A stretch of 64,000 bases of DNA. Source: an uncultured Parabacteroides sp. GTDB lineage: Bacteria > Bacteroidota > Bacteroidia > Bacteroidales > Tannerellaceae. This document shows positions 1 to 64,000 of the stretch, in pieces. The stretch lies in NCBI GenBank assembly GCA_934725305.1, contig CAKVBA010000003.1:1-64000 (forward strand), written 5' to 3'. Position 1 is the stretch's first letter. The number at the start of each line of letters is the position of its first letter. The notes beneath the pieces are model-generated. The model was not told the DNA's origin, made no database searches, and saw only the letters and a list, made by a program, of their open reading frames with translations. The translations under genes and the position numbers were made by a program.

Positions 1-538
1 TTTAACAGATTTAAATGATTTCACAACTGCTTATTTAACAGCATTCTAACGACGTTGGAACGGCATTAGAGAAAAAAGCCATATAAGACTGTCTGTTTGG
101 GTAACGACGCCCCAACGACATAGCCTTGTAAACTCACGGACAATAGCTATAAAAAATACAATAAGCCGGCGAGCAGATAAGAGGCTATTAACCCCGCCAA
201 AACGGAGTAGGCTATTTTTGGAAATTGGGTAACTACTCCTTTCCGACGGAGTGCCTACCCAATCCGAACGGAGTGCCTACCCAATTTCAAAAAAGTCTAT
301 ACCCTTTTTGAGAAAAGTCTATAGACTAATTCCGAAAAGTCTATAGACCTTTGAAAGCCAGCCTATAACCTTGTTTTACAAGGCATTCAGTCCAAGGCGG
401 ATTGGTCGGTCAACCTTGGCGAAATGGCCCATTGCCCTTAATGGTTTTCTCTCTCGCTGTTAGCAAAAACGAGCTTAACTAAAATACAATAACTACTATA
501 ATTTAGGGATAGTACTTCCGTCCAGGGCGTTGCCCTGG
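1..538. repeat. Multi-hairpin intergenic repeat, copy 1
   Basis: This noncoding segment reappears almost base for base, inverted, at 24981-25496, and as a diverged copy near 58150-58460. It is a mosaic of palindromes: two GTCTATAGAC boxes (near 320-350), a TAACCTTGTTTTACAAGG-type hairpin (near 370-390), an ATTGGGTA...TACCCAAT inverted pair (near 215-290), and a terminal CCAGGGCGTTGCCCTGG palindrome (522-538). Copy 1 is 22 bp longer than copy 2 because it has one extra 22-bp unit of the ATTGGGTAGGCACTCCG type. It contains no gene. The left edge may lie outside the window. It could be a non-autonomous mobile unit or a structured RNA-coding repeat; the sequence does not decide between these. Confidence 0.85.
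31..74. repeat. 11-bp phased array (4 units) inside repeat copy 1
   Basis: Four consecutive 11-mers, TTATTTAACAG, CATTCTAACGA, CGTTGGAACGG and CATTAGAGAAA, share the pattern YRTTNNAAYGG with an exact 11-bp period. The same kind of array is seen at 5361-5415, 22312-22344, 25423-25466, 48300-48354 and 57842-57874. Confidence 0.7.
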
Positions 539-854
539 CTAACCAAACCATTGCCCATGGCATCCGCCACGGGCGCTGTTGTTACGTTGCGTAAACACGT
601 GAATATTATCGTATTGTGTTTGTGAGTTAAGCGCGCCTCCGAATGGAGGGCAAAGTTCTCTTTAGCCCAAGGCAACGCCCTGGGTATGAGTAGAATATTA
701 CAACGCCTTTAGCGATCATTTATAATATATATTAGTTAAAGAAGTGTAATATAGCAGCTGTTTCATAAATTATTTGTTCTTTTGCAAGAAAATTGGGTGG
801 TGTGTTCTCTGAACACACCTTGTTGTTTTATTTATGAAAACTAAGTAGTGTCTG
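539..854. other. Intergenic region upstream of ftsX
   Basis: No gene is seen. It contains a short perfect hairpin (GCCTCC-GAAT-GGAGG near 632-648) and a second relative of the CCAGGGCGTTGCCCTGG palindrome at about 666-684. AT-rich DNA just upstream of ftsX (720-780) probably holds its promoter, but I could not find a clear TAnnTTTG box at the right spacing. Confidence 0.6.
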
Positions 855-1733
855 ATGGCTGAAAATAAAAGAATAAGCAGAGTTTCTTTTTTCCATTCCC
901 GTCTCACTTCAGTAATCAGTATCTCATTGGTTCTTTTCCTGTTGGGGCTGATTTTCTTGATGGGATTGCTCGGCAATAAATTGTCAGTTTATGTGAAGGA
1001 GAATATATCTTTTTCAATCGTTTTAAACGATAATCAGAAAGAGGCGGATATCAAGCGGATGAAGAAAAATCTGGAGGCGATGCCTTTTATCAAGTCAGCC
1101 GAATACATTTCCAAGGCCCAAGCCGCTAAAGAGCTGGAAGAGGAGCTGGGAGAAAACCCGGAGACCTTCTTAGGCTTTAACCCTCTGCGAGCCTCTATCG
1201 AGGTGAAGCTCCATTCCGAATATGCCAATCCGGACAGCTTGCAGCTGGTGGAAAAGAAAATCAAGGATTATACCTCAGTGTCTGAGCTGTTGTATCGTAA
1301 GGATATGATGGAGATGGTTCATTCCAACATGAAGCGAGTGGGCATTATCTTGCTGGGACTGGCCGCCGTGCTGATGGTTATATCATTTGTGTTGATAGGC
1401 AACACCATCCGTCTTCTGATCTATTCCAAACGCTTTCTGATTCATACCATGAAACTGGTGGGCGCCACAGCCGGATTTATCCGTCGGCCCTTTATCCGCT
1501 ATAATGTGGTCAGTGGCATTCTGGCATCGCTATTGGCTATTCTGATGCTGACCGGAACGCTCTATTATTTGCAGACGGAGCTGGAGGGATTTATCCATAT
1601 CCTGGATATGCAGACGTTGTTGCTGGTTTATGCTGTGGTGTTTGTCCTGGGCATCCTGTTGTCGGTAGTGGCAACGATTGTTTCGGTGAACAAGTATCTC
1701 CGGATGAATGTTGATAAGTTGTATTATATATAA
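855..1733 (+). CDS. ftsX: Cell division protein FtsX (ABC-type permease)
   Basis: The 292-residue protein has the FtsX layout: a short cytoplasmic N-terminus, a first membrane helix at about residues 18-40, an extracytoplasmic domain at about 41-160, then three helices near 163-188, 215-237 and 255-278. In the family FtsX pairs with the ATPase FtsE and activates periplasmic cell-wall hydrolases at the division site. FtsE is not adjacent here, so the two genes are unlinked, as far as the window shows. It begins a run of same-strand genes and is followed after 19 bp by a DUF3098 gene. The ATG at 855 is kept because the residues after it are the usual basic N-terminus ending in the first helix. 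Confidence 0.93.
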   Translation: MAENKRISRVSFFHSRLTSVISISLVLFLLGLIFLMGLLGNKLSVYVKENISFSIVLNDNQKEADIKRMKKNLEAMPFIKSAEYISKAQAAKELEEELGENPETFLGFNPLRASIEVKLHSEYANPDSLQLVEKKIKDYTSVSELLYRKDMMEMVHSNMKRVGIILLGLAAVLMVISFVLIGNTIRLLIYSKRFLIHTMKLVGATAGFIRRPFIRYNVVSGILASLLAILMLTGTLYYLQTELEGFIHILDMQTLLLVYAVVFVLGILLSVVATIVSVNKYLRMNVDKLYYI

Positions 1734-1752
1734 ATGTAAAGAGATAAAGAAA

Positions 1753-2004
1753 ATGGCTAAAAGAGATTTTGCTTTTGGTAAAGAGAATTTCATACTGATT
1801 GCTGTTGCGGTCTTGCTGATCGTGATAGGATTTGTATTGATGAGTGGCGGAGGTTCGTCGGATGGCGTATCGTTCAATCCTGAAATATTCAGTTCGCGTC
1901 GCATTGTAGTGGCTCCGGTAATTACTGTGTTGGGTTTCTTTTTGGTGATTGTGGGAATCCTGTGGAATCGTAAGGGAAATAAGACAGAAGATGAGTTGGA
2001 TTGA
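1753..2004 (+). CDS. Small two-helix membrane protein (DUF3098 family)
   Basis: This is an 83-residue protein starting [13 protein letters not shown], followed by two hydrophobic helices (about residues 13-31 and 52-74) and a short acidic tail. The architecture and N-terminal motif match the DUF3098 family, which in Bacteroidetes sits between ftsX and uppP; its function is unknown. An in-frame upstream ATG at 1708 lies inside ftsX and adds non-conserved residues, so the ATG at 1753 was chosen. The 3' end overlaps the uppP start by 14 bp, which suggests translational coupling. Membrane location and a link to envelope growth are inference from the neighbours. Confidence 0.85.
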
Positions 2005-2791
2005 AGCGTTGCTTTTGGGCCTTGTACAGGGCTTGACAGAATATCTGCCGGTCAGCAGTAGCGGCCATTTGGCTATTGGCTCTGCCTTGTTTGGCATTGA
2101 GGGCGAAGAGAACCTGACCTTTACCATCATTGTGCATGTTGCTACGGTGTTGAGTACATTGGTGATCTTGTGGAGAGAGATTGATTGGATTTTCCGTGGC
2201 TTGTTTAAGTTCGAGATGAACAGCGAGACCCGCTATGTGATGAACATCTTGATCTCTATGATTCCGGTTGGCATCGTCGGACTGTTTTTCAAGGATGCGG
2301 TAGAGGCCGTGTTTGGTTCGGGTCTGCTCATTGTGGGCTGTATGTTGCTGCTAACCTCTTCGTTACTGGCCTTTTCTTATTATGCCAAGCCACGTCAGAA
2401 AGAGAACATCTCGCTGAAAGATGCCTTTATCATTGGTCTGGCTCAGGCTTGTGCGGTGATGCCGGGTCTTTCCCGTTCGGGCAGCACCATTGCGACCGGC
2501 TTGTTGCTGGGTAACAATAAGGCTTCGTTGGCACAGTTCTCCTTCCTGATGGTGATTCCACCTATCTTGGGCGAAGCGTTGCTCGATGTGCTGAAGGTGA
2601 TGAAAGGCGAAGAGCTGGGCGGAAATATCGAGACATTGCCGCTGGTGGTAGGCTTCTTGGCTGCGTTTGTTTCGGGATGTGTGGCATGTAAATGGATGAT
2701 TAACATAGTAAAGAAGGGTAAGTTGATCTATTTTGCAATCTATTGTGCGATTGCCGGATTGGTAACAATTGCCTGTTCGTTGATGAACTAA
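1991..2791 (+). CDS. uppP: Undecaprenyl-diphosphatase UppP (BacA)
   Basis: The 266-residue integral membrane enzyme dephosphorylates undecaprenyl diphosphate to recycle the lipid carrier for peptidoglycan and other envelope polymers. Both signature segments are present: [18 protein letters not shown] at residues 10-27, which carries the (E/Q)xxxE motif with Glu17, and PGLSRSGST near residue 158. Length and about seven to eight hydrophobic helices fit the family. The start at 1991 ([10 protein letters not shown]) was preferred over an upstream in-frame ATG at 1949 because it matches the family N-terminus. The gene overlaps the DUF3098 gene and is followed by truB after 7 bp, so it belongs to the same transcription unit. 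BacA overproduction gives bacitracin resistance in other bacteria. Confidence 0.96.
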
Positions 2792-2798
2792 AAGGAAG

Positions 2799-3521
2799 AT
2801 GGATTTTTTAGCAGGAGAGATACTCTATTTTAATAAGCCACTCACGTGGACTTCGTTTGATTTGGTTAATAAGTTTCGTTATAAGCTGTCGCGAAAGCTG
2901 AAGGTGAAAAAGATAAAGGTGGGCCATGCCGGCACGCTCGATCCGTTGGCAACGGGTGTGATGATTGTCTGCACGGGCAAGGCCACGAAGCGCATCGATG
3001 AGTTTCAGTATCAGACCAAAGAGTATGTGGCTACGTTGAAATTGGGAGAGACAACGCCCTCTTTTGATTTGGAGAAAGAGGTGGATGCCGTGTATCCGAC
3101 CGATCATATTACCCGCGAAGAGGTTGAGCGGGTTTTGCAATCGTTTGTGGGCGTGATTCAGCAGGTGCCGCCGGTCTTTTCGGCCTGCAAGGTCGAGGGC
3201 AAACGAGCTTATGAGCTGGCACGCAAGGGCGAAGAGGTGGAGCTGAAGTCGAAGACCTTGGTGATAGACGAGATGGAGCTGTTGGAATACGACATGCCTG
3301 TGATTAAGATCCGTGTGGTGTGTAGCAAGGGTACTTATATCCGCGCATTGGCCCGCGATATTGGTCAGGCTTTGCAGTCGGGTGCTCATCTGATTGCTTT
3401 GGAACGTACCCGCATCGGTGATGTTACGCTCGATCAGTGTATGTCGCCCGATGCTATTGATGAATTCTTGGAAAAGAATGTATGTATCGGGGAGAGCGAC
3501 TCCTCGGATGAGATTAGGTGA
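2799..3521 (+). CDS. truB: tRNA pseudouridine(55) synthase TruB
   Basis: The 240-residue protein catalyses uridine-to-pseudouridine conversion at position 55 in the T-loop of tRNAs. The catalytic motif GHAGTLDPLATGVM lies near residues 43-56, with the nucleophilic Asp near 48. The downstream TruB motifs KEYVATLKLG and KGTYIRALARDIG are also present. Length is normal for a TruB without a long C-terminal PUA extension. It follows uppP by 7 bp and precedes queA by 32 bp, so two tRNA-modification genes are adjacent in one operon. Confidence 0.96.
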   Translation: MDFLAGEILYFNKPLTWTSFDLVNKFRYKLSRKLKVKKIKVGHAGTLDPLATGVMIVCTGKATKRIDEFQYQTKEYVATLKLGETTPSFDLEKEVDAVYPTDHITREEVERVLQSFVGVIQQVPPVFSACKVEGKRAYELARKGEEVELKSKTLVIDEMELLEYDMPVIKIRVVCSKGTYIRALARDIGQALQSGAHLIALERTRIGDVTLDQCMSPDAIDEFLEKNVCIGESDSSDEIR

Positions 3522-3553
3522 TGAAATAAATAAAAAATATATAGAGTAGCATT

Positions 3554-4603
3554 ATGAAGCTTTCGAAATTCAAATTTAACTTGCCGACCGACCTGATCGC
3601 TTTGCATCCGGCAAAGAATAGAGATGAGTCGAGAATGATGGTTGTCAACCGCAAGACGGGTGAAATTGAGCATCGTCTGTTCAAGGATATCTTAAACTAT
3701 TATGGAGAAAAGGATGTCTTTATCTTTAATAACACAAAGGTTTTCCCGGCACGTCTGTATGGCAACAAGGAGAAGACAGGCGCACGTATCGAAGTCTTTT
3801 TGTTGCGCGAATTGAATGAAGAGTTACGTTTATGGGATGTCTTGGTGGATCCGGCCCGTAAGATTCGTATAGGTAATAAATTGTATTTCGGAGAGGATGA
3901 TTCAATGGTTGCCGAGGTGATCGACAACACCACTTCCCGTGGTCGTACACTGCGTTTCCTCTATGACGGCAATCATGATGAGTTCAAGAAAGCATTGTAT
4001 GCGTTGGGCGAGACTCCGCTGCCACGCTATATCGAGCGCGAGGTGGAGCCGGATGATGAAGATCGCTATCAGAATATTTTTGCCACCGAAGAGGGCGCGG
4101 TTGTGGCTCCGGCTGCCGGCTTGCATTTCAGTCGTGAGTTGATGAAGCGTCTCGAGATCCGTGACTGTCAGTTCGCCTTCTTGACCTTGCATTCGGGTTT
4201 GGGCAACTTCCGTGAAATTGATGTGGAAGACCTGACCAAGCACAAGATGGATTCGGAGCAGATGTTTGTCAATGCAGATACAGTTGAAGCCGTTAATGCG
4301 GCCAAGGATGGCGGCCATCAGATCTGTGCGGTAGGTACTTCGGTGATGCGTGCCATCGAGACTGCGGTCAGCACCGACGGCCATTTGAAGGAGTTTGAAG
4401 GCTGGACCAATAAGTTCATCTTCCCGCCGTATGATTTTAGTGTGGCAACAAGCATGGTAACCAATTTCCACATGCCGTTGTCAACCTTGTTGATGATGAC
4501 TGCCTCTTTCGGTGGTTATGAATTGATTATGGAGGCCTATGAGGTAGCGCTGAAAGAGAAATATCGCTTCGGTGCTTATGGTGATGCCATGTTGATTCTT
4601 TAA
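3554..4603 (+). CDS. queA: S-adenosylmethionine:tRNA ribosyltransferase-isomerase QueA
   Basis: The 349-residue protein transfers and isomerises the ribosyl moiety of S-adenosylmethionine to 7-aminomethyl-7-deazaguanine in tRNA, forming epoxyqueuosine in the wobble-base queuosine pathway. Recognisable family blocks are [13 protein letters not shown] near residue 58, APAAGLHFS near 190 and GTSVMRAIE near 262. Length is typical. It sits between truB and folK on the same strand with short gaps. No other queuosine gene is in the window. Confidence 0.96.
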
Positions 4604-4622
4604 TGAATAGAGAGATTGAGCC

Positions 4623-5087
4623 ATGGTAAAGACCTATTTGGGGCTGGGAACGAATATAGGAAACAAGCGGCGCAATCTGATTACGGCGGCTGCCCTGTTG
4701 GCCGAACGTGCCGGCGATGTGTTGTCGATTTCCAGCTTCTATGAGACGGAGCCTGTCGGATTTCAATCGGACAATCAGTTTTTGAATGCGGCGGTCTATT
4801 TAGAGACAGCTTGTTCTCCGCAGGAGCTGCTCGAGATAACGCAAGCCATTGAACGGGAGATGGGACGCACTTCCAAGAGCGTCGATGGCCAGTATAAAGA
4901 CCGGATTATCGATATTGATATTCTGCTTTATGGAGATTGGGTGGTCAATGAAGAGACACTGACGTTGCCTCATCCGTTGATGCAAGAGCGAGAGTTTGTG
5001 ATGGCTCCATTGGCCGAGATTGCGCCGATGGCGGTTCATCCGGTGTCTGGTAAAACAATGCAACAGATATTTGAAGAATTGGTATGA
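4623..5087 (+). CDS. folK: 2-amino-4-hydroxy-6-hydroxymethyldihydropteridine pyrophosphokinase
   Basis: The 154-residue HPPK transfers pyrophosphate from ATP to 6-hydroxymethyl-7,8-dihydropterin in folate synthesis. The N-terminal LGLGTNIGNK motif, the FYETEPVGFQ segment and the ATP/Mg-binding DRIIDIDILLYGD motif (with the DxD aspartates) near residues 99-111 identify it. It is monofunctional: no DHPS or DHNA domain is attached. The last codon overlaps the next gene by four bases (ATGA). Confidence 0.95.
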   Translation: MVKTYLGLGTNIGNKRRNLITAAALLAERAGDVLSISSFYETEPVGFQSDNQFLNAAVYLETACSPQELLEITQAIEREMGRTSKSVDGQYKDRIIDIDILLYGDWVVNEETLTLPHPLMQEREFVMAPLAEIAPMAVHPVSGKTMQQIFEELV

Positions 5088-5281
5088 ATAAAGAGATTAA
5101 GAAAGCCATGACAGAAGGCATTGTCTTCAAGAAGGCAAGTGCAGGCGCTCCTTCCGGTGAGCGCAGACCTAAGTTGTCAGACTTTATGCGTGGAACCCAT
5201 GGTTCGGCTTCGGCCCGTAAGAAGGCAGAATATAAGCTGAAGCGTGCTCGCAGACCTACGCAGCGTCGTAATAATGGTTGA
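5084..5281 (+). CDS. Small basic protein of unknown function, coupled to folK
   Basis: The 65-residue protein is strongly basic, with a C-terminal tract rich in Lys and Arg (KKAEYKLKRARRPTQRRNNG) and no signal peptide or membrane helix. The ATGA overlap with folK suggests it is a real, translationally coupled gene and the last of the operon; a strong terminator follows 35 bp later. The composition suggests nucleic-acid or ribosome contact, but this is inference. I do not recognise a named domain. Confidence 0.7.
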   Translation: MNKEIKKAMTEGIVFKKASAGAPSGERRPKLSDFMRGTHGSASARKKAEYKLKRARRPTQRRNNG

Positions 5282-5316
5282 GAAATAGGACGGTGTGTCA
5301 TAGTGGCAACCTAACA

Positions 5317-5353
5317 AAGGCTGTATCAAAAACGATCCTTTTGATACAGCCTT
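5317..5353. terminator. Bidirectional terminator between the folK and mutL operons
   Basis: AAGGCTGTATCAAAA pairs with TTTTGATACAGCCTT around a 6-8 nt loop. Flanking A and T runs allow it to work on both strands. It lies between convergent operons. Confidence 0.85.
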
Positions 5354-5360
5354 CGTTGTC

Positions 5361-5415
5361 TGTTATAATGGTGTTATAACGGTGTTTTAATGATGTTAAA
5401 ACGGTGTTATAAGAG
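5361..5415. repeat. 11-bp phased array, 5 units
   Basis: Five head-to-tail 11-mers: TGTTATAATGG, TGTTATAACGG, TGTTTTAATGA, TGTTAAAACGG, TGTTATAAGAG. TT at positions 3-4 and AA at 7-8 are invariant. The array lies between the convergent 3' ends of the folK and mutL operons, just after the terminator hairpin. Confidence 0.9.
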
Positions 5416-5436
5416 TGCACACTTGCGCCTCTTTGG

Positions 5437-7311
5437 TTATCTGAACCGTTTCTGCAACTCTTCATCTGTTATCAGCGAGAGAATCGTTTTCCCATCGGGC
5501 GTCAGATTCGGATCGGCACATGAAAAGAGAGTCGCAATCAGATGATCCATCTCATCCGAACTCATCGGTTTTCCCGGTTTAATGGCAGCTGCTTGGGCCA
5601 GTGATACCGCGATGGTCTTGGCAATCTCTTCCTCCACATGACAATCCGTCTCCATTGCCAGATTGACAATGTCTTTGATGAGCATACCGGGATTGCTGTT
5701 GTCGATGCCGGCAGGAACGCCATTGATGGCATATGTGTCATTGCCCAAATTACTCAAGTCGAAACCGATATAGCGGAGATCGTCCAGCAACTTTGGCAAA
5801 ACGATTGCTTCGTCGGTCGTAAACTCCACAATCTCGGGGAACAGCACCTGTTGGGACGCTCCTTTTTGCTGAGTGATATTGCTCAGATACTGGTCGTATA
5901 AGATGCGCACATGAGCCCGGTGCTGGTCAATCAAAGCCAATCCCGACTTGAGAGACGTGATGATGTAGCGACCTTTGTATTGTGAGCAGATATTGTTGGT
6001 TTCGGGAAACAGATGAGCATCCATCTCTTGAGGCGCAGCGGCAATAGACTCTATATCGTCAGTCATCACATTCTCCAAAGCACCCATTGCAGCCAGTTCT
6101 TGCTGTACGGCGGCTTTGTCCTCTTCAAACCCTTGATACAATTTAGACCAGTCAAACTCCGAAGGCTGAGATGTGGACGAAGCGGCCGGTTCGTCAAACG
6201 GATTATAGTTGCGTTGGAGCTGGACCTTCGGTGCCTGTTGTTGAGTTATCGGATGTTCAGTCGGATTATAGACCGGAATATCAATCGCATCCGTCATGTC
6301 GAAGTCGATAGTTGGAATGGCACTCGATTTTGCCAATGCTTCGCGGACAGCAGCCATCAATATCTGCCAGATAGGTTGTTCGTTCTCGAACTTAATCTCC
6401 GTCTTTGTTGGGTGTATGTTCACATCTATGGTGGCCGGATCAATGGTGAAATAGATGAAATAGTTGGGCTGTTCACCTGCCGGAATCAGTTGGTCGTAGG
6501 CCTGCATCACTGCCTTATGAAAATAGGGATGCTTCATGTAGCGGCCGTTGACAAAGAAGTATTGCAGAGCGCCTCGCTTCTTGGCCGAATCGGGTCGGCC
6601 TACGAAGCCGGAGATAGAGACTAATGAACTCTGGACATCAATGGAGAGCAGTTTTTGATTCAGGTTTTTCCCATACACATTGATGATGCGTTGGCGCAGT
6701 CCTGATGAGGGAAGGTTCAATATTTCCGTATCGTTGTGATAGAGAGAAATTGCCCGGTCTTGATTGGCCAAGGCGATGCGTTCAAACTCTGTAACGATGT
6801 TGCGGAATTCTGTCTCATTTGATTTAAGGAACTTGCGTCGGGCCGGCACATTAAAGAAGAGGTTTTTCACCGAGAAGATTGATCCTTCGTTACAAGCATC
6901 CGGTTCCACCTCTTCAACAGTCGATCCTGCCAAGGTAATGCGCGTACCCAATTCACTGCCTTTGGCACGTGTGCGCAGTTCCACATGAGCAACAGCCGCA
7001 ATTGAGGCTAATGCTTCACCACGGAATCCCATGGTATGTAGTGCAAACAGATCGTCGGCCGAGGCAATCTTCGAGGTCGCATGGCGTTCAAAGGCCATTC
7101 GTGCATCTGTCTCAGACATGCCTTTTCCGTCATCAATCACCTGGATAAGGTTCTTTCCCGCCTCTTTGATGTTGACGCGGATTGATGAGGCGCCGGCATC
7201 CACTGCATTTTCTACCAACTCTTTCACAACGGAAGCCGGGCGCTGTATCACTTCACCCGCTGCAATCTGATTGGCTATGTGATCCGGTAGTAGATGTATT
7301 ATATCGCTCAT
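5437..7311 (-). CDS. mutL: DNA mismatch repair protein MutL
   Basis: The 624-residue protein has the GHKL ATPase domain at about 1-330: HIANQIAAGEV, ELVENAVDAGA, DDGKGM and the GFRGEAL lid. A variable linker follows at about 330-430, then a C-terminal dimerisation domain. MutL links MutS mismatch recognition to strand removal. The C-terminal metal-binding motif expected of nicking MutLs, DQHA(x)2E(x)4E, is degenerate (DQHRAHVRILYDQY), and the usual CPHGRP-like motif is replaced by a CADPNLTPDG stretch, so endonuclease activity is doubtful. The start at 7311 (MSDIIHLLP) is the family start and overlaps the upstream gene by ATGA; a longer reading from 7329 is not supported. It is the last gene of the folding-factor operon. 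Confidence 0.96.
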   Translation of the reverse strand: MSDIIHLLPDHIANQIAAGEVIQRPASVVKELVENAVDAGASSIRVNIKEAGKNLIQVIDDGKGMSETDARMAFERHATSKIASADDLFALHTMGFRGEALASIAAVAHVELRTRAKGSELGTRITLAGSTVEEVEPDACNEGSIFSVKNLFFNVPARRKFLKSNETEFRNIVTEFERIALANQDRAISLYHNDTEILNLPSSGLRQRIINVYGKNLNQKLLSIDVQSSLVSISGFVGRPDSAKKRGALQYFFVNGRYMKHPYFHKAVMQAYDQLIPAGEQPNYFIYFTIDPATIDVNIHPTKTEIKFENEQPIWQILMAAVREALAKSSAIPTIDFDMTDAIDIPVYNPTEHPITQQQAPKVQLQRNYNPFDEPAASSTSQPSEFDWSKLYQGFEEDKAAVQQELAAMGALENVMTDDIESIAAAPQEMDAHLFPETNNICSQYKGRYIITSLKSGLALIDQHRAHVRILYDQYLSNITQQKGASQQVLFPEIVEFTTDEAIVLPKLLDDLRYIGFDLSNLGNDTYAINGVPAGIDNSNPGMLIKDIVNLAMETDCHVEEEIAKTIAVSLAQAAAIKPGKPMSSDEMDHLIATLFSCADPNLTPDGKTILSLITDEELQKRFR

Positions 7312-7616
7312 TGTAAAAACAGATACCAATAAAGTACAGCCAATACCACGACTGCTACAATCAGTTTGACATTTCTATATTTGCGAACTCGGTTATCATC
7401 TCCTTTGTCAAGACTCTTTTTTAAATGGGAAGTGCCTTCTACAAAAGTTCCTTTGATGTGAGGACGGTATTGGGTTAAATCTTCCTCTTCCATTCCGATT
7501 TCGCGTTTTATCTTCTGAACACGTTCTTCCATAGCTTCTTTATGCGGATCCCAATAGATGGGTTTGTGTTCAAACTGACGAGGTTTTCGTACGTTGTAAA
7601 ACGAAAAAAGTGCCAT
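7308..7616 (-). CDS. Small C-terminally anchored membrane protein, conserved hypothetical
   Basis: The 102-residue protein has a charged cytoplasmic part (about 1-80) and one C-terminal hydrophobic helix, VKLIVAVVVLAVLYWYLFL, ending at the last residue. That is a tail-anchored arrangement. There is no signal peptide. It starts 29 bp after the OstA-like gene and its stop overlaps the mutL start, so it is inside the operon. I recognise it only as a Bacteroidales-type conserved hypothetical protein; its function is unknown. Confidence 0.8.
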   Translation of the reverse strand: MALFSFYNVRKPRQFEHKPIYWDPHKEAMEERVQKIKREIGMEEEDLTQYRPHIKGTFVEGTSHLKKSLDKGDDNRVRKYRNVKLIVAVVVLAVLYWYLFLQ

Positions 7617-7645
7617 AACTATTTTGTTTTTGATGGATATTTCTG

Positions 7646-9268
7646 CTAATGTACAAATTTATTGTTTCTTTTGGGTACATCCTGTGTCTTTCTTTTCACC
7701 ACCTTGTAGATGTCGTCTTTGCTTTTGGGACGGATGTAGTCGAACCAGAAGAAGTCTTTCAAAGTCTTCTGCTCCGGTTTTAAATCGGGAATAGGCGTGA
7801 TGGTGCCTTGTGGATTGGGCCATATCTTCAGCTTGTCCAGCTTGTTTTCCTTGATCCAGATAGAGAGATAGCCACTCTTGGTGGAATTCATTCCTATCAT
7901 TGATCCATCTTTCTCGATGGGATAGAAGATAGACTCTGCATTACCTGCCACATCAATCTGTCTCACAGAGCGTCCATTGAAGTAGGCCTTCAGGTCATTT
8001 CCCCTCAGTTGGTCGAATGAAACACTATCAACCTGCTGTATGGCAAAGGCAAACTGTTTGATGTGGGCATGATCGATGGTGCTGTCGTTCATAAACACTT
8101 CGATGGTGTCTCCATAGAGTTGATACTGTTCGTTCCAGACTATAGGCTCTTTGAACATATACAAGATAGAATCTTTGGTGTTGAATTGCATAGAGTCACA
8201 AACGCCCTGCAGGTCTGTGCGGAAGAAGCGTACTCCATGAAACGCCTTGATCTCGCGATAGGTCGAGTCGATTGTCTCCATCTGTAGCGTATCGGCATGC
8301 AGGAAGAGCGTGTCTCCTTGGCTATATTCCAGGAAACGGGCACTGTCGGTTGCAAAGGCAAACTGGCGCTTCTCGTCGTAGAAGCCATAATTACCTTCGA
8401 GGATCACCTTTTGCAGCGTGTCGCGAATGCTCATGCTTCCGAATGCTTCACCGAACCCTGTGTTTCTGTTGTAGGCAATGGAATCACCCGTCAGAATGCG
8501 GTTGCCCGATGAAACCTCCGATTGGTCCAACAACATCGAAGTGTTGTTGATTGTGTCGTACCATCCGCGGGAAGAACGCACCACGCCACTGTCTGACACA
8601 ATGGTAGAAGGACCCAAGATGGTGGCAATCTTCGATACCGTGTTGTATTGCAGCGTATCCGAATAGAGTGTGAATTGTGGGTTTTCCAACCGCACACTGT
8701 CGTTGAACACCGCCAGTTTGGAGGTTGGAGAATATTGGCCATAGAATGAGGAAAGCTGATTCAGGGAATCGACAATCATACCTCCTTCAAAGTAGTAGCC
8801 GATGTTGAGGATTCGTTCATAGTTCAGACTGTCTGTAAAGAGAGTTACTTGCCCATTCTCCATGCGGACATTTTCACGCAGATAGGCTGTTTGGGCATCT
8901 CCGTCATAAAACAGATAGTTTCCATAGACAAACAGTGTGTCGCCCTGTTCCATGCGGACGTTGCTGAAGGCTTCGAGCGAGTTGGTCTTTTCAAAGAAAT
9001 AGGCACTGTCGCAATACATGTAGGCGCTGTCGTGGCGGAAACAGACATCTCCTGTCAATATTTGGGCATCTGCATTCATTTCCTTGTCAAAAGAGAGAGT
9101 GTTTGCATGTTCAAGATAGACCTTCGTTTTTGTCTGTTTTTCTTCAGGTTTCACCTGTTGAAGGCTATCTGTTGATACAACAATACTATCGTTGGTCTGT
9201 GCTTGCAGACAGAACAACGATAGCATCCATAGTATATAAGTCAGAGAGATTTTTACGGGTATTCTCAT
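7646..9268 (-). CDS. OstA/LptA-like periplasmic protein (LPS transport family)
   Basis: The 540-residue protein has an N-terminal signal peptide ending at about LQAQ (residue 24) and then long runs of beta-jellyroll-like repeats of the OstA type. Examples are GDVCFRHDSAYMYCDSAYFF and repeated segments of the form D-S-x-x-Y with alternating hydrophobic residues through about residue 450. In Proteobacteria LptA bridges inner-membrane LptBFGC and outer-membrane LptDE for lipopolysaccharide. The Bacteroidetes version is longer than LptA (about 185 aa), so it is called OstA-like. Its start overlaps the upstream SurA-like gene by ATGA. The grouping with periplasmic chaperones fits a role in outer-membrane assembly; lptB is at 22376 in the same window. 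Confidence 0.88.
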   Translation of the reverse strand: MRIPVKISLTYILWMLSLFCLQAQTNDSIVVSTDSLQQVKPEEKQTKTKVYLEHANTLSFDKEMNADAQILTGDVCFRHDSAYMYCDSAYFFEKTNSLEAFSNVRMEQGDTLFVYGNYLFYDGDAQTAYLRENVRMENGQVTLFTDSLNYERILNIGYYFEGGMIVDSLNQLSSFYGQYSPTSKLAVFNDSVRLENPQFTLYSDTLQYNTVSKIATILGPSTIVSDSGVVRSSRGWYDTINNTSMLLDQSEVSSGNRILTGDSIAYNRNTGFGEAFGSMSIRDTLQKVILEGNYGFYDEKRQFAFATDSARFLEYSQGDTLFLHADTLQMETIDSTYREIKAFHGVRFFRTDLQGVCDSMQFNTKDSILYMFKEPIVWNEQYQLYGDTIEVFMNDSTIDHAHIKQFAFAIQQVDSVSFDQLRGNDLKAYFNGRSVRQIDVAGNAESIFYPIEKDGSMIGMNSTKSGYLSIWIKENKLDKLKIWPNPQGTITPIPDLKPEQKTLKDFFWFDYIRPKSKDDIYKVVKRKTQDVPKRNNKFVH

Positions 9269-10626
9269 TTCTTAATCCATCCGGGATAACGGAAATCGCA
9301 ATTTTGCCAGCCATCGGCAATACGTATATAGGTTGTCTTTTGCTGTTTTACGATCCAGTTGTTTAGTAACTCTTCTCTTTTCTTGGCCTCTACAATCGAT
9401 TTCAAGGCCTGATAGTCGTCGGCAATGTTTGCCTTGTGACCTTCGGTACGAGCTTTCAGTTTCACGATAGCCACAACTTCCTTCTGCTTGTTGGTCAGCA
9501 TGGTGAAGGGTTTGGAGATTTCGCCTACCTTCATTTGGTAAACCACTTTACCAATCTCTTGTGGCAGCTCCTGCATCTCGAACTTAGGTGTGCCCATGTT
9601 ACCGCCTTCATAGTTCTGATTGACCATCAAACCTTTGTTGTTACGTGTATCTTTGTCTGCAGAGAGGAATGTCGCTGCCTCTTCGAAGGAGAACTTTTCG
9701 GCCTGTAAATCTCTGTATAGAGAGTCCATACGAGCGGTTGCATCATTTAACTCTTTTTCGGCCACTTTCGGCTTCAATAAGATGTGACGGCAGTTCAAGC
9801 GGTCGCCACGTTTTTCAATAAGCTGGATGATGTGGTAACCATATTCGGTCTGCACAATCTGAGAGACGCGTTTTGGATCTTTCAGGTTGAAGGCGATGTT
9901 GGCAAACTCTGGCAACAGCTGGCTTTTGCTCATGAATCCTAATTCACCACCGCGGGCTGCTGATCCGGGGTCTTCCGAATAAAGGCGAGCCAATGAAGAG
10001 AACTCCATCTTGCCGCTATGAATCTGTTCAGTGAAATCGCGCAGACGAGCCTTGATGGCGTCAGTCTCTTCAAACGGAATACGCGGTTCCATGGTGATGA
10101 TCTGCACTTCAACCGTAGTTGGAATATTAGGCAGACTGTCTTGAGACAGCGTGTTGAAATATTTACGCACCTCCGACGGAGTCAGCTTGATTTCTCCGAT
10201 CAGCTTCTGCTGCATCTGTTGCACAATCTGTTGTTCGCGAACCATCTCTTTACGTTCGTCCTTGATCTGAGAATATTTCTTGCTGAAATATTCTTCCAGT
10301 TTTTCACGTGAACCGATTTGGTTGATTGCATAGTTCATCCAGCGGTCCACCTCTTGGATTACCTGGTTTTCGCTCACTTCGATACTGTCAATCTTAGCCT
10401 GGTTCAGATAAAGCTTCTGAATAGCTATTTGTTCAGGGATGATGCAATAGGGATCACCATCGAAACGCTGTCCCTCGTTTTGCATGTACAAACGCTGAGT
10501 TTCTATATCCGAACGTAAAATAGCATCGTCTCCTACAACCCACACGATCTCATCAATTACATTTTCCTGGGCCATCATCACACAGGAACAGCAGGCAAGG
10601 AAGAATACAGTAAAAATCTTTTTCAT
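9265..10626 (-). CDS. SurA-type periplasmic peptidyl-prolyl isomerase/chaperone
   Basis: The 453-residue protein starts with a signal peptide (MKKIFTVFFLACCSCVMMAQ). A SurA-like N-terminal helical domain follows at about 25-165, with VDEI-type VIDEIVWVVGDDAILRSDIE. Then come a parvulin domain at about 172-285 (FSSLARLYSEDPGSAARGGELGF and YGYHIIQL) and a second, less conserved parvulin-like domain at about 285-395. SurA escorts unfolded outer-membrane proteins to the BAM complex. The start was set at 10626; an in-frame extension to 10656 overlaps the upstream gene and would spoil the signal peptide. It is followed directly by the OstA-like gene with a 4-bp overlap. Confidence 0.92.
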   Translation of the reverse strand: MKKIFTVFFLACCSCVMMAQENVIDEIVWVVGDDAILRSDIETQRLYMQNEGQRFDGDPYCIIPEQIAIQKLYLNQAKIDSIEVSENQVIQEVDRWMNYAINQIGSREKLEEYFSKKYSQIKDERKEMVREQQIVQQMQQKLIGEIKLTPSEVRKYFNTLSQDSLPNIPTTVEVQIITMEPRIPFEETDAIKARLRDFTEQIHSGKMEFSSLARLYSEDPGSAARGGELGFMSKSQLLPEFANIAFNLKDPKRVSQIVQTEYGYHIIQLIEKRGDRLNCRHILLKPKVAEKELNDATARMDSLYRDLQAEKFSFEEAATFLSADKDTRNNKGLMVNQNYEGGNMGTPKFEMQELPQEIGKVVYQMKVGEISKPFTMLTNKQKEVVAIVKLKARTEGHKANIADDYQALKSIVEAKKREELLNNWIVKQQKTTYIRIADGWQNCDFRYPGWIKK

Positions 10627-10652
10627 TATGTCTATCCTTTTATAAATATAAA

Positions 10653-11507
10653 TCACGGCTCGGCTTGAAATTTAACTACTCCGTTCCGGATCGCATCGTT
10701 ATATAAATCTTCTTCAAAATCTCGTAAAAACTTTACCTTTTGTTGGTTGACCAGCATCTCCTTAATCTGTGGAATCACATAGTCGTAAGGGATTATCGCA
10801 CCAACGGGAAGGTATTCTTTGATATTCAGCAGGTAACAATAACTACTGTCATTCAGTTCAATGAACTTATGCGTACGCAGATACTCCTTGGGATTGGCTA
10901 TCTGCATCGGTATATTGTCCATAACCTCTTCAAAATCGACCCATTTGTCGTAAAAGTAGTCATAAATACTGGCATTTTGAATACTATACTTCTCAATTTT
11001 TTCTATTGAGGATTCGTTGGTCGATTTATACCATTTTTTTACCTCTGCAAGTGAAGGCGCATCAATCGGTATCTTTAGGAACAGTCCTTTGATCAAGTTC
11101 TTATCCAGTATGAACTTTTTCTGGTTTGCCTCGTAATATTGCAACATGTCACTTTCGCGGATATTGTTTTCGAGTCTCTCTTTGATCAGGCGCTCCTGAT
11201 AGCGGTATTGAATTAATGAGTGTCGGTAGTTTTCAACCAGATGGTTGATCTCAGCCTTATCGTTCTCAAGATTGCGCAAGGCCACATCATAGACAAGAAT
11301 ATCTTTGATCCATTTCTTTGTGATACTCTCTGCCAGCAACATACTGTCGGCCGACGAGAAACCTAAGGGTATAAGTCGCTTCACCTCCGAACGTTTCAGA
11401 CTACGATCCTTGACTTTGACCAATATATCGGAGTCTTTAGCCGATTGTGTCCCATTGCAGGCACACATCAGAGTAGCACAGAATATGAATAAAAGGCCTA
11501 TTCTCAT
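10653..11507 (-). CDS. SurA N-domain-like lipoprotein
   Basis: The 284-residue protein begins with a lipoprotein signal (lipobox LMCAC, Cys at about residue 17). It has a SurA-like helical region with a 'VKVKDRSLKRSEV' start and a typical REN...YYEANQKKF arrangement, but no complete parvulin domain (no clear GGELG or GYHII motifs). It probably acts as a chaperone-only partner of the flanking PPIases. Gaps to neighbours are 13 bp upstream and 26 bp downstream, so it is co-transcribed. The assignment as a peptidyl-prolyl isomerase family member rests on the N-terminal resemblance and context. Confidence 0.75.
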   Translation of the reverse strand: MRIGLLFIFCATLMCACNGTQSAKDSDILVKVKDRSLKRSEVKRLIPLGFSSADSMLLAESITKKWIKDILVYDVALRNLENDKAEINHLVENYRHSLIQYRYQERLIKERLENNIRESDMLQYYEANQKKFILDKNLIKGLFLKIPIDAPSLAEVKKWYKSTNESSIEKIEKYSIQNASIYDYFYDKWVDFEEVMDNIPMQIANPKEYLRTHKFIELNDSSYCYLLNIKEYLPVGAIIPYDYVIPQIKEMLVNQQKVKFLRDFEEDLYNDAIRNGVVKFQAEP

Positions 11508-11520
11508 GTGTCGGATGTGT

Positions 11521-13095
11521 TTATTTACCTAGCTTTTTAATCAGCTTCCAGTTGATCTCTACCGGATACTTCTGATTCAGTTCTTTAATCCAAGCCTCTT
11601 CCAACTGTTTCTGTTCGGCAGCCGGTTTGTTCCAGATCTTCAGATTGCTGATTTCAAACAACAGCATACCGTCGCGATACTCCTGGACAAGGTGTTCATA
11701 TTCAGGATGCTTTGCCAGCAGGTTGTTCTGTTCGGAAGTGGTGATGATATCACGGATAAACAGATTGTACACTTCCCACATGAAATCACCGGCGTATGTC
11801 TTGGTAGAGAAGGGACAACGCTGTATATAATAGGCAAAATCATTCTGTAGAAAATCGGTTCCATCCAAATGCACTAAGACCTTTTTCATTGTCTTTGCTT
11901 TTTCGAAGAAAGAGCGCTGATCTGGGAAGTCCTCGTTGCACAATGCCTGCAGTTCAGCGTATGCTTCAGGATAGAAATGGTAGCCATACTCTTTCTTTAG
12001 CTTTTCGTCAAACGCCTTGTATAGGTCGAAGTTATGTTCGCATTGTCCCATTTGCTGTATCAGTGACACTTTGACCTTCTCGAATGAAGGGCGTTCTTTC
12101 TTGGCAATAAGTTTGATGATGTGGTAGCCAAAAGGAGTCTCGATGATGTCAGAAACTTCTCCCGGAGTCTGCAGGGCAAAAGCGGCTGTCTCAAACGGCT
12201 CAATCATGACGCCCGGACCAAATTCTGGCAGATTGCCGCCTTTGATACTCGACTCTTTGTCGTCTGAATATTGTTTGGCAACGGTCGCAAAGTCTTCTCC
12301 GGCTTTGATCTTCTGTTGTACCTCTTTTGCACGTTTCAGCGTTCCCTCTTTGTCAACTATATGGCCGGTTGAATCTTTGGGAAAAGCCAGCAAAATATGA
12401 GAAACCTGTACCAATCCCGGATGTGGGTGGCGATTATGGACCAGAATCAGATGAAAACCCAGCTTGGTGCGAATAGGTTTTGATACCTGTCCGATCGGGA
12501 GAGTATAGACAGCCTCTTCAAAGGCTTTAATAGTTTGCATGGGTTGCAGACAATGTACATACTCATAGGCGATATGTTCTTTGTCCTGCTCAAAAAGAGC
12601 TTTGCCAACAGTGTCAAGGTTTTCTCCTTTCTGCAGACGGTTATATATCTTCATAGCTTCTTGATACACGGCAACGGTATCTTTGGTCAATGTCTTTTCG
12701 GGCAAACGGAAGAGAATATGGCTCAGTTCTACTGTCTTTTCTCCTCTGTCATAAATTACTTTGGCAGCAGCCTCTTCTGCCTTTTTGTCTGATAGAAAAC
12801 TTTGCAGAAGCTGGCCTTGATAGACATTGAGTTCGTTTTTGAAAGTCTGTTTCTTGTCTAACCCTACCGCTTCAGCATCTGCCACTTTCAATTTGAAGTT
12901 CTTAAACAATTCGACATACTCTTCTTTTGACTTCTTGTCTTTCAGGTTGACCTCGCCGTTTTTCTGAGCAATGAACAGAAACTCAGAAAGACTGATCGGT
13001 TTGCCTGCAACGACCATGATTACGGAATCTGGTAGATTATTGGAAAATCCTGTTAAAGAGAAAAATAGAAGAATTGATATCAATACCTTTTTCAT
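11521..13095 (-). CDS. Peptidyl-prolyl cis-trans isomerase with two parvulin domains
   Basis: The 524-residue exported protein has a signal peptide (residues about 1-20), an N-terminal helical domain, and two parvulin domains at about 120-225 (VELSHILFRLP ... LGFHLILVH) and 230-335 (VSHILLAFP ... GGNLPEFG ... FGYHIIKL). A long C-terminal helical domain of about 190 residues follows, ending at an IKKLGK tail. It is the first gene of the six-gene folding/OstA/mutL operon. The ATG at 13095 is chosen because it starts the signal peptide; the extension to 13125 adds a non-signal-like stretch. A CAAAAATA box (TATTTTTG on the minus strand, 13127-13134) is a weak promoter candidate, because its TTG at 13158-13160 gives a 23-nt spacer. 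Confidence 0.9.
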   Translation of the reverse strand: MKKVLISILLFFSLTGFSNNLPDSVIMVVAGKPISLSEFLFIAQKNGEVNLKDKKSKEEYVELFKNFKLKVADAEAVGLDKKQTFKNELNVYQGQLLQSFLSDKKAEEAAAKVIYDRGEKTVELSHILFRLPEKTLTKDTVAVYQEAMKIYNRLQKGENLDTVGKALFEQDKEHIAYEYVHCLQPMQTIKAFEEAVYTLPIGQVSKPIRTKLGFHLILVHNRHPHPGLVQVSHILLAFPKDSTGHIVDKEGTLKRAKEVQQKIKAGEDFATVAKQYSDDKESSIKGGNLPEFGPGVMIEPFETAAFALQTPGEVSDIIETPFGYHIIKLIAKKERPSFEKVKVSLIQQMGQCEHNFDLYKAFDEKLKKEYGYHFYPEAYAELQALCNEDFPDQRSFFEKAKTMKKVLVHLDGTDFLQNDFAYYIQRCPFSTKTYAGDFMWEVYNLFIRDIITTSEQNNLLAKHPEYEHLVQEYRDGMLLFEISNLKIWNKPAAEQKQLEEAWIKELNQKYPVEINWKLIKKLGK

Positions 13096-13218
13096 CTGAA
13101 TTCTAATTATACTATGAATGTACATACAAAAATAACACTAATCTAACGGATAGCAGACAAGAAAAGTGTGCTATCCTATTAAATTAGTGTTTTTTATAAT
13201 ATGAGAACCTCGTAGAGA

Positions 13219-14799
<1,581 letters not shown>

Positions 14800-14865
14800 T
14801 TATAAATGCAAACTGCTGTCGGCTTATCCTCATCGCCTTGCATTTTACTAATTCTGGCGCATCTA

Positions 14866-14910
14866 AAAAGGGGCTGCATCAAAAACAAACATCTTGATGC
14901 AGCCCCTTTT
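14866..14910 (-). terminator. Rho-independent terminator after recQ
   Basis: AAAAGGGGCTGCATCAA pairs with TTGATGCAGCCCCTTTT. On the minus strand the stem is followed by a T run, placing it 17 bp after the recQ stop. Confidence 0.85.
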
Positions 14911-14926
14911 GATTCGTTGTTATCTA

Positions 14927-17107
14927 TTAATTGGCCATTTCAGACAAGAACTTGATGCGTACCAGACGGATCTCATCTTCGGTGTAGTCGCCACCCAGCT
15001 CTTCGATAGCATCTTCGAGATCGTCTGTCTCTGAATCTTTGAAGTATTCATAGATGTCTTCGATATGATCTTCGTCCATGACATCATTCAAGAAATAGTC
15101 GATGTTGATGCGAGTGCCTGAGTAAACAATCGCTTCGATCTCATCCAGCAGTTCGCCAAACTCCAAACCATTGGTAATGGCAATCTCGTCTAAAGCCACC
15201 TTGCGGTCGATGCGTTGGATGATGGATACTTTCAGTTTTGACTTGTTAGCAACTGTGCGTACACGTAGATCTTCCGGACGTTCAATCTCGTTCTCTTCGA
15301 CGTGCTTTTTGATAAGCTCGATAAATTCTTTGCCATAGCGTTTGGCCTTGCCAGCGCCCACACCCGGAATATTCTGCAACTCATCCAATGTGATAGGGTA
15401 GGTTGTTGCCATTGCTTCTAATGAAGGATCTTGGAAGATCACGAAAGGAGGAACCTCTAACCGCTTTGACAATTTCTTTCTAAGATCTTTCATCATTGAA
15501 TAGAGCACAGGGTCAACTGCACAAGATGCACCTCCGCGTACCGGAACTTCTTCTTCCTCCTCTTCGAACTCATTGTCTTCAGTAATCTTGAAGGATACAG
15601 GCTTGTTGAAGAACTCTTTACCTTTCGGTGTGATCTTGAGCAGACCATAGTTCTCGATATCTTTAGTCAGATAACCGGCAATCAGGGCCTGGCGGATCAC
15701 TGCATTCCAAGTTTTTTCCTCTTCATCCTGTCCCGAGGCAAAAACTTCCAGTTCATTATGTTTATACGATTGTATTTCGGATGTCTCATTACCGACCAGC
15801 ATGTTTACGATATAGTCGGCCTTAAATTTCTCTTTCAGGGTGCTTACAACTTCAAGCACAGCACTTAATAATTCTTTCGCTTCCACTTTTTTCTTGGGAT
15901 TCAAACAATTATCACAATTACCGCAATTATCTTGCAGGTATTCTTCACCGAAATAGTGCAACAACACCTTGCGGCGGCACACCGATGTCTCGGCATACGC
16001 AGCCGTTTCCAAAAGCAACTGTTTTCCTATTTCCTGTTCGGCAACCGGTTTGCCTTGCATAAATTTTTCCAGCTTCTGCAGGTCTTTATAGGCATAGAAG
16101 GCGATACATTTTCCCTCGCCGCCATCGCGACCCGCACGACCGGTTTCTTGGTAATATCCTTCGAGGCTCTTAGGTATATCATAATGTATGACATAGCGCA
16201 CATCCGGCTTGTCGATGCCCATACCAAATGCAATGGTGGCTACAATGACGTCAACCTCTTCCATAAGGAATGCATCCTGATTGGCAGAGCGCACTTGTGA
16301 GTCCATACCTGCATGATAGGGAAGAGCTTTGATGCCGTTGGCTTTCAGAATGTCGGCAAACTCTTCCACTTTTTTGCGGCTCAGGCAATAGATGATACCC
16401 GATTTACCTTCGTTGGATTTGATGAATTTTATAATATCACGGTCTATATTGACCCCTTTCGGACGAACTTCATAATACAAGTTGGAGCGGTTGAAGGATG
16501 ATTTAAATACGGTAGCATCCGTCATGCCCAGATTCTTTTGGATATCATGCTGCACTTTGGGTGTAGCGGTAGCTGTCAGTGCAATCAACGGACGTTTGCC
16601 AATCTCATTGATGATGGGACGGATACGTCGGTATTCAGGGCGGAAGTCGTGTCCCCATTCCGATATACAGTGTGCTTCGTCAACCGCATAGAATGAGATT
16701 TTCACCTGGCGCAGGAATTCGACATTCTCTTCTTTGGTGAGCGACTCGGGTGCTACATATAATAATTTGGTATGGCCTGCTAATATATCACTCTTAACTT
16801 GGTCGATTGCAGATTTGTTGAGTGAAGAGTTGATAAAGTGAGCCACTCCATTTTCTTCGCTAAAGTTACGCATGGCATCGACCTGATTTTTCATCAGGGC
16901 AATTAGGGGAGAGATTACGATTGCAGTCCCTTCCATCATTAAAGAGGGAAGTTGGTAACACAAAGATTTTCCTCCGCCTGTCGGCATCAGAACAAAAGTG
17001 TCATTCCCTGCCAGCACATTTTCAATGATTGCCTTTTGATTACCTTTAAAGGTGTCAAAGCCAAAATGCTTTTTCAGCTGCTCGGTCAAATTATCCTTCT
17101 TTGCCAT
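14927..17107 (-). CDS. recQ: ATP-dependent DNA helicase RecQ
   Basis: The 726-residue protein has a superfamily 2 helicase core with Walker A PTGGGKS (about 42-48) and a DEAH box (143-146). A zinc-binding RecQ-Ct region follows (cysteines in VCRRKVLLHYFGE and DNCGNCDNC, about 377-403), then an RQC domain and an HRDC domain (about 520-600, with ATTYPITLDELQNIPGVG). It also carries an acidic C-terminal extension rich in Asp and Glu. RecQ unwinds recombination and stalled-fork intermediates 3'-5'. It is 31 bp downstream of clpX and is probably transcribed with clpP-clpX. Confidence 0.95.
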   Translation of the reverse strand: MAKKDNLTEQLKKHFGFDTFKGNQKAIIENVLAGNDTFVLMPTGGGKSLCYQLPSLMMEGTAIVISPLIALMKNQVDAMRNFSEENGVAHFINSSLNKSAIDQVKSDILAGHTKLLYVAPESLTKEENVEFLRQVKISFYAVDEAHCISEWGHDFRPEYRRIRPIINEIGKRPLIALTATATPKVQHDIQKNLGMTDATVFKSSFNRSNLYYEVRPKGVNIDRDIIKFIKSNEGKSGIIYCLSRKKVEEFADILKANGIKALPYHAGMDSQVRSANQDAFLMEEVDVIVATIAFGMGIDKPDVRYVIHYDIPKSLEGYYQETGRAGRDGGEGKCIAFYAYKDLQKLEKFMQGKPVAEQEIGKQLLLETAAYAETSVCRRKVLLHYFGEEYLQDNCGNCDNCLNPKKKVEAKELLSAVLEVVSTLKEKFKADYIVNMLVGNETSEIQSYKHNELEVFASGQDEEEKTWNAVIRQALIAGYLTKDIENYGLLKITPKGKEFFNKPVSFKITEDNEFEEEEEEVPVRGGASCAVDPVLYSMMKDLRKKLSKRLEVPPFVIFQDPSLEAMATTYPITLDELQNIPGVGAGKAKRYGKEFIELIKKHVEENEIERPEDLRVRTVANKSKLKVSIIQRIDRKVALDEIAITNGLEFGELLDEIEAIVYSGTRINIDYFLNDVMDEDHIEDIYEYFKDSETDDLEDAIEELGGDYTEDEIRLVRIKFLSEMAN

Positions 17108-17138
17108 ACTCGTATTTGTTTTTAATAACCGTTTTACA

Positions 17139-18371
17139 TCAAGCGATCTGTAAACGATTTACGTCCGATTTGTTAAATTTATCTTTCGCATACTCCAAAG
17201 TGATTTGAAGCTTTTTCTTTTTTTCTGACGGCATGCTATACATTGCATCCATCATCACAGCCTCTACGATAGAGCGTAATCCGCGAGCTCCTAGTTTAAA
17301 CTCTAATGCTTTGTCCACGATGAACTCATATACATCCTCGTCAAATGATAGTTTGATGCCGTCCATATCAAACAGTTTGATGTACTGTTTGATGATTGAG
17401 TTCTTGGGTTCGGTCAGAATGCTGCGAAGCGTGCTTCTGTCCAGCGGGTTTAAATAGGTCAGGATAGGCAGACGTCCGATAATCTCAGGAATCAGACCAA
17501 ACGACTTCAAGTCTGTCGGTGTGATATACTTTAATAGATTATCGCGGTCAACAGTTGCCGTGTCAATACTGGCAGCATATCCTACTACTCGTGTGTTCAA
17601 TCGTTGAGCAATTTTCTTCTCTATTCCATCGAAAGCTCCTCCGCAGATAAATAGAATGTTCTTGGTGTCAACCGGGATCATTTTCTGTTCGGGGTGTTTG
17701 CGTCCTCCTTGTGGCGGAACATTCACAATAGAACCCTCTAACAGTTTTAGCAGACCTTGTTGAACACCTTCTCCACTTACGTCGCGTGTAATGGAAGGGT
17801 TGTCACTTTTGCGGGCAATCTTATCAATCTCATCAATGAAGACAATACCTCGCTGGGCAGCATCCACGTCATAGTCGGCAGCTTGCAGCAGGCGTGTCAG
17901 AATGCTTTCAATATCTTCACCCACATAACCGGCTTCGGTTAATACGGTTGCATCTACAATGGTGAACGGCACATGCAGCAGTTTGGCTATCGTACGTGCC
18001 AAGAGAGTCTTGCCTGTACCTGTTGCGCCTACCATAATGATGTTTGACTTCTCGATTTCCACGTCATCTTCAGTCTTCTTTTGCAGCAATCGTTTATAAT
18101 GGTTATAAACCGATACCGACAGATAACGTTTGGCATCGTCTTGTCCAATCACATATTGGTCGAGAAAAGTCTTGATGTCGATTGGTTTTGGCAGGTCTTT
18201 CTGGTTCAGTCCCAATTCAGACTTGCTCTTTTCATCCAGCTGCTCTTTGACGATTTCATAAGCCTGCTTGGTACATTCGTCGCAGATACATCCTGAGATG
18301 CCATTGATTAGCAATTTGACTTCGCGACTGCTTCTTCCACAAAATGTACATATGTTGCCTGATTTGGCCAT
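17139..18371 (-). CDS. clpX: ATP-dependent Clp protease ATP-binding subunit ClpX
   Basis: The 410-residue AAA+ unfoldase feeds substrates to ClpP. The N-terminal zinc-binding domain has Cys8, Cys11, Cys30 and Cys33. Walker A is GATGTGKT (115-122), Walker B is [10 protein letters not shown], and the GYVGEDVES-like pore-region segment reads GYVGEDIES. The ClpP-contacting IGF-type loop is not obvious at a glance and was not located with confidence. It is 16 bp after clpP and 31 bp before recQ. Length is standard. Confidence 0.97.
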
Positions 18372-18387
18372 ATCTTATATCTTTATT

Positions 18388-19050
18388 TTATTTACGCATT
18401 AAGATTGAGTCAATCATACCATATTCTTTAGCCTCTTCCGATGTCATCCAATAGTCACGGTCACTATCTCTTTCTACATCCTCGAAAGGTTTGCCAGAGT
18501 GAGTAGAGATAATAGTATATAGTTCTTTTTTGACTTTTAAGATTTCACGTGCAGTGATTTCGATATCAGAAGCCTGACCCTGAACGCCACCCAGTGGCTG
18601 ATGAATCATCACGCGAGAGTGTTTCAGCGCAAAACGTTTGCCCTTGGTTCCGGCAACCAAAAGCACAGAAGCCATAGAGGCCGCTATGCCGGTGCAGATG
18701 GTTGATACATCAGAATTAATAAACTGCATAGTGTCGTAGATGCCGTATCCTGCATAAACCGATCCACCCGGTGAGTTGATATAGATTGATATGTCTTTTC
18801 CGGGATCACAAGAATCCAGATACAGAAGTTGTGCTTGGATGACATTTGCTGTATAATCGTCTATTTGTGTTCCTAAAAAGATGATACGGTCCATCATCAG
18901 TCGCGAGAAAACATCCATCTGCGCTACATTCAGTTGGCGTTCTTCAATAATCGTCGGAGATATGTAACTGCTGGAAATGTTCATGTAGCTGTCGAGAGCC
19001 GTCCCACTCATTCCCAAATGTTTTGTCGCATACTTTCTAAAATCTTCCAT
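18388..19050 (-). CDS. clpP: ATP-dependent Clp protease proteolytic subunit ClpP
   Basis: The 220-residue serine peptidase forms the tetradecameric proteolytic chamber of ClpXP. The catalytic Ser125 lies in GIAASMAS and His150 in HSRVMIHQP; the third residue, Asp, is expected near 199. [14 protein letters not shown] is the oligomer/active-site block. The N-terminus is about 25 residues longer than the mature E. coli enzyme, consistent with a processed propeptide. It leads the clpP-clpX-recQ operon, driven by the promoter at 19124-19155. Confidence 0.97.
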
Positions 19051-19088
19051 AATTTTTTAATGTGTGTATTTTATTCCGTGAAGACGTA

Positions 19089-19200
19089 AAAAAGGGATTC
19101 CCCTCTAATAACATAACGGATAACAAAGTTATAAATAAATTTCTGAAAGAAACAATTTATTTATGCCGCTACATTATTTTTTAGAGAGAGATCCCTTTTT
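19089..19200 (-). terminator. Long-loop tig terminator enclosing the clpP promoter
   Basis: Read on the minus strand, AAAAAGGGAT...CTCTAA (19200-19181) can pair with TTAGAG...ATCCCTTTTTT (19108-19088) around a loop of about 70 nt, ending in a T run. It follows tig by about 70 bp. The clpP promoter lies inside the loop, and the 3' arm alone still contains a small GGGGAATCCC hairpin with a T6 tail at the start of the clpP leader. The pairing is seen in the sequence; the termination role is inference. Confidence 0.5.
19124..19155 (-). promoter_or_regulatory. clpP-clpX-recQ promoter
   Basis: On the minus strand TTG (19155-19153) and TAACTTTG (19131-19124) are 21 nt apart, matching the Bacteroidetes consensus. 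It leaves a leader of about 65 nt before clpP. Confidence 0.65.
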
Positions 19201-19271
19201 ATCGGATAGGAGACAGTGTGTCGGAATTGATAAATCGTTTTGACACACCTTCCTTATTCTAAACAGCTATC

Positions 19272-20624
19272 TTATTCAAATAATTTGCCGAATTCTTCTG
19301 CAGACACTTCTTTAACGTCAAGTTCGATCTGTTCTTTCAACCATGCAGCCAATTTCTCTTCTACAGCGCGGTCGATAACGTTCTGCAATGTCTGCTTGTT
19401 TTTCAACATTTCCTTAGCATAGTTGCTAACTACCTCTTCAGGAACTGACAACATGCCGTACTGAGCGAACTGAGCTTTAGCCACACGTTTAGCAAATGCT
19501 TCGATGTCTGCGTCTTCAACCTTCAGGTCGTTCTTCTTAACCAAAGCTTCTTTGATCAGGTGATATTTCAAATCTTCGATGATCTTCGGATAATCTTCTT
19601 CGATAGATTCTTTGGTGTTCTTTTCGTTAGCAACCAGCAACCAGCGTTTCAGCAAGTCGTCAGCGAAAGACAATTCACCAGCCTTTTCAACCAAGATGTC
19701 GCGGATATCAGTCAAGAACTTGTAGTCGCTCTGAGGCATGAACTGTTCGCTCAATGCTTCTTTGATCTTGTTCTTGAATTCTTCTTCGCTTGTTACAACG
19801 CCTTCGCCGAATACTTTGTCGAACAATTCCTGATTCATCTCTGCATTTTTGTGGCGAGAGATTTCAGTGATTTCGAAGCTGAAGTCTGCAGTAGCTTCTG
19901 CTACTTTTTCTTTGTCGATCTTCAAGAAAGATGCGATTTCTGCTTCTGAACCTTCGAATGCCTTGTTCGGGTTGAATGTGATAACAGAGTTAACCTTTGC
20001 ACCGATGAACTTAGCTTTCTCTTCTTCGTTCTTGATGTATAACGGCATAACTACTGTGTTCTCTGCAACGATACCACCTTCTTTAGGAGTGCCGTTTTCC
20101 AATTCAGCTACAGTACCCTTAACCAAGTCTTTTTCTTCTACCTCTTCAGCTTTTTCATAAGTACCGAAGTTTGCGCAATAAGACTCGATCTGCTTGTTCA
20201 GCATTTCGTCGTCGATATTAACCTGATAGAACGGAACTTTGTCGTTCTTGCTTAATTCTATATTGATTTCAGGAGCAAAAGCAACATCGAAGCAGAATTC
20301 GAAATCTTCGTCTGTGTCGAAGTTGATTTCTTTCTGTTCTGTCTGGTTGGGCATCGGCTCACCCAAAATGTTTACATTGTTTTCACGGATGTATTTGAAC
20401 AGGTTTTCAGAAACCAATTTGTTAACCTCTTCAACCAAGACATGCTTGCCATACATTTTTCTTACCATGCCCATTGGTACCATACCTTTACGGAAACCCG
20501 GTACATTGGCTTTCTGACGGAAGCTGCGCAGGCTCTTTTCAACCAGATCTGCATAGTCAGCTTTCACTATTTCCAGTTTCACGATACCGCTAACGGCATC
20601 ATTGTTTTTAAGAGAAACGTTCAT
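19272..20624 (-). CDS. tig: Trigger factor (ribosome-associated chaperone)
   Basis: The 450-residue protein has the trigger factor N-terminal ribosome-binding domain, with the signature FRKG in NVPGFRKGMVPMGMVRK near residues 41-57. A middle FKBP-like region follows (about 150-240), then a helical C-terminal chaperone domain. It binds nascent chains at the ribosome exit tunnel. The middle domain lacks a clearly conserved FKBP active site on reading, so isomerase activity is uncertain. It lies upstream of clpP on the same strand with a separate promoter and a terminator between them; tig-clpP-clpX order is common in bacteria. Confidence 0.95.
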   Translation of the reverse strand: MNVSLKNNDAVSGIVKLEIVKADYADLVEKSLRSFRQKANVPGFRKGMVPMGMVRKMYGKHVLVEEVNKLVSENLFKYIRENNVNILGEPMPNQTEQKEINFDTDEDFEFCFDVAFAPEINIELSKNDKVPFYQVNIDDEMLNKQIESYCANFGTYEKAEEVEEKDLVKGTVAELENGTPKEGGIVAENTVVMPLYIKNEEEKAKFIGAKVNSVITFNPNKAFEGSEAEIASFLKIDKEKVAEATADFSFEITEISRHKNAEMNQELFDKVFGEGVVTSEEEFKNKIKEALSEQFMPQSDYKFLTDIRDILVEKAGELSFADDLLKRWLLVANEKNTKESIEEDYPKIIEDLKYHLIKEALVKKNDLKVEDADIEAFAKRVAKAQFAQYGMLSVPEEVVSNYAKEMLKNKQTLQNVIDRAVEEKLAAWLKEQIELDVKEVSAEEFGKLFE

Positions 20625-20669
20625 TCTGAATTATTTATTTAATTAATGTTCGTATCGAATTTTAGGGTG

Positions 20670-20700
20670 CAAAATTAGGTTTATTCTTTTAATATCGCAA
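20670..20700 (-). promoter_or_regulatory. tig promoter
   Basis: On the minus strand TTG (20700-20698) and TAATTTTG (20677-20670) are separated by 20 nt, matching TTG-N19..21-TAnnTTTG, about 45 nt before the tig ATG. Confidence 0.65.
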
Positions 20701-20859
20701 ATTGTTGGCCGAAATTGTTGTTAGATTGTTCTTTATCGCCTGAAAATGGCATTCTTCCCTATTTTAACGAGATAAATAGTTGTTAGTCTAAAATATTTGC
20801 ATTCCTTTGTGGTGCTGAAAGGGGATTTACCTTGAACTTACTTAACATTGTTACTGATT

Positions 20860-20900
20860 TCTTCATTTATATGTCGATGATCTCTTCATTTATATGTCGA
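20860..20900. repeat. Two 18-bp direct repeats upstream of the RRM gene
   Basis: TCTTCATTTATATGTCGA occurs at 20860-20877 and again at 20883-20900, 23 bp start to start. The pair sits 75-115 bp before the RRM-protein start, in an AT-rich intergenic region (20640-20974) with no other gene. Operator or RNA-binding site are both possible. Confidence 0.6.
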
Positions 20901-20974
20901 AGTGTTTTTCATTGTTACGATTTTTTCTGGTTTACTACTTTCATTAAGTAACAATTTTTCAAAATATTTTTTGT

Positions 20975-21220
20975 ATGAACATTTACATTGGAAACTTGAA
21001 CTATCGTGTTCGAGAAGATGATTTGAAACGCGTGATGGAATCTTATGGTGTGGTAGAGTCTGTTAAGATTATCAAAGACCGTGAAACCGGTAAATCTAAA
21101 GGCTTCGCTTTTGTTGAAATGCCTAATGAAACTGAGGGCCGTAATGCCATTGCCGGATTGAACACAGTTGAATTCGAAGGTCGTCAGATGGTGGTGAAAG
21201 AAGCTTTGCCTCGTAAATAA
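20975..21220 (+). CDS. RRM-domain RNA-binding protein (Rbp type)
   Basis: The 81-residue protein is one complete RNA recognition motif. RNP2 is IYIGNL at residues 3-8 and RNP1 is KGFAFVEM near 44-51, with a short basic tail. Single-RRM proteins of this size are abundant in Bacteroidetes, where the RbpA/B/C family has been shown to act as post-transcriptional regulators, including of polysaccharide utilisation genes. It stands alone, with its own leader containing two direct repeats. The RNA targets cannot be read from the sequence. Confidence 0.93.
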   Translation: MNIYIGNLNYRVREDDLKRVMESYGVVESVKIIKDRETGKSKGFAFVEMPNETEGRNAIAGLNTVEFEGRQMVVKEALPRK

Positions 21221-21389
21221 TTGGTTTGCCTTTAGCACTGGCCGTTTGATGGTGGCCAGGTAGAAGGAGTTGGTGGATATGCTTACTTAGTTGCGAAGGG
21301 TTGGCCTTTTCGGTTAAGTGGGCATATCTTTGTTTTTATAAGAGCGTTTGTCTCTGTCTTTATTCTTGTTCTTATCTTTATTGTCCGTT

Positions 21390-22283
21390 ATGCTATACAG
21401 AGGGTTGTTTGCCGGGTGTTCTGCTTGGTCGCATGTGTTTGTTCTTTTGGTCTCCATTTTGATCGGTTCTTTGTTCGCCTCACTGATAAGTATGGGCTTG
21501 CTTTCGGCTTGGGGCGGTTTGGACGTATCGATGTATGACAATCCGGGATTGATGCGTGCGGTTCAATTTATCTCTGCCATCGGAACATTTCTGATTCCCT
21601 CTTTCGTGGTTGCCTGGGTAAGCAGTTCCAGTGTGGCTGATTATCTGTCGCTGCGTAAGGTGTCGGATAGCGCCGTGTGGTTGTATGCGGGTGTGGGAGT
21701 TGTTTTGCTTTCTCCCGTAATCAATGTGTTGTCATGGGTGAATCGTCAGATGGTGCTGCCCGATTTTTTGGCACCTGTTGAGCAGTGGATGCGTCTGCAA
21801 GAGGAGCAGGCTCAGCGATTGGTCGAGGTGATGTTGTCGGGAGGCGGAATAATAAGTCTGCTGGCCAATCTCATTGTTGTTGCCGTGACGGCCGCCGTGG
21901 TGGAGGAGTTTTTTTTTCGTGGTGTGATGCAGCGGATCTTGGGACGATGTATGTCGAATCATCATTTGGTGATTTGGCTGACGGCTTTTCTTTTCAGTGC
22001 CTTCCATCTTCAGTTCTTTGGATTTATTCCCCGTTTGGTGTTGGGTGCCTATTTGGGTTATCTGCTTTATTGGAGCCGGAGCATTTGGGTGCCGGTGTTT
22101 GCCCACTTTGTCAATAATGCCATTGTTGTGGTTGCTATGTCTTTTCCCGATTTGAAGGAGTGTGAGTTTGTGACGGGTGAGATAGCCGGCGAAGATATCC
22201 TCGTTTATGTATGTGTGGCAGTGGTTGCTCTTCTCTTTTTTGTCTGGGCGCAAAAGCAGTTGCGTCATCACCTCATGCCGTAG
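21390..22283 (+). CDS. CPBP-family intramembrane metalloprotease
   Basis: The protein of 297 residues is polytopic, with about eight hydrophobic segments. It carries the CPBP (CAAX protease and bacteriocin-processing) motifs: EEFFFRG, then FHLQFFGFIPR, then a late HFVNN segment containing metal-ligand His/Asn. These enzymes are Rce1-related membrane proteases; bacterial substrates are mostly unknown. I chose the ATG at 21390 (MLYRGLFAG); a TTG at 21348 would add 14 residues with no support. It converges on lptB. Confidence 0.85.
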   Translation: MLYRGLFAGCSAWSHVFVLLVSILIGSLFASLISMGLLSAWGGLDVSMYDNPGLMRAVQFISAIGTFLIPSFVVAWVSSSSVADYLSLRKVSDSAVWLYAGVGVVLLSPVINVLSWVNRQMVLPDFLAPVEQWMRLQEEQAQRLVEVMLSGGGIISLLANLIVVAVTAAVVEEFFFRGVMQRILGRCMSNHHLVIWLTAFLFSAFHLQFFGFIPRLVLGAYLGYLLYWSRSIWVPVFAHFVNNAIVVVAMSFPDLKECEFVTGEIAGEDILVYVCVAVVALLFFVWAQKQLRHHLMP

Positions 22284-22311
22284 CGTTGATCTTATACATT
22301 AATATATATTA

Positions 22312-22344
22312 TATTCAAACGGCATTCAAACAGCGTTCAAAAAA
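22312..22344. repeat. 11-bp phased array, 3 units
   Basis: TATTCAAACGG, CATTCAAACAG and CGTTCAAAAAA follow one another exactly. They lie between the convergent CPBP protease and lptB genes, where no conventional terminator hairpin was seen. Confidence 0.7.
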
Positions 22345-22375
22345 GAGGTAGAGCACGGATAGCGAAAAAGAGAGA

Positions 22376-23128
22376 TTACAAATCTTTCTTTCGTAAGATA
22401 AAGTCTTTTCCCAAGTACTTTTCTCGTACGATTTCGTTTTCGGCCAGCTGCTCGGCTGTTCCTTGGAAAAGGACTTTGCCCTCGAACAGCAGATAGGCAC
22501 GGTCACAAATACTCAAAGTCTCATACACGTTGTGGTCTGTAATAAGGATGCCGATGTTTTTATGCTTCAATTTGGCCACGATGCTTTGGATGTCTTGCAC
22601 CGCAATCGGGTCAACGCCAGCAAACGGTTCGTCCAGCATGATAAACTTGGGGTTGATGGCCAGACAGCGTGCAATCTCGGCTCTGCGTCGTTCGCCACCC
22701 GACAACTGGTCGCCCAGGTTTTTACGGACTTTGTGCAGACCAAATTCGGTCAGAAGACTTTCCAATTTCTCCTTTTGATATTCCGGTGTCGTATCGGTCA
22801 TTTCAAGAACCGAGCGTATGTTGTCTTCAACCGTCATCTTGCGGAAGATCGAGGCCTCTTGCGCCAGATAGCCGATGCCGTTGCGGGCACGTCTATAGAC
22901 CGGGAACTTTGTAATTTCCATGTCGTTTAGGAAAATCTTGCCTTCGTTGGGCGTTACCAATCCAACGGTCATGTAGAAAGTGGTTGTCTTTCCGGCTCCG
23001 TTCGGGCCTAATAATCCCACAATCTCGCCCTGTTTCACGTTGATGGAAACATGATTGACAACCGTGCGGGTTCTATATTTCTTTACGAGGTCCTCTGTGC
23101 GGAGCACCATTTGCTGATCATCTGCCAT
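22376..23128 (-). CDS. lptB: LPS export ABC transporter ATP-binding protein LptB
   Basis: The 250-residue ATPase powers LPS extraction from the inner membrane with LptFG. Walker A is GPNGAGKTT near residue 38-46, the signature is [13 protein letters not shown], and Walker B is [15 protein letters not shown] followed by the H-loop ITDHNVYE; these last two match LptB specifically. The start at 23128 ([18 protein letters not shown]) was taken rather than 23176, because the promoter at 23146-23176 overlaps the longer reading. LptF/G/C are not in the window; the OstA-like gene at 7646 may be its periplasmic partner. Confidence 0.95.
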
Positions 23129-23145
23129 TTTCTGAAGATTTGTTG

Positions 23146-23176
23146 CAAAGATAGTGAAAGGCGAGAGAAATGGCAA
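23146..23176 (-). promoter_or_regulatory. lptB promoter
   Basis: On the minus strand TTG (23176-23174) and TATCTTTG (23153-23146) are 20 nt apart. The -7 box is 18 bp before the ATG, so the 5' leader is very short. Confidence 0.7.
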
Positions 23177-23343
23177 TATGGAAAACTTGTTTTCAGCGGA
23201 TTGACATTTCCGAGCCGCTTCCTATCTTCGATTTTCATCAAAAAGACAGAAATAAATAATTGTGCGCAACTCTTGTGTAGCACCATTCCCGGCTTTTAGG
23301 AAACATTTACAAAGAACTGAAATTCCCTTTGTTATAATTGTGC

Positions 23344-23351
23344 TATCTTTG
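23344..23351 (+). promoter_or_regulatory. Candidate -7 box upstream of the MlaE-like gene
   Basis: TATCTTTG fits TAnnTTTG and is 33 bp before the ATG. No TTG at 19-22 nt upstream was found, so this is a half-supported promoter. Confidence 0.4.
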
Positions 23352-23383
23352 CGAATTGGAATAATTTTTTATGTTATAAGAAG

Positions 23384-24127
23384 ATGAACAAAGCATTGCA
23401 CAAAATGGGGGAATACACCTTGCTGATGATGAAAAGCATTACGCTGCCCGACCGATGGAGTATGTTTTTCAAACAGTTGGTCAAGGAGATATATAAGCTC
23501 GGTGTGGATTCGTTGTGGATTGTGATTATTATCTCTGTTTTTATCGGAACGGTAATAGCAATCCAGATTTCGTTGAACATCAGTTCCCCGCTAATCCCTA
23601 AATTTACGATTGGATATACGACTCGAGAAATTATCCTGTTGGAGTTCTCTTCATCTATCATGTGTCTGATTTTGGCCGGCAAGGTAGGTAGTAACATCGC
23701 CTCAGAGATTGGAACTATGCGTGTGACCGAACAGATTGATGCCATGGAGATTATGGGTGTCAATTCTGCAAATTTCCTGATACTTCCGAAGATGGTGGGA
23801 TTGATGTTGTTTGTTCCGGTGCTTGTTGTCTTTAGTATGTTCACCGGCATCTTGGGTGGTATTGCAGCCAGCTATGTGGTGGATGGCATGACGCCCTCTT
23901 CGTTTGAATATGGATTGCAGTTCTATTTTAATGAATTCTACATTTGGTATTCAATCATCAAATCTGTGGTCTATGCCTTTATCATCTCTTCGATTGCCTC
24001 CTATTTTGGCTATTATGTAAAGGGTGGAGCTCTTGAGGTTGGTAAGGCCAGTACCAATGCAGTGGTGATGAGCAGCATCATGATTTTGATGGCCGATGTG
24101 ATTTTAACTCAATTAATGCTTACTTGA
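23384..24127 (+). CDS. mlaE: MlaE-family lipid ABC transporter permease
   Basis: The 247-residue protein belongs to the MlaE/DUF140 permease family, with about five to six membrane segments. It has the family block LEFSSSIMCLILAGKVGSNIASEIGTMRVTEQIDAMEIMGVN, quoted here in part around residues 87-130. In Gram-negatives MlaE and the ATPase MlaF, with the MCE protein MlaD, move phospholipids between the membranes. It is followed by the ATPase gene after 7 bp. No MCE-domain gene is adjacent. Confidence 0.9.
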   Translation: MNKALHKMGEYTLLMMKSITLPDRWSMFFKQLVKEIYKLGVDSLWIVIIISVFIGTVIAIQISLNISSPLIPKFTIGYTTREIILLEFSSSIMCLILAGKVGSNIASEIGTMRVTEQIDAMEIMGVNSANFLILPKMVGLMLFVPVLVVFSMFTGILGGIAASYVVDGMTPSSFEYGLQFYFNEFYIWYSIIKSVVYAFIISSIASYFGYYVKGGALEVGKASTNAVVMSSIMILMADVILTQLMLT

Positions 24128-24134
24128 TAGAGAG

Positions 24135-24911
24135 ATGATTGAAGTAAAGAATATAACAAAGTCGTTTGACGGGCGCACGGTTTTGAACAATATCAGTGCA
24201 CTTTTTGAAGATGGAAAGACCAATCTGATTATCGGTAGAAGTGGTTCGGGCAAGACGGTGATGATTAAGAATATCATTGGATTGATGAAGCCTGATTCCG
24301 GTGAAATCCTTTATGATGGGCGAGATTTGATCACCATGAATAAGCATGAGTTGAACATGTTGCGCCGTGAGATGGGAATGCTTTTCCAGGGTTCGGCTCT
24401 CTTTGACAGTATGACTGTGCTTGAGAATGTGATGTTTCCGCTGGATATGTTTTCCGATAAAATATACAAAGAGCGTGAGAAGCGTGCTCGCTTCTGTTTA
24501 GATCGTGTCAATCTGTCCGAAGCCGGCCATCTCTATCCTTCCGAGATTAGTGGTGGTATGATGAAGCGTGCCGCTATTGCCCGGGCGATTGCATTGAATC
24601 CGAAATATTTGTTCTGTGACGAGCCCAATTCGGGTCTTGACCCTAAGACCTCTTTGCTGATTGACGATCTGATTCATGATATTACTTTGGAGTATGACAT
24701 GACAACCGTGATCAACACTCACGATATGAACTCTGTGATGAATATCGGAGATAATATTGTGTTCATCAAAGAGGGTGTGAAAGAGTGGCAAGGCACGAAA
24801 GAGGATGTAATCACTTCCGAAAATAAGGCATTGAATGACTTTATCTTTGCTTCAGATCTGTTCCGTAAGGTAAAGGAGGTGGAAGAGACCGAATTGAAGC
24901 ATAAAGAGTAG
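24135..24911 (+). CDS. mlaF: MlaF-like ABC transporter ATP-binding protein
   Basis: The 258-residue ATPase has Walker A GRSGSGKT near 35-42, Q-loop LFQGSALFDSMTV, signature SGGMMKRAAIARAIA, Walker B YLFCDEPNSGLDPKT and H-loop INTHDMNS. The LFQ-SALFDS-T and GGM-KR motifs are characteristic of the MlaF (Ttg2A) branch. It forms a two-gene unit with the permease. The C-terminus is short and charged. Downstream lies the inverted repeat copy 2, with no MCE gene. Confidence 0.92.
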   Translation: MIEVKNITKSFDGRTVLNNISALFEDGKTNLIIGRSGSGKTVMIKNIIGLMKPDSGEILYDGRDLITMNKHELNMLRREMGMLFQGSALFDSMTVLENVMFPLDMFSDKIYKEREKRARFCLDRVNLSEAGHLYPSEISGGMMKRAAIARAIALNPKYLFCDEPNSGLDPKTSLLIDDLIHDITLEYDMTTVINTHDMNSVMNIGDNIVFIKEGVKEWQGTKEDVITSENKALNDFIFASDLFRKVKEVEETELKHKE

Positions 24912-24980
24912 AAATATAAGTCAGGCGAATATCTCCTTTTTCTCCGAATTAAAACAACGTTTACGATTGGAACTATTGAC

Positions 24981-25496
24981 CCAGGGCAGCGCCCTGAGCT
25001 GAAATACTATCCCTAAATTATAGTAGTTATTGTATTTTAATCAAGCACGTTTTTGTTAACAGCAAAAGAGAAAACCATTAAGGGCAATGGGCCATTTCGC
25101 CAAGGTTGACCGACCAATCCGCCTTGGACTGAATGCCTTGTAAAACAAGGTTATAGGCTGGCTTTCAAAGGTCTATAGACTTTTCGGAATTAGTCTATAG
25201 ACTTTTCTCAAAAAGGGTATAGACTTTTTTGAAATTGGGTAGGCACTCCGTCGGAAAGGAGTAGTTACCCAATTTCCAAAAATAGCCTACTCCGTTTTGG
25301 CGAGGTTAACAGCCTCTTGTCTGCTCGCCGGCTTATTGTATTTTTTACAGCCATTGCCTGTGAGTTTACAAAGCTATGTCGTTGGGGCGTTGTTACCCAA
25401 ACAGACGGTCTTATATGGTTTTTTTCTCTAATGCCGTTCCAACGTCGTTAGAATGCTGTTAAATAAGCAGTTGTGAAATCATTTAAATCTGTTAAA
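24981..25496. repeat. Multi-hairpin intergenic repeat, copy 2 (inverted)
   Basis: This is the reverse complement of 1-538 with few differences. It starts with the CCAGGGCAGCGCCCTG palindrome (24982-24997) and ends with the complement of the first bases of the window. It has one ATTGGGTAGGCACTCCG unit instead of two, which accounts for the 22-bp length difference. It contains no gene and ends 214 bp before the frameshifted regulator. Copies 1 and 2 flank 24.4 kb in opposite orientation. Confidence 0.9.
25423..25466. repeat. 11-bp phased array inside repeat copy 2
   Basis: TTTCTCTAATG, CCGTTCCAACG, TCGTTAGAATG and CTGTTAAATAA are the complement of the array at 31-74, keeping the TTNNAA core every 11 bp. 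Confidence 0.65.
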
Positions 25497-25518
25497 AAAA
25501 AGCTGCCGACCTTTTCTC

Positions 25519-25538
25519 AAAAAGGGTGCGCCCTTTTT
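25519..25538. terminator. Terminator-like hairpin
   Basis: AAAAAGGG-TGCG-CCCTTTTT is a perfect 8-bp hairpin with A/T flanks, able to act in either direction. It is flanked by two copies of AAAAAGCTGCCGA (near 25497 and 25541). It could end transcripts entering from the mla genes. The rest of 25539-25710 holds no recognisable element. Confidence 0.5.
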
Positions 25539-25710
25539 CCAAAAAGCTGCCGAGCTTTCCGGATAGTGATGCTCTTCTTTTCCAGCGATGTCGCCAATCA
25601 ACAGAAATCTTGATCGGTTCGCCAGCGCATTATATAAAAGATGCTATTATTTGCTTATTGTCTATTTATTGCCTTTCTTCGCAGAAGAATACTAATATCA
25701 TTATATTCAA

Positions 25711-26133
25711 ATGAAAGAACACATAAATATTCTTCTGCTAACTCTATTCGGACTGTTGGTGGCTTGTTCCTCTTCAGAACGTTATCCTGATGCCATGCAA
25801 AATGCGATACGCTGCATGGAGCAACATCCTGATAGTGCACAGCTCTATTTGACTTCGTTGGAATCTTCTATCCGACATGAGCCGAAAGAGACACGGATGT
25901 ATTATAACTTGTTGAAACTTCGCACAAACGACCTGCTCAAGAAACGACACACCACAGACTCATTGGCTGTCCAGTTAGTTGACTATTATAAACAGACCCG
26001 CCAACGGGAAAAATTGTTAGAGGCCTATTATCTATTGGGGCGTATCTATCGTAATATGAGTGATGCACCTCGCTCTTTAGCTGCTTTTCAAGAGGCTCTA
26101 TCCATAGGAAAAACAACAACATGCTATACTTGA
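25711..26133 (+). CDS. N-terminal half of the frameshifted TPR regulator
   Basis: This 140-residue segment begins with a lipoprotein signal (lipobox LLVAC, Cys at about residue 19). It continues with helical repeats containing DSAQLYLTSLE and AYYLLGRIYRNMSDAPRSLAAF, which look like tetratricopeptide repeats. The last seven residues (KTTTCYT) are out of frame relative to the second half. On its own it would be a small anchored TPR protein without output domain. Confidence 0.6.
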   Translation: MKEHINILLLTLFGLLVACSSSERYPDAMQNAIRCMEQHPDSAQLYLTSLESSIRHEPKETRMYYNLLKLRTNDLLKKRHTTDSLAVQLVDYYKQTRQREKLLEAYYLLGRIYRNMSDAPRSLAAFQEALSIGKTTTCYT

Positions 26134-27443
26134 TGGCCCGGATTTATGAACATCAAAATTATCTGTATGCCTACCAGGATGTATATCCGGAAGCTATGGA
26201 GGCAGCTATACATTCTCGCCATTACTATCAGCTGATCCATCATGATCTTGGCATCGCCCTTTCCTATCGCAACCAGGCTCGCATCTTTGATAAATTAGGA
26301 GAGTTGGATAGTATGGAATATTATTATCAGAAGTCGTATGAAATGGCAAAGGAAAATAGCAACCCTCTTTTTAAAACCTATATTTTGGAGGAACAAATTT
26401 CAGCATACATAGACCATGGAATGATAGAAAAAGGAGAAGTTTTATTATCCAAGATTCATCCGGAAGAAAGGACCAACCATAAAATTGCTCTTTATAACTA
26501 TGGAATGATCCACGCATTTCACCATCAAAACGATTCTGCCATCAGTTGTTTTAAAAGAGCCATTCCACACAACGACCTATATATAAATAAAGATAGTTAC
26601 CGGGCTTGGGCTCAAATTGAAGCGGAGAAAAAGAATTTTTCGGCTGCTTATGAAATGCTTCTACATGGATGGGCATGCTACGACTCCATTGTCAAAAGAA
26701 TCCAGACAGAAGCATTAGCCAAGGCTCATGCCCTTTATAACTATCAGCATATCGAAAAGGAGAAGTATCAGTTGGAACAGGTTAGTCACAAAAGATTATT
26801 TCTTCTTTACGGTTTAGTAGCTATCATACTGCTCGTTCTTGCCCTAACCTTTATTATTATTCAGCGTTTGCGCCATAAAAAGCAGCAAGCATTAGCGCAA
26901 GAACGACTGTTGCGCATGATTCAGGCAGAAGAGTTAAAAAAGAGCCTGCACTATATTGAAGAAAAAGAGAACAAACTACAAGAACTGGAAAAGCAGCTGG
27001 ACGAGCAAGACAGTTACTATCGGCAATTATTGGATTTGCAGCGTAAGGAGCTGGAACTATCCAAACAGCAGGCCACGCTCATACTATCTAACAGACAGCA
27101 GCAGATGTCGGGTCTGATAAGCTCAGCCATTTATCAGCATTTTCATCAAGCCGAAGCCAACGTTGCTAAAATTACGGAATCAGATTGGCTCGAACTTCAG
27201 CAAACACTCGATTTGACCTATCCTCAATTTTCAGAGCGACTGCAACAATTGTATCCGAAAATGTCGGAAAGGGAGCGTCGCATTTGCTACCTGATTAAGA
27301 TCTCAATGCCAAACAACCAAATGGCTCTTATCTTGTGTTGCACTCCTTCTACAATCACTCAGACACGAAAAAGACTCTATAAAAAGATTACAGGCGAAGA
27401 GGGAAGTGGAGAGAAATTAGACCGCATTATTATTGATTTATAG
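26121..27443 (+). CDS. C-terminal half of the frameshifted TPR regulator (TPR, membrane helix, HTH)
   Basis: The 440-residue segment continues the TPR-like helices (about 1-210), then has a membrane helix LFLLYGLVAIILLVLALTFI near 226-246. A coiled coil rich in Glu, Gln and Lys follows (about 250-325), and a C-terminal region resembles a LuxR-like helix-turn-helix (ERRICYLIKISMPNNQMALI...STITQTRKRLYKK). In intact relatives the TPR part is periplasmic and the HTH cytoplasmic. Started at its own ATG it would lack a signal peptide but could still insert. Confidence 0.65.
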   Translation: MLYLMARIYEHQNYLYAYQDVYPEAMEAAIHSRHYYQLIHHDLGIALSYRNQARIFDKLGELDSMEYYYQKSYEMAKENSNPLFKTYILEEQISAYIDHGMIEKGEVLLSKIHPEERTNHKIALYNYGMIHAFHHQNDSAISCFKRAIPHNDLYINKDSYRAWAQIEAEKKNFSAAYEMLLHGWACYDSIVKRIQTEALAKAHALYNYQHIEKEKYQLEQVSHKRLFLLYGLVAIILLVLALTFIIIQRLRHKKQQALAQERLLRMIQAEELKKSLHYIEEKENKLQELEKQLDEQDSYYRQLLDLQRKELELSKQQATLILSNRQQQMSGLISSAIYQHFHQAEANVAKITESDWLELQQTLDLTYPQFSERLQQLYPKMSERERRICYLIKISMPNNQMALILCCTPSTITQTRKRLYKKITGEEGSGEKLDRIIIDL

Positions 27444-27542
27444 GATATTATAATTTGTCAATTTTTTGTCAATTGCATTATTGCGCCGGGAGAAGTAAGA
27501 ATTCTACTTTTGCCGGTGAATTTATAAATCAAAAAAAGCATG

Positions 27543-27620
27543 ATGAAAAAATTACTCTCATTAGTAATGATTTGTCTTTTGTCTTTTATCTATTCCGGTA
27601 TTATGTTGTATTATTTATAA
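27543..27620 (+). CDS. Possible 25-residue hydrophobic peptide or gene remnant
   Basis: ATG-initiated frame MKKLLSLVMICLLSF... ending YYL before a TAA, preceded by a purine-rich stretch. It looks like a signal peptide cut off soon after the hydrophobic core. It may be a small membrane peptide or the 5' remnant of a lost exported protein; a 67-residue reading of the same DNA in another frame is not convincing. Confidence 0.25.
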   Translation: MKKLLSLVMICLLSFIYSGIMLYYL

Positions 27621-27698
27621 ATGATATAGAGAAAAAGACACAGGATGTTAGACGGTGAGTCATAAATGTAAACTGTCGTGTTGCTTTTGGGGTATATT

Positions 27699-27737
27699 AA
27701 AAAGGCTACATCAAACATTTATGATGCAGTCCTTTTT
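27699..27737 (+). terminator. Imperfect terminator hairpin
   Basis: AAAAAGGCTACATCA pairs, with mismatches, with TGATGCAGTCCTTTTT. It lies between the regulator remnant and the following lipoprotein gene and has the same sequence flavour as the other GGCTGCATCA terminators here. Confidence 0.6.
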
Positions 27738-27814
27738 GAAGAGTGTTAGAATTAGAAGCATTTATGCTTTTAAAACAAATTCACTATGTTTGTGGAATCT
27801 AAAATTATAGTAAT

Positions 27815-28291
27815 ATGAAAATGAGAATTTTAAGTTTATTATTGGCAGCCATGTCAATAATGTTTACAAGTTGCGACAACAACGATGAACCAGTGGTTTC
27901 TCCGATATTGTCATTTTATGTTGAATTGGTTGATGCAGATGGCAATCCTATTATTACCAATGAAGCAGAGGCCAAAGAGTTTCTCTTAGTACGAGCCATC
28001 CCGATGGAGCCTAAAGAAAATCTGAATAATTTCGCCGTATGGCCTACACGCCCCGAAAAAGGAGAAGATGGACGATATTATCTGCGTCTTGTAAACAATT
28101 GCGCTTCAGTAAACAGCTATACTTTCACATTGGATAGCCACGCCTTTAAAGCACCATATTCCTTTGAAATGACATGGGACAGCTCTGAACTGAAACAGAT
28201 AACCATCAATGGAGAGAAACCTGCGATTGGAACCGTTCCCAGTTCCCAAAAAGAATATTATACCGTAGCATTGAAAGTGAATCTGAGATAA
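27815..28291 (+). CDS. Small lipoprotein, DUF5034-like
   Basis: The 158-residue protein has a lipoprotein signal (MKMRILSLLLAAMSIMFTSC, Cys at residue 20) followed by an acidic spacer DNNDEP. A beta-rich domain follows with FYVELVDADGNPI near 30-45. The pattern resembles the DUF5034 lipoproteins of Bacteroides and Parabacteroides; the family assignment is tentative. The acidic residues right after the Cys are consistent with surface export. It is alone between two hairpins and has no enzyme motif. Confidence 0.75.
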   Translation: MKMRILSLLLAAMSIMFTSCDNNDEPVVSPILSFYVELVDADGNPIITNEAEAKEFLLVRAIPMEPKENLNNFAVWPTRPEKGEDGRYYLRLVNNCASVNSYTFTLDSHAFKAPYSFEMTWDSSELKQITINGEKPAIGTVPSSQKEYYTVALKVNLR

Positions 28292-28331
28292 AATCAGGCA
28301 GGAAAAGAAAGTTTCTTTCGGAGCCTATTAC

Positions 28332-28366
28332 AAAAAGGGCTGCATCAAACTATGGTGCAGCCCTTT
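28332..28366. terminator. Bidirectional terminator between lipoprotein gene and metK
   Basis: AAAAGGGCTGCA pairs with TGCAGCCCTTT around an 11-12 nt loop, between convergent genes, with A and T runs on both sides. Confidence 0.85.
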
Positions 28367-28391
28367 CTCATTTAGTATTCTATGCGCTAAT

Positions 28392-29678
28392 TTATAAGCC
28401 AAAAGCCTCTTTGACTTTCTCTACATAATCCAGCTTTTCCCAGGTGAAGAGTTCCACCTCTTTGATGATGGGCTTGTCAAGATAGCGAGAAACAAATTGC
28501 TTGGTAACAATTTCCGGCTTGCGACCCATGTGACCGTAAGAAGCCGTTTCCAGATAGATTGGGTTGCGTAACTTCAGACGCTCTTCGATGGCTTTCGGAC
28601 GCATATCAAACAGCGTGCTGATCTTGTTGGCGATTTCACCATCAGTCATCTTAACGTTGCTTCTGCCGTAGGTATTGACAAAGATGTTCATCGGGCGAGC
28701 CACACCGATAGCGTAAGATACTTGAACCAAGATTTCATCAGCCACACCGGCAGCTACCAGGTTCTTTGCAATATGGCGGGCAGCATAGGCAGCCGAGCGG
28801 TCCACTTTTGAGGGATCTTTGCCCGAGAAAGCGCCACCACCGTGAGCACCTTTACCTCCGTAAGTATCTACAATGATCTTACGTCCTGTCAAACCTGTAT
28901 CACCGTGAGGACCACCGATAACAAATTTGCCGGTCGGATTGACATGGTAGATAATCTTGTCGTTGAACAGATTCTGCACGTGAGCCGGGTATTGAGCCTT
29001 TACGCGTGGAATCAAGATCTTCTTCACATCGGCTGTGATCTTCTTCTGCATAGCATCGTCGGCCTCTTGCTGTGTGATACCTTTAGGACCGATAAACTCG
29101 TCGTGCTGAGTTGAAACAACAATAGTGTCGATGCGCAGCGGTTTGCCGTTGTCGTCATATTCGATTGTGACCTGGCTTTTTGCGTCAGGGCGCAGATAAG
29201 GCATCAAGTCCGGTTCATTCTTGCGGATCTTAGCCAGTTCGAGCAGCAAGCTATGAGAAAGATCCAATGCCAGCGGCATATAGTTGGCCGTTTCGTTTGT
29301 TGCATAGCCAAACATCATACCTTGGTCGCCTGCACCTTGTTCATACGGATCTTCGCGCTCGACACCGCGGTTGATATCGCCACTCTGTTCGTGGATAGAC
29401 GAGAAGACGCCACACGATTTGGCTTCGAACTGATATTCGCTTTTTGTGTAGCCGATCTTCTCAATCACGTTGCGTGCTACATCCTGCACATCAACGTATG
29501 CTTTAGATTTAACTTCTCCAGCCAAGACAACCTGTCCGGTTGTAACAAGGGTTTCGCAAGCAACTTTCGAATTCTCGTCGTAGGCCAAGAATTCATCCAG
29601 CAAGGCATCCGAAATCTGATCGGCTACCTTATCGGGGTGTCCTTCAGACACCGATTCGGAGGTAAATAAATAACTCAT
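28392..29678 (-). CDS. metK: S-adenosylmethionine synthetase
   Basis: The 428-residue enzyme makes SAM from methionine and ATP. Motifs include the N-terminal [20 protein letters not shown], the [12 protein letters not shown] hexapeptide-type motif near 116-127 and the P-loop-like [20 protein letters not shown] near 295. It is longer than the E. coli enzyme (384), as is usual in Bacteroidales. The start at 29678 ([13 protein letters not shown]) is clear; an in-frame extension to 29798 runs through the leader. The leader contains a SAM-II-like aptamer, so feedback control by SAM is likely. Confidence 0.97.
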
Positions 29679-29761
29679 TCCTTCAAGATGATTAAATGTA
29701 TATGTTTCGTGGAGGATTGACTTGGGAGGGAAAATATTTGCTGAATAGCAACAGAAGTGAA

Positions 29762-29813
29762 ATTTGTTTTTAGCATTTTTTCCTGTGGTTGCAAGCAATC
29801 AAATCTATCCACA
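29762..29813 (-). promoter_or_regulatory. Candidate SAM-II riboswitch in the metK leader
   Basis: On the minus strand the leader reads TGTGG (29813-29809), ATA, GATTTG, ATTG, CTTGCA, then ACCACA closing the P1 stem (29788-29784), then an A-rich linker, ATGCTAAAAA and CAAAT (29766-29762). The order GUGG - GAUUUG - CUUGCA - CCAC - A-rich - GCUAAA is the SAM-II (SAM-alpha) consensus as I know it. CAAAT can pair with ATTTG in the loop to form the pseudoknot. The element starts about 6 nt after the predicted start site, as is usual for this class. It precedes a SAM-synthesis gene, which fits. A covariance-model hit would settle it. Confidence 0.65.
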
Positions 29814-29825
29814 TCAATCCAGCTG

Positions 29826-29859
29826 CAAAGATAGTGGTTTTCTGTGATATATAAATCAA
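29826..29859 (-). promoter_or_regulatory. Candidate metK promoter
   Basis: On the minus strand the -7 box TATCTTTG (29833-29826) is clear; the nearest TTG (29859-29857) gives a 23-nt spacer, a little long. Confidence 0.5.
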
Positions 29860-29991
29860 CTATCTGTTATTTTTATTCTTCGTTGCACTTTGAGGCGAGA
29901 CGAGCGATGAATATTGGCAGAAGCGGGTAGGAGCGGAGAGAGTGTATGTGAAAAGTGTGTTAAATATTGGTAAATATCTTTCTTTTTGACC

Positions 29992-30021
29992 TTGTGGTAT
30001 GGAAACTATTACATACCTTTG
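29992..30021 (+). promoter_or_regulatory. Upstream promoter of the ribosomal protein cluster
   Basis: TTG (29992-29994), 19 nt, then TACCTTTG (30014-30021): an exact match to TTG-N19-TAnnTTTG. The transcript would begin about 145 nt before rpsL. Confidence 0.75.
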
Positions 30022-30075
30022 CAGCGTTTTTGGCGCAAGTGATATAAAAAGGAGTATAAAAAGAGGGTCAACTTC

Positions 30076-30106
30076 TTGATAGTCCGAAAATAAATGTGTA
30101 TCTTTG
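30076..30106 (+). promoter_or_regulatory. Second promoter of the ribosomal protein cluster
   Basis: TTG (30076-30078), 20 nt, then TATCTTTG (30099-30106). Together with the site at 29992 it makes a tandem promoter pair, as expected for a strongly expressed operon. The 30022-30172 leader is otherwise AT-rich without a clear hairpin. Confidence 0.7.
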
Positions 30107-30172
30107 CGCTCGAAATCGAGAAGAAAAGAAGAATATAATTATAACACATTCAAAGTTAAAAAGAAAAAAGAA

Positions 30173-30571
30173 ATGCCTACAATTCAGCAATTAGTTAGAA
30201 AAGGAAGGGAAACTTTGGTGGTTAAGGGTAAATCACCCGCATTGGATTCATGTCCTCAGAGACGTGGTGTTTGCGTACGTGTTTATACTACAACACCGAA
30301 AAAGCCTAACTCTGCAATGCGTAAAGTAGCGAGAGTTCGTTTGACAAATGGTAAAGAAGTAAACTCTTACATTCCGGGAGAAGGACACAACCTGCAGGAA
30401 CACTCAATCGTGTTGGTTCGTGGTGGTCGTGTAAAGGACCTTCCTGGTGTTCGTTATCATATTGTACGCGGAACCTTGGATACAGCTGGTGTTAACGGTC
30501 GTACACAGCGTCGTTCTAAATACGGAGCTAAGCGTCCTAAACCAGGTCAGGCTGCAGCAAAGAAAAAATAA
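30173..30571 (+). CDS. rpsL: 30S ribosomal protein S12
   Basis: This 132-residue decoding-centre protein is the first gene of the cluster. [13 protein letters not shown] contains the Lys at the position of E. coli Lys42/43, and [10 protein letters not shown] contains the Lys at position 87/88, so the streptomycin-resistance sites are wild type. The start [13 protein letters not shown] at 30173 is the family start; an in-frame upstream reading from 30104 covers the promoter region. The C-terminus is a basic tail ([10 protein letters not shown]). Confidence 0.98.
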
Positions 30572-30725
30572 GGTAATATCCCTTTCAAACTGAGAATTTA
30601 GATTTAAGTATTAAAGCTGGTTTGAGTTATTTGGATAGGCTAAAGGTTGAGTAAATGGTTCGGCGGAACCGTTGAAGACAAATTAAAGGCAACCAAGAAC
30701 AAGAACGAAATTTTTTTGAAACAAA

Positions 30726-31202
30726 ATGAGAAAAGCAAAACCAAAGAAAAGACAGATCCTTCCGGATCCCGTCTTCGGTGATGTAAAGGTTACGAGATTC
30801 GTTAACCATTTAATGTATGATGGCAAGAAAAATACTGCCTTCGAAATTTTCTATTCCGCTTTGGAATCTGTTAAGGCTAAATTGCCTAACGAGGAAAAAT
30901 CCGCTCTCGAAATTTGGAAAGCAGCACTCGACAATATTACTCCCCAGGTAGAGGTTAAATCTCGCCGTGTCGGTGGTGCAACATTCCAGGTACCTACTGA
31001 AATCCGCCCGGATCGTAAGGAATCTATTTCAATGAAAAATCTTATTATCTTCTCTCGCAAAAGAGGTGGCAAGACTATGGCTGACAAGCTGTCTGCAGAG
31101 ATTGTAGATGCTTTCAATAACCAGGGTGGCGCATTCAAGAGAAAAGAAGATATGCACCGTATGGCTGAAGCTAACCGTGCATTCGCTCACTTCAGATTTT
31201 AA
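30726..31202 (+). CDS. rpsG: 30S ribosomal protein S7
   Basis: This 158-residue 16S rRNA 3'-domain assembly protein has the [19 protein letters not shown]-terminus and ends [13 protein letters not shown]. The 154-bp gap to rpsL is unusually long for this cluster and contains a small GGTTCGGCGGAACC hairpin (near 30657-30671). In E. coli S7 represses translation of its own operon from the rpsL-rpsG gap, so a similar role is possible here, but that is inference. Confidence 0.98.
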
Positions 31203-31228
31203 TTTTTAAAGGCAAGGAAAGAAAGAAT

Positions 31229-33355
31229 ATGGCTAACAATGATAAGCAATTGATGTTTACAAGAAACATCGGTATCATGGCTCACATTGATGCTGGTAAA
31301 ACAACTACATCAGAACGTATTTTGTTTTACACGGGTTTGACTCATAAAATCGGTGAGACTCATGATGGTACTGCTACAATGGACTGGATGGCTCAGGAGC
31401 AGGAACGTGGTATTACTATTACTTCTGCTGCTACAACTACATTCTGGAACTATTTGGGCAACCGTTACAAGATCAACTTGATTGACACTCCGGGACACGT
31501 TGACTTTACAGTAGAGGTTGAACGTTCTTTGCGTGTATTGGACGGTGCTGTTGCTACTTTCTGTGCCGTAGGTGGTGTAGAACCTCAGTCTGAAACTGTA
31601 TGGCGTCAGGCTGATAAATATAATGTACCTCGTATCGGTTACGTTAACAAAATGGACCGTTCAGGTGCAAACTACTTTGAAGTAATCCGCCAGATGAAGG
31701 ATATCTTGGGTGCTCATCCGTGTCCTATCCAGATTCCTATCGGTGCTGAAGAAACTTTCAAAGGTGTTGTTGACTTGATCAAGATGAAAGCTATTTTCTG
31801 GCACGATGAAACAATGGGTGCTGAATATAGCGTTGAAGAAATTCCGGCAGATTTGCAGGCTGAAGCAGAAGAATGGCGCGACAAAATGTTGGAAGCTTTG
31901 GCAGAATGTGATGATACTTTGATGGAAAAATACTTTGAAGATCCTTCTACAATCACTGAAGAAGAAATCAAGGTTGCTATCCGCAAGGGTACTTTGTCAA
32001 TGCAGATCAACCCGATGACTTGTGGTTCTTCTTTCAAGAACAAGGGTGTTCAGACTCTGTTGGATGCTGTTTGTGCATTCTTGCCGTCTCCTGAAGATAC
32101 TCCTGCTATCGAAGGTACTGATCCTTCTGATCCTGAAAAGGTCATTATCCGCAAACCGTTGTTTGAAGAACCGTTGACAGCTTTGGCATTTAAGATTGCA
32201 ACAGACCCGTATGTAGGCCGTTTGTGCTTCTTCCGCGTTTACTCTGGTTCTATCAATGCTGGTTCTTATGTGTTGAACACTCGTTCAGGTAAGAAAGAAC
32301 GTATCTCTCGTCTGTTCCAGATGCACTCTAACAAGCAGAACCCGATGGAAACTATCGGTTGTGGTGATATTGGCGCAGGTGTTGGTTTCAAGGATATCCG
32401 TACAGGTGATACTTTGTGTGACGAAGCTCATCCGATCACATTGGAATCTATGGAATTCCCCGAACCGGTTATCGGTATCGCTGTAGAGCCGAAGACTCAG
32501 AAAGACTTGGATAAGTTGGGTATGGGCTTGGCTAAGTTGGCTGAAGAGGATCCTACTTTCCGTGTACAGACTAACGAAGAAACAGGTCAGACAGTTATTA
32601 GCGGTATGGGTGAACTTCACTTGGATATCATTATCGACCGTCTGAAACGTGAGTTCAAGGTTGAATGTAATCAGGGTAAACCTCAGGTTACTTACAAAGA
32701 AGCTATCACTCAGCCTGTTGAACTTCGCGAAGTTTACAAGAAACAGTCTGGTGGTCGTGGTAAGTTCGCTGATATCATTGTTCGCGTTGAGCCGGCTGAC
32801 GAAAGCTTCGAAGGTGCACTTCAGTTTATCGACGAAGTAAAGGGTGGTAACGTTCCTAAGGAATTTATCCCTTCAGTTCAGAAAGGTTTCGAAAAAGCAA
32901 TGAAGAATGGTGTTTTGGCTGGTTATCCGTTGGATAAGTTGAAGGTAACTTTGATTGATGGTTCATTCCACCCGGTTGACTCTGACCAGTTGTCATTCGA
33001 AATCGCTGCTATCCAGGCATTCAAGAATGCTTCAGAAAAGGCAGGTCCTGCTTTGATGGAACCGATCATGCAGATGGAAGTTGTAACTCCTGAAGAAAGC
33101 ATGGGTGATGTTATCGGTGACTTGAACAAACGTCGTGGTCAGGTTGAAGGTATGGAAACAAGCCGTACTGGTGCACGTATTGTTAAGGCAAAAGTTCCAT
33201 TGGCTGAAACATTCGGTTATGTAACAGCTTTGCGTACTATTACTTCAGGTCGTGCAACATCTTCAATGCAGTTCTCACACTATGCTCAGGTGTCTTCTTC
33301 AATCGCTAAGCAGGTGTTGGCTGAAGTTCAGGGTCGTGTTGATTTGATCAAATAA
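31229..33355 (+). CDS. fusA: Translation elongation factor G
   Basis: The 708-residue GTPase drives tRNA-mRNA translocation. G1 is AHIDAGKTT (about 18-26), G3 DTPGHVD (about 90-96), and G4 NKMD (about 144-147). Domains II to V follow, with the domain [15 protein letters not shown] segment. It follows rpsG by 26 bp and precedes rpsJ directly: tuf, which sits here in E. coli, is absent. Length is typical. Confidence 0.98.
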
Positions 33356-33378
33356 TATTTAGAAACATATATATAAAT

Positions 33379-33684
33379 ATGAGCCAAAAGATCAGAATTA
33401 AATTGAAGTCTTACGATTATTCTCTGGTAGACAAGTCTGCCGAGAAGATCGTAAAGACCGTAAAGGCTACAGGTGCTGTTGTTAGTGGTCCGATTCCATT
33501 GCCTACACACAAACGTATCTTTACAGTGAATCGCTCAACTTTCGTTAATAAGAAATCTCGTGAGCAATTCGAACTCTCTTCATATAAGAGATTAATCGAT
33601 ATCTATAGCTCAACTGCAAAGACAGTTGACGCTTTGATGAAACTGGAATTACCCAGTGGTGTTGAAGTAGAAATTAAAGTGTAA
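33379..33684 (+). CDS. rpsJ: 30S ribosomal protein S10
   Basis: The 101-residue protein has the S10 blocks [14 protein letters not shown] and [17 protein letters not shown]. It is a 30S head protein; as NusE it is also part of transcription antitermination complexes. It opens the S10 part of the cluster, 23 bp after fusA. Confidence 0.98.
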
Positions 33685-33705
33685 GTTTTTTAACAATTAA
33701 GTGAA

Positions 33706-34323
33706 ATGCCAGGATTATTAGGAAAGAAAATCGGAATGACATCCGTTTTCAGTGCCGAGGGAAAAAATGTTCCATGCACTGTTATCGAAGTAGGTCCTTG
33801 TGTAGTTACACAGATCAAGACTTTGGAAAAAGATGGCTATGAGGCTGTACAGTTGGGTTTTGAAGACAAGAAGGAAAAACACACAACTCAGCCTGAAATG
33901 GGTCACTTCAAAAAAGCCGGTGTAGCTCCCAAGAGATACTTGGCCGAGTTCAAGAATTTCGAAACTGAATATAAGTTGGGTGATGTAATCACAGTTGATT
34001 ACATGGAAGGCGCAGGTTTCGTAGATGTAATTGGTACCTCAAAAGGTAAAGGTTTCCAGGGTGTAGTTAAGCGTCACGGTTTTGGTGGTGTTGGTCAGAC
34101 TACTCACGGTCAGCACAACCGTGCTCGTAAGCCGGGTTCTATTGGTGCTTGTTCTTATCCTGCGAAAGTATTCAAGGGAATGCGAATGGGAGGCCAGCTG
34201 GGTGCTGAACGCGTAACTGTTCAGAACTTGCAGGTGATCAAGGTAATGCCGGAACACAATCTTTTATTGGTTAAAGGATCTGTTCCTGGAGCAAAAGGTT
34301 CAATCTTATTAATTGAAAAGTAA
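33706..34323 (+). CDS. rplC: 50S ribosomal protein L3
   Basis: The 205-residue protein starts [16 protein letters not shown] and contains the [19 protein letters not shown] segment near the peptidyl-transferase centre. It shares one base with the rplD start (TAATG), so the two are translationally coupled. Confidence 0.98.
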
Positions 34324-34952
34324 TGGAACTGAGCGTATTAAATATTAAAGGTGAAGATACCGGAAGAAAGGTAACTTTGAACGATGCGATCTTCGGCATT
34401 GAACCCAATGATCATGCTATCTACTTGGATGTAAAACAGTATTTGGCAAATCAGCGTCAGGGAACACATAAGTCAAAAGAAAGAAGTGAAGTATCTGGTA
34501 GCACACGCAAGTTGATCCGTCAGAAAGGTGGCGGTGGCGCTCGTCGTGGTGATATCAACTCTCCGGTATTGGTAGGTGGTGGCCGTGTATTTGGTCCGAA
34601 ACCTCGTGACTATAGATTTAAGCTGAACAAGAAAGTAAAATCATTGGCTCGTAAGTCAGCTTTGTCTTATAAAGCACAGAATAACGCAATTGTTGTTGTA
34701 GAAGATTTCACTATGGAAGCTCCTAAAACAAAAGAATTTGTAACAATTGCTAAAAACCTAAAAGTGGCTGATAAAAAGTTACTTATGGTTTTCCCGGAGA
34801 AAAATAATTTAGTATATTTGTCCGCTCGCAATTTAGAGTTGGCAAGTGTAGTAACAGTTTCTGAATTAAACACTTATAATGTGTTGAATAATGTTAATTT
34901 GGTGTTGACAGAAGGTTCAGTTGCTGCTATTGAAAAACTTTTTAAAGCATAA
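34323..34952 (+). CDS. rplD: 50S ribosomal protein L4
   Basis: The 209-residue protein has the exit-tunnel loop rich in Gly and Arg ([16 protein letters not shown] near 60-75) and the [12 protein letters not shown] motif. L4 autoregulates the S10 operon in E. coli; no equivalent leader was recognised here. Its start overlaps rplC by one base. Confidence 0.98.
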
Positions 34953-34964
34953 GGAGTAGTATAA

Positions 34965-35258
34965 ATGGGAATTATCATTAAGCCTATAGTTACAGAGAAG
35001 CAAACAGCGATTACTGAAAAGATGGAAAATCGCTATGGTTTTCGTGTTTCTCCTGATGCCAACAAGTTGGAGATTAGAAAAGCTGTAGAGGAAATGTATA
35101 ATGTGCATGTAGTTGATGTTAACACCATCAACTACTCTGGCAAGCAGAAGAGCCGTTATACAAAGTCTGGTATCATCAATGGTAAGCAGACAGCTTTCAA
35201 GAAAGCAATCGTAACGTTGAAAGAAGGAGAAACAATTGATTTCTTTAGTAATATCTAA
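34965..35258 (+). CDS. rplW: 50S ribosomal protein L23
   Basis: This 97-residue protein at the tunnel exit binds trigger factor and SRP. It has [17 protein letters not shown] at the N-terminus and the RFxVxxDANKxEIxxAVE-type block. It lies 12 bp after rplD and 8 bp before rplB. Confidence 0.97.
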
Positions 35259-35266
35259 AAAAAGAA

Positions 35267-36091
<825 letters not shown>

Positions 36092-36111
36092 TCTGATTAA
36101 TTAAGTAAACT

Positions 36112-36381
36112 ATGAGTCGTTCGCTAAAAAAAGGCCCGTATATTAATGTTAAGCTTGAAAAGAAAGTCTTGGCTATGAATGAGTCAGGTAAAAAAGCAGT
36201 CGTTAAGACATGGGCAAGAGCTTCAATGATTTCGCCTGATTTTGTAGGCCATACTATTGCAGTTCATAATGGAAATAAATTTATTCCTGTTTTTGTTACC
36301 GAAAATATGGTAGGTCACAAGTTGGGAGAATTCTCTCCGACACGTACATTCCGTGGTCACGCCGGTAACAAGAAGAAATAA
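36112..36381 (+). CDS. rpsS: 30S ribosomal protein S19
   Basis: The 89-residue 30S head protein starts [11 protein letters not shown] and contains [18 protein letters not shown]. It is 52 bp before rplV, one of the longer gaps in the S10 section. Confidence 0.98.
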
Positions 36382-36433
36382 TATCGGTAGTAACAGGAAT
36401 TCAGGAATCTGAAAATAAAAAGAATCGAAAAAA

Positions 36434-36844
36434 ATGGGTGCTAGAAAAAGAATATCAGCTGAAGCAAGAAAGGAAGCCCAGAAGACCATGTACTTCGCAA
36501 AGTTGCGCAACGTGCCGACTTCTCCTCGCAAAATGCGTCTGGTAGTAGACATGATTCGCGGTATGGAAGTTTTCCGTGCGCTTGGTGTTTTGAAGTTTTC
36601 TAATAAGGAAGCTGCAGCAAGAGTAGAAAAATTGCTTCGTTCAGCTATTGCTAATTGGGAGCAGAAGAATGAACGTAAGGCAGAAGCTGGGGAATTGTGT
36701 GTTTCTTCAATCAGCGTAGATTGCGCAACAACATTGAAGAGAATGCGTCCGGCTCCTCAGGGAAGAGGTTACAGAATTCGCAAACGTTCGAACCATGTAA
36801 CTCTGTTTGTTGATACACTTAGTAAAAACGATAGTCAAAATTAA
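36434..36844 (+). CDS. rplV: 50S ribosomal protein L22
   Basis: The 136-residue tunnel protein has [19 protein letters not shown] and the beta-hairpin with [20 protein letters not shown], which lines the exit tunnel and is a macrolide-resistance site in other bacteria. It lies 6 bp before rpsC. Confidence 0.98.
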
Positions 36845-36850
36845 TAGCAG

Positions 36851-37585
36851 ATGGGACAAAAAGTTAATCCGGTTAGTAATCGTTTGGGAATTATCCGTGG
36901 TTGGGATTCCAATTGGTATGGCGGCAAAAATTACGGAGATACTTTGTTAGAAGATAGCAAAATCCGTAAGTATTTGAATGCCCGTCTTGCAAAGGCTAGT
37001 GTATCTCGTATCGTTATTGAACGTACGCTGAAGTTGATTACAATTACAGTTTGCACATCACGTCCGGGTATCATCATCGGTAAAGGTGGTCAGGAAGTTG
37101 ATAAGTTGAAAGAAGAGTTGAAGAAGATCACTGATAAGGATGTTCAGATCAACATCTTTGAGGTGAAAAGACCTGAATTGGATGCTGTTATTGTTGCAAA
37201 CAACATTGCTCGTCAGCTTGAAGGTAGAATCGCTTACCGTCGCGCTATCAAAATGGCCATTGCTTCTACAATGCGCATGGGTGCCGAGGGTATCAAGATT
37301 CAAATCTCTGGTCGTTTGAATGGTGCTGAAATGGCTCGTTCAGAAATGTATAAAGAAGGTAGAACTCCGTTGCACACTTTCAGAGCAGATATCGACTATG
37401 CTTTGGCTGAAGCATTGACAAAGGTTGGTTTGCTGGGTGTTAAGGTTTGGATCTGTCGTGGTGAAGTTTATGGCAAGCGTGATTTGGCTCCTTCTTTCAC
37501 TGCAACTAAAGAATCTGGACGCAGAAACGAAAACAACGGCGGCAACAGAGAAAAGAACTTCAAGAGAAAAAAAGCTAATCGTTAA
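36851..37585 (+). CDS. rpsC: 30S ribosomal protein S3
   Basis: The 244-residue protein contains a KH domain with the GxxG loop in [16 protein letters not shown]. The C-terminal domain includes the RGEVYGKRD stretch of the mRNA entry helicase site, and a basic Asn/Arg-rich tail follows. Confidence 0.98.
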
Positions 37586-37605
37586 ACGTTAGAATTTAAG
37601 TAGAG

Positions 37606-38040
37606 ATGTTACAACCAAAGAAAACCAAGTTCAGAAGAGCACAAAAGGGCCGTATGAAGGGCGAAGCTCAGCGCGGTAACCAGTTGGCTTTCGGATCTTT
37701 TGGTATAAAAGCGTTAGAAAATAAATGGATTACCGGTCGTCAGATCGAAGCTGCCCGTATTGCTGTAACACGTTATATGCAGCGTCAGGGACAAGTTTGG
37801 GTTCGTATCTTCCCGGATAAGCCTATCACTAAGAAGCCTGCTGAAGTACGTATGGGTAAAGGTAAAGGTAATCCAGAAGGTTTTGTTGCGCCTGTTACTC
37901 CAGGCCGTCTGATTTTTGAGATCGAAGGTGTTTCTTTTGATATTGCTAAAGAAGCTTTGCGTTTAGCTGCTCAGAAACTTCCGGTGACAACAAAATTTGT
38001 TGTTAGACGTGATTATGATATGTCTAATCAAAATGCGTAA
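37606..38040 (+). CDS. rplP: 50S ribosomal protein L16
   Basis: The 144-residue protein has [19 protein letters not shown] at the N-terminus and the [17 protein letters not shown] loop near the A-site tRNA. The Arg hydroxylated by YcfD in E. coli lies in this region; no such enzyme is in the window. Confidence 0.98.
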
Positions 38041-38046
38041 TTTGTT

Positions 38047-38244
38047 ATGAAGATTGCAGAAATTAGAGAATTAAGTACAAAGGAGTTGCTCGAAAGAGTA
38101 GATGCTGAAGTGGCTGCTTACGATCAGAAGTTGATCAACCATAGCATTTCTCCTGTAGATAACCCTGCACAGATCAAACAACAACGCAGGATGATTGCGC
38201 GCATGAAGACAGAATTGCGCCAGAGAGAACTTAACAACAAATAA
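38047..38244 (+). CDS. rpmC: 50S ribosomal protein L29
   Basis: The 65-residue two-helix protein starts MKIAEIRELSTKELLERV and has the closing block RRMIARMKTELRQRE. It lies 6 bp after rplP. Confidence 0.96.
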   Translation: MKIAEIRELSTKELLERVDAEVAAYDQKLINHSISPVDNPAQIKQQRRMIARMKTELRQRELNNK

Positions 38245-38253
38245 TTGAGCCTG

Positions 38254-38511
38254 ATGGAAACTAGAAATTTAAGAAAAGAAAGAACGGGCGTGGTTACTAG
38301 CAACAAGATGGAAAAGAGCATCACTGTTGCTGTTAAATGGAAGGAAAAACACCCCATTTATGGTAAATTCGTTAACAAAACGAAGAAATATCATGCTCAT
38401 GATGAAAAGAATGAATGCAATATTGGCGATACCGTAAGAATTATGGAAACTCGTCCTTTGAGCAAAACAAAAAGATGGAGATTAGTTCAAATAATCGAAA
38501 GGGCTAAGTAA
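38254..38511 (+). CDS. rpsQ: 30S ribosomal protein S17
   Basis: The 85-residue protein starts [19 protein letters not shown] and carries [20 protein letters not shown]. The ATG at 38254 was chosen over an in-frame TTG at 38245 because it matches the family start and leaves a 9-bp gap after rpmC. Confidence 0.97.
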
Positions 38512-38512
38512 C

Positions 38513-38878
38513 ATGATACAACAAGAATCAAGACTAGTAGTAGCAGATAATAGTGGCGCAAAAGAAGCTTTGTGTATCCGCGTTTTGGGTGGTACAAGAA
38601 AGCGTTATGCGACTGTTGGTGATGTGATCGTAGTAGCAATCAAGAGCGTAATCCCGTCAAGTGATGTTAAGAAGGGCGCTGTTTCTAAGGCTATGATCGT
38701 TCGCACAAAGAAAGAAATCCGTCGTGCTGATGGTTCTTACATTCGCTTCGATGACAACGCATGTGTGTTGTTGAATGCTGGTGGGGATATTCGTGGAAGC
38801 CGTATCTTTGGTCCGGTTGCCAGAGAACTTCGTGCAAAAAACATGAAAATTGTATCACTTGCACCTGAAGTGCTTTAA
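38513..38878 (+). CDS. rplN: 50S ribosomal protein L14
   Basis: The 121-residue protein starts [19 protein letters not shown] and has the [11 protein letters not shown] block and the [11 protein letters not shown] end. It is one base after the rpsQ stop. Confidence 0.98.
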
Positions 38879-38893
38879 TAAAATTTTAAGGTA

Positions 38894-39214
38894 ATGAGTA
38901 AATTACATATTAAAAAAGGCGATATTGTATTTGTTAATGCCGGCGAAGATAAAGGTAAAACAGGTCGTGTTTTGCAGGTGCTTGTAAAGGACAATCGTGC
39001 GATTGTTGAAGGCATTAATATGGTATCTAAGCATACTAAGCCTAATGCAAAGAATCCTCAGGGAGGAATCGAAAAGAAAGAAGCTCCTATCCATATCTCT
39101 AACCTGAACGTGGTTGATCCTAAATCAGGCAAGCCGACTCGAATCGGTCGCAAATTGAATGAGACAGGTGCTTTAGTGCGTTATTCAAAAAAATCAGGGG
39201 AGGAGATTAAGTAA
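38894..39214 (+). CDS. rplX: 50S ribosomal protein L24
   Basis: The 106-residue protein carries a KOW motif, [20 protein letters not shown], near 7-26 and the [18 protein letters not shown] block. Its stop overlaps the rplE start by one base. Confidence 0.98.
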
Positions 39215-39771
39215 TGAGCAATACTGCCAGTCTTAAGAAAGAATATCAGGACAGAATTGTTCCTGCTTTAACAAAAGAGTTTGGATATAAGACAGTAATG
39301 CAGGTTCCTGTATTGAAGAAGATTGTTATCAATCAGGGCTTGGGTATGGCAACTGCAGACAAGAAGATCATCGATATCGCTATCAGCGAATTGACTGCTA
39401 TCACTGGTCAGAAGGCAGTAGCAACTGTTTCTAAGAAGGATATTTCAAACTTCAAGTTGCGTAAGAAGATGCCGATCGGTGTAATGGTAACATTGCGTCG
39501 TGAAACAATGTACGAGTTCTTGGAAAGACTTGTACGTATCGCACTTCCTCGTATCCGCGATTTCAAGGGTATTGAAGGAAAATTGGACGGAAGAGGTAAT
39601 TATACACTCGGTATTCAGGAACAAATCATTTTTCCTGAAATAAATATCGATAATATTACCAAAATATTGGGAATGAATATTACCTTTGTAACCTCTGCGA
39701 AAACAGATGAAGAAGGTTACGCTCTTTTAAGAGAGTTTGGGTTGCCTTTTAAAAATGCAAAAAAAGACTAA
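39214..39771 (+). CDS. rplE: 50S ribosomal protein L5
   Basis: The 185-residue 5S rRNA-binding protein has VINQGLGMA, the ITGQKAV block and [20 protein letters not shown]. It is translationally coupled to rplX by a TAATG overlap. Confidence 0.98.
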
Positions 39772-39777
39772 GTAGTT

Positions 39778-40047
39778 ATGGCAAAGGAATCAATGAAAGC
39801 CCGTGAGGTTAAAAGAGCAAAGCTTGTAGCTAAATATGCTGCTAAGAGAGCAGAATTGAAAGCAGCAGGTGACTATGAAGCTTTACAGGCTTTACCTAAG
39901 AATGCTTCTCCTGTACGTTTGCACAATCGTTGCAAAATTACAGGTCGTCCGAAAGGCTATATCCGCCAGTTCGGTATTTCTCGTATTCAACTGCGTGAAA
40001 TGGCATCTAACGGTTTAATCCCGGGTGTAAAGAAAGCAAGTTGGTAA
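39778..40047 (+). CDS. rpsN: 30S ribosomal protein S14 (zinc-free long form)
   Basis: The 89-residue protein is the long form with one Cys only ([17 protein letters not shown]), so it lacks the CxxC...CxxC zinc ribbon of the short S14 type. It ends with VKKASW, the invariant C-terminus. It is 6 bp after rplE. Confidence 0.97.
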
Positions 40048-40104
40048 GAGTTTTTTGTTTAAATATTGTCCGGGTTGTCCGGATCAATTTAATTTTAATT
40101 ATAT

Positions 40105-40500
40105 ATGACAGATCCTATTGCAGATTATTTGACAAGATTGCGTAACGCAATTAAAGCGAAGCACAGAGTTGTTGAAGTGCCGGCGTCAAATTTAAAGAAA
40201 GAGATCACTAAGATCCTTTTCGACAAGGGCTACATTCTTAATTTTAAGTTTGTAGAAGATGGTCCTCAAGGTACAATCAAAATTGCTTTGAAGTATGACC
40301 TTGTAAACAAAGTAAATGCAATCAAGAAACTTGAGAGAGTTTCTACTCCAGGTTTGCGTAAGTACACCGGTTATAAAGATATGCCGAGAGTATTGAATGG
40401 CTTGGGTATTGCTGTTCTTTCTACTTCTAAAGGTGTGATGACAGACAAAGAAGCACGCGATCTGAAGATCGGTGGTGAAGTTTTATGTTATGTTTATTAA
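40105..40500 (+). CDS. rpsH: 30S ribosomal protein S8
   Basis: The 131-residue protein has TDPIADYLTRLRNA and the KGVMTDKEARDLKIGGEVLCYVY end. S8 represses the spc operon in E. coli by binding near rplE; no comparable site was identified here. The preceding 57-bp gap contains the inverted pair TTGTCCGG/TCCGGATCAA. Confidence 0.98.
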   Translation: MTDPIADYLTRLRNAIKAKHRVVEVPASNLKKEITKILFDKGYILNFKFVEDGPQGTIKIALKYDLVNKVNAIKKLERVSTPGLRKYTGYKDMPRVLNGLGIAVLSTSKGVMTDKEARDLKIGGEVLCYVY

Positions 40501-40515
40501 TGAGGAGGAAGTAGA

Positions 40516-41067
40516 ATGTCAAGAATAGGAAAATTACCAATCCATGTACCGGCAGGTGTTACAGTTACAATTAAGGATAATGTGGTAACAGTTAAAGGTC
40601 CGAAGGGTGAACTTGTTCAGGTTGTAAATCCTGATATCAATGTTACTTTAGAAGATGGAGTTATTCATTTAACTAGACCGACAGATGAAAAGAATCATCG
40701 CGCTTTACACGGTTTGTATCGTTCTTTGATCAACAATATGGTTGTTGGTGTTTCAGAAGGTTATAAGAAAGAGCTTGAATTGGTTGGTGTTGGTTACCGT
40801 GTTACAGCTACTGGTCAGTTATTGGAACTTTCTTTAGGTTTTACTCACAATATCTTCATGTTGTTGCCTAAGGAAGTTAAAATTGAAACAAAGTCAGAGA
40901 GAAATAAGAATCCTCTTATTATCCTTGAATCGGCTGACAAACAATTGATTGGTCAGATTTGTGCAAAGATTCGCTCATTCCGTATGCCGGAACCTTATAA
41001 GGGTAAGGGTATTAAGTTCGTGGGTGAAGAAATTCGCAGAAAGTCTGGTAAGTCAGCAGGTAAGTAA
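40516..41067 (+). CDS. rplF: 50S ribosomal protein L6
   Basis: The 183-residue protein has two L6 folds; SRIGKLPIHVPAGVTV opens it and PEPYKGKGIKFVGEEIRRKSGKSAGK closes it. It is preceded by GAGGAGGAAG, with GGAGG at 40504-40508, 7 nt before the ATG. That canonical Shine-Dalgarno sequence is rare in this lineage. Confidence 0.98.
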   Translation: MSRIGKLPIHVPAGVTVTIKDNVVTVKGPKGELVQVVNPDINVTLEDGVIHLTRPTDEKNHRALHGLYRSLINNMVVGVSEGYKKELELVGVGYRVTATGQLLELSLGFTHNIFMLLPKEVKIETKSERNKNPLIILESADKQLIGQICAKIRSFRMPEPYKGKGIKFVGEEIRRKSGKSAGK

Positions 41068-41088
41068 TCTACGTAAACTGAAATTATC

Positions 41089-41433
41089 ATGACAACTAAG
41101 GAAGAAAGAAGATTAAAAATAAAAAAAGGCGTACGCGGTAAGATTTCAGGTACAACTGAACGCCCACGCTTGACTGTGTTTAGAAGCAATAAGCAGATCT
41201 ATGCACAGGTTATTGATGATACAACAGGTAAGACTTTGGCTGCTGCCTCTTCTTTGAAGATGGATTTCAAAGGTTCTAAGAGTGAAATCGCAGGTAAGGT
41301 TGGCGAGCAGATCGCTAAGAGCGCTCAAGAAGCTGGCGTACAGACTGTAGTGTTTGACCGTAACGGTTACCTGTATCATGGTAGAATTAAAGAATTAGCA
41401 GATGCTGCACGTAACGGCGGCCTTAAATTTTAA
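41089..41433 (+). CDS. rplR: 50S ribosomal protein L18
   Basis: The 114-residue 5S rRNA-binding protein has [36 protein letters not shown] and the closing [22 protein letters not shown] block, quoted in part. It abuts rpsE. Confidence 0.98.
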
Positions 41434-41438
41434 TGAAG

Positions 41439-41957
41439 ATGGCAGGAGTTAATAATAGAGTTAAATCGACCAACGACTTAGAGTTGAAGGATAGATTGGT
41501 TGCAATCAACCGTGTAACTAAAGTTACCAAGGGTGGACGTACTTTTAGTTTTGCTGCTATTGTTGTTGTAGGAAACGAAGACGGTATCATCGGTTGGGGC
41601 TTGGGTAAAGCTGGCGAAGTAACAACAGCTATCGCTAAAGGTGTAGAAGCTGCTAAGAAGAACTTGATCAAGGTTCCTGTACATAAAGGTACAATTCCTC
41701 ATGAACAGTCTTCTAAATTCGGTGGTGCTCGTGTATTCATTAAACCGGCAATGCCTGGTACCGGAGTTAAGGCTGGTGGTGCTATGCGTGTCGTTTTGGA
41801 AAGTGCTGGTATAACTGATGTGTTGGCAAAATCAAAGGGTTCTTCAAATCCTCACAACTTGGTTAAGGCTACTATGGCTGCATTAAGTGAGTTGAGAAGC
41901 CCGTTGACAGTTGCTCAGACTAGAGGTATTAGTGTTGAAAAAGTATTTAGAGGTTAA
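41439..41957 (+). CDS. rpsE: 30S ribosomal protein S5
   Basis: The 172-residue protein has the S5 RNA-binding domain ([19 protein letters not shown]) and a C-terminal domain with [23 protein letters not shown] start it at 41439 ([10 protein letters not shown]), the family start; the ATG at 41433, which overlaps the rplR stop, would add two residues. Confidence 0.97.
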
Positions 41958-41974
41958 TTGGGAGGATTATATTT

Positions 41975-42151
41975 ATGGCAACTATTAAAGTTAAGCAGAT
42001 AAAAAGTAGAATCAACTGCCCTATTGATCAGAAGAGAACTTTGGATGCATTGGGCTTGAAAAAGATGAATCGTGTTGTTGAGCACGAAGAGACTCCATCT
42101 ATCTTGGGAATGATTGAAAAAGTGAAACATTTGGTTTCAGTAGAAAAGTAA
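41975..42151 (+). CDS. rpmD: 50S ribosomal protein L30
   Basis: This 58-residue reading frame, MATIKVKQIKSRINCPIDQK to HLVSVEK, has the L30 ferredoxin-like fold pattern with TLDALGLKKMNRVVEHEETP. It sits in its standard place between rpsE and rplO. GGGAGG at 41960-41965, 9 nt before the ATG, is another canonical Shine-Dalgarno sequence. Confidence 0.95.
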   Translation: MATIKVKQIKSRINCPIDQKRTLDALGLKKMNRVVEHEETPSILGMIEKVKHLVSVEK

Positions 42152-42177
42152 TAATCGGTAAAAAATAATTATACGAT

Positions 42178-42624
42178 ATGAATTTATCTAATTTAAAACC
42201 TGCTGAAGGATCTACCAAGACTAGAAAAAGAATCGGCCGTGGTCCTGGTTCTGGATTAGGAGGAACTTCAACAAGAGGTCACAAGGGTGCTAAGTCTAGA
42301 TCTGGCTACAAGAATAAGATTGGTTTCGAAGGTGGTCAGATGCCTATTCAGAGACGTTTGCCGAAGTTTGGTTTCAAGAATATTAACCGCGTAGAATATA
42401 AGGCTATTAACATTTCTACTTTGCAGCAGATGGCTGAAGCTTCTGAGTTGACAAAGATCGGTGTTAATGAACTTGTTGAAGCTGGTTTCATCAATGCTTC
42501 TCAGTTGGTTAAGATTCTTGGTAATGGTAACCTGACTGCTAAATTGGAAGTTGAAGCTCATGCTTTCTCTAAGAGTGCAGAGGCTGCTATCCAAGCAGTA
42601 GGTGGAACTGTTGTTAAACTCTAA
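42178..42624 (+). CDS. rplO: 50S ribosomal protein L15
   Basis: The 148-residue protein has MNLSNLKPAEGSTKTRKRIG and the Gly-rich GRGPGSGLGGTSTRGHKGAK stretch that penetrates 23S rRNA. It is 3 bp before secY. Confidence 0.98.
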   Translation: MNLSNLKPAEGSTKTRKRIGRGPGSGLGGTSTRGHKGAKSRSGYKNKIGFEGGQMPIQRRLPKFGFKNINRVEYKAINISTLQQMAEASELTKIGVNELVEAGFINASQLVKILGNGNLTAKLEVEAHAFSKSAEAAIQAVGGTVVKL

Positions 42625-42627
42625 GTT

Positions 42628-43968
42628 ATGAGAGCTGTTGAAACAATAAAGAATATCTGGAAGATTGAGGATCTGAGAAATCGGATCCTCACCACTCTTT
42701 TATTGGTGGCTATTTACCGTTTTGGGACATATGTCGTACTTCCAGGTATTGATCCTAAAGCCTTGACTGCACTGCAGGAGCAGACGAGAGGCGGTTTGTT
42801 AGCACTGTTGGATATGTTTTCTGGTGGTGCTTTTTCTAATGCTTCAATCTTTGCATTAGGTATTATGCCGTACATCTCTGCTTCTATTGTTATGCAGTTG
42901 ATGGCTATTGCAGTCCCTTCTTTCCAAAAGTTACAGCGGGAAGGAGAGAGTGGACGTAGGAAGATTAATCAGTGGACTCGTTATTTGACGGTTGCAATCT
43001 TGTTGTTCCAAGGTCCTACTTACCTTGTTAACTTGAGCGTTCAGCTTCGGGCAAGTGGAGCTGCTTTGCCTCCGGGATTGTGGTTTACAATTTCTTCTGC
43101 GATCATCTTGGCTGCAGGTAGTATGTTTATTTTATGGTTGGGTGAAAGAATTACGGATAAAGGTGTTGGAAATGGTATTTCTTTTATCATCTTGGTTGGT
43201 ATCATTGCTCGTCTGCCTCATTCTTTGTTCCAGGAGTTTATCTCTAGAACAAGTGAAAAGACCGGTGGTTTGGTAATGTTCTTGATTGAAATGTTGTTCT
43301 TGTTGCTTGTTATTGCAGGTGCCATCTTATTGGTACAAGGTACTCGTAAAGTTCCTGTGCAGTATGCAAAAAGAATTATTGGTAATAAGCAGTATGGTGG
43401 TGCACGTCAGTATATTCCGTTGAAGGTTAATGCTGCTAATGTTATGCCTATCATTTTTGCTCAGGCAATTATGTTTATTCCTATTTCAATTGTAGGTTTC
43501 TCTAGCACAGGCGAACAGAGTGGTTTCTGGGCTGCATTTATGGATAACACAGGTTTTTGGTATAACTTTGTTTTTGCTGTATTGATTATCCTGTTTACCT
43601 ATTTCTATACAGCTATTACAATCAACCCCACTCAGATGTCTGATGATTTGAAACGTAATAATGGATTTATTCCGGGTGTTAAACCAGGTAAACCGACCAA
43701 AGATTATTTGGATACTATTATGGACCGTATTACTTTGCCGGGTGCGTTTTTCCTTGCTTTGGTAGCTATTATGCCCTCTTTTGCGAGAATCGCTGGTGTA
43801 AGTATGGAGTTCTCCCAATTCTTTGGAGGTACATCTTTGTTGATTTTGGTTGGTGTAGTGTTGGATACATTGCAGCAAGTCGAAAGTCATTTATTAATGC
43901 GTCATTATGACGGATTGTTGAAGTCAGGAAGAATTAAAGGTCGTACAGGCTCTGTTGCCGCTTATTGA
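42628..43968 (+). CDS. secY: Preprotein translocase subunit SecY
   Basis: The 446-residue channel protein of the Sec translocon has ten expected membrane helices; the plug region is near GGLLALLDMFSGGAFS (about 55-70). LGIMPYISASIVMQL is the family signature and cytoplasmic loops contain GVGNGISFII. SecE and SecG are elsewhere. It is coupled to rplO (3 bp) and to map (4 bp). Confidence 0.98.
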   Translation: MRAVETIKNIWKIEDLRNRILTTLLLVAIYRFGTYVVLPGIDPKALTALQEQTRGGLLALLDMFSGGAFSNASIFALGIMPYISASIVMQLMAIAVPSFQKLQREGESGRRKINQWTRYLTVAILLFQGPTYLVNLSVQLRASGAALPPGLWFTISSAIILAAGSMFILWLGERITDKGVGNGISFIILVGIIARLPHSLFQEFISRTSEKTGGLVMFLIEMLFLLLVIAGAILLVQGTRKVPVQYAKRIIGNKQYGGARQYIPLKVNAANVMPIIFAQAIMFIPISIVGFSSTGEQSGFWAAFMDNTGFWYNFVFAVLIILFTYFYTAITINPTQMSDDLKRNNGFIPGVKPGKPTKDYLDTIMDRITLPGAFFLALVAIMPSFARIAGVSMEFSQFFGGTSLLILVGVVLDTLQQVESHLLMRHYDGLLKSGRIKGRTGSVAAY

Positions 43969-43972
43969 TAGG

Positions 43973-44758
43973 ATGATCTATTTAAAAACAGATGAAGAAG
44001 TCGAGTTGATGTATGCTGCAAATCAGCTTGTGGGAAGAACATTGGGTGAGTTAGCTAAGCATATCGCTCCTGGTGTTTCAACTCTTCAACTTGATAAGAT
44101 TGCCGAGGAGTTCATTAGGGATAATGGAGCAGTTCCGGCTTTTTTGGGATACGGAGGTTTTCCAAATTCAATTTGTGCTTCAGTCAATGAACATGTTGTT
44201 CATGGTATTCCTTCAGACAAGATTATTTTGAAAGAAGGCGATATTATTTCAGTTGATTGTGGAACTATCTTGAATGGGTTTGTAGGTGATTCTGCCTACA
44301 CTTTTTGTGTAGGAGAGGTTGATCCTGCTGTTCGAAAACTGTTGCAGACGACAAAAGAATCATTGTATTTTGGTATCGAACATGCAATAGAAGGTAAGCG
44401 GATTGGTGATATCAGTAATGCTGTACAAAGTTATTGTGAAGCCCGCAACTATTCGGTCGTTCGAGAGTTGGTCGGTCACGGTATTGGCCGCAAGATGCAT
44501 GAGGAACCTGAAGTCCCTAATTATGGTAGACGTGGTTGTGGCCCGTTATTGCGTAGTGGAATGTGCATTTGCATTGAACCTATGATTAATATGGGAAGCA
44601 AGAATGTCGTTTTCGAAAGAGATGGTTGGACAGTTCGTACCAAGGATCGTAAATGTTCTGCTCATTTTGAACACTGCATTGCAATTCGTCCAGATGGGCC
44701 TCGGATTTTGTCTTCATTTGATTTTATAGAAGAAGTACTAGGTAATAATGCAATTTAA
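43973..44758 (+). CDS. map: Methionine aminopeptidase, type I
   Basis: The 261-residue metallopeptidase removes the N-terminal Met. Metal ligands are seen in order: the first Asp in SVDCGTILNGFVGDSAY (with the second Asp), His in GHGIGRKMHEEP, Glu in IEPMIN and Glu-like residue near the C-terminal HFEHCIAI. The start at 43973 was preferred to an in-frame TTG at 43955 inside secY. Confidence 0.97.
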   Translation: MIYLKTDEEVELMYAANQLVGRTLGELAKHIAPGVSTLQLDKIAEEFIRDNGAVPAFLGYGGFPNSICASVNEHVVHGIPSDKIILKEGDIISVDCGTILNGFVGDSAYTFCVGEVDPAVRKLLQTTKESLYFGIEHAIEGKRIGDISNAVQSYCEARNYSVVRELVGHGIGRKMHEEPEVPNYGRRGCGPLLRSGMCICIEPMINMGSKNVVFERDGWTVRTKDRKCSAHFEHCIAIRPDGPRILSSFDFIEEVLGNNAI

Positions 44759-44770
44759 TTAAATTCGTAT

Positions 44771-44989
44771 ATGGCTAAACAGTCAGCAATTGAACAAGAT
44801 GGAGTAATTGTTGAAGCATTGTCAAATGCAATGTTTCGCGTTGAATTGGAGAATGGACATGAAATTACTGCCCATATTTCTGGTAAGATGAGGATGCATT
44901 ACATTAAGATTCTTCCAGGTGACAAGGTAAGAGTGGAAATGTCTCCATATGATCTATCGAAAGGTAGAATTGCTTTTAGATATAAATAA
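44771..44989 (+). CDS. infA: Translation initiation factor IF-1
   Basis: This 72-residue single OB-fold protein starts [20 protein letters not shown] and contains [20 protein letters not shown]. It occupies the 30S A site during initiation. Position between map and rpmJ is standard for Bacteroidetes. Confidence 0.98.
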
Positions 44990-45003
44990 AAAATTAACGA
45001 AAT

Positions 45004-45120
45004 ATGAAAGTAAGAGCATCTTTAAAGAAGCGTACACCTGAATGTAAGATCGTAAGAAGAAAGGGTCGCTTATACGTTATTAACAAGAAAAATCCTAAGT
45101 ATAAACAACGTCAAGGATAA
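45004..45120 (+). CDS. rpmJ: 50S ribosomal protein L36 (zinc-free form)
   Basis: This 38-residue frame begins [20 protein letters not shown] and ends KYKQRQG. It keeps only one Cys (residue 14) of the C-C-C-H zinc site found in zinc-binding L36, so it is the zinc-independent form. It lies 14 bp after infA. Confidence 0.95.
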
Positions 45121-45155
45121 TTTATTATTTTTGCAAAATAATTTAAGTAAGTAAT

Positions 45156-45536
45156 ATGGCTATAAGAATAGTTGGTGTAGACTTGCCACAGAATAAAAGA
45201 GGAGAAATTGCCTTGACCTATATTTATGGAATTGGTCGTAGTGCAGCAAGCTCAATTTTAGATAAAGCAGGCATTGATCGTGATATCAAAGTGAAAGACT
45301 GGACAGATGATCAGGCTGCTAAGGTTCGTGAAATTATCGGCGCTGAATATAAAGTAGAGGGTGATCTTCGTTCAGAAATTCAGTTGAATATTAAGCGTTT
45401 GATGGATATTGGTTGCTACAGAGGTGTTCGTCATCGTATTGGTTTGCCTTTGCGTGGACAGAAGACAAAGAACAATTCTCGTACTCGTAAGGGTAAGAAG
45501 AAAACTGTTGCAAATAAGAAAAAAGCTACTAAATAA
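45156..45536 (+). CDS. rpsM: 30S ribosomal protein S13
   Basis: The 126-residue 30S head protein starts [20 protein letters not shown] and has [21 protein letters not shown] near 90-110 with a basic tail. It begins the alpha portion of the cluster. Confidence 0.98.
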
Positions 45537-45547
45537 TAAGAGTTAAT

Positions 45548-45937
45548 ATGGCAAAAAAAACAGTCGCAGCAAAGAAGAGAAATGTAAAAGTTGACGCTTA
45601 CGGTCAAGCTCATATTCATTCTTCTTTTAATAATATTATTGTGTCTCTTGCCAATAGCGAAGGTCAGGTAATCAGCTGGTCTTCTGCAGGTAAGATGGGT
45701 TTTAGAAGTTCTAAAAAGAATACCCCTTATGCAGCTCAAATGGCAGCACAGGATTGTGCTAAGGTAGCTTATGATTTAGGTTTGAGAAAAGTAAAGGTAT
45801 TCGTTAAAGGACCGGGTAACGGTCGTGAATCAGCTATCAGAACGATTCATGGTGCTGGTATCGAAGTAACTGAAATCGTAGACGTTACTCCATTACCACA
45901 TAACGGATGTCGTCCTCCTAAAAAGAGAAGAGTATAA
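45548..45937 (+). CDS. rpsK: 30S ribosomal protein S11
   Basis: The 129-residue platform protein has [16 protein letters not shown] and the closing [19 protein letters not shown] 120-bp gap with a structured leader follows before rpsD. Confidence 0.98.
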
Positions 45938-45960
45938 TAAATCATAGTTTCTTGAAAATT

Positions 45961-46033
45961 GAATCCGGAATTGTGAATAGATTACATATTGACCTTATCC
46001 TCTCTGTGATCGCGGCTGCACGGTTCCAGATTC
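45961..46033 (+). promoter_or_regulatory. Candidate S4 autoregulatory leader upstream of rpsD
   Basis: GAATCCGGAA (45961-45970) pairs with TTCCAGATTC (46024-46033): nine base pairs and one mismatch, enclosing 53 nt. It sits in the only long gap of the alpha section, right before rpsD. Structured S4 leaders of Bacteroidia have been proposed from comparative genomics; identity with that motif is inference. Confidence 0.5.
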
Positions 46034-46057
46034 ATTAGAATATTAAAACAAAATAAA

Positions 46058-46663
46058 ATGGCAAGATATACTGGACCTAAAACAAGAATTGCCCGTAAAT
46101 TTGGTGAGGCTATTTTCGGTGCGGATAAAGTTCTTTCTAAGAAAAACTATCCTCCTGGACAGCATGGTAACTCAAGAAAGAGAAAAACTTCTGAGTATGG
46201 TATTCAGCTTCGTGAGAAGCAGAAAGCTAAATATACTTATGGTGTATTGGAAAAACAGTTTAGAAACTTGTTTACTAAGGCTACTCGTTCTACTGGTATT
46301 ACAGGTGAAGTTTTGCTTCAGTTGTTAGAGGCTCGTTTGGACAATGTAGTTTATCGTTTGGGTATTGCTCCAACTAGAGCAGCTGCTCGTCAGTTGGTTT
46401 CTCACCGTCACATCACTGTTGATGGTCAGGTAGTGAATATCCCTTCTTATACACTTAAGGCTGGTCAGATTGTTGGTGTTAGAGAAAAATCTAAATCTTT
46501 GGAAGTAGTTGCTGATGCATTGGCAGGGTTCAATCATAGTAAATATCCTTGGATTGAATGGGATCAGACTTCTATGAGCGGAAAGTTACTGCATTTGCCG
46601 GAAAGAGCTGACATTCCTGAAAACATTAAAGAGCAGTTGATCGTAGAATTGTATTCTAAATAA
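46058..46663 (+). CDS. rpsD: 30S ribosomal protein S4
   Basis: The 201-residue primary assembly protein has the S4 RNA-binding domain [20 protein letters not shown] near 95-115. The N-terminal region has no zinc-ligand cysteines. S4 commonly represses its own operon, and the hairpin at 45961-46033 is the likely site here. It lies 12 bp before rpoA. Confidence 0.98.
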
Positions 46664-46675
46664 TAATTGATTTCC

Positions 46676-47668
46676 ATGGCGATATTAGCATTTCAAAAAC
46701 CCGATAAAGTATTAATGTTGGAAGCGGACAATTTCTTCGGAAAGTTTGAATTTCGTCCGTTGGAACCCGGCTATGGTATTACTATAGGTAATGCTTTGCG
46801 CCGTATTCTCTTGTCGTCTCTTGAAGGTTTTGCTATTACATCCATTAAAATCGACGGTGTTGATCATGAATTTGGTACAATACCGGGTGTGATAGAGGAT
46901 GTAACGAACATCATCTTGAATCTTAAGCAAGTGCGTTTCAAGCATATCGTTGACGATATTGAGAATGAAAAAGTTAGTCTTACTGTTTCGGGTTCGGAAG
47001 TGTTCAACGCCGGTGATATAGGCAAACAGCTGACAGGTTTCGAAGTCTTGAATCCTGACTTGGTTATTTGCCACTTGGATCCGAACGCAAGTTTTCAAAT
47101 TGAGCTGACTATTAATAAAGGACGTGGTTATGTACCTGCTGATGAAAACAGAGATCCAAACGCAGACGTTCATGTTATTGCAATCGACTCTATTTACACT
47201 CCGATACGTAACGTTAAGTATTCAATTGAGAACTTCCGTGTTGAACAGAAGACGGACTATGAAAAGTTGGTTCTTGAAATAGCCACAGATGGTTCAATCC
47301 ATCCGAAGGAAGCGTTGAAGGAGGCTGCAAAGATTCTGATTCATCATTTTATGTTGTTCTCAGATGAAAAAATTGCAATTGAGACTGTAGATACAGAAGG
47401 TAATGAAGAATTTGATGAAGAGGTTCTTCATATGCGTCAATTGTTAAAGAGCAAGTTGGCTGATATGGACCTTTCAGTACGTGCATTGAATTGCTTGAAG
47501 GCCGCAGACGTTGAAACTTTGGGCGAATTGGTTAAATTCAACAAGAATGATTTGTTGAAGTTCCGCAATTTCGGTAAGAAGTCGCTCACAGAACTTGATG
47601 AATTGCTTGAGAGTCTGAACCTTTCTTTCGGTATGGATATCACTAAATATAAATTAGATAAAGAGTAA
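46676..47668 (+). CDS. rpoA: RNA polymerase subunit alpha
   Basis: The 330-residue protein has an N-terminal dimerisation domain ([25 protein letters not shown], quoted in part) and, after a linker near 235-250, an alpha-CTD with [20 protein letters not shown] and [16 protein letters not shown], which contacts DNA and activators. The ATG at 46676 was chosen over an in-frame TTG at 46667. Confidence 0.98.
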
Positions 47669-47676
47669 GTAAAGCG

Positions 47677-48138
47677 ATGAGACATAATAAAAAATTTAAT
47701 CATTTAGGTCGTACAAACACTCACCGTGACGCGATGCTTTCAAATATGGCTTGTTCTTTGATCAAGCATAAAAGAATCTTTACTACGACAGCTAAAGCGA
47801 AAGCACTTCGTAAGTTTGTAGAACCGCTGATCACAAAGTCTAAAGAGGATACAACTCATTCGAGACGTGTGGTATTTAGCAATTTGCAGGACAAATTTGC
47901 TGTAACAGAATTGTTCAAAGAAATCTCTCAGAAGATTGGTGATCGTCCCGGTGGTTATACAAGAATCATTAAGACTGGTAACCGTTTGGGTGATAATGCT
48001 GCAATGTGCTTCATTGAATTAGTTGACTACAACGAAAACATGATGAAGGATTCTGCTGCTAAGAAAACTGTTAAAACAAGACGTTCACGCAAAAAATCAG
48101 CTGCTGCTGATGTTAGTGACGAAAATGTTGCTCAATAA
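47677..48138 (+). CDS. rplQ: 50S ribosomal protein L17
   Basis: The 153-residue protein has the L17 core [20 protein letters not shown] to about residue 125. A lineage-type extension then adds a basic run ([16 protein letters not shown]) and an acidic end. It is the last gene of the cluster, followed by a terminator 20 bp later. Confidence 0.98.
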
Positions 48139-48158
48139 TATTTATTTGGCTATATTAG

Positions 48159-48192
48159 AAAAGGGTGTTTCGATTTCGATTCACCCTTTTTT
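48159..48192 (+). terminator. Terminator of the ribosomal protein cluster
   Basis: AAAAGGGTG pairs with CACCCTTTT around a loop of about 14 nt, followed by TTT. It is 20 bp after rplQ. Confidence 0.85.
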
Positions 48193-48299
48193 ATTGAGGT
48201 ACACCTTCTGTGTATAAACATGGTCAGGTGGATGTAATTTTTGGGCTCGAGAAATGCACATTTATAGATTCTGGCGGACTCTTTCTGTTTTCATGATAG

Positions 48300-48354
48300 C
48301 CTTATAATGGCATTCTAACGGTATTTAAACACCGTTAGAATGCTGTTTAAATGC
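48300..48354. repeat. 11-bp phased array, 5 units, with a 34-bp near-palindrome
   Basis: CCTTATAATGG, CATTCTAACGG, TATTTAAACAC, CGTTAGAATGC and TGTTTAAATGC follow at exact 11-bp spacing. The middle units also form an inverted repeat (GCATTCTAACGGT ... ACCGTTAGAATGC, 48310-48343). It lies between the convergent rplQ and glycosyltransferase genes. The rest of 48193-48399 shows no gene. Confidence 0.85.
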
Positions 48355-48399
48355 TTACTTTTGATCGAATGGATTGTGGTAGGCCTGTTTGGAGCTTCT

Positions 48400-49446
48400 T
48401 TAGAAGTACTTCTCTATCTTGTCGAATGTTCGTATCCCTTTTAAGTAAAAGAGCTTGATTAGGCTCTCGTTGAGCAGTTCGGGAATATTGTTTACTGTCG
48501 TTTTGTTCAGGTTCTCTTCCCTTATTCCTTTATACTCTTTTTGTAGTTTGTGAAATTCTTTACGCGCATCATAGACAGCCTTTGCGTTTTTAGGATGGCC
48601 ACAAGCAAGGAACTTGGCTGCTGCTATGTAGTCGAGAATCATTCTTACTCGCATGACATGATTCAGCTCTTTTGTGGGTAAATTCTTGTAAAGCATCAGT
48701 AGGTTGTTGCGGAAATTCAGGAATGTCTTGTGTGGACTTTCTGCTTTCAGTGTTGCTCCTCCTACATGATACACGACCGACTTCGGGCAGCAAACCAATC
48801 GGTGACCTCTTGAACGAAGTCTCCAGCAGAGATCAATCTCCTCTTGGTGGGCAAAAAATCCCTTATCCAGTCCGCCTACCTCTTTATATAGTCCTGTTCT
48901 GATGAACAGGCAGGCTCCTGTTGCCCATATCAGGTCGGCGGGTGTGTCGTATTGTCCATGATCCTTTTCTACGATGTGGAGCAGTCTGCCACGGCAGAAA
49001 GGATAGCCATATTTGTCTATGTAGCCTCCGGCGGCTCCGGCATATTCAAACATCGTTTTGTTTCGTTGTGCCAATATCTTGGGCTGTACTCCGGCAATGG
49101 TCGGGTCAGAGTCCAGCATCTGTAAGGGTGCTTCCAGCCATCCCGCTGTTACCTCTACGTCGCTGTTCAGCAAAACGCTATACTCGGCATCTACCTCTTT
49201 CAGTGCCAGGTTGTATCCTTCTGCAAAGCCATGGTTGCATGTAAATTTGATGATGCGCACCGAAGGAAACTTCTCTTTCAGCATCGGTAATGAGTCGTCT
49301 GTCGAGCCATTATCTGCAACAATCACCTCTGCGATTTCTTCCGGGCTGTTACTAATGACTGATGGAAGAAATTGTTCCATCAGTTTCCTGCCGTTCCAGT
49401 TGAGAATGACAACCGCTACTTTTTTCTTATTTCTTTGATCTTTCAT
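48400..49446 (-). CDS. Glycosyltransferase, family 2
   Basis: The 348-residue GT-A enzyme has VVILNWNG near 12-19, VIVADNGSTDDS, the metal-binding region LLNSDVEV, WATGACLFIR and HQEEIDLCWRLR, the rhamnosyltransferase/WbbL-like set in family GT2. It has no membrane helix. It likely transfers a sugar from a nucleotide donor to a surface glycan; donor and acceptor are unknown. It begins at 49446 and overlaps the acyltransferase gene by 20 bp; an upstream in-frame reading to 49578 lies inside that gene and was rejected. Confidence 0.9.
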   Translation of the reverse strand: MKDQRNKKKVAVVILNWNGRKLMEQFLPSVISNSPEEIAEVIVADNGSTDDSLPMLKEKFPSVRIIKFTCNHGFAEGYNLALKEVDAEYSVLLNSDVEVTAGWLEAPLQMLDSDPTIAGVQPKILAQRNKTMFEYAGAAGGYIDKYGYPFCRGRLLHIVEKDHGQYDTPADLIWATGACLFIRTGLYKEVGGLDKGFFAHQEEIDLCWRLRSRGHRLVCCPKSVVYHVGGATLKAESPHKTFLNFRNNLLMLYKNLPTKELNHVMRVRMILDYIAAAKFLACGHPKNAKAVYDARKEFHKLQKEYKGIREENLNKTTVNNIPELLNESLIKLFYLKGIRTFDKIEKYF

Positions 49447-50335
49447 TTTGTGCATCGCTTCGTTTATACTTCCATCGGCGGTGTGTCCACAGATAGTTTT
49501 CCGGTGCGCGTTCGATGGTCTTTTCCATCCGTCGTGCATACTCTTCGGTAATCCAAAATTCCGGAGTCTCTTTTGCATGTTCGGTCAGCAGCTCAATGTC
49601 TGTTGTGTAGTAGCCTCGTTTGGTCTGTTTCACATCGAGGAAGGCTACGGGCAGATCCAGTTTGCGGGCAATACGCTCGGCTCCTGTCAGGAACGGTGTG
49701 TCTTGGTGCATGAAGTCGGTCCAGTAGTGCAGATTGTTTTTGCTCGGTGTCTGGTCGGCAATGAAGATAACGACACTGCGGATCTTTTCCTGTTTCAGCT
49801 TGATTACATCTCGGATTGTATCATTCTTGCGGATTCCATAAGATCCGAACTGCGTGCGTAGATGGATGAACAGCCGGTCGAAGGCAAGGTTGGTTAGCGG
49901 ACGGTAGATTTGATAGATTCTTGAATCTTCAAATCGGGTTGTCGATCCTGAAAACCATTCCCAGTTGCCGTAGTGTCCCATCAGCAACACGATGCAAGTA
50001 TGGCCTTTTCGCATCAGTTCATCTATCACTTCGGGGTTGCGAAGCAATGCTCTTCTTTGCAGCTCCTCCAGTGAGATGTGGCCCAGTTTGATGGTCTCAA
50101 CCACATAGTCGGAGAAGTGGTGGTAGAAGGCACGCTCCAGTTGTAGCAGCTCACTCTCCGACTTCTCCGGAAAAGAGGCCTTCAGATTACGGCGTACTAC
50201 CTTTTTACGGTAACCGGCTACTTTATAGATGAAAAAGTAGAAGATGTCCGATAGTTTGTAGAGCCAGCTCATGGGCAGAATAGCATGCGCTTTGACCCAG
50301 CCATAAAGAAGTGTATATTCTATTTTAGTCAACAT
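49427..50335 (-). CDS. Lipid A biosynthesis-type lysophospholipid acyltransferase
   Basis: The 302-residue protein belongs to the LpxL/HtrB family, which adds secondary acyl chains to lipid A precursors. It shows the HxxxxE-type catalytic motif in MGHYGNWEW (about 118-126) and FIADQTPS. The WTHRRWK end motif is typical of the family. A hydrophobic N-terminal segment anchors it to the inner membrane. Bacteroidales lipid A is penta-acylated; which chain this enzyme adds cannot be read. It overlaps mtaB by 11 bp and the glycosyltransferase by 20 bp. Confidence 0.92.
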   Translation of the reverse strand: MLTKIEYTLLYGWVKAHAILPMSWLYKLSDIFYFFIYKVAGYRKKVVRRNLKASFPEKSESELLQLERAFYHHFSDYVVETIKLGHISLEELQRRALLRNPEVIDELMRKGHTCIVLLMGHYGNWEWFSGSTTRFEDSRIYQIYRPLTNLAFDRLFIHLRTQFGSYGIRKNDTIRDVIKLKQEKIRSVVIFIADQTPSKNNLHYWTDFMHQDTPFLTGAERIARKLDLPVAFLDVKQTKRGYYTTDIELLTEHAKETPEFWITEEYARRMEKTIERAPENYLWTHRRWKYKRSDAQNERSKK

Positions 50336-51650
50336 AATTCTTCATTCTGAGTGCTGTTCTATCTTCATTCCAGTCGCCTAATTCAATTTGGAGACTTTGG
50401 TTTACCCATTCCGCTTTATAGGGCGCTTCTACTTTGATGTAGTTTTCGGTGAAGCCATGCATCATGCCGCCTTTTCGGGTGTGTTCAAACAGAACCGTTG
50501 CCTTTGTGCCGATATGTTTTTCGTAGAAGGCATGCAGTTTCCGGTCGGACATATCCAATAGTTGTTGGCTGCGGGCATGTTTGGTCTGCGGATCTACGAT
50601 ATAGTCGATCTTCAACGCTTGTGTGCCCGGGCGTTCTGAATAGCTGAACACGTGGAGCTGAGTGACATCCAAACTCTCGATAAAGGCTCGTGCCTCTTCA
50701 AAGCATTCATCTGTCTCGCCACGTGCACCCACGATTACATCAACGCCGATGAAGGCATGTGGCATGATTGTTTTTATCTTTTCTATTTTATGACGGAAGA
50801 GTGCTGTGTCGTAGCGGCGGCGCATCAGTTTCAATATGGTGTCACTTCCGCTCTGCAGTGGAATATGGAAATGCGGAGCAAAGTGCTTGCTTTCTGCAAC
50901 GAAGTCGATAGCTTCGTCGGTGATTAAGTTGGGCTCTATGGACGAGATACGATAGCGTTCGATACCTTCGACTTCGTCCAGCGCCTTGATCAGGTCGATA
51001 AATGTCTCGCCGGTTGTTTTGCCGAAGTCACCGATATTTACTCCGGTCAGTACAATCTCTTTTCCCCCTTTGGCAACCACCTCTTCGGCCTGTTTTACCA
51101 TGCTCTCAATGCTTCCGTTGCGGCTTCGTCCGCGGGCAAATGGAATGGTGCAATAGCTACAGAAGTAGTCACAGCCATCCTGCACCTTTAGGAAATGGCG
51201 TGTCCGGTCGTCTGCCGAACAGGAGGGCGAAAAGCTACGAATATCTTTATAGGCCGATCGGACAATCTCGCCGTCGGTTTCCTGTTTTACCAGCTTCTGT
51301 AAATGTTGCAGGATGTCCAGCTTCTCTTCAGCACCCAACACCAGATCAACTCCTTCGATATGAGCCACCTCTTCCGGCTTTAGCTGTGCATAGCATCCGG
51401 TTACAACCATAAATGCGCCGGGATGTTGTTTGCCGATACGTCGGATTGCCTGACGGCATTTCTTGTCGGCCAGTTCGGTTACTGAACAGGTGTTGATCAC
51501 GCAGATATCGGCTTTTTCGCCGGAGCGAACCTTTCTGACGCCCTGCTCGGCCAGCTGTTTGCCAATTGTCGATGTCTCTGCAAAATTGAGTTTACAGCCT
51601 AAGGTAAAGTAGGCCGCCTTTTTATTTTCAAATAGGGTCTGATCGATCAT
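50325..51650 (-). CDS. mtaB: tRNA t6A37 methylthiotransferase MtaB
   Basis: The 441-residue radical-SAM methylthiotransferase converts t6A to ms2t6A at tRNA position 37. The N-terminal MTTase domain has three cysteines (TLGCKLNFAETS, INTCSVTELAD, VTGCYAQL). The radical-SAM motif CDYFCSYCTIPFARG lies near residues 147-161, and a C-terminal TRAM domain follows. The CKLN start and the eukaryotic-like MtaB signature favour MtaB over MiaB/RimO. The start at 51650 (MIDQTLFENKKAAYFTLGC) avoids an upstream reading to 51677. It leads the three-gene unit. Confidence 0.92.
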   Translation of the reverse strand: MIDQTLFENKKAAYFTLGCKLNFAETSTIGKQLAEQGVRKVRSGEKADICVINTCSVTELADKKCRQAIRRIGKQHPGAFMVVTGCYAQLKPEEVAHIEGVDLVLGAEEKLDILQHLQKLVKQETDGEIVRSAYKDIRSFSPSCSADDRTRHFLKVQDGCDYFCSYCTIPFARGRSRNGSIESMVKQAEEVVAKGGKEIVLTGVNIGDFGKTTGETFIDLIKALDEVEGIERYRISSIEPNLITDEAIDFVAESKHFAPHFHIPLQSGSDTILKLMRRRYDTALFRHKIEKIKTIMPHAFIGVDVIVGARGETDECFEEARAFIESLDVTQLHVFSYSERPGTQALKIDYIVDPQTKHARSQQLLDMSDRKLHAFYEKHIGTKATVLFEHTRKGGMMHGFTENYIKVEAPYKAEWVNQSLQIELGDWNEDRTALRMKNYVD

Positions 51651-51779
51651 TTTGTAAAGTCTTCTAATAAGATACAAACGTATGGAAATTTTTACTGATA
51701 CACAAATGCCTCTCCGTTAATTCCTTTGAAACGGTTCCTCTTTTCGGCCGGAAGGAGTTCTTCCCTATATAAAAGCAGA

Positions 51780-51805
51780 GTGTACCATACGCACGTATGA
51801 TACAC
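51780..51805 (-). terminator. Hairpin after the susCD operon
   Basis: GTGTACCATAC pairs with GTATGATACAC (one mismatch) around a 4-nt loop, 55 bp past the last gene of the susCD unit. The T run after it on the minus strand is short. Confidence 0.6.
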
Positions 51806-51859
51806 CCCTAAAACTGAAATTAAACTAATATAGAACTAAATCTATAAGTACATTTTTAC

Positions 51860-52369
51860 TTATGCAGCCATGTCGATTCGTAAATAAACGACTCCGAAAT
51901 TGCCACTGATGAGATAGTTGCTCGGTACACTCTTGATAATGATCGGAAGAATGTAGCGTTTGCCTGCTTCCAGACCGGCTGTGTTAACAACGAAGTCCTG
52001 TTCCCATAGGCGAACTCCTTTCTTGATGATTACTTCCGGCATTGTGTAGCAAGAGCTTGGCAACAACTGATAAGATGTTCCATAGTAATCGTTGAAAGAA
52101 TCAATCAAATTGGCATCTACAGCCAGTTCAACCGGAATATCTTCCACCATATTCTTCTGATCGGGGATGGTATAGTTTACCATCAGGTCGAATGTCACTT
52201 GGTCACCTACTTTCACTCTTGTTTTGCGCAAGAAGTGACTGGAATAAGGCAATTCAATCGGAGATTTTAATTGACTCCAATCTGTCCACGGATCATCTTT
52301 CAAGCATGATGTGAGAGTAAATAACGCCATTACTGCCACAAATACTGATAATTTTATTCTTGTCATCAT
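51860..52369 (-). CDS. DUF1735-type surface lipoprotein
   Basis: The 169-residue lipoprotein has the lipobox LTSC (Cys at about residue 22). LKDDP follows, matching the K-(D/E)2 surface-export signal known in Bacteroidetes. It then has one immunoglobulin-like beta domain of the DUF1735 type (PVELAVDANLIDSFNDYYGTSYQLLP...). Such proteins accompany SusC/SusD pairs as extra glycan- or protein-binding components, with no catalytic motif. It is the last gene of the unit, 42 bp after susD. Confidence 0.82.
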   Translation of the reverse strand: MMTRIKLSVFVAVMALFTLTSCLKDDPWTDWSQLKSPIELPYSSHFLRKTRVKVGDQVTFDLMVNYTIPDQKNMVEDIPVELAVDANLIDSFNDYYGTSYQLLPSSCYTMPEVIIKKGVRLWEQDFVVNTAGLEAGKRYILPIIIKSVPSNYLISGNFGVVYLRIDMAA

Positions 52370-52411
52370 AATAGTAGTCTTTTTTTAGTCATTGATAAAT
52401 ATCAGCAACGT

Positions 52412-54055
52412 TTATAGATAAACTTCTGTTTCAGGTGCAATGTTATTTTCCTTATCCCAGAAAATCAGAGATTCGTGAATATCCACATCACCTTGAGCTT
52501 TGACATTGCTTTCATTCAAGTTGATTTCGGTCTGCGGATACAGGAATCTTGAAATCAGCTTCTGGTGTGTACTGGATACTGAGCGGCCCAATCTTGGATA
52601 GTCGGTACGTCTCAATTCGCACCAAGCTTCCGTGTGGTCAACCATAAACAGGTTCAACCATTTCTGAGTACAGATAGCTTCCATCTTCTGTTCGAAGGTT
52701 GTCATCTTGTCCCAGTTCACTTTGGCATTGTCCTGATCGAGATACTGGCGAGCAGCTTCCTTCGCACTTACTTCGATAGCAGGAGCAACACCGTTGTTGT
52801 ATGGGAAGTCTGCTGCATTCGTTTTCATAACTGTCTCGTGGCGAGCGATAGAGGCAATGACGGCCTTTTCGTAATAGTCCTTTGCCGCAGCATCGCCACC
52901 CGGAATCATACCGCGAAGAGCCGCTTCAGCCATGAAGAAACCCACTTCGGAACCTGTTCTTATGATTAATGACGACAAAGCTGCCTCTTTGAAAGATACA
53001 GAGCGGCCCAATACGCCGATACAAACACCACTGAGGTAGTTATGGGTCGGAGGATTCATCCAGCCGTAAGGAACACCGATGTACCATTCATTTTCCAATC
53101 CATACTTAGTGTAATCAGCTGTACCATCTGTCGGGTTGCCAATCATTAAGCGTGGAGAGATATATACGCGTAAACGGGGATCGGCATTGTCGCGCAAGAA
53201 GTCAACCAATGAAGAGGTCGGACGCATCTCTTTGTTGGTACCGGTAACGTTGTCCAATGAGTTGTAGCCCCAGCTCGAATACAAGGGGTTCATCTTATTC
53301 GGCTCTTTGTAGTAACCCGGATTGACTTCTATCAATTCGTCGATATTCAGACATTTACCCTCCAATGCAGCCACTTGTGCAGATACATCCTTTACGTTAG
53401 ACATGCGCATCAGCAGATTCAGCTTCAACGTATGGGCGAAGCGTAGCCACTGGTTCATATTACCCTTACACATGATATCTGCCTTTTTTAGCTGAGGACT
53501 GATGCTTCCCGGATCTGCAATCGCCTTGCTGATGGATGCAATGGCTTCGTCGCATTTCACGAGCAGGTCGTTGTAAATATCCTCTGCTTTGTCATATTTC
53601 GGAGAGATGTTCTCACCACCCAAAGCACTCTCTGTATAAGGAACGTCGTTGAATACGTCAACCAGGCGCTGGTAGCACTGTACGATTAGAAGCGTAGCGA
53701 TACCTTCAATGGCTGGATCTTGGTCTTCGATTGCTTTTGCTTTAACGACCTTCAGGTTGGCAACGTATGAATAGTTAGCAGACCAATAATCATCAAAGTT
53801 TTGTGGTGTCATGATACCTGTCAGGGATACATAGGTTCCTGAGTAAGATCCTGACTTGGACACATAGTGTGCATACATTGCATCTGCCGTTGAAATCGGA
53901 TATCGGGCTACATAGTCCAACATACCGGTCAGCAACAATTCTTTCGACACCTTTTCCTGCGTTGCATTATTAGGGTCGTGGTTGATGTCCAGCCAATCCT
54001 GGCAAGAAGTGAACATCATCCCTAATGAAAGTATATATAATCCTATTTTCTTCAT
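52412..54055 (-). CDS. SusD/RagB-family nutrient-binding lipoprotein
   Basis: The 547-residue protein has a lipoprotein signal (MMFTSC, Cys at about residue 18). The SusD-like alpha-helical TPR scaffold follows, opening with QDWLDINHDPNNATQEKVSKEL, typical of the SusD-like_2 subgroup. SusD lids the SusC pore and captures the substrate at the cell surface. It is 13 bp after susC. The cargo (glycan or peptide) cannot be deduced; no glycoside hydrolase, protease, hybrid two-component or ECF sigma/anti-sigma gene lies in the unit. Confidence 0.93.
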   Translation of the reverse strand: MKKIGLYILSLGMMFTSCQDWLDINHDPNNATQEKVSKELLLTGMLDYVARYPISTADAMYAHYVSKSGSYSGTYVSLTGIMTPQNFDDYWSANYSYVANLKVVKAKAIEDQDPAIEGIATLLIVQCYQRLVDVFNDVPYTESALGGENISPKYDKAEDIYNDLLVKCDEAIASISKAIADPGSISPQLKKADIMCKGNMNQWLRFAHTLKLNLLMRMSNVKDVSAQVAALEGKCLNIDELIEVNPGYYKEPNKMNPLYSSWGYNSLDNVTGTNKEMRPTSSLVDFLRDNADPRLRVYISPRLMIGNPTDGTADYTKYGLENEWYIGVPYGWMNPPTHNYLSGVCIGVLGRSVSFKEAALSSLIIRTGSEVGFFMAEAALRGMIPGGDAAAKDYYEKAVIASIARHETVMKTNAADFPYNNGVAPAIEVSAKEAARQYLDQDNAKVNWDKMTTFEQKMEAICTQKWLNLFMVDHTEAWCELRRTDYPRLGRSVSSTHQKLISRFLYPQTEINLNESNVKAQGDVDIHESLIFWDKENNIAPETEVYL

Positions 54056-54068
54056 GGCTGTAAATTTT

Positions 54069-57000
54069 TTAGAATGATACTAAAACGTTGAATCCAAAGG
54101 TTCTTGAAGCCGGTGTGCGGATAGCTGCAACACCTGTTGTGTTATATGAGCCGGATGAGTTGAAATCCGGGTCACCCCAAATATTGGTGCTTGGAACCCA
54201 CATGAACAGGTTGCGGCCAACAAGGCTGACAGATGCACGCTGTAACACCTTTGTCTTTCTCAAGGCGCGTTCAGGCACTTCGTAAGCCAATGATAATTCA
54301 CGCAATCTCCAAGAAGCTGCACTTACTACACGGTTGGCAACGATGTTCTTGTACGGACCGTCCCACAAATATTTGTTACCATCCTGTACGGTAATGTCGG
54401 TATTTTCTCTGTAAGAAACATTACCGTTGGCATCTGTTACTGCATAAGCAGAGTTCGGATAAACGAAACGCTGGCGGCCGGCTACGGCAGATACGTGAGA
54501 TGCACCGAAGAACAACATGTTATATTCAGCATCGAAACGAGTGTAGTGACCACCTCTGTAGTCGAACGTACCTGTCAAAGTGAAGCCTTTCCATTTGAAA
54601 GTAGAAGACAAACCTAAGCGAACTTTCGGCTGTGTGCCGCCAATGATCATCAAGTCACCAGACAATGGATAACCTGTACTCGGATTGATAAGAACCTTAC
54701 CATCGGGTGAACGTTTGTAGTCTGTAGCCTTGATACATGGATAAGGCTGTCCCTTGATGGCGTAAATCGGGCTGTCGATAGTCAGTTCATCTACATCATC
54801 CACCAATTCCATTACCTTTGTTGAAAGGAATGTGGCATTGGCATTGACGTTCCAACGGAAGTCGCCTAATTTTAACAACGGAGTAATACGAAGATCAAGT
54901 TCGACACCGCGGCCACGCATTTTACCAGCATTGATGTATTTGGTGGCATAACCTGTTGAATACGGAATAGAAACGTTTACAGTCTGGTTGTCTGTCATCT
55001 GGTTATAGAAAGCAGCTTCCAACTGAACGCGATCTTTGAACAGACCAATTTCTGTACCCACTTCAAACTCAGTGGTGAATTCCGGCTCAATATAGCGGTT
55101 ACGGATGTTTGTGCTCAAATAATAACCTCCTAATGTGCCGAATGGGAAATTACCTGACGGGAAAGCTAAGTCATCAAGGTTATAATTACCGATGTTTACC
55201 GTACCAACGCGAGCGAATGTACCTCTCAGTTTCAAGTATGACAATACGTCATGATCTTTTAGCTGCTGGATGGCTTCGTTCAACATGATAGAAGCATTGG
55301 CTCCCGGATAGAAGAAAGAGCGGTTTGACGGATCCAATAATGAAGTCCAGTCGTTACGTCCTGTTACCTGTAAGAAGGCCCAATTCTTGAATGACAAGTC
55401 AACACTACCGAAAACACCGATTTTTCTGGTATGGTTGATTGAGTTGCTACCTCCCAATTCACCAATCTTGTTAGCTACATTGTATAGGTTGTCCACTTCC
55501 AATTTGCTGGCTGAAACACCTTTAGAATCAGATTTGGTTTCCTGCAAAGAATAACCTACCATACCTTTGACGGTGAAGAGTTCGTTGATCTTACGTTCTG
55601 CCATCAACATCGCATCGATATTCAAGCGGCAATACAAGTTTGAAGAGGTAGAAACAGATGAATACACATCATTATAGGCATAGTTACGGATACCGGATTT
55701 TTTTGACCAATCTGAATAGTGCCATGCACCATTAGTGGATGTACTGTTGCTGATACCTAAACTTAATCCACCACGGGCTGACGCTTTCAACCAAGGCAGA
55801 ATTTCGTAGTTGATGTCAAGTGCAGTTGTAACACGATCCCAACGGCGATCCCAGCGATAGTTGCCATTGTCGAACCAAGGGCTATCTGCATAGGCAATAG
55901 GCCATTCGTCCTGAGTAGCACCTCTGACGGTCGGGTCGTTCCATGCTTTCAGTTTGCGCAAGTCGATATTGCCCGGCACCTGTAATACTTCGTAGATACC
56001 ACCTTGATTATTGTTGTTAGTATCCAAGTGTGTGTTTGAATAAGACATCTTAGCACCTACCTGCACCTTTTTATATTTACGGCTGGCGTTGAAGCGGATG
56101 GTTTGTCTTACCATATTATCTTCTTCTACTGTACCTTGCTGGTCCACTCTCTGGTATGACACAAACATGGAGCCATGCTCGTCACTTGAAGAGAAAGAGA
56201 GGTCATTCTGAATACCTACACCTGTTTGCCAGAAGCCTTTACGACCTGCATCTAGGTAGCTATATTTACCCATCATCTGATAACCTTCCGGATTAGTCGG
56301 GTCGTAAAGCGGTTCGCCGATAGGCACCATGCTGCCGTCGAATTCCGGACCATACTGCTGGTTTTCATACGCAATATAGTCAGTAGGAAGACCGGTTATA
56401 CCATTAGATGTACCGGCACCGAAGCGAGTCTGCCACTTAGGCCAGTATGATACTTTATCAAATGTGGTAGTCAGAGAGTAGGTGATGCGGGGTTTACCGC
56501 GCTGACCGGTCTTGGTGGTTACATAGATAACACCATTGGCTGCGGATGAACCGTAAAGAGCGGCTGCACTTGCACCCTTCAATACAGATACATTATCAAT
56601 ATCATTCGGGTTCAAAGTTTGCAGATATTCCATTGGAGTAGGCACACCGTCCAATACCAACATGGCTTCGTTGTTACCTTTGAAAGAACGAGCACCACGT
56701 AAAGCGATAACGATACCCGAACCTAATTTAGGAGATGTGATATTGATCTGCAAACCAGAGACTTTACCCACCAATGCAGCGGTTGCGTCTGTACCTTTTG
56801 CAGCGTTCAAATCGTCTGCACTGACCTTGGCTGTTGCATAACCCAACTCCTTGGCTTGTCTTTGGATACCTAAAGCAGTTACGACAATTTCATCCAGTTT
56901 CACCTGGTCGGTCTCCATTATAACACGTACGAAATGGCCTTTTGAGATGTCTGCAACCACATCTTTAAAGCCGATAAAACTGACCACGAGCGTGTTAGAT

Positions 57001-57215
57001 CCTGCCGGAACTTTTTGCAGAACAAACTTTCCATCAATATCGGTCTGCGTCCCGATGTGGGTTTTGTCTTTTAGATACACAGATGCAAAAGGAACGGGTG
57101 TATCGTCCTCCGAACTGATAACAACTCCTGTAATTGTGCGAGTCTCCTGTGCCCATAGTGCGGACGAGAGAACCATCATACACAATAAGAACGTGAATGA
57201 AAATAATCTTCTCAT
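54069..57215 (-). CDS. SusC/RagA-family TonB-dependent transporter
   Basis: The 1048-residue outer-membrane transporter has a signal peptide to about residue 22 (SALWAQ). A carboxypeptidase-regulatory-like beta domain lies at about 27-105 (ITGVVISSEDDTPVPFASV), a TonB box-like stretch KLDEIVVTALG near 110-120, a plug domain with GVIYVTTKTG near 230, and a 22-strand barrel to the C-terminal FNVLVSF. There is no STN domain for sigma signalling. The start at 57215 (MRRLFSFTFLL) gives the signal peptide; an upstream in-frame ATG at 57272 is not supported. It is the first gene of a three-gene import unit with a leader of about 310 nt. Confidence 0.95.
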   Translation of the reverse strand: MRRLFSFTFLLCMMVLSSALWAQETRTITGVVISSEDDTPVPFASVYLKDKTHIGTQTDIDGKFVLQKVPAGSNTLVVSFIGFKDVVADISKGHFVRVIMETDQVKLDEIVVTALGIQRQAKELGYATAKVSADDLNAAKGTDATAALVGKVSGLQINITSPKLGSGIVIALRGARSFKGNNEAMLVLDGVPTPMEYLQTLNPNDIDNVSVLKGASAAALYGSSAANGVIYVTTKTGQRGKPRITYSLTTTFDKVSYWPKWQTRFGAGTSNGITGLPTDYIAYENQQYGPEFDGSMVPIGEPLYDPTNPEGYQMMGKYSYLDAGRKGFWQTGVGIQNDLSFSSSDEHGSMFVSYQRVDQQGTVEEDNMVRQTIRFNASRKYKKVQVGAKMSYSNTHLDTNNNNQGGIYEVLQVPGNIDLRKLKAWNDPTVRGATQDEWPIAYADSPWFDNGNYRWDRRWDRVTTALDINYEILPWLKASARGGLSLGISNSTSTNGAWHYSDWSKKSGIRNYAYNDVYSSVSTSSNLYCRLNIDAMLMAERKINELFTVKGMVGYSLQETKSDSKGVSASKLEVDNLYNVANKIGELGGSNSINHTRKIGVFGSVDLSFKNWAFLQVTGRNDWTSLLDPSNRSFFYPGANASIMLNEAIQQLKDHDVLSYLKLRGTFARVGTVNIGNYNLDDLAFPSGNFPFGTLGGYYLSTNIRNRYIEPEFTTEFEVGTEIGLFKDRVQLEAAFYNQMTDNQTVNVSIPYSTGYATKYINAGKMRGRGVELDLRITPLLKLGDFRWNVNANATFLSTKVMELVDDVDELTIDSPIYAIKGQPYPCIKATDYKRSPDGKVLINPSTGYPLSGDLMIIGGTQPKVRLGLSSTFKWKGFTLTGTFDYRGGHYTRFDAEYNMLFFGASHVSAVAGRQRFVYPNSAYAVTDANGNVSYRENTDITVQDGNKYLWDGPYKNIVANRVVSAASWRLRELSLAYEVPERALRKTKVLQRASVSLVGRNLFMWVPSTNIWGDPDFNSSGSYNTTGVAAIRTPASRTFGFNVLVSF

Positions 57216-57531
57216 ACTAATAGAGTTTGGATAGGTTAATATTATAGTTAACAAAGATTTCATTTTAAACAACCAGGGCTTCTTATCGGTATGAAACGAA
57301 TGAAGAAATCGAGGTTCATATAATAGTATCAGATAGCAAAAAATATTAAAAAAACCATCTCTGTACGAATCTTCTTTTCCTTTCTTCTTCCCCTTTCTTG
57401 TCAGAGTATGGCTACTTCCACTGTTATCCTCTTTAGAGAGTCATCATCTATATCTTATCATCTTGGTTATAGAGAGCTTGGAAATCATGGGCCTCTATAA
57501 AATCATCTTTTTTTATCATCACCTTCAAAAG
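57216..57531 (-). other. Long susC leader (about 310 nt)
   Basis: Between the predicted start site and the susC ATG no open frame is seen. It contains an almost pure purine tract of about 31 nt on the transcript (57370-57400, GACAAGAAAGGGGAAG...), which can be a protein or sRNA target. No stable hairpin with a T run was seen. Confidence 0.5.
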
Positions 57532-57561
57532 CAAAAGTATGCTTTTGTTTTAAAAAACCAA
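57532..57561 (-). promoter_or_regulatory. susC promoter
   Basis: On the minus strand TTG (57561-57559), 19 nt, TACTTTTG (57539-57532): an exact fit to the Bacteroidetes consensus. Confidence 0.65.
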
Positions 57562-57639
57562 ATATTCTGAGGGGAAAATAATCATTTTTTTGCAAAAAAC
57601 TTTTTTTCAATTTGTAGGTTAAAATAAATTAGAAAAACA

Positions 57640-57671
57640 GTTGGATATTCCAATAAACTTATCTACTTTTG
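57640..57671 (+). promoter_or_regulatory. Orphan promoter divergent from susC
   Basis: TTG (57640-57642), 21 nt, TACTTTTG (57664-57671), followed by GCGCC. There is no protein-coding frame downstream for nearly 1 kb, so it probably drives the small RNA at 57677-57812. Confidence 0.6.
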
Positions 57672-57676
57672 CGCCG

Positions 57677-57812
57677 GTTTTAGAAAACACACCTTCAGAA
57701 GAGGAAAACAGCTCGTTGTGAAACGGGGTGTTTTGCCGAAATGGGATAGTATTAGCGTTTGGATGGATAGGTAACAATTTAAAGATGGGTAGGGGATATT
57801 TTCCCTTTTTTT
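57677..57812 (+). ncRNA. Candidate small RNA of about 135 nt
   Basis: From the start site predicted by the promoter at 57640-57671, the transcript can form a long stem: AAAACACACC (57684-57693) with GGGGTGTTTT (57725-57734), one mismatch. It ends in a short hairpin AGGGGA-TATT-TTCCC with a T7 run (57791-57812), as expected for an intrinsic terminator. No open reading frame fits. The location next to a susCD unit recalls the sRNAs found beside polysaccharide-utilisation loci in Bacteroides. The family is unknown to me. Confidence 0.45.
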
Positions 57813-57841
57813 GTATCTCGGCATCTCTTTTTTTGAACGGG

Positions 57842-57874
57842 TTTTTGAATGCCTTTCAAAGGATGTTCAACCCC
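57842..57874. repeat. 11-bp phased array, 3 units
   Basis: TTTTTGAATGC, CTTTCAAAGGA and TGTTCAACCCC. They also form an imperfect hairpin (TTGAA..CCTTT / AAAGG..TTCAA). It lies in the noncoding region between the candidate sRNA and the next repeat. Confidence 0.55.
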
Positions 57875-57957
57875 AATCGTCATTAGAACGAAAAAAGTAA
57901 AACAACTGACTGTTTTTATTCTTTCCTACTCTTGTCAGCACTTCTTTGGGCATCTTG

Positions 57958-58061
57958 CTTCCGCCTGCGTTTCGACATAGCCCGCTATGCCTTCAACGCA
58001 GAGCCATTGCAATCTGCTCAAAACAAGTACCAACAAGAATTGTAATCTAATGACCGAATTG
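57958..58061. repeat. 104-bp dispersed repeat, copy A
   Basis: The segment from CTTCCGCCTGCGTTTCGACA to TGACCGAATTG recurs at 62953-63054 in the same orientation with about ten differences and a 2-bp gap. It includes the palindrome CATAGCCCGCTATG. It has no open frame of its own; a 97-residue antisense reading through it is not credible. Confidence 0.85.
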
Positions 58062-58149
58062 AGTTTAAAGGCATTCGTCCTTTTCTTGGTAACGTTTTTG
58101 GCGAAGTTATTGTAATTTTTCAGTGTTGCTATTGGCGGAAAACAGGAGA

Positions 58150-58460
58150 TGAATCCATCAAAAGTAATGGGTGATTCCGTTGGAATTGACAGGCAAATCT
58201 GTCTTGGTCTAAACAGCCTGTAAAACAATGTTATAGGCTATCTTTCAGGGGTCTATAGACTTCTTGGGATTAGTCTATAGACTTTTTCAAAAAAGGGTAG
58301 GGACTTTTCTGAAATTGGGTAGGCACTCCGTTCGGATTGGGTAGGCACTCCGTTGGAATTGGGTAGGCACCCAATTCCCGTCAATAAACGAATCCATTTT
58401 ACTTGGGTTAATAGCTTTCTGGCTTCTTGTTGGCTTATTGTGCTTTTTATAAATCCAAAT
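58150..58460. repeat. Multi-hairpin intergenic repeat, diverged copy 3
   Basis: It has the same order of elements as copy 2 (CCTGTAAAAC...GTTATAGGCT, two GTCTATAGAC boxes, GAAATTGGGTAGGCACTCCG, GGCTTATTGTG), but clearly diverged. It carries three tandem 22-bp units of the ATTGGGTAGGCACTCCG type (58314-58379). No gene is present between here and 58648 apart from a TATATTTG box at 58618-58625 that may belong to the next gene's promoter. Confidence 0.75.
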
Positions 58461-58647
58461 GAGAAGGCATTCCGTTCGGACGATGAGGTTATACATATAC
58501 ATATATATAGTATATAATAATACCGGAGTTGTGGGTAAATTCTATCCGGAAACCTCCTTTTTCCTGTTTAAGTTTAAGATAAAGAGAGAGATGCTTCGGA
58601 AATTCTGCTTTCTTGCGTATATTTGTGCTGGAATTCGTATTTGAACT

Positions 58648-60315
58648 ATGATTAAAGAAAACTTCATCAAAATCTACGAGGAGAGTTTCCGGGAAAACTG
58701 GAACTTGCCCGCATTGACTGATTACGGCAAAGGTACGACATTCACCTATGGTGAGATGGCTGAAGAGATAGCACGAATACACCTGATGTTCGAAGCCTGT
58801 CAGATACGTCGGGGCAATAAGATTGCCTTGATCGGAAAAGATAGTGCCCGTTGGTGTATTGTCTATATGGCAGCTGTGACCTACGGAGCTATAATCGTTC
58901 CCATTTTACAAGATTTCAATCCGAATGATGTGCATCACATCATCAACCACTCGGAGTCGGTTTTTCTGTTTGTCAGCGACCGCATCTGGGAAACGTTGGA
59001 AGAGGATAAGATAACAGAGGTGCGTGGAGTCTTCTCATTGTCTGATTTCCGTTGTTTGCACCAGCGTGATGGCGAAAACATTCAGAGACTGCTGAAGACA
59101 TTAGATGATAAGATGGCCGAACGCTATCCCAAGGGTTTCTTTAAAGAAGATATAGCCTATGCCGAATTGTCGAATGACAAAGTGGTGCTTTTGAACTATA
59201 CTTCCGGAACGACCGGATTCAGTAAAGGGGTTATGCTGACCGGTAACAACCTGGCCGGTAATGTCACCTATGGCCGCGAGTTGGGTGTGCTGTTCCGTGG
59301 CGACCGTGAGCTTTGCTTCTTGCCGTTGGCTCATGCCTATAGCTGTGCCTTCAACTTCCTGGTGCCTTTGGCCGTGGGTGCTCATGTCTATCTACTGGGC
59401 AAGCTGCCTTCGCCCAAGATCTTGTTGAAAGCCTTTGAAGAGGTGAAGCCCAACCTGATCTTGACCGTTCCGTTGATTCTGGAAAAGATCTATAAGAAGA
59501 TGATCGCTCCGCAACTGAACAGACGTTCCTTGCGCTTGGTACTGAACATTCCATTGCTGGATAGCCGTATCTATGCCAAGATTCGCAAGCGTTTGATTGA
59601 TGCGATGGGTGGACGTTTCCGTGAAGTGATTGTAGGTGGTGCCGCTATGAACCAAGAGGTGGCCGATTTTCTTTATAAGATTAAATTCCCCTTCACCATT
59701 GGTTATGGAATGACCGAGTGTGGTCCTTTGATCAGCTATGACCATAACGATGTATATGTATCGGGCTCTTGCGGACAGATTCTGAAAGGAATCATGCAGG
59801 TGCGTATCGACTCAGAAGATCCATATAATAAGGTAGGAGAGATTCAGGTGCATGGCGAGAATGTGATGAAGGGCTATTATAAGAATGAAGAGGCTACAGC
59901 CAATGTCTTTACAGACGACGGTTGGTTGAAGACCGGCGACCTGGGTACCATTGATGCCAATAACCGCATCTACATCCGTGGCCGTTGCAAGAGTATGATT
60001 TTAGGCCCGAACGGACAGAACATCTATCCGGAAGAGATAGAATCGAAGCTGAACAACTTGCCGTTTGTGATGGAGAGCGTGGTGATTGAACGAAACGGAA
60101 AACTGATAGGCTTGGTTTATCCCGATTATGACACCGTGGACAGTACGGGTATTTCGCATGACGATCTGCCGATTATTATGGAAGAAAACCGTGTAGAGCT
60201 GAATAAATTGTTGGCTCCTTATGAATCTGTCTCGCAATTGCAGCTTTATCCGACAGAGTTTGAAAAAACTCCGAAACGAAGCATCAAGCGCTATTTATAC
60301 GAGAATTATTCGTAA
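58648..60315 (+). CDS. Long-chain acyl-CoA synthetase-like AMP-binding enzyme
   Basis: The 555-residue ANL-superfamily enzyme activates a carboxylic acid as acyl-AMP and then transfers it, normally to CoA. The P-loop is LLNYTSGTTGFSKGVML (near 183-199), followed by GYGMTECGP (near 351) and GWLKTGDLG (near 425), with the C-terminal KSMILGPNGQNIYPEEIE hinge region. The KTPKRSIKRYL end carries the conserved catalytic Lys. The chain length it prefers is not readable. It is monocistronic. Confidence 0.9.
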   Translation: MIKENFIKIYEESFRENWNLPALTDYGKGTTFTYGEMAEEIARIHLMFEACQIRRGNKIALIGKDSARWCIVYMAAVTYGAIIVPILQDFNPNDVHHIINHSESVFLFVSDRIWETLEEDKITEVRGVFSLSDFRCLHQRDGENIQRLLKTLDDKMAERYPKGFFKEDIAYAELSNDKVVLLNYTSGTTGFSKGVMLTGNNLAGNVTYGRELGVLFRGDRELCFLPLAHAYSCAFNFLVPLAVGAHVYLLGKLPSPKILLKAFEEVKPNLILTVPLILEKIYKKMIAPQLNRRSLRLVLNIPLLDSRIYAKIRKRLIDAMGGRFREVIVGGAAMNQEVADFLYKIKFPFTIGYGMTECGPLISYDHNDVYVSGSCGQILKGIMQVRIDSEDPYNKVGEIQVHGENVMKGYYKNEEATANVFTDDGWLKTGDLGTIDANNRIYIRGRCKSMILGPNGQNIYPEEIESKLNNLPFVMESVVIERNGKLIGLVYPDYDTVDSTGISHDDLPIIMEENRVELNKLLAPYESVSQLQLYPTEFEKTPKRSIKRYLYENYS

Positions 60316-60410
60316 TGCCTTGATGTATAGATGGTTTTCCGTAAAATAAAAACAGACGGTAAACAATCTTTTTTGTAAGCAAGAAAAAAATTAAAAAAAA
60401 CATGTGTATG

Positions 60411-60443
60411 TTGTGCAACATGTTTAATTAATATATACATTTG
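60411..60443 (+). promoter_or_regulatory. Promoter of the small acidic lipoprotein gene
   Basis: TTG (60411-60413), 22 nt, then TACATTTG (60436-60443), followed by GCACC. The spacing is slightly long. The 5' leader is about 45 nt. Confidence 0.55.
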
Positions 60444-60494
60444 CACCGTTTTCAAGCGAGACAAAAATAAGGTTGTTTTAAAAATTAAAGGAAA

Positions 60495-60704
60495 ATGAAA
60501 AAATTAGTTGCATTTGTAGCTGTATTGGCAGCTGTATCATTTACATCATGTGGCAGCAAATCTGCAGAATCAACAGAACAGGCAGTAGAAACACCGGCAG
60601 TAGAAGAGGCTGCTCCTGCTGCTGAGATTGAAGCTGCTGATTCTACAGCAACAGAGGTAGCTCCTGCAGACTCAGCTGCTGTTGAAGCAGTTCCGGCTGA
60701 ATAA
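60495..60704 (+). CDS. Small acidic Ala/Glu-rich lipoprotein
   Basis: The 69-residue protein has a lipoprotein signal (lipobox TSC, Cys19). A 50-residue low-complexity mature part follows, made of Ala, Glu, Pro, Thr and Ser (for example PAVEEAAPAAEIEAADS). It is very acidic and has no aromatic residues after the signal. It has its own promoter and terminator, so it is probably expressed as a short, possibly abundant transcript. Function is unknown; a spacer-like or surface-coat role is only inference. Confidence 0.8.
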   Translation: MKKLVAFVAVLAAVSFTSCGSKSAESTEQAVETPAVEEAAPAAEIEAADSTATEVAPADSAAVEAVPAE

Positions 60705-60729
60705 TATTCAGCCTTGGTTGAGTAAGGAC

Positions 60730-60762
60730 AGTCTGTATGCGTTTCACATACAGACTTTTTTT
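60730..60762 (+). terminator. Terminator of the small lipoprotein gene
   Basis: AGTCTGTATG pairs with CATACAGACT around a 7-nt loop, followed by TTTTTT. Confidence 0.9.
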
Positions 60763-60798
60763 GTATAAAAACATGCTAATAAATAAAAACAACGTTGT

Positions 60799-62859
60799 AT
60801 GAAAAGACTGTTTATTTGTTCACTTTGCGCGTTGGCAAGTACAGCCTCTTATTCCTATGCTCAGACGGCTGTTGACACAATGCTATTTATCCAGAATGTA
60901 GAGGTGTCGGGCAAGCGATTTGCCGGTCTGTCCGGAGGCGAATGGAAACGTTTGCAAGTAGAAAGTAACCTGAGTGCGATGACCGGAACGGCCGCTGAGG
61001 CTTTTCGTCAGATGCCCTCTGTGATTACGGATATTGAAGGCGGAATCACTTTCCGCGGATCATCCAAGGCCGCCCTGTTGTTGAACGGTGTGCCTTATGG
61101 CTTGTTGGAAGAGTATAGCGGTGATATGCTGATTCAGCTTCCGGCTCTTTTCTTTGACCGCATTTCGGCAACCTCTTATCCCTCTATTACCCGAGTGCCT
61201 GATGGAGATGCAGGTCTGTTGAACCTGACTTCTACGGTGCAGACAGCCGAAGATTCTCCTTTGTCGGTGACGTTGGGTGCCGGATTGCAGGAGCGTTATA
61301 ATGCCGGTGCGGTGGTGAATCTGCATCCGGGACGTTTCCACATCATTGGTAAATATAACTATCGTCGTGAGTATCGTGAACGTTCATTCCGTAAGTCAAC
61401 AACGACTCCGATGAACCGTACGGAGATGAACAACAATGCCAGTGCCCGTCCGGATGTGCATTTGGCCGATTTGCGTTTGGGCTATGATGTAACGGATCAT
61501 GATTTGGTTACGGTCTATGGTTTGTACTCATTGATGGATTATGACCGTTATGGACGTATCAACAATAGAGTATTCAATCCACAGGGCGAACAGAAGAAAT
61601 ATGTAATCCGTAACCGTTACAACGATCAGCGTCAGGAGGCTTATGCCGTTGAGACTTCTTGGCAGCATACGTTTACTCGTCCGGGCGAGTTGTTGGATGT
61701 CCGTTTTAACTACAACAACTTTGCGTATGACGAAAACAATGACTTCAAGAACGAGAATCCCAAAACCGGAGCAATTGTGGCTGAAGACAATCTGATGATT
61801 AACCGCGAAAAGCACAACTATTTCTGGTCAGTCGGTTATCAGAGTGCCGTGGTTAATAACTGGTCTTTTAAGGCGGGTTATATCGGTCGTCTGAAGGATG
61901 AGTCATATCTTACGGATGCGAATAACAAGACGGACAAGGGCTGGGTTTCCAATCCGAATAAGACATACGGCTATGATTTTCAGCGTAGTCTGAATCTGTT
62001 TTATGCTTCGGCACAGAAACAGTGGAACGACTTCACGGTTGAGGCAGGCGTGCAGGGAGAACTTAGCCATCAGAAGGTGGAAGAGGTGAAGGAAAACAAT
62101 TTCCGTCTCTATCCGCGTGTACGTTTCGACTATGACTTGCATCAGGGATCACACGTGGCTTTGAGCTATCACCAGCGCACAGTCCGTCCGCAGGGTGCAT
62201 TTTTGAGTCCGTATGTTGATTATAGTGATGCCACCCATTTGGTTGAGGGCAATCCGTCGTTGAAGGATGAATTCGTTCATGTGGCCGAATTGAACTATCA
62301 GTTAGACTTGCCTTCGTTCCGTTTCTCTACCGGTCTTTTCTATCGTAACCGTCAGGATCGTATGATGGAAGTGGCCTATCAAAAAGAGGAGAATACCTTC
62401 TGGAAGAAGGAGAATGTGGGCGACAGCCAGACATTCGGTTGGGATATGTCTGCCGGCTGGAGTCCGTTGCGTTTCCTTTCTGTAGGTGTTTCCGGAGAGA
62501 TTTATCGGGATGAAATAGATGGCCGTACAGTCGGTTATGATGAAAAGAAATCAATGGTTTGTGGCGATGTGAAGGGAAATGTGAATATTCATCTGACTCC
62601 GACCACTGAATTGCAGATGGACGCTTTCTACATTTCAGACCAGCTGACACCGCAGGGTAAGATCAAAGATCATTATAGCGTGAATGTGGGCGTTTCACAG
62701 TATTTCATGAATCGTAAGTTGCGTGCCAACCTGAGTGTGAACAATCTGTTCGACAGTTTAGGGGAAACAACGATTATTGATACAGAGAAGCTACAGATGA
62801 CTCAGGTGCGCGACCGTGATGCCCGTGTGGCTTGGTTGACGCTTACTTATTCGTTGTAG
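60799..62859 (+). CDS. TonB-dependent outer-membrane receptor (non-SusC type)
   Basis: The 686-residue protein has a signal peptide ending near TASYSYAQ (about residue 22). A plug domain follows (VEVSGKRF, FRGSSKAALLLNGVPYGLLEEYS near 91-113), then a barrel to the end, with SVNNLFDSLGE near the C-terminus typical of the family. It lacks the N-terminal carboxypeptidase-like domain of SusC proteins and has no SusD partner. This suggests a metal-complex or vitamin receptor, but the substrate is not deducible. There is no riboswitch or Fur-like site in the 95-bp upstream gap. Confidence 0.88.
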   Translation: MKRLFICSLCALASTASYSYAQTAVDTMLFIQNVEVSGKRFAGLSGGEWKRLQVESNLSAMTGTAAEAFRQMPSVITDIEGGITFRGSSKAALLLNGVPYGLLEEYSGDMLIQLPALFFDRISATSYPSITRVPDGDAGLLNLTSTVQTAEDSPLSVTLGAGLQERYNAGAVVNLHPGRFHIIGKYNYRREYRERSFRKSTTTPMNRTEMNNNASARPDVHLADLRLGYDVTDHDLVTVYGLYSLMDYDRYGRINNRVFNPQGEQKKYVIRNRYNDQRQEAYAVETSWQHTFTRPGELLDVRFNYNNFAYDENNDFKNENPKTGAIVAEDNLMINREKHNYFWSVGYQSAVVNNWSFKAGYIGRLKDESYLTDANNKTDKGWVSNPNKTYGYDFQRSLNLFYASAQKQWNDFTVEAGVQGELSHQKVEEVKENNFRLYPRVRFDYDLHQGSHVALSYHQRTVRPQGAFLSPYVDYSDATHLVEGNPSLKDEFVHVAELNYQLDLPSFRFSTGLFYRNRQDRMMEVAYQKEENTFWKKENVGDSQTFGWDMSAGWSPLRFLSVGVSGEIYRDEIDGRTVGYDEKKSMVCGDVKGNVNIHLTPTTELQMDAFYISDQLTPQGKIKDHYSVNVGVSQYFMNRKLRANLSVNNLFDSLGETTIIDTEKLQMTQVRDRDARVAWLTLTYSL

Positions 62860-62893
62860 CGAGAGACGTGTAAGAATATATCATGATACTAAG

Positions 62894-62937
62894 AAGGGGC
62901 TGTGTCGGATCAATCATTCTGACACAGCCCCTTGTTT
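62894..62937. terminator. Bidirectional terminator after the TonB receptor gene
   Basis: AAGGGGCTGTGTC pairs with GACACAGCCCCTT around a 14-nt loop, followed by TTGTTTT, between convergent genes. Confidence 0.85.
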
Positions 62938-62952
62938 TAGTGTAAGATGTTA

Positions 62953-63054
62953 CTTCCGTCTGCGCTTCGACATAGCCCGCTATGCCTTTAACGTAGCCAT
63001 TGCAATCTGCTCAAAACAAGTACTAACAAGAATCGTAATCTAATGACCGAATTG
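62953..63054. repeat. 104-bp dispersed repeat, copy B
   Basis: Same sequence family and orientation as 57958-58061 (102 bp here). It ends four bases before the marC stop codon and forms the intergenic space between the terminator and marC. Confidence 0.85.
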
Positions 63055-63057
63055 GGA

Positions 63058-63705
63058 TTAATGAGATATAGCCTCCTGAATGATATTGGTCAAAATAGGC
63101 TTCAGACCACTGGCGAAGCTCTCAACCGCAATCACCATTACAATCAGACCCATGAGTCGCATCATTACGTTGTTTCCTGTTTCCCCTAACAAGTTGACCA
63201 AACGGGTTGAGGCACGCAAGATGAAAAATGCAATCAGATAGACAAAAGCAATCATACCAATTAATACGCCCTTGCTGGCATAAGTGGTAGCATCGTCCAT
63301 CAACATGAAGGCATTGGCGATAGCGCCGGGTCCACAAAGCATCGGAATAGCCAATGGTGTGATGCTGATATCGTTGGCATAGGTTTTCACCTCTTCGTCT
63401 TTCAGTTTCGCATTGGAATAACGTGCCTGAAGCATATCAAAACCAATTTTGAAGATGATAAATCCACCGGCAATTCTGAATCCATTGGTAGAGATACCAA
63501 AGAACTTAAACAGGAATTGTCCTGAGATGGTGAAAGCCAATAGCGTCAGGAAGGCAGCAATTGTGGCTCGTTTAACGATCGCTTTTCGTTCATTGTTGGT
63601 CAAACCTTGTGTCATCGTCAAGAAGACCGGCATTGTACCTAACGGGTTTGTCAATGTAAAGAACGAAGTGAAGCATAATAATGCATAAGGTAAAAGTGTG
63701 TCCAT
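63058..63705 (-). CDS. MarC-family integral membrane protein
   Basis: The 215-residue protein has six hydrophobic helices and the MarC/UPF0056 motifs FTLTNPLGTMPVFL near 15-28, FKIGFDMLQA and PLAIPMLCGPGAI near 113-125. The family is of unknown transport function; its historical link with multiple antibiotic resistance is not supported. It starts 13 bp after the PNGase-like gene end, so they may be co-transcribed. Confidence 0.92.
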   Translation of the reverse strand: MDTLLPYALLCFTSFFTLTNPLGTMPVFLTMTQGLTNNERKAIVKRATIAAFLTLLAFTISGQFLFKFFGISTNGFRIAGGFIIFKIGFDMLQARYSNAKLKDEEVKTYANDISITPLAIPMLCGPGAIANAFMLMDDATTYASKGVLIGMIAFVYLIAFFILRASTRLVNLLGETGNNVMMRLMGLIVMVIAVESFASGLKPILTNIIQEAISH

Positions 63706-63718
63706 TTTATATAAGTTT

Positions 63719-64000
63719 TTATTCGTCCCAAATTAAATAGGCTGAAACCAGCCAGTGATTAAGATCGTTATCTTTGATTTCCTGCGCTTCAGGAATGCTG
63801 ACCGTGAAGGTGTGTTCTCCCGGTTGGATGTTATTTAATTCCACCTCTTCCGGCATAACATCTGATCCCGGACACCAATTTGAGCGTGACAAGTCCGATG
63901 AGGCCAACGGCTCTTCGATCATCTTTTGTGCATATCCCTTTTCTGAGATATAGGCCGCCAAACGCTTCTGTAGCCAGATGCCGGTAGCCGGATTGAAGCG
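63719..64000 (-). CDS. C-terminal part of a probable PNGase F-like protein (partial)
   Basis: The frame is open to the window edge; the visible part is the last 93 residues, beginning [13 protein letters not shown] and ending SAYLIWDE. The [22 protein letters not shown] and VSAYLIW segments resemble the C-terminal beta-domain of peptide-N-glycosidase F and related proteins, which release N-glycans from glycoproteins. The catalytic residues would lie upstream, outside the window, so the identification is tentative. Confidence 0.55.

Follow-up and report, generated by a model that had tools for sequence, protein, structure and literature searches.

MetJ and ParR bind their targets, the met boxes and parC, as cooperative dimers on tandem short units. 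The arrays described here resemble the met boxes and the 11-bp repeats of R1 parC in being tandem short units on which dimers could lie side by side, but the met boxes repeat every 8 bp, parC is a partition locus, and the sequences of both differ from those of the arrays. The REP and BIME elements of enterobacteria are, like the arrays, intergenic and limited to certain lineages; REPs are imperfect palindromes that form hairpins, whereas the arrays are phased short palindromes, some of them without a hairpin. BIME-2 is bound by gyrase. Gyrase is drawn to places downstream of transcribed genes, an attraction that in E. coli is reportedly not hard-wired in sequence (PMC6379681). Phage Mu requires a special strong gyrase site whose right arm carries phased bending signals (PMC10052514, PMC12393610); PMC10052514 ascribes the bending to repeat motifs and states that the site works best at the phage centre, and PMC12393610 gives 47-48 bp as the length wrapped by one gyrase pinwheel.

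The DNA analyzed here is a stretch of chromosomal DNA, 64,000 nucleotides long, from an uncultured Parabacteroides sp. (contig CAKVBA010000003.1; the window), whose ribosomal protein L17 is 75-94% identical to that of loci named Parabacteroides. A preliminary description had reported six arrays with an exact 11-bp period, and 11-bp units were found at all six places. Array 1 (31..74) has four units in 11-bp phase, the outer ones imperfect, and lies in copy A of a dispersed repeat; array 4 (25423..25466) is array 1 inverted, in copy B. Five TTNNAA units make up array 2 (5361..5415), between the convergent folK (HPPK) and mutL genes, and array 5 (48300..48354), which has dyad symmetry and lies between rplQ and a convergent glycosyltransferase gene, while the three units of array 3 (22312..22344), all TTCAAA, lie between convergent genes for a CAAX protease and an ABC transporter. 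Array 6 (57831..57874), earlier named at 57842, is the weakest: its phase begins already at 57831, and it comprises at most four in-phase units in a 662-bp gap with a minus-strand ORF on both sides. With a weight matrix made from 162 phage units, arrays 1 to 6 score 22.6, 27.8, 29.3, 22.0, 28.5 and 18.9 bits, respectively; none is assigned a strand. A profile made from the window arrays themselves, R1, misses array 6 and rates the other five at 28-40 bits each on their better strand. All six arrays thus exist, but their independence did not hold, because arrays 1 and 4 are inverted copies within one ~540-bp repeat, which leaves five independent arrays. The units form a real family that is strand-symmetric and helically phased, as had been proposed; the unit reads YRTTNNAAYR in the window and in Bacteroidota phages. 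Three arrays (5361, 22312 and 48300) do lie between convergent gene ends, and the distances from their own ends to the minus-strand stop codon are 22, 32 and 46 nt; convergent gaps make up 1000 of the 7711 intergenic bp of the window (13%) and contain three of the five independent arrays (p ~0.018), an enrichment that is suggestive only. An Rfam scan of the window gave no match at the arrays, finding only a SAM-II riboswitch (29760-29818, minus strand, above the Rfam gathering score) and an S4 leader (45980-46018), and a plasmid collection gave no match to gap 5087-5437, which contains array 2.

In the intergenic DNA of the window, spacings from one TTNNAA to another peak at 11 (14 pairs), 22 (10) and 33 bp (5), with 0-4 pairs at every other spacing from 4 to 49 bp, and no peak at 11 occurs in the coding DNA of the window. 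Arrays were scored where at least 11 of the 12 TT..AA letters were present across three units, and as perfect at 12/12, and the 28 intergenic gaps (8186 bp) were compared with 300 dinucleotide shuffles. Seven arrays were found, including one overlapping register of the sixth array, against a shuffle mean of 0.48 and a maximum of 4, and three were perfect, against a mean of 0.010 and a maximum of 1. The family would have been refuted by a frequency equal to that in shuffled intergenic DNA, and the observed frequency is clearly higher. Counted as overlapping three-unit windows, 14 fall at period 11 and 0-2 at each of the periods 8-10 and 12-14.

Chromosomes of relatives show no such signal. When 200 kb was taken from each of four Parabacteroides-family genomes, TTNNAA spacing counts at 11 were 0, 6, 2 and 2 with no peak, intergenic three-unit windows numbered 0, 1, 1 and 0 versus 14 in the window, and eight arrays at period 11 were no excess over a mean of 10.7 at other periods. 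Among more distant relatives, none of 12 mutL loci had a three-unit array and ten rplQ neighbourhoods had two-unit chains at most; this says little about close strains, because the window MutL, although matched in 115 of 123 genomes of the P. acidifaciens family, reaches a full-length identity of just 77% at best and the gene beyond mutL is often a different one. A MutL 88% identical to that of the window occurs in another organism (P0002). The top R1 score in the 123 family genomes was 30.6 bits among the best candidates, at most 52 per genome; in the R1 genome searches as a whole, each genome offered tens to thousands of candidates, of which 16-150 were scored, so that low counts per genome are weak evidence. 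The 75 loci fetched via R1 contain 53 distinct arrays of at least 18 bits (phage arrays included, genes called by ORF length only), of which 32 are intergenic, 16 within ORFs and 5 at edges. The intergenic ones comprise 11 in convergent, 13 in co-directional and 8 in divergent gaps, a convergent share of 11/32 versus 15% of intergenic bp in the family samples. A five-unit array at L310:1484-1537 looks like replication-origin iterons; the gene around it encodes a Lin1244 N-terminal domain and matches a replication-initiation phage family. Two similar eight-unit arrays in opposite orientation (L311:1489-1575 and L321:1467-1553) occupy two places in one Bacteroidales genome (G406).

Among the better R1 matches in relatives were sites scattered over related prophages of two genomes, four in one and five in the other (G045 and G072); these prophages have a Mu F-like gene and a gene for a MuB-family AAA ATPase. 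While the first Mu-like prophage was noticed through the window-built R1, no window DNA went into the collection made with MuB, into the remaining Mu-like phages or into the profile trained on phages. Mu-like loci were gathered from IMG/VR by their MuB protein and not by array (80 loci, the best 80 of 159), and a three-unit array is present in the gap between MuA and MuB in 74 of the 80 loci, or 55 of the 60 sequences that are distinct. TTNNAA pairs in these gaps number 86 at spacing 11, 53 at 22 and 19 at 33, with at most 5 at any other spacing from 6 to 39, although the gaps are homologous and so are not 60 independent events. Twelve whole Mu-like records contain 3-6 sites each at E up to 1, in gaps as well as inside genes, mostly 4-14 kb apart with extremes of 1.4 and 20 kb (matches grouped into sites by judgement).

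In the Bacteroidota Mu-like set (45 non-redundant of 96 loci, 529 kb), 77 arrays were found at period 11 versus a mean of 5.7 (3-12 each) at nine other periods, and perfect units numbered 32 versus 0-1. The Mu-family set (16 non-redundant of 56 loci, 272 kb), made up of E. coli and Haemophilus phages and of IMG/VR loci found with Mu's MuB, has 28 arrays at period 11 versus a mean of 5.7 (2-15), with periods 10 and 12 raised too. For single phages, the count at period 11 is five in Mu itself, versus one over the eleven other periods from 7 to 18, four in hankyphage versus five summed over eleven other periods, nine in Peternella versus 18 over eleven other periods, and two in the P. gingivalis phage versus none; in SuMu, periods 10 and 11 are level at nine arrays apiece. 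The hankyphage arrays lie at about 140, 5250, 27390 and 42650 (p00 coordinates). No excess is seen in the non-Mu set (24 non-redundant of 36 loci, 460 kb), where 31 arrays at period 11 compare with a mean of 26; this control consists of B40-8-like phages, crAss001 and lambda and has no temperate non-Mu Bacteroidota phages, as an integrase query gave no relatives, and it took the place of a lambda terminase set that had come down to one non-redundant locus. Of six named Mu-like records, five have their first array within 140-308 bp of the left end, the five including the close relatives Mu and D108, and the P. gingivalis phage being the exception. The period-11 array thus marks Mu-like phages of two phyla, versus non-Mu phages and the chromosomes of relatives. 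Some arrays lie inside the Mu F-like gene (L291:5878-5920, L294:16462-16504, L299:6578-6609 and L156:18506-18537), at about nt 350-365 of the gene, and in two phages they extend to opposite sides of a common Phe-Glu codon pair, a hint that selection acts on the DNA.

The weight matrix from 162 phage units, to which the window contributed nothing, was applied to sets of three units spaced at period 11, with a cut-off of 18 bits. In the window it found exactly six sites, at 31, 5361, 22312, 25424, 48300 and 57842, and no site at periods 8-10 or 12-14. The same profile gave one site in 800 kb of the four family chromosomes, one in 1.25 Mb of 80 Bacteroidales loci and one in 589 kb of non-Mu phage, versus 17 in 271 kb of the Mu family and 81 in 481 kb of Mu-like loci, the last a redundant set that partly includes training records. 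Twelve of the 80 Mu-like loci belong to records G124-G135, six of which trained the profile; with these 12 removed, the remaining 68 loci have 69 sites at period 11 and 0-2 at six other periods. A near-identical profile from the six IMG/VR phages alone (115 units) recovered just the same six window sites, together with four sites in hankyphage and six in Peternella, and found no site in the P. gingivalis phage. Recovery of the window sites by a phage-trained profile is a blind test, although the discovery through R1 was not.

The flanks and the inner bases of the units were examined next to their phase. The share of unit sides with YR flanks is 0.68 for the six-phage set (85 units), 0.65 for hankyphage (13), 0.54 for Peternella (24), 0.60 for the P. 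gingivalis phage (5) and 0.76 for the window (19), versus 0.19-0.28 for isolated TTNNAA in the same DNA and 0.19 for chance arrays of control phages. In Mu, D108 and SuMu the phase comes without the YR flanks (0.18), and other Mu-family loci are intermediate (0.36). As the MuB of the other Bacteroidota phages is 24-27% identical to the six-phage type, and Mu's MuB likewise 24-27%, the YR unit tracks the host phylum and not MuB relatedness, which suggests that the factor belongs to the host or is at least phylum-wide. When units of the same phage array are compared, their two central bases are identical at 0.134 versus 0.103 by chance and complementary at 0.113 versus 0.087. With both values near chance, neither duplication nor hairpin formation explains the phage arrays, and each unit seems to be kept singly. 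Tandem duplication as an origin is rejected for the phage arrays only, since units in the arrays of the window and of other chromosomes exceed chance in likeness or complementarity (0.27-0.41 versus 0.11-0.17). A shortage of G at the first N was dropped as a mark of the unit because chance arrays of control phages share the shortage (0.10). The free positions raise the in-phase roll modulation (z -9.0 for Bacteroidota Mu-likes, -7.6 for the Mu family and -2.8 for the window's six), and some roll bias, though less, is also present in the 31 chance arrays of control phages (z -3.7).

Judged from the sequences, the arrays are most likely protein-wrapping or protein-binding sites. The phase, the consensus of the unit, the connection with phages and the near-independence of units are direct results; that a protein binds or wraps the arrays, and that it is gyrase, is inferred. 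Each would present A/T-rich minor grooves (TTNNAA) on one side of 3-6 helical turns (~32-65 bp) and flexible, G/C-richer YR steps on the opposite side, so that a protein could dock or wrap on one face, a geometry compatible with the earlier proposal of a protein on one face of each unit. Rigid TT/AA steps combined with flexible YR steps are the layout of DNA made ready to be wrapped. The likeliest binder would be a host factor specially needed by Mu-like phages, and our first candidate, held tentatively and at somewhat less than even confidence, is DNA gyrase, followed by MuB or a cooperative dimeric regulator. An array would then be one wrapped arm of a strong gyrase site, which in phages may shape the prophage domain and on the chromosome would sit in intergenic gaps where convergent transcription piles up positive supercoils; the reported attraction of gyrase to sites downstream of genes would suit convergent gaps. 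The phage arrays, at 3-6 units, are near the wrap of one pinwheel (47-48 bp according to PMC12393610), and the right arm of the Mu strong gyrase site may resemble them in its phased A/T and G/C half-turns within a Mu-like phage, scoring 10/12 in the array test at 17915, beside the annotated cut site 17879-17880. Plain A/T periodicity, rejected as a detector because it is not specific, fails to pick out the Mu site, which ranks 495 (period 11.0) or 145 (period 10.7) of 36641 windows, and this counts against gyrase. The Haemophilus phage SuMu has dense TTTTAAAAC arrays (L335:18354-18416) between genes G and I, which flank the gyrase cut site in Mu; the strong gyrase site of Mu occupies this place.

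Other observations argue against gyrase. The Mu strong gyrase site is single and central and has a cleavage core, whereas the arrays number several per phage, have no recognised core and occur near both ends and throughout the genome, not just centrally. Among 77 phage arrays, no second periodic arm was found beyond a core of ~36 bp: moving outward from the array edges, the in-phase unit score is 1.26 at 11 bp, 1.25 at 22 bp and 0.80-1.14 from 33 bp, with a background of 1.01 (sd 0.11). The Topo-Seq gyrase motif, by comparison, spans 130 bp with two periodic arms. The E. coli report that gyrase attraction downstream of genes is not hard-wired in sequence also weighs against it. Relatives, whose gyrase is presumably similar, lack chromosomal arrays, SuMu is equal at periods 10 and 11, and the P. 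gingivalis phage is without a profile site.

A rather unlikely alternative is that MuB, the AAA+ ATPase with which Mu-like phages capture targets, nucleates at the arrays. Within a phage, the arrays would load MuB onto the phage's own DNA and so protect it from self-insertion; within the chromosome, they would direct or fend off insertions by the Mu-like phages resident there. This would agree with the distribution of arrays over whole phage genomes, with their presence in nearly every distinct MuA-MuB gap, and with MuB being the sole non-virion protein among the ORFs of records G124/G131 to have a blastp match in all nine other array-tested phages, Mu included. MuB coats the Mu interior, and the Mu genome is said to have no known features that hold MuB stably (PMC2837660). 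Against MuB, the Bacteroidota-host phages share the YR unit across a MuB divergence at which Mu is without it, MuB has only a minor role in immunity according to PMC7350765, and some chromosomal arrays have no recognised phage gene nearby, such as that beside a radical-SAM gene (L308).

We consider it unlikely that the arrays are operators on which a sequence-specific dimer, of ribbon-helix-helix or similar fold, would bind cooperatively, with one YRTTNNAAYR palindrome for each turn. Short palindromes in tandem whose positions drift, repeated 3-8 times at a fixed spacing as with RHH/MetJ-type proteins, the specific YR flanks, and the location at gene junctions such as MuA-MuB are all consistent with such a regulator, whereas arrays also lie inside genes and at gene ends, and phage Mu has the phase but not the flanks. 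No clear regulator emerged from 11 conserved, mostly small phage proteins that were scanned, most of which had no DNA-binding match; one gave a weak sub-threshold HTH (Pfam E 0.0085), and another, present in three other phages, matched a PHROG named transcriptional regulator (4e-7).

That the arrays are functionless, as a lineage-specific minisatellite or mobile-element debris spread in intergenic DNA, appears quite improbable. The likeness of units within the window and chromosomal arrays would fit such an origin, as would the density of arrays just in the window's species among the sampled genomes (with few candidates per genome scored) and the location of two of the six arrays in a repeat element. 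However, units vary within and between arrays while the phase and TT/AA stay constant, phage units are scarcely copies of one another, and the same unit is found again in phages and in distant chromosomes. The repeat element, given without strand, is MITE-like, with 22-bp palindromic tandem repeats that have a GTCTATAGAC core. Copy A (1..538) is cut by the window start and contains array 1 and the 22-bp repeats, copy B (24981..25496) is inverted relative to A and 91-94% complementary to it, and copy C (58146..58451) is just the 22-bp-repeat part at 77%. Two short matches (35-54 bp) were all that was found of it in the 123 family genomes, and two relatives (L118 and L119) possess ~22-bp arrays of their own, in which the core is similar or differs. 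In these 22-bp repeats the element resembles the BrickBuilt MITE of Porphyromonas gingivalis, likewise an intergenic dispersed Bacteroidales element with tandem repeats; BrickBuilt has 23-bp units in a MITE with leader and tail (PMC4596501), while the 11-bp arrays are mostly free-standing. Arrays 2, 3 and 5 lie outside all dispersed repeats of the window, so a MITE with terminal inverted repeats does not enclose them. The window also has a second dispersed repeat of ~115 bp (57952-58068 and 62947-63061, 88-94% identical in two parts) and an imperfect 23-bp tandem repeat with TTCATTTATATGTCGA (20855-20913) in the gap upstream of the minus-strand ORF 19272-20624.

Array 48300 folds strongly as RNA (-27.3 kcal/mol; z -5.3 on the plus and -5.8 on the minus strand) and array 5361 moderately (z -2.3 and -2.5), array 31-74 folds on one strand only, and arrays 22312 and 57842, which thus lack the conserved hairpin palindrome of REP/BIME elements, do not fold. 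Ordinary terminator-like hairpins, separate from the arrays, adjoin array 2 (5317..5353, plus strand) and lie 3' of rplQ near array 5 (48159..48190, plus strand, read by eye), and similar strong ones (AAAGGCTGCATCAAA ... TTTGATGCAGCCCTTT) follow several genes (5317-5353, ~14880, 28330 and 62900, by eye). The suggested transcript-end role, with palindromic units folding as hairpins of bidirectional terminators, therefore keeps some standing at 48300 and 5361, at the three convergent gene ends and in two prophage arrays that resemble plain terminators with T runs (sequences read by eye), but as a general explanation it is rejected and very improbable, since two arrays do not fold, 48300 and 5361 have no clear T run after them on either strand and have separate hairpins beside them, and the units of phage arrays pair barely above chance.

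The preliminary description knew of no named element of this kind, and our search of the literature, judged by titles and abstract openings and with subscription journals mostly outside it, likewise found neither this array family nor its connection with Mu-like phages described. Phased bending arms and tandem operator boxes are already known as a general kind; the array family and its Mu-like link are apparently undescribed. It is possible, if doubtful, that Mu-like phages from Proteobacteria to Bacteroidota carry several sequence-encoded, helically phased docking arrays genome-wide, also close to both ends, that load a protein which coats or wraps DNA (MuB or gyrase) and could underlie Mu domain formation and self-insertion immunity, and that the window's bacterium has adopted the same code for its intergenic, mainly convergent, gaps. 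The arrays may bear on how Mu spares its own 37 kb from its own transposition and on how a prophage becomes a separate domain; because Mu-like phages of two phyla share a phased array, such questions can be put to a concrete sequence that can be mutated. For the host chromosome, the arrays would, if this is true, represent a new kind of intergenic architecture element, so far dense in one species.
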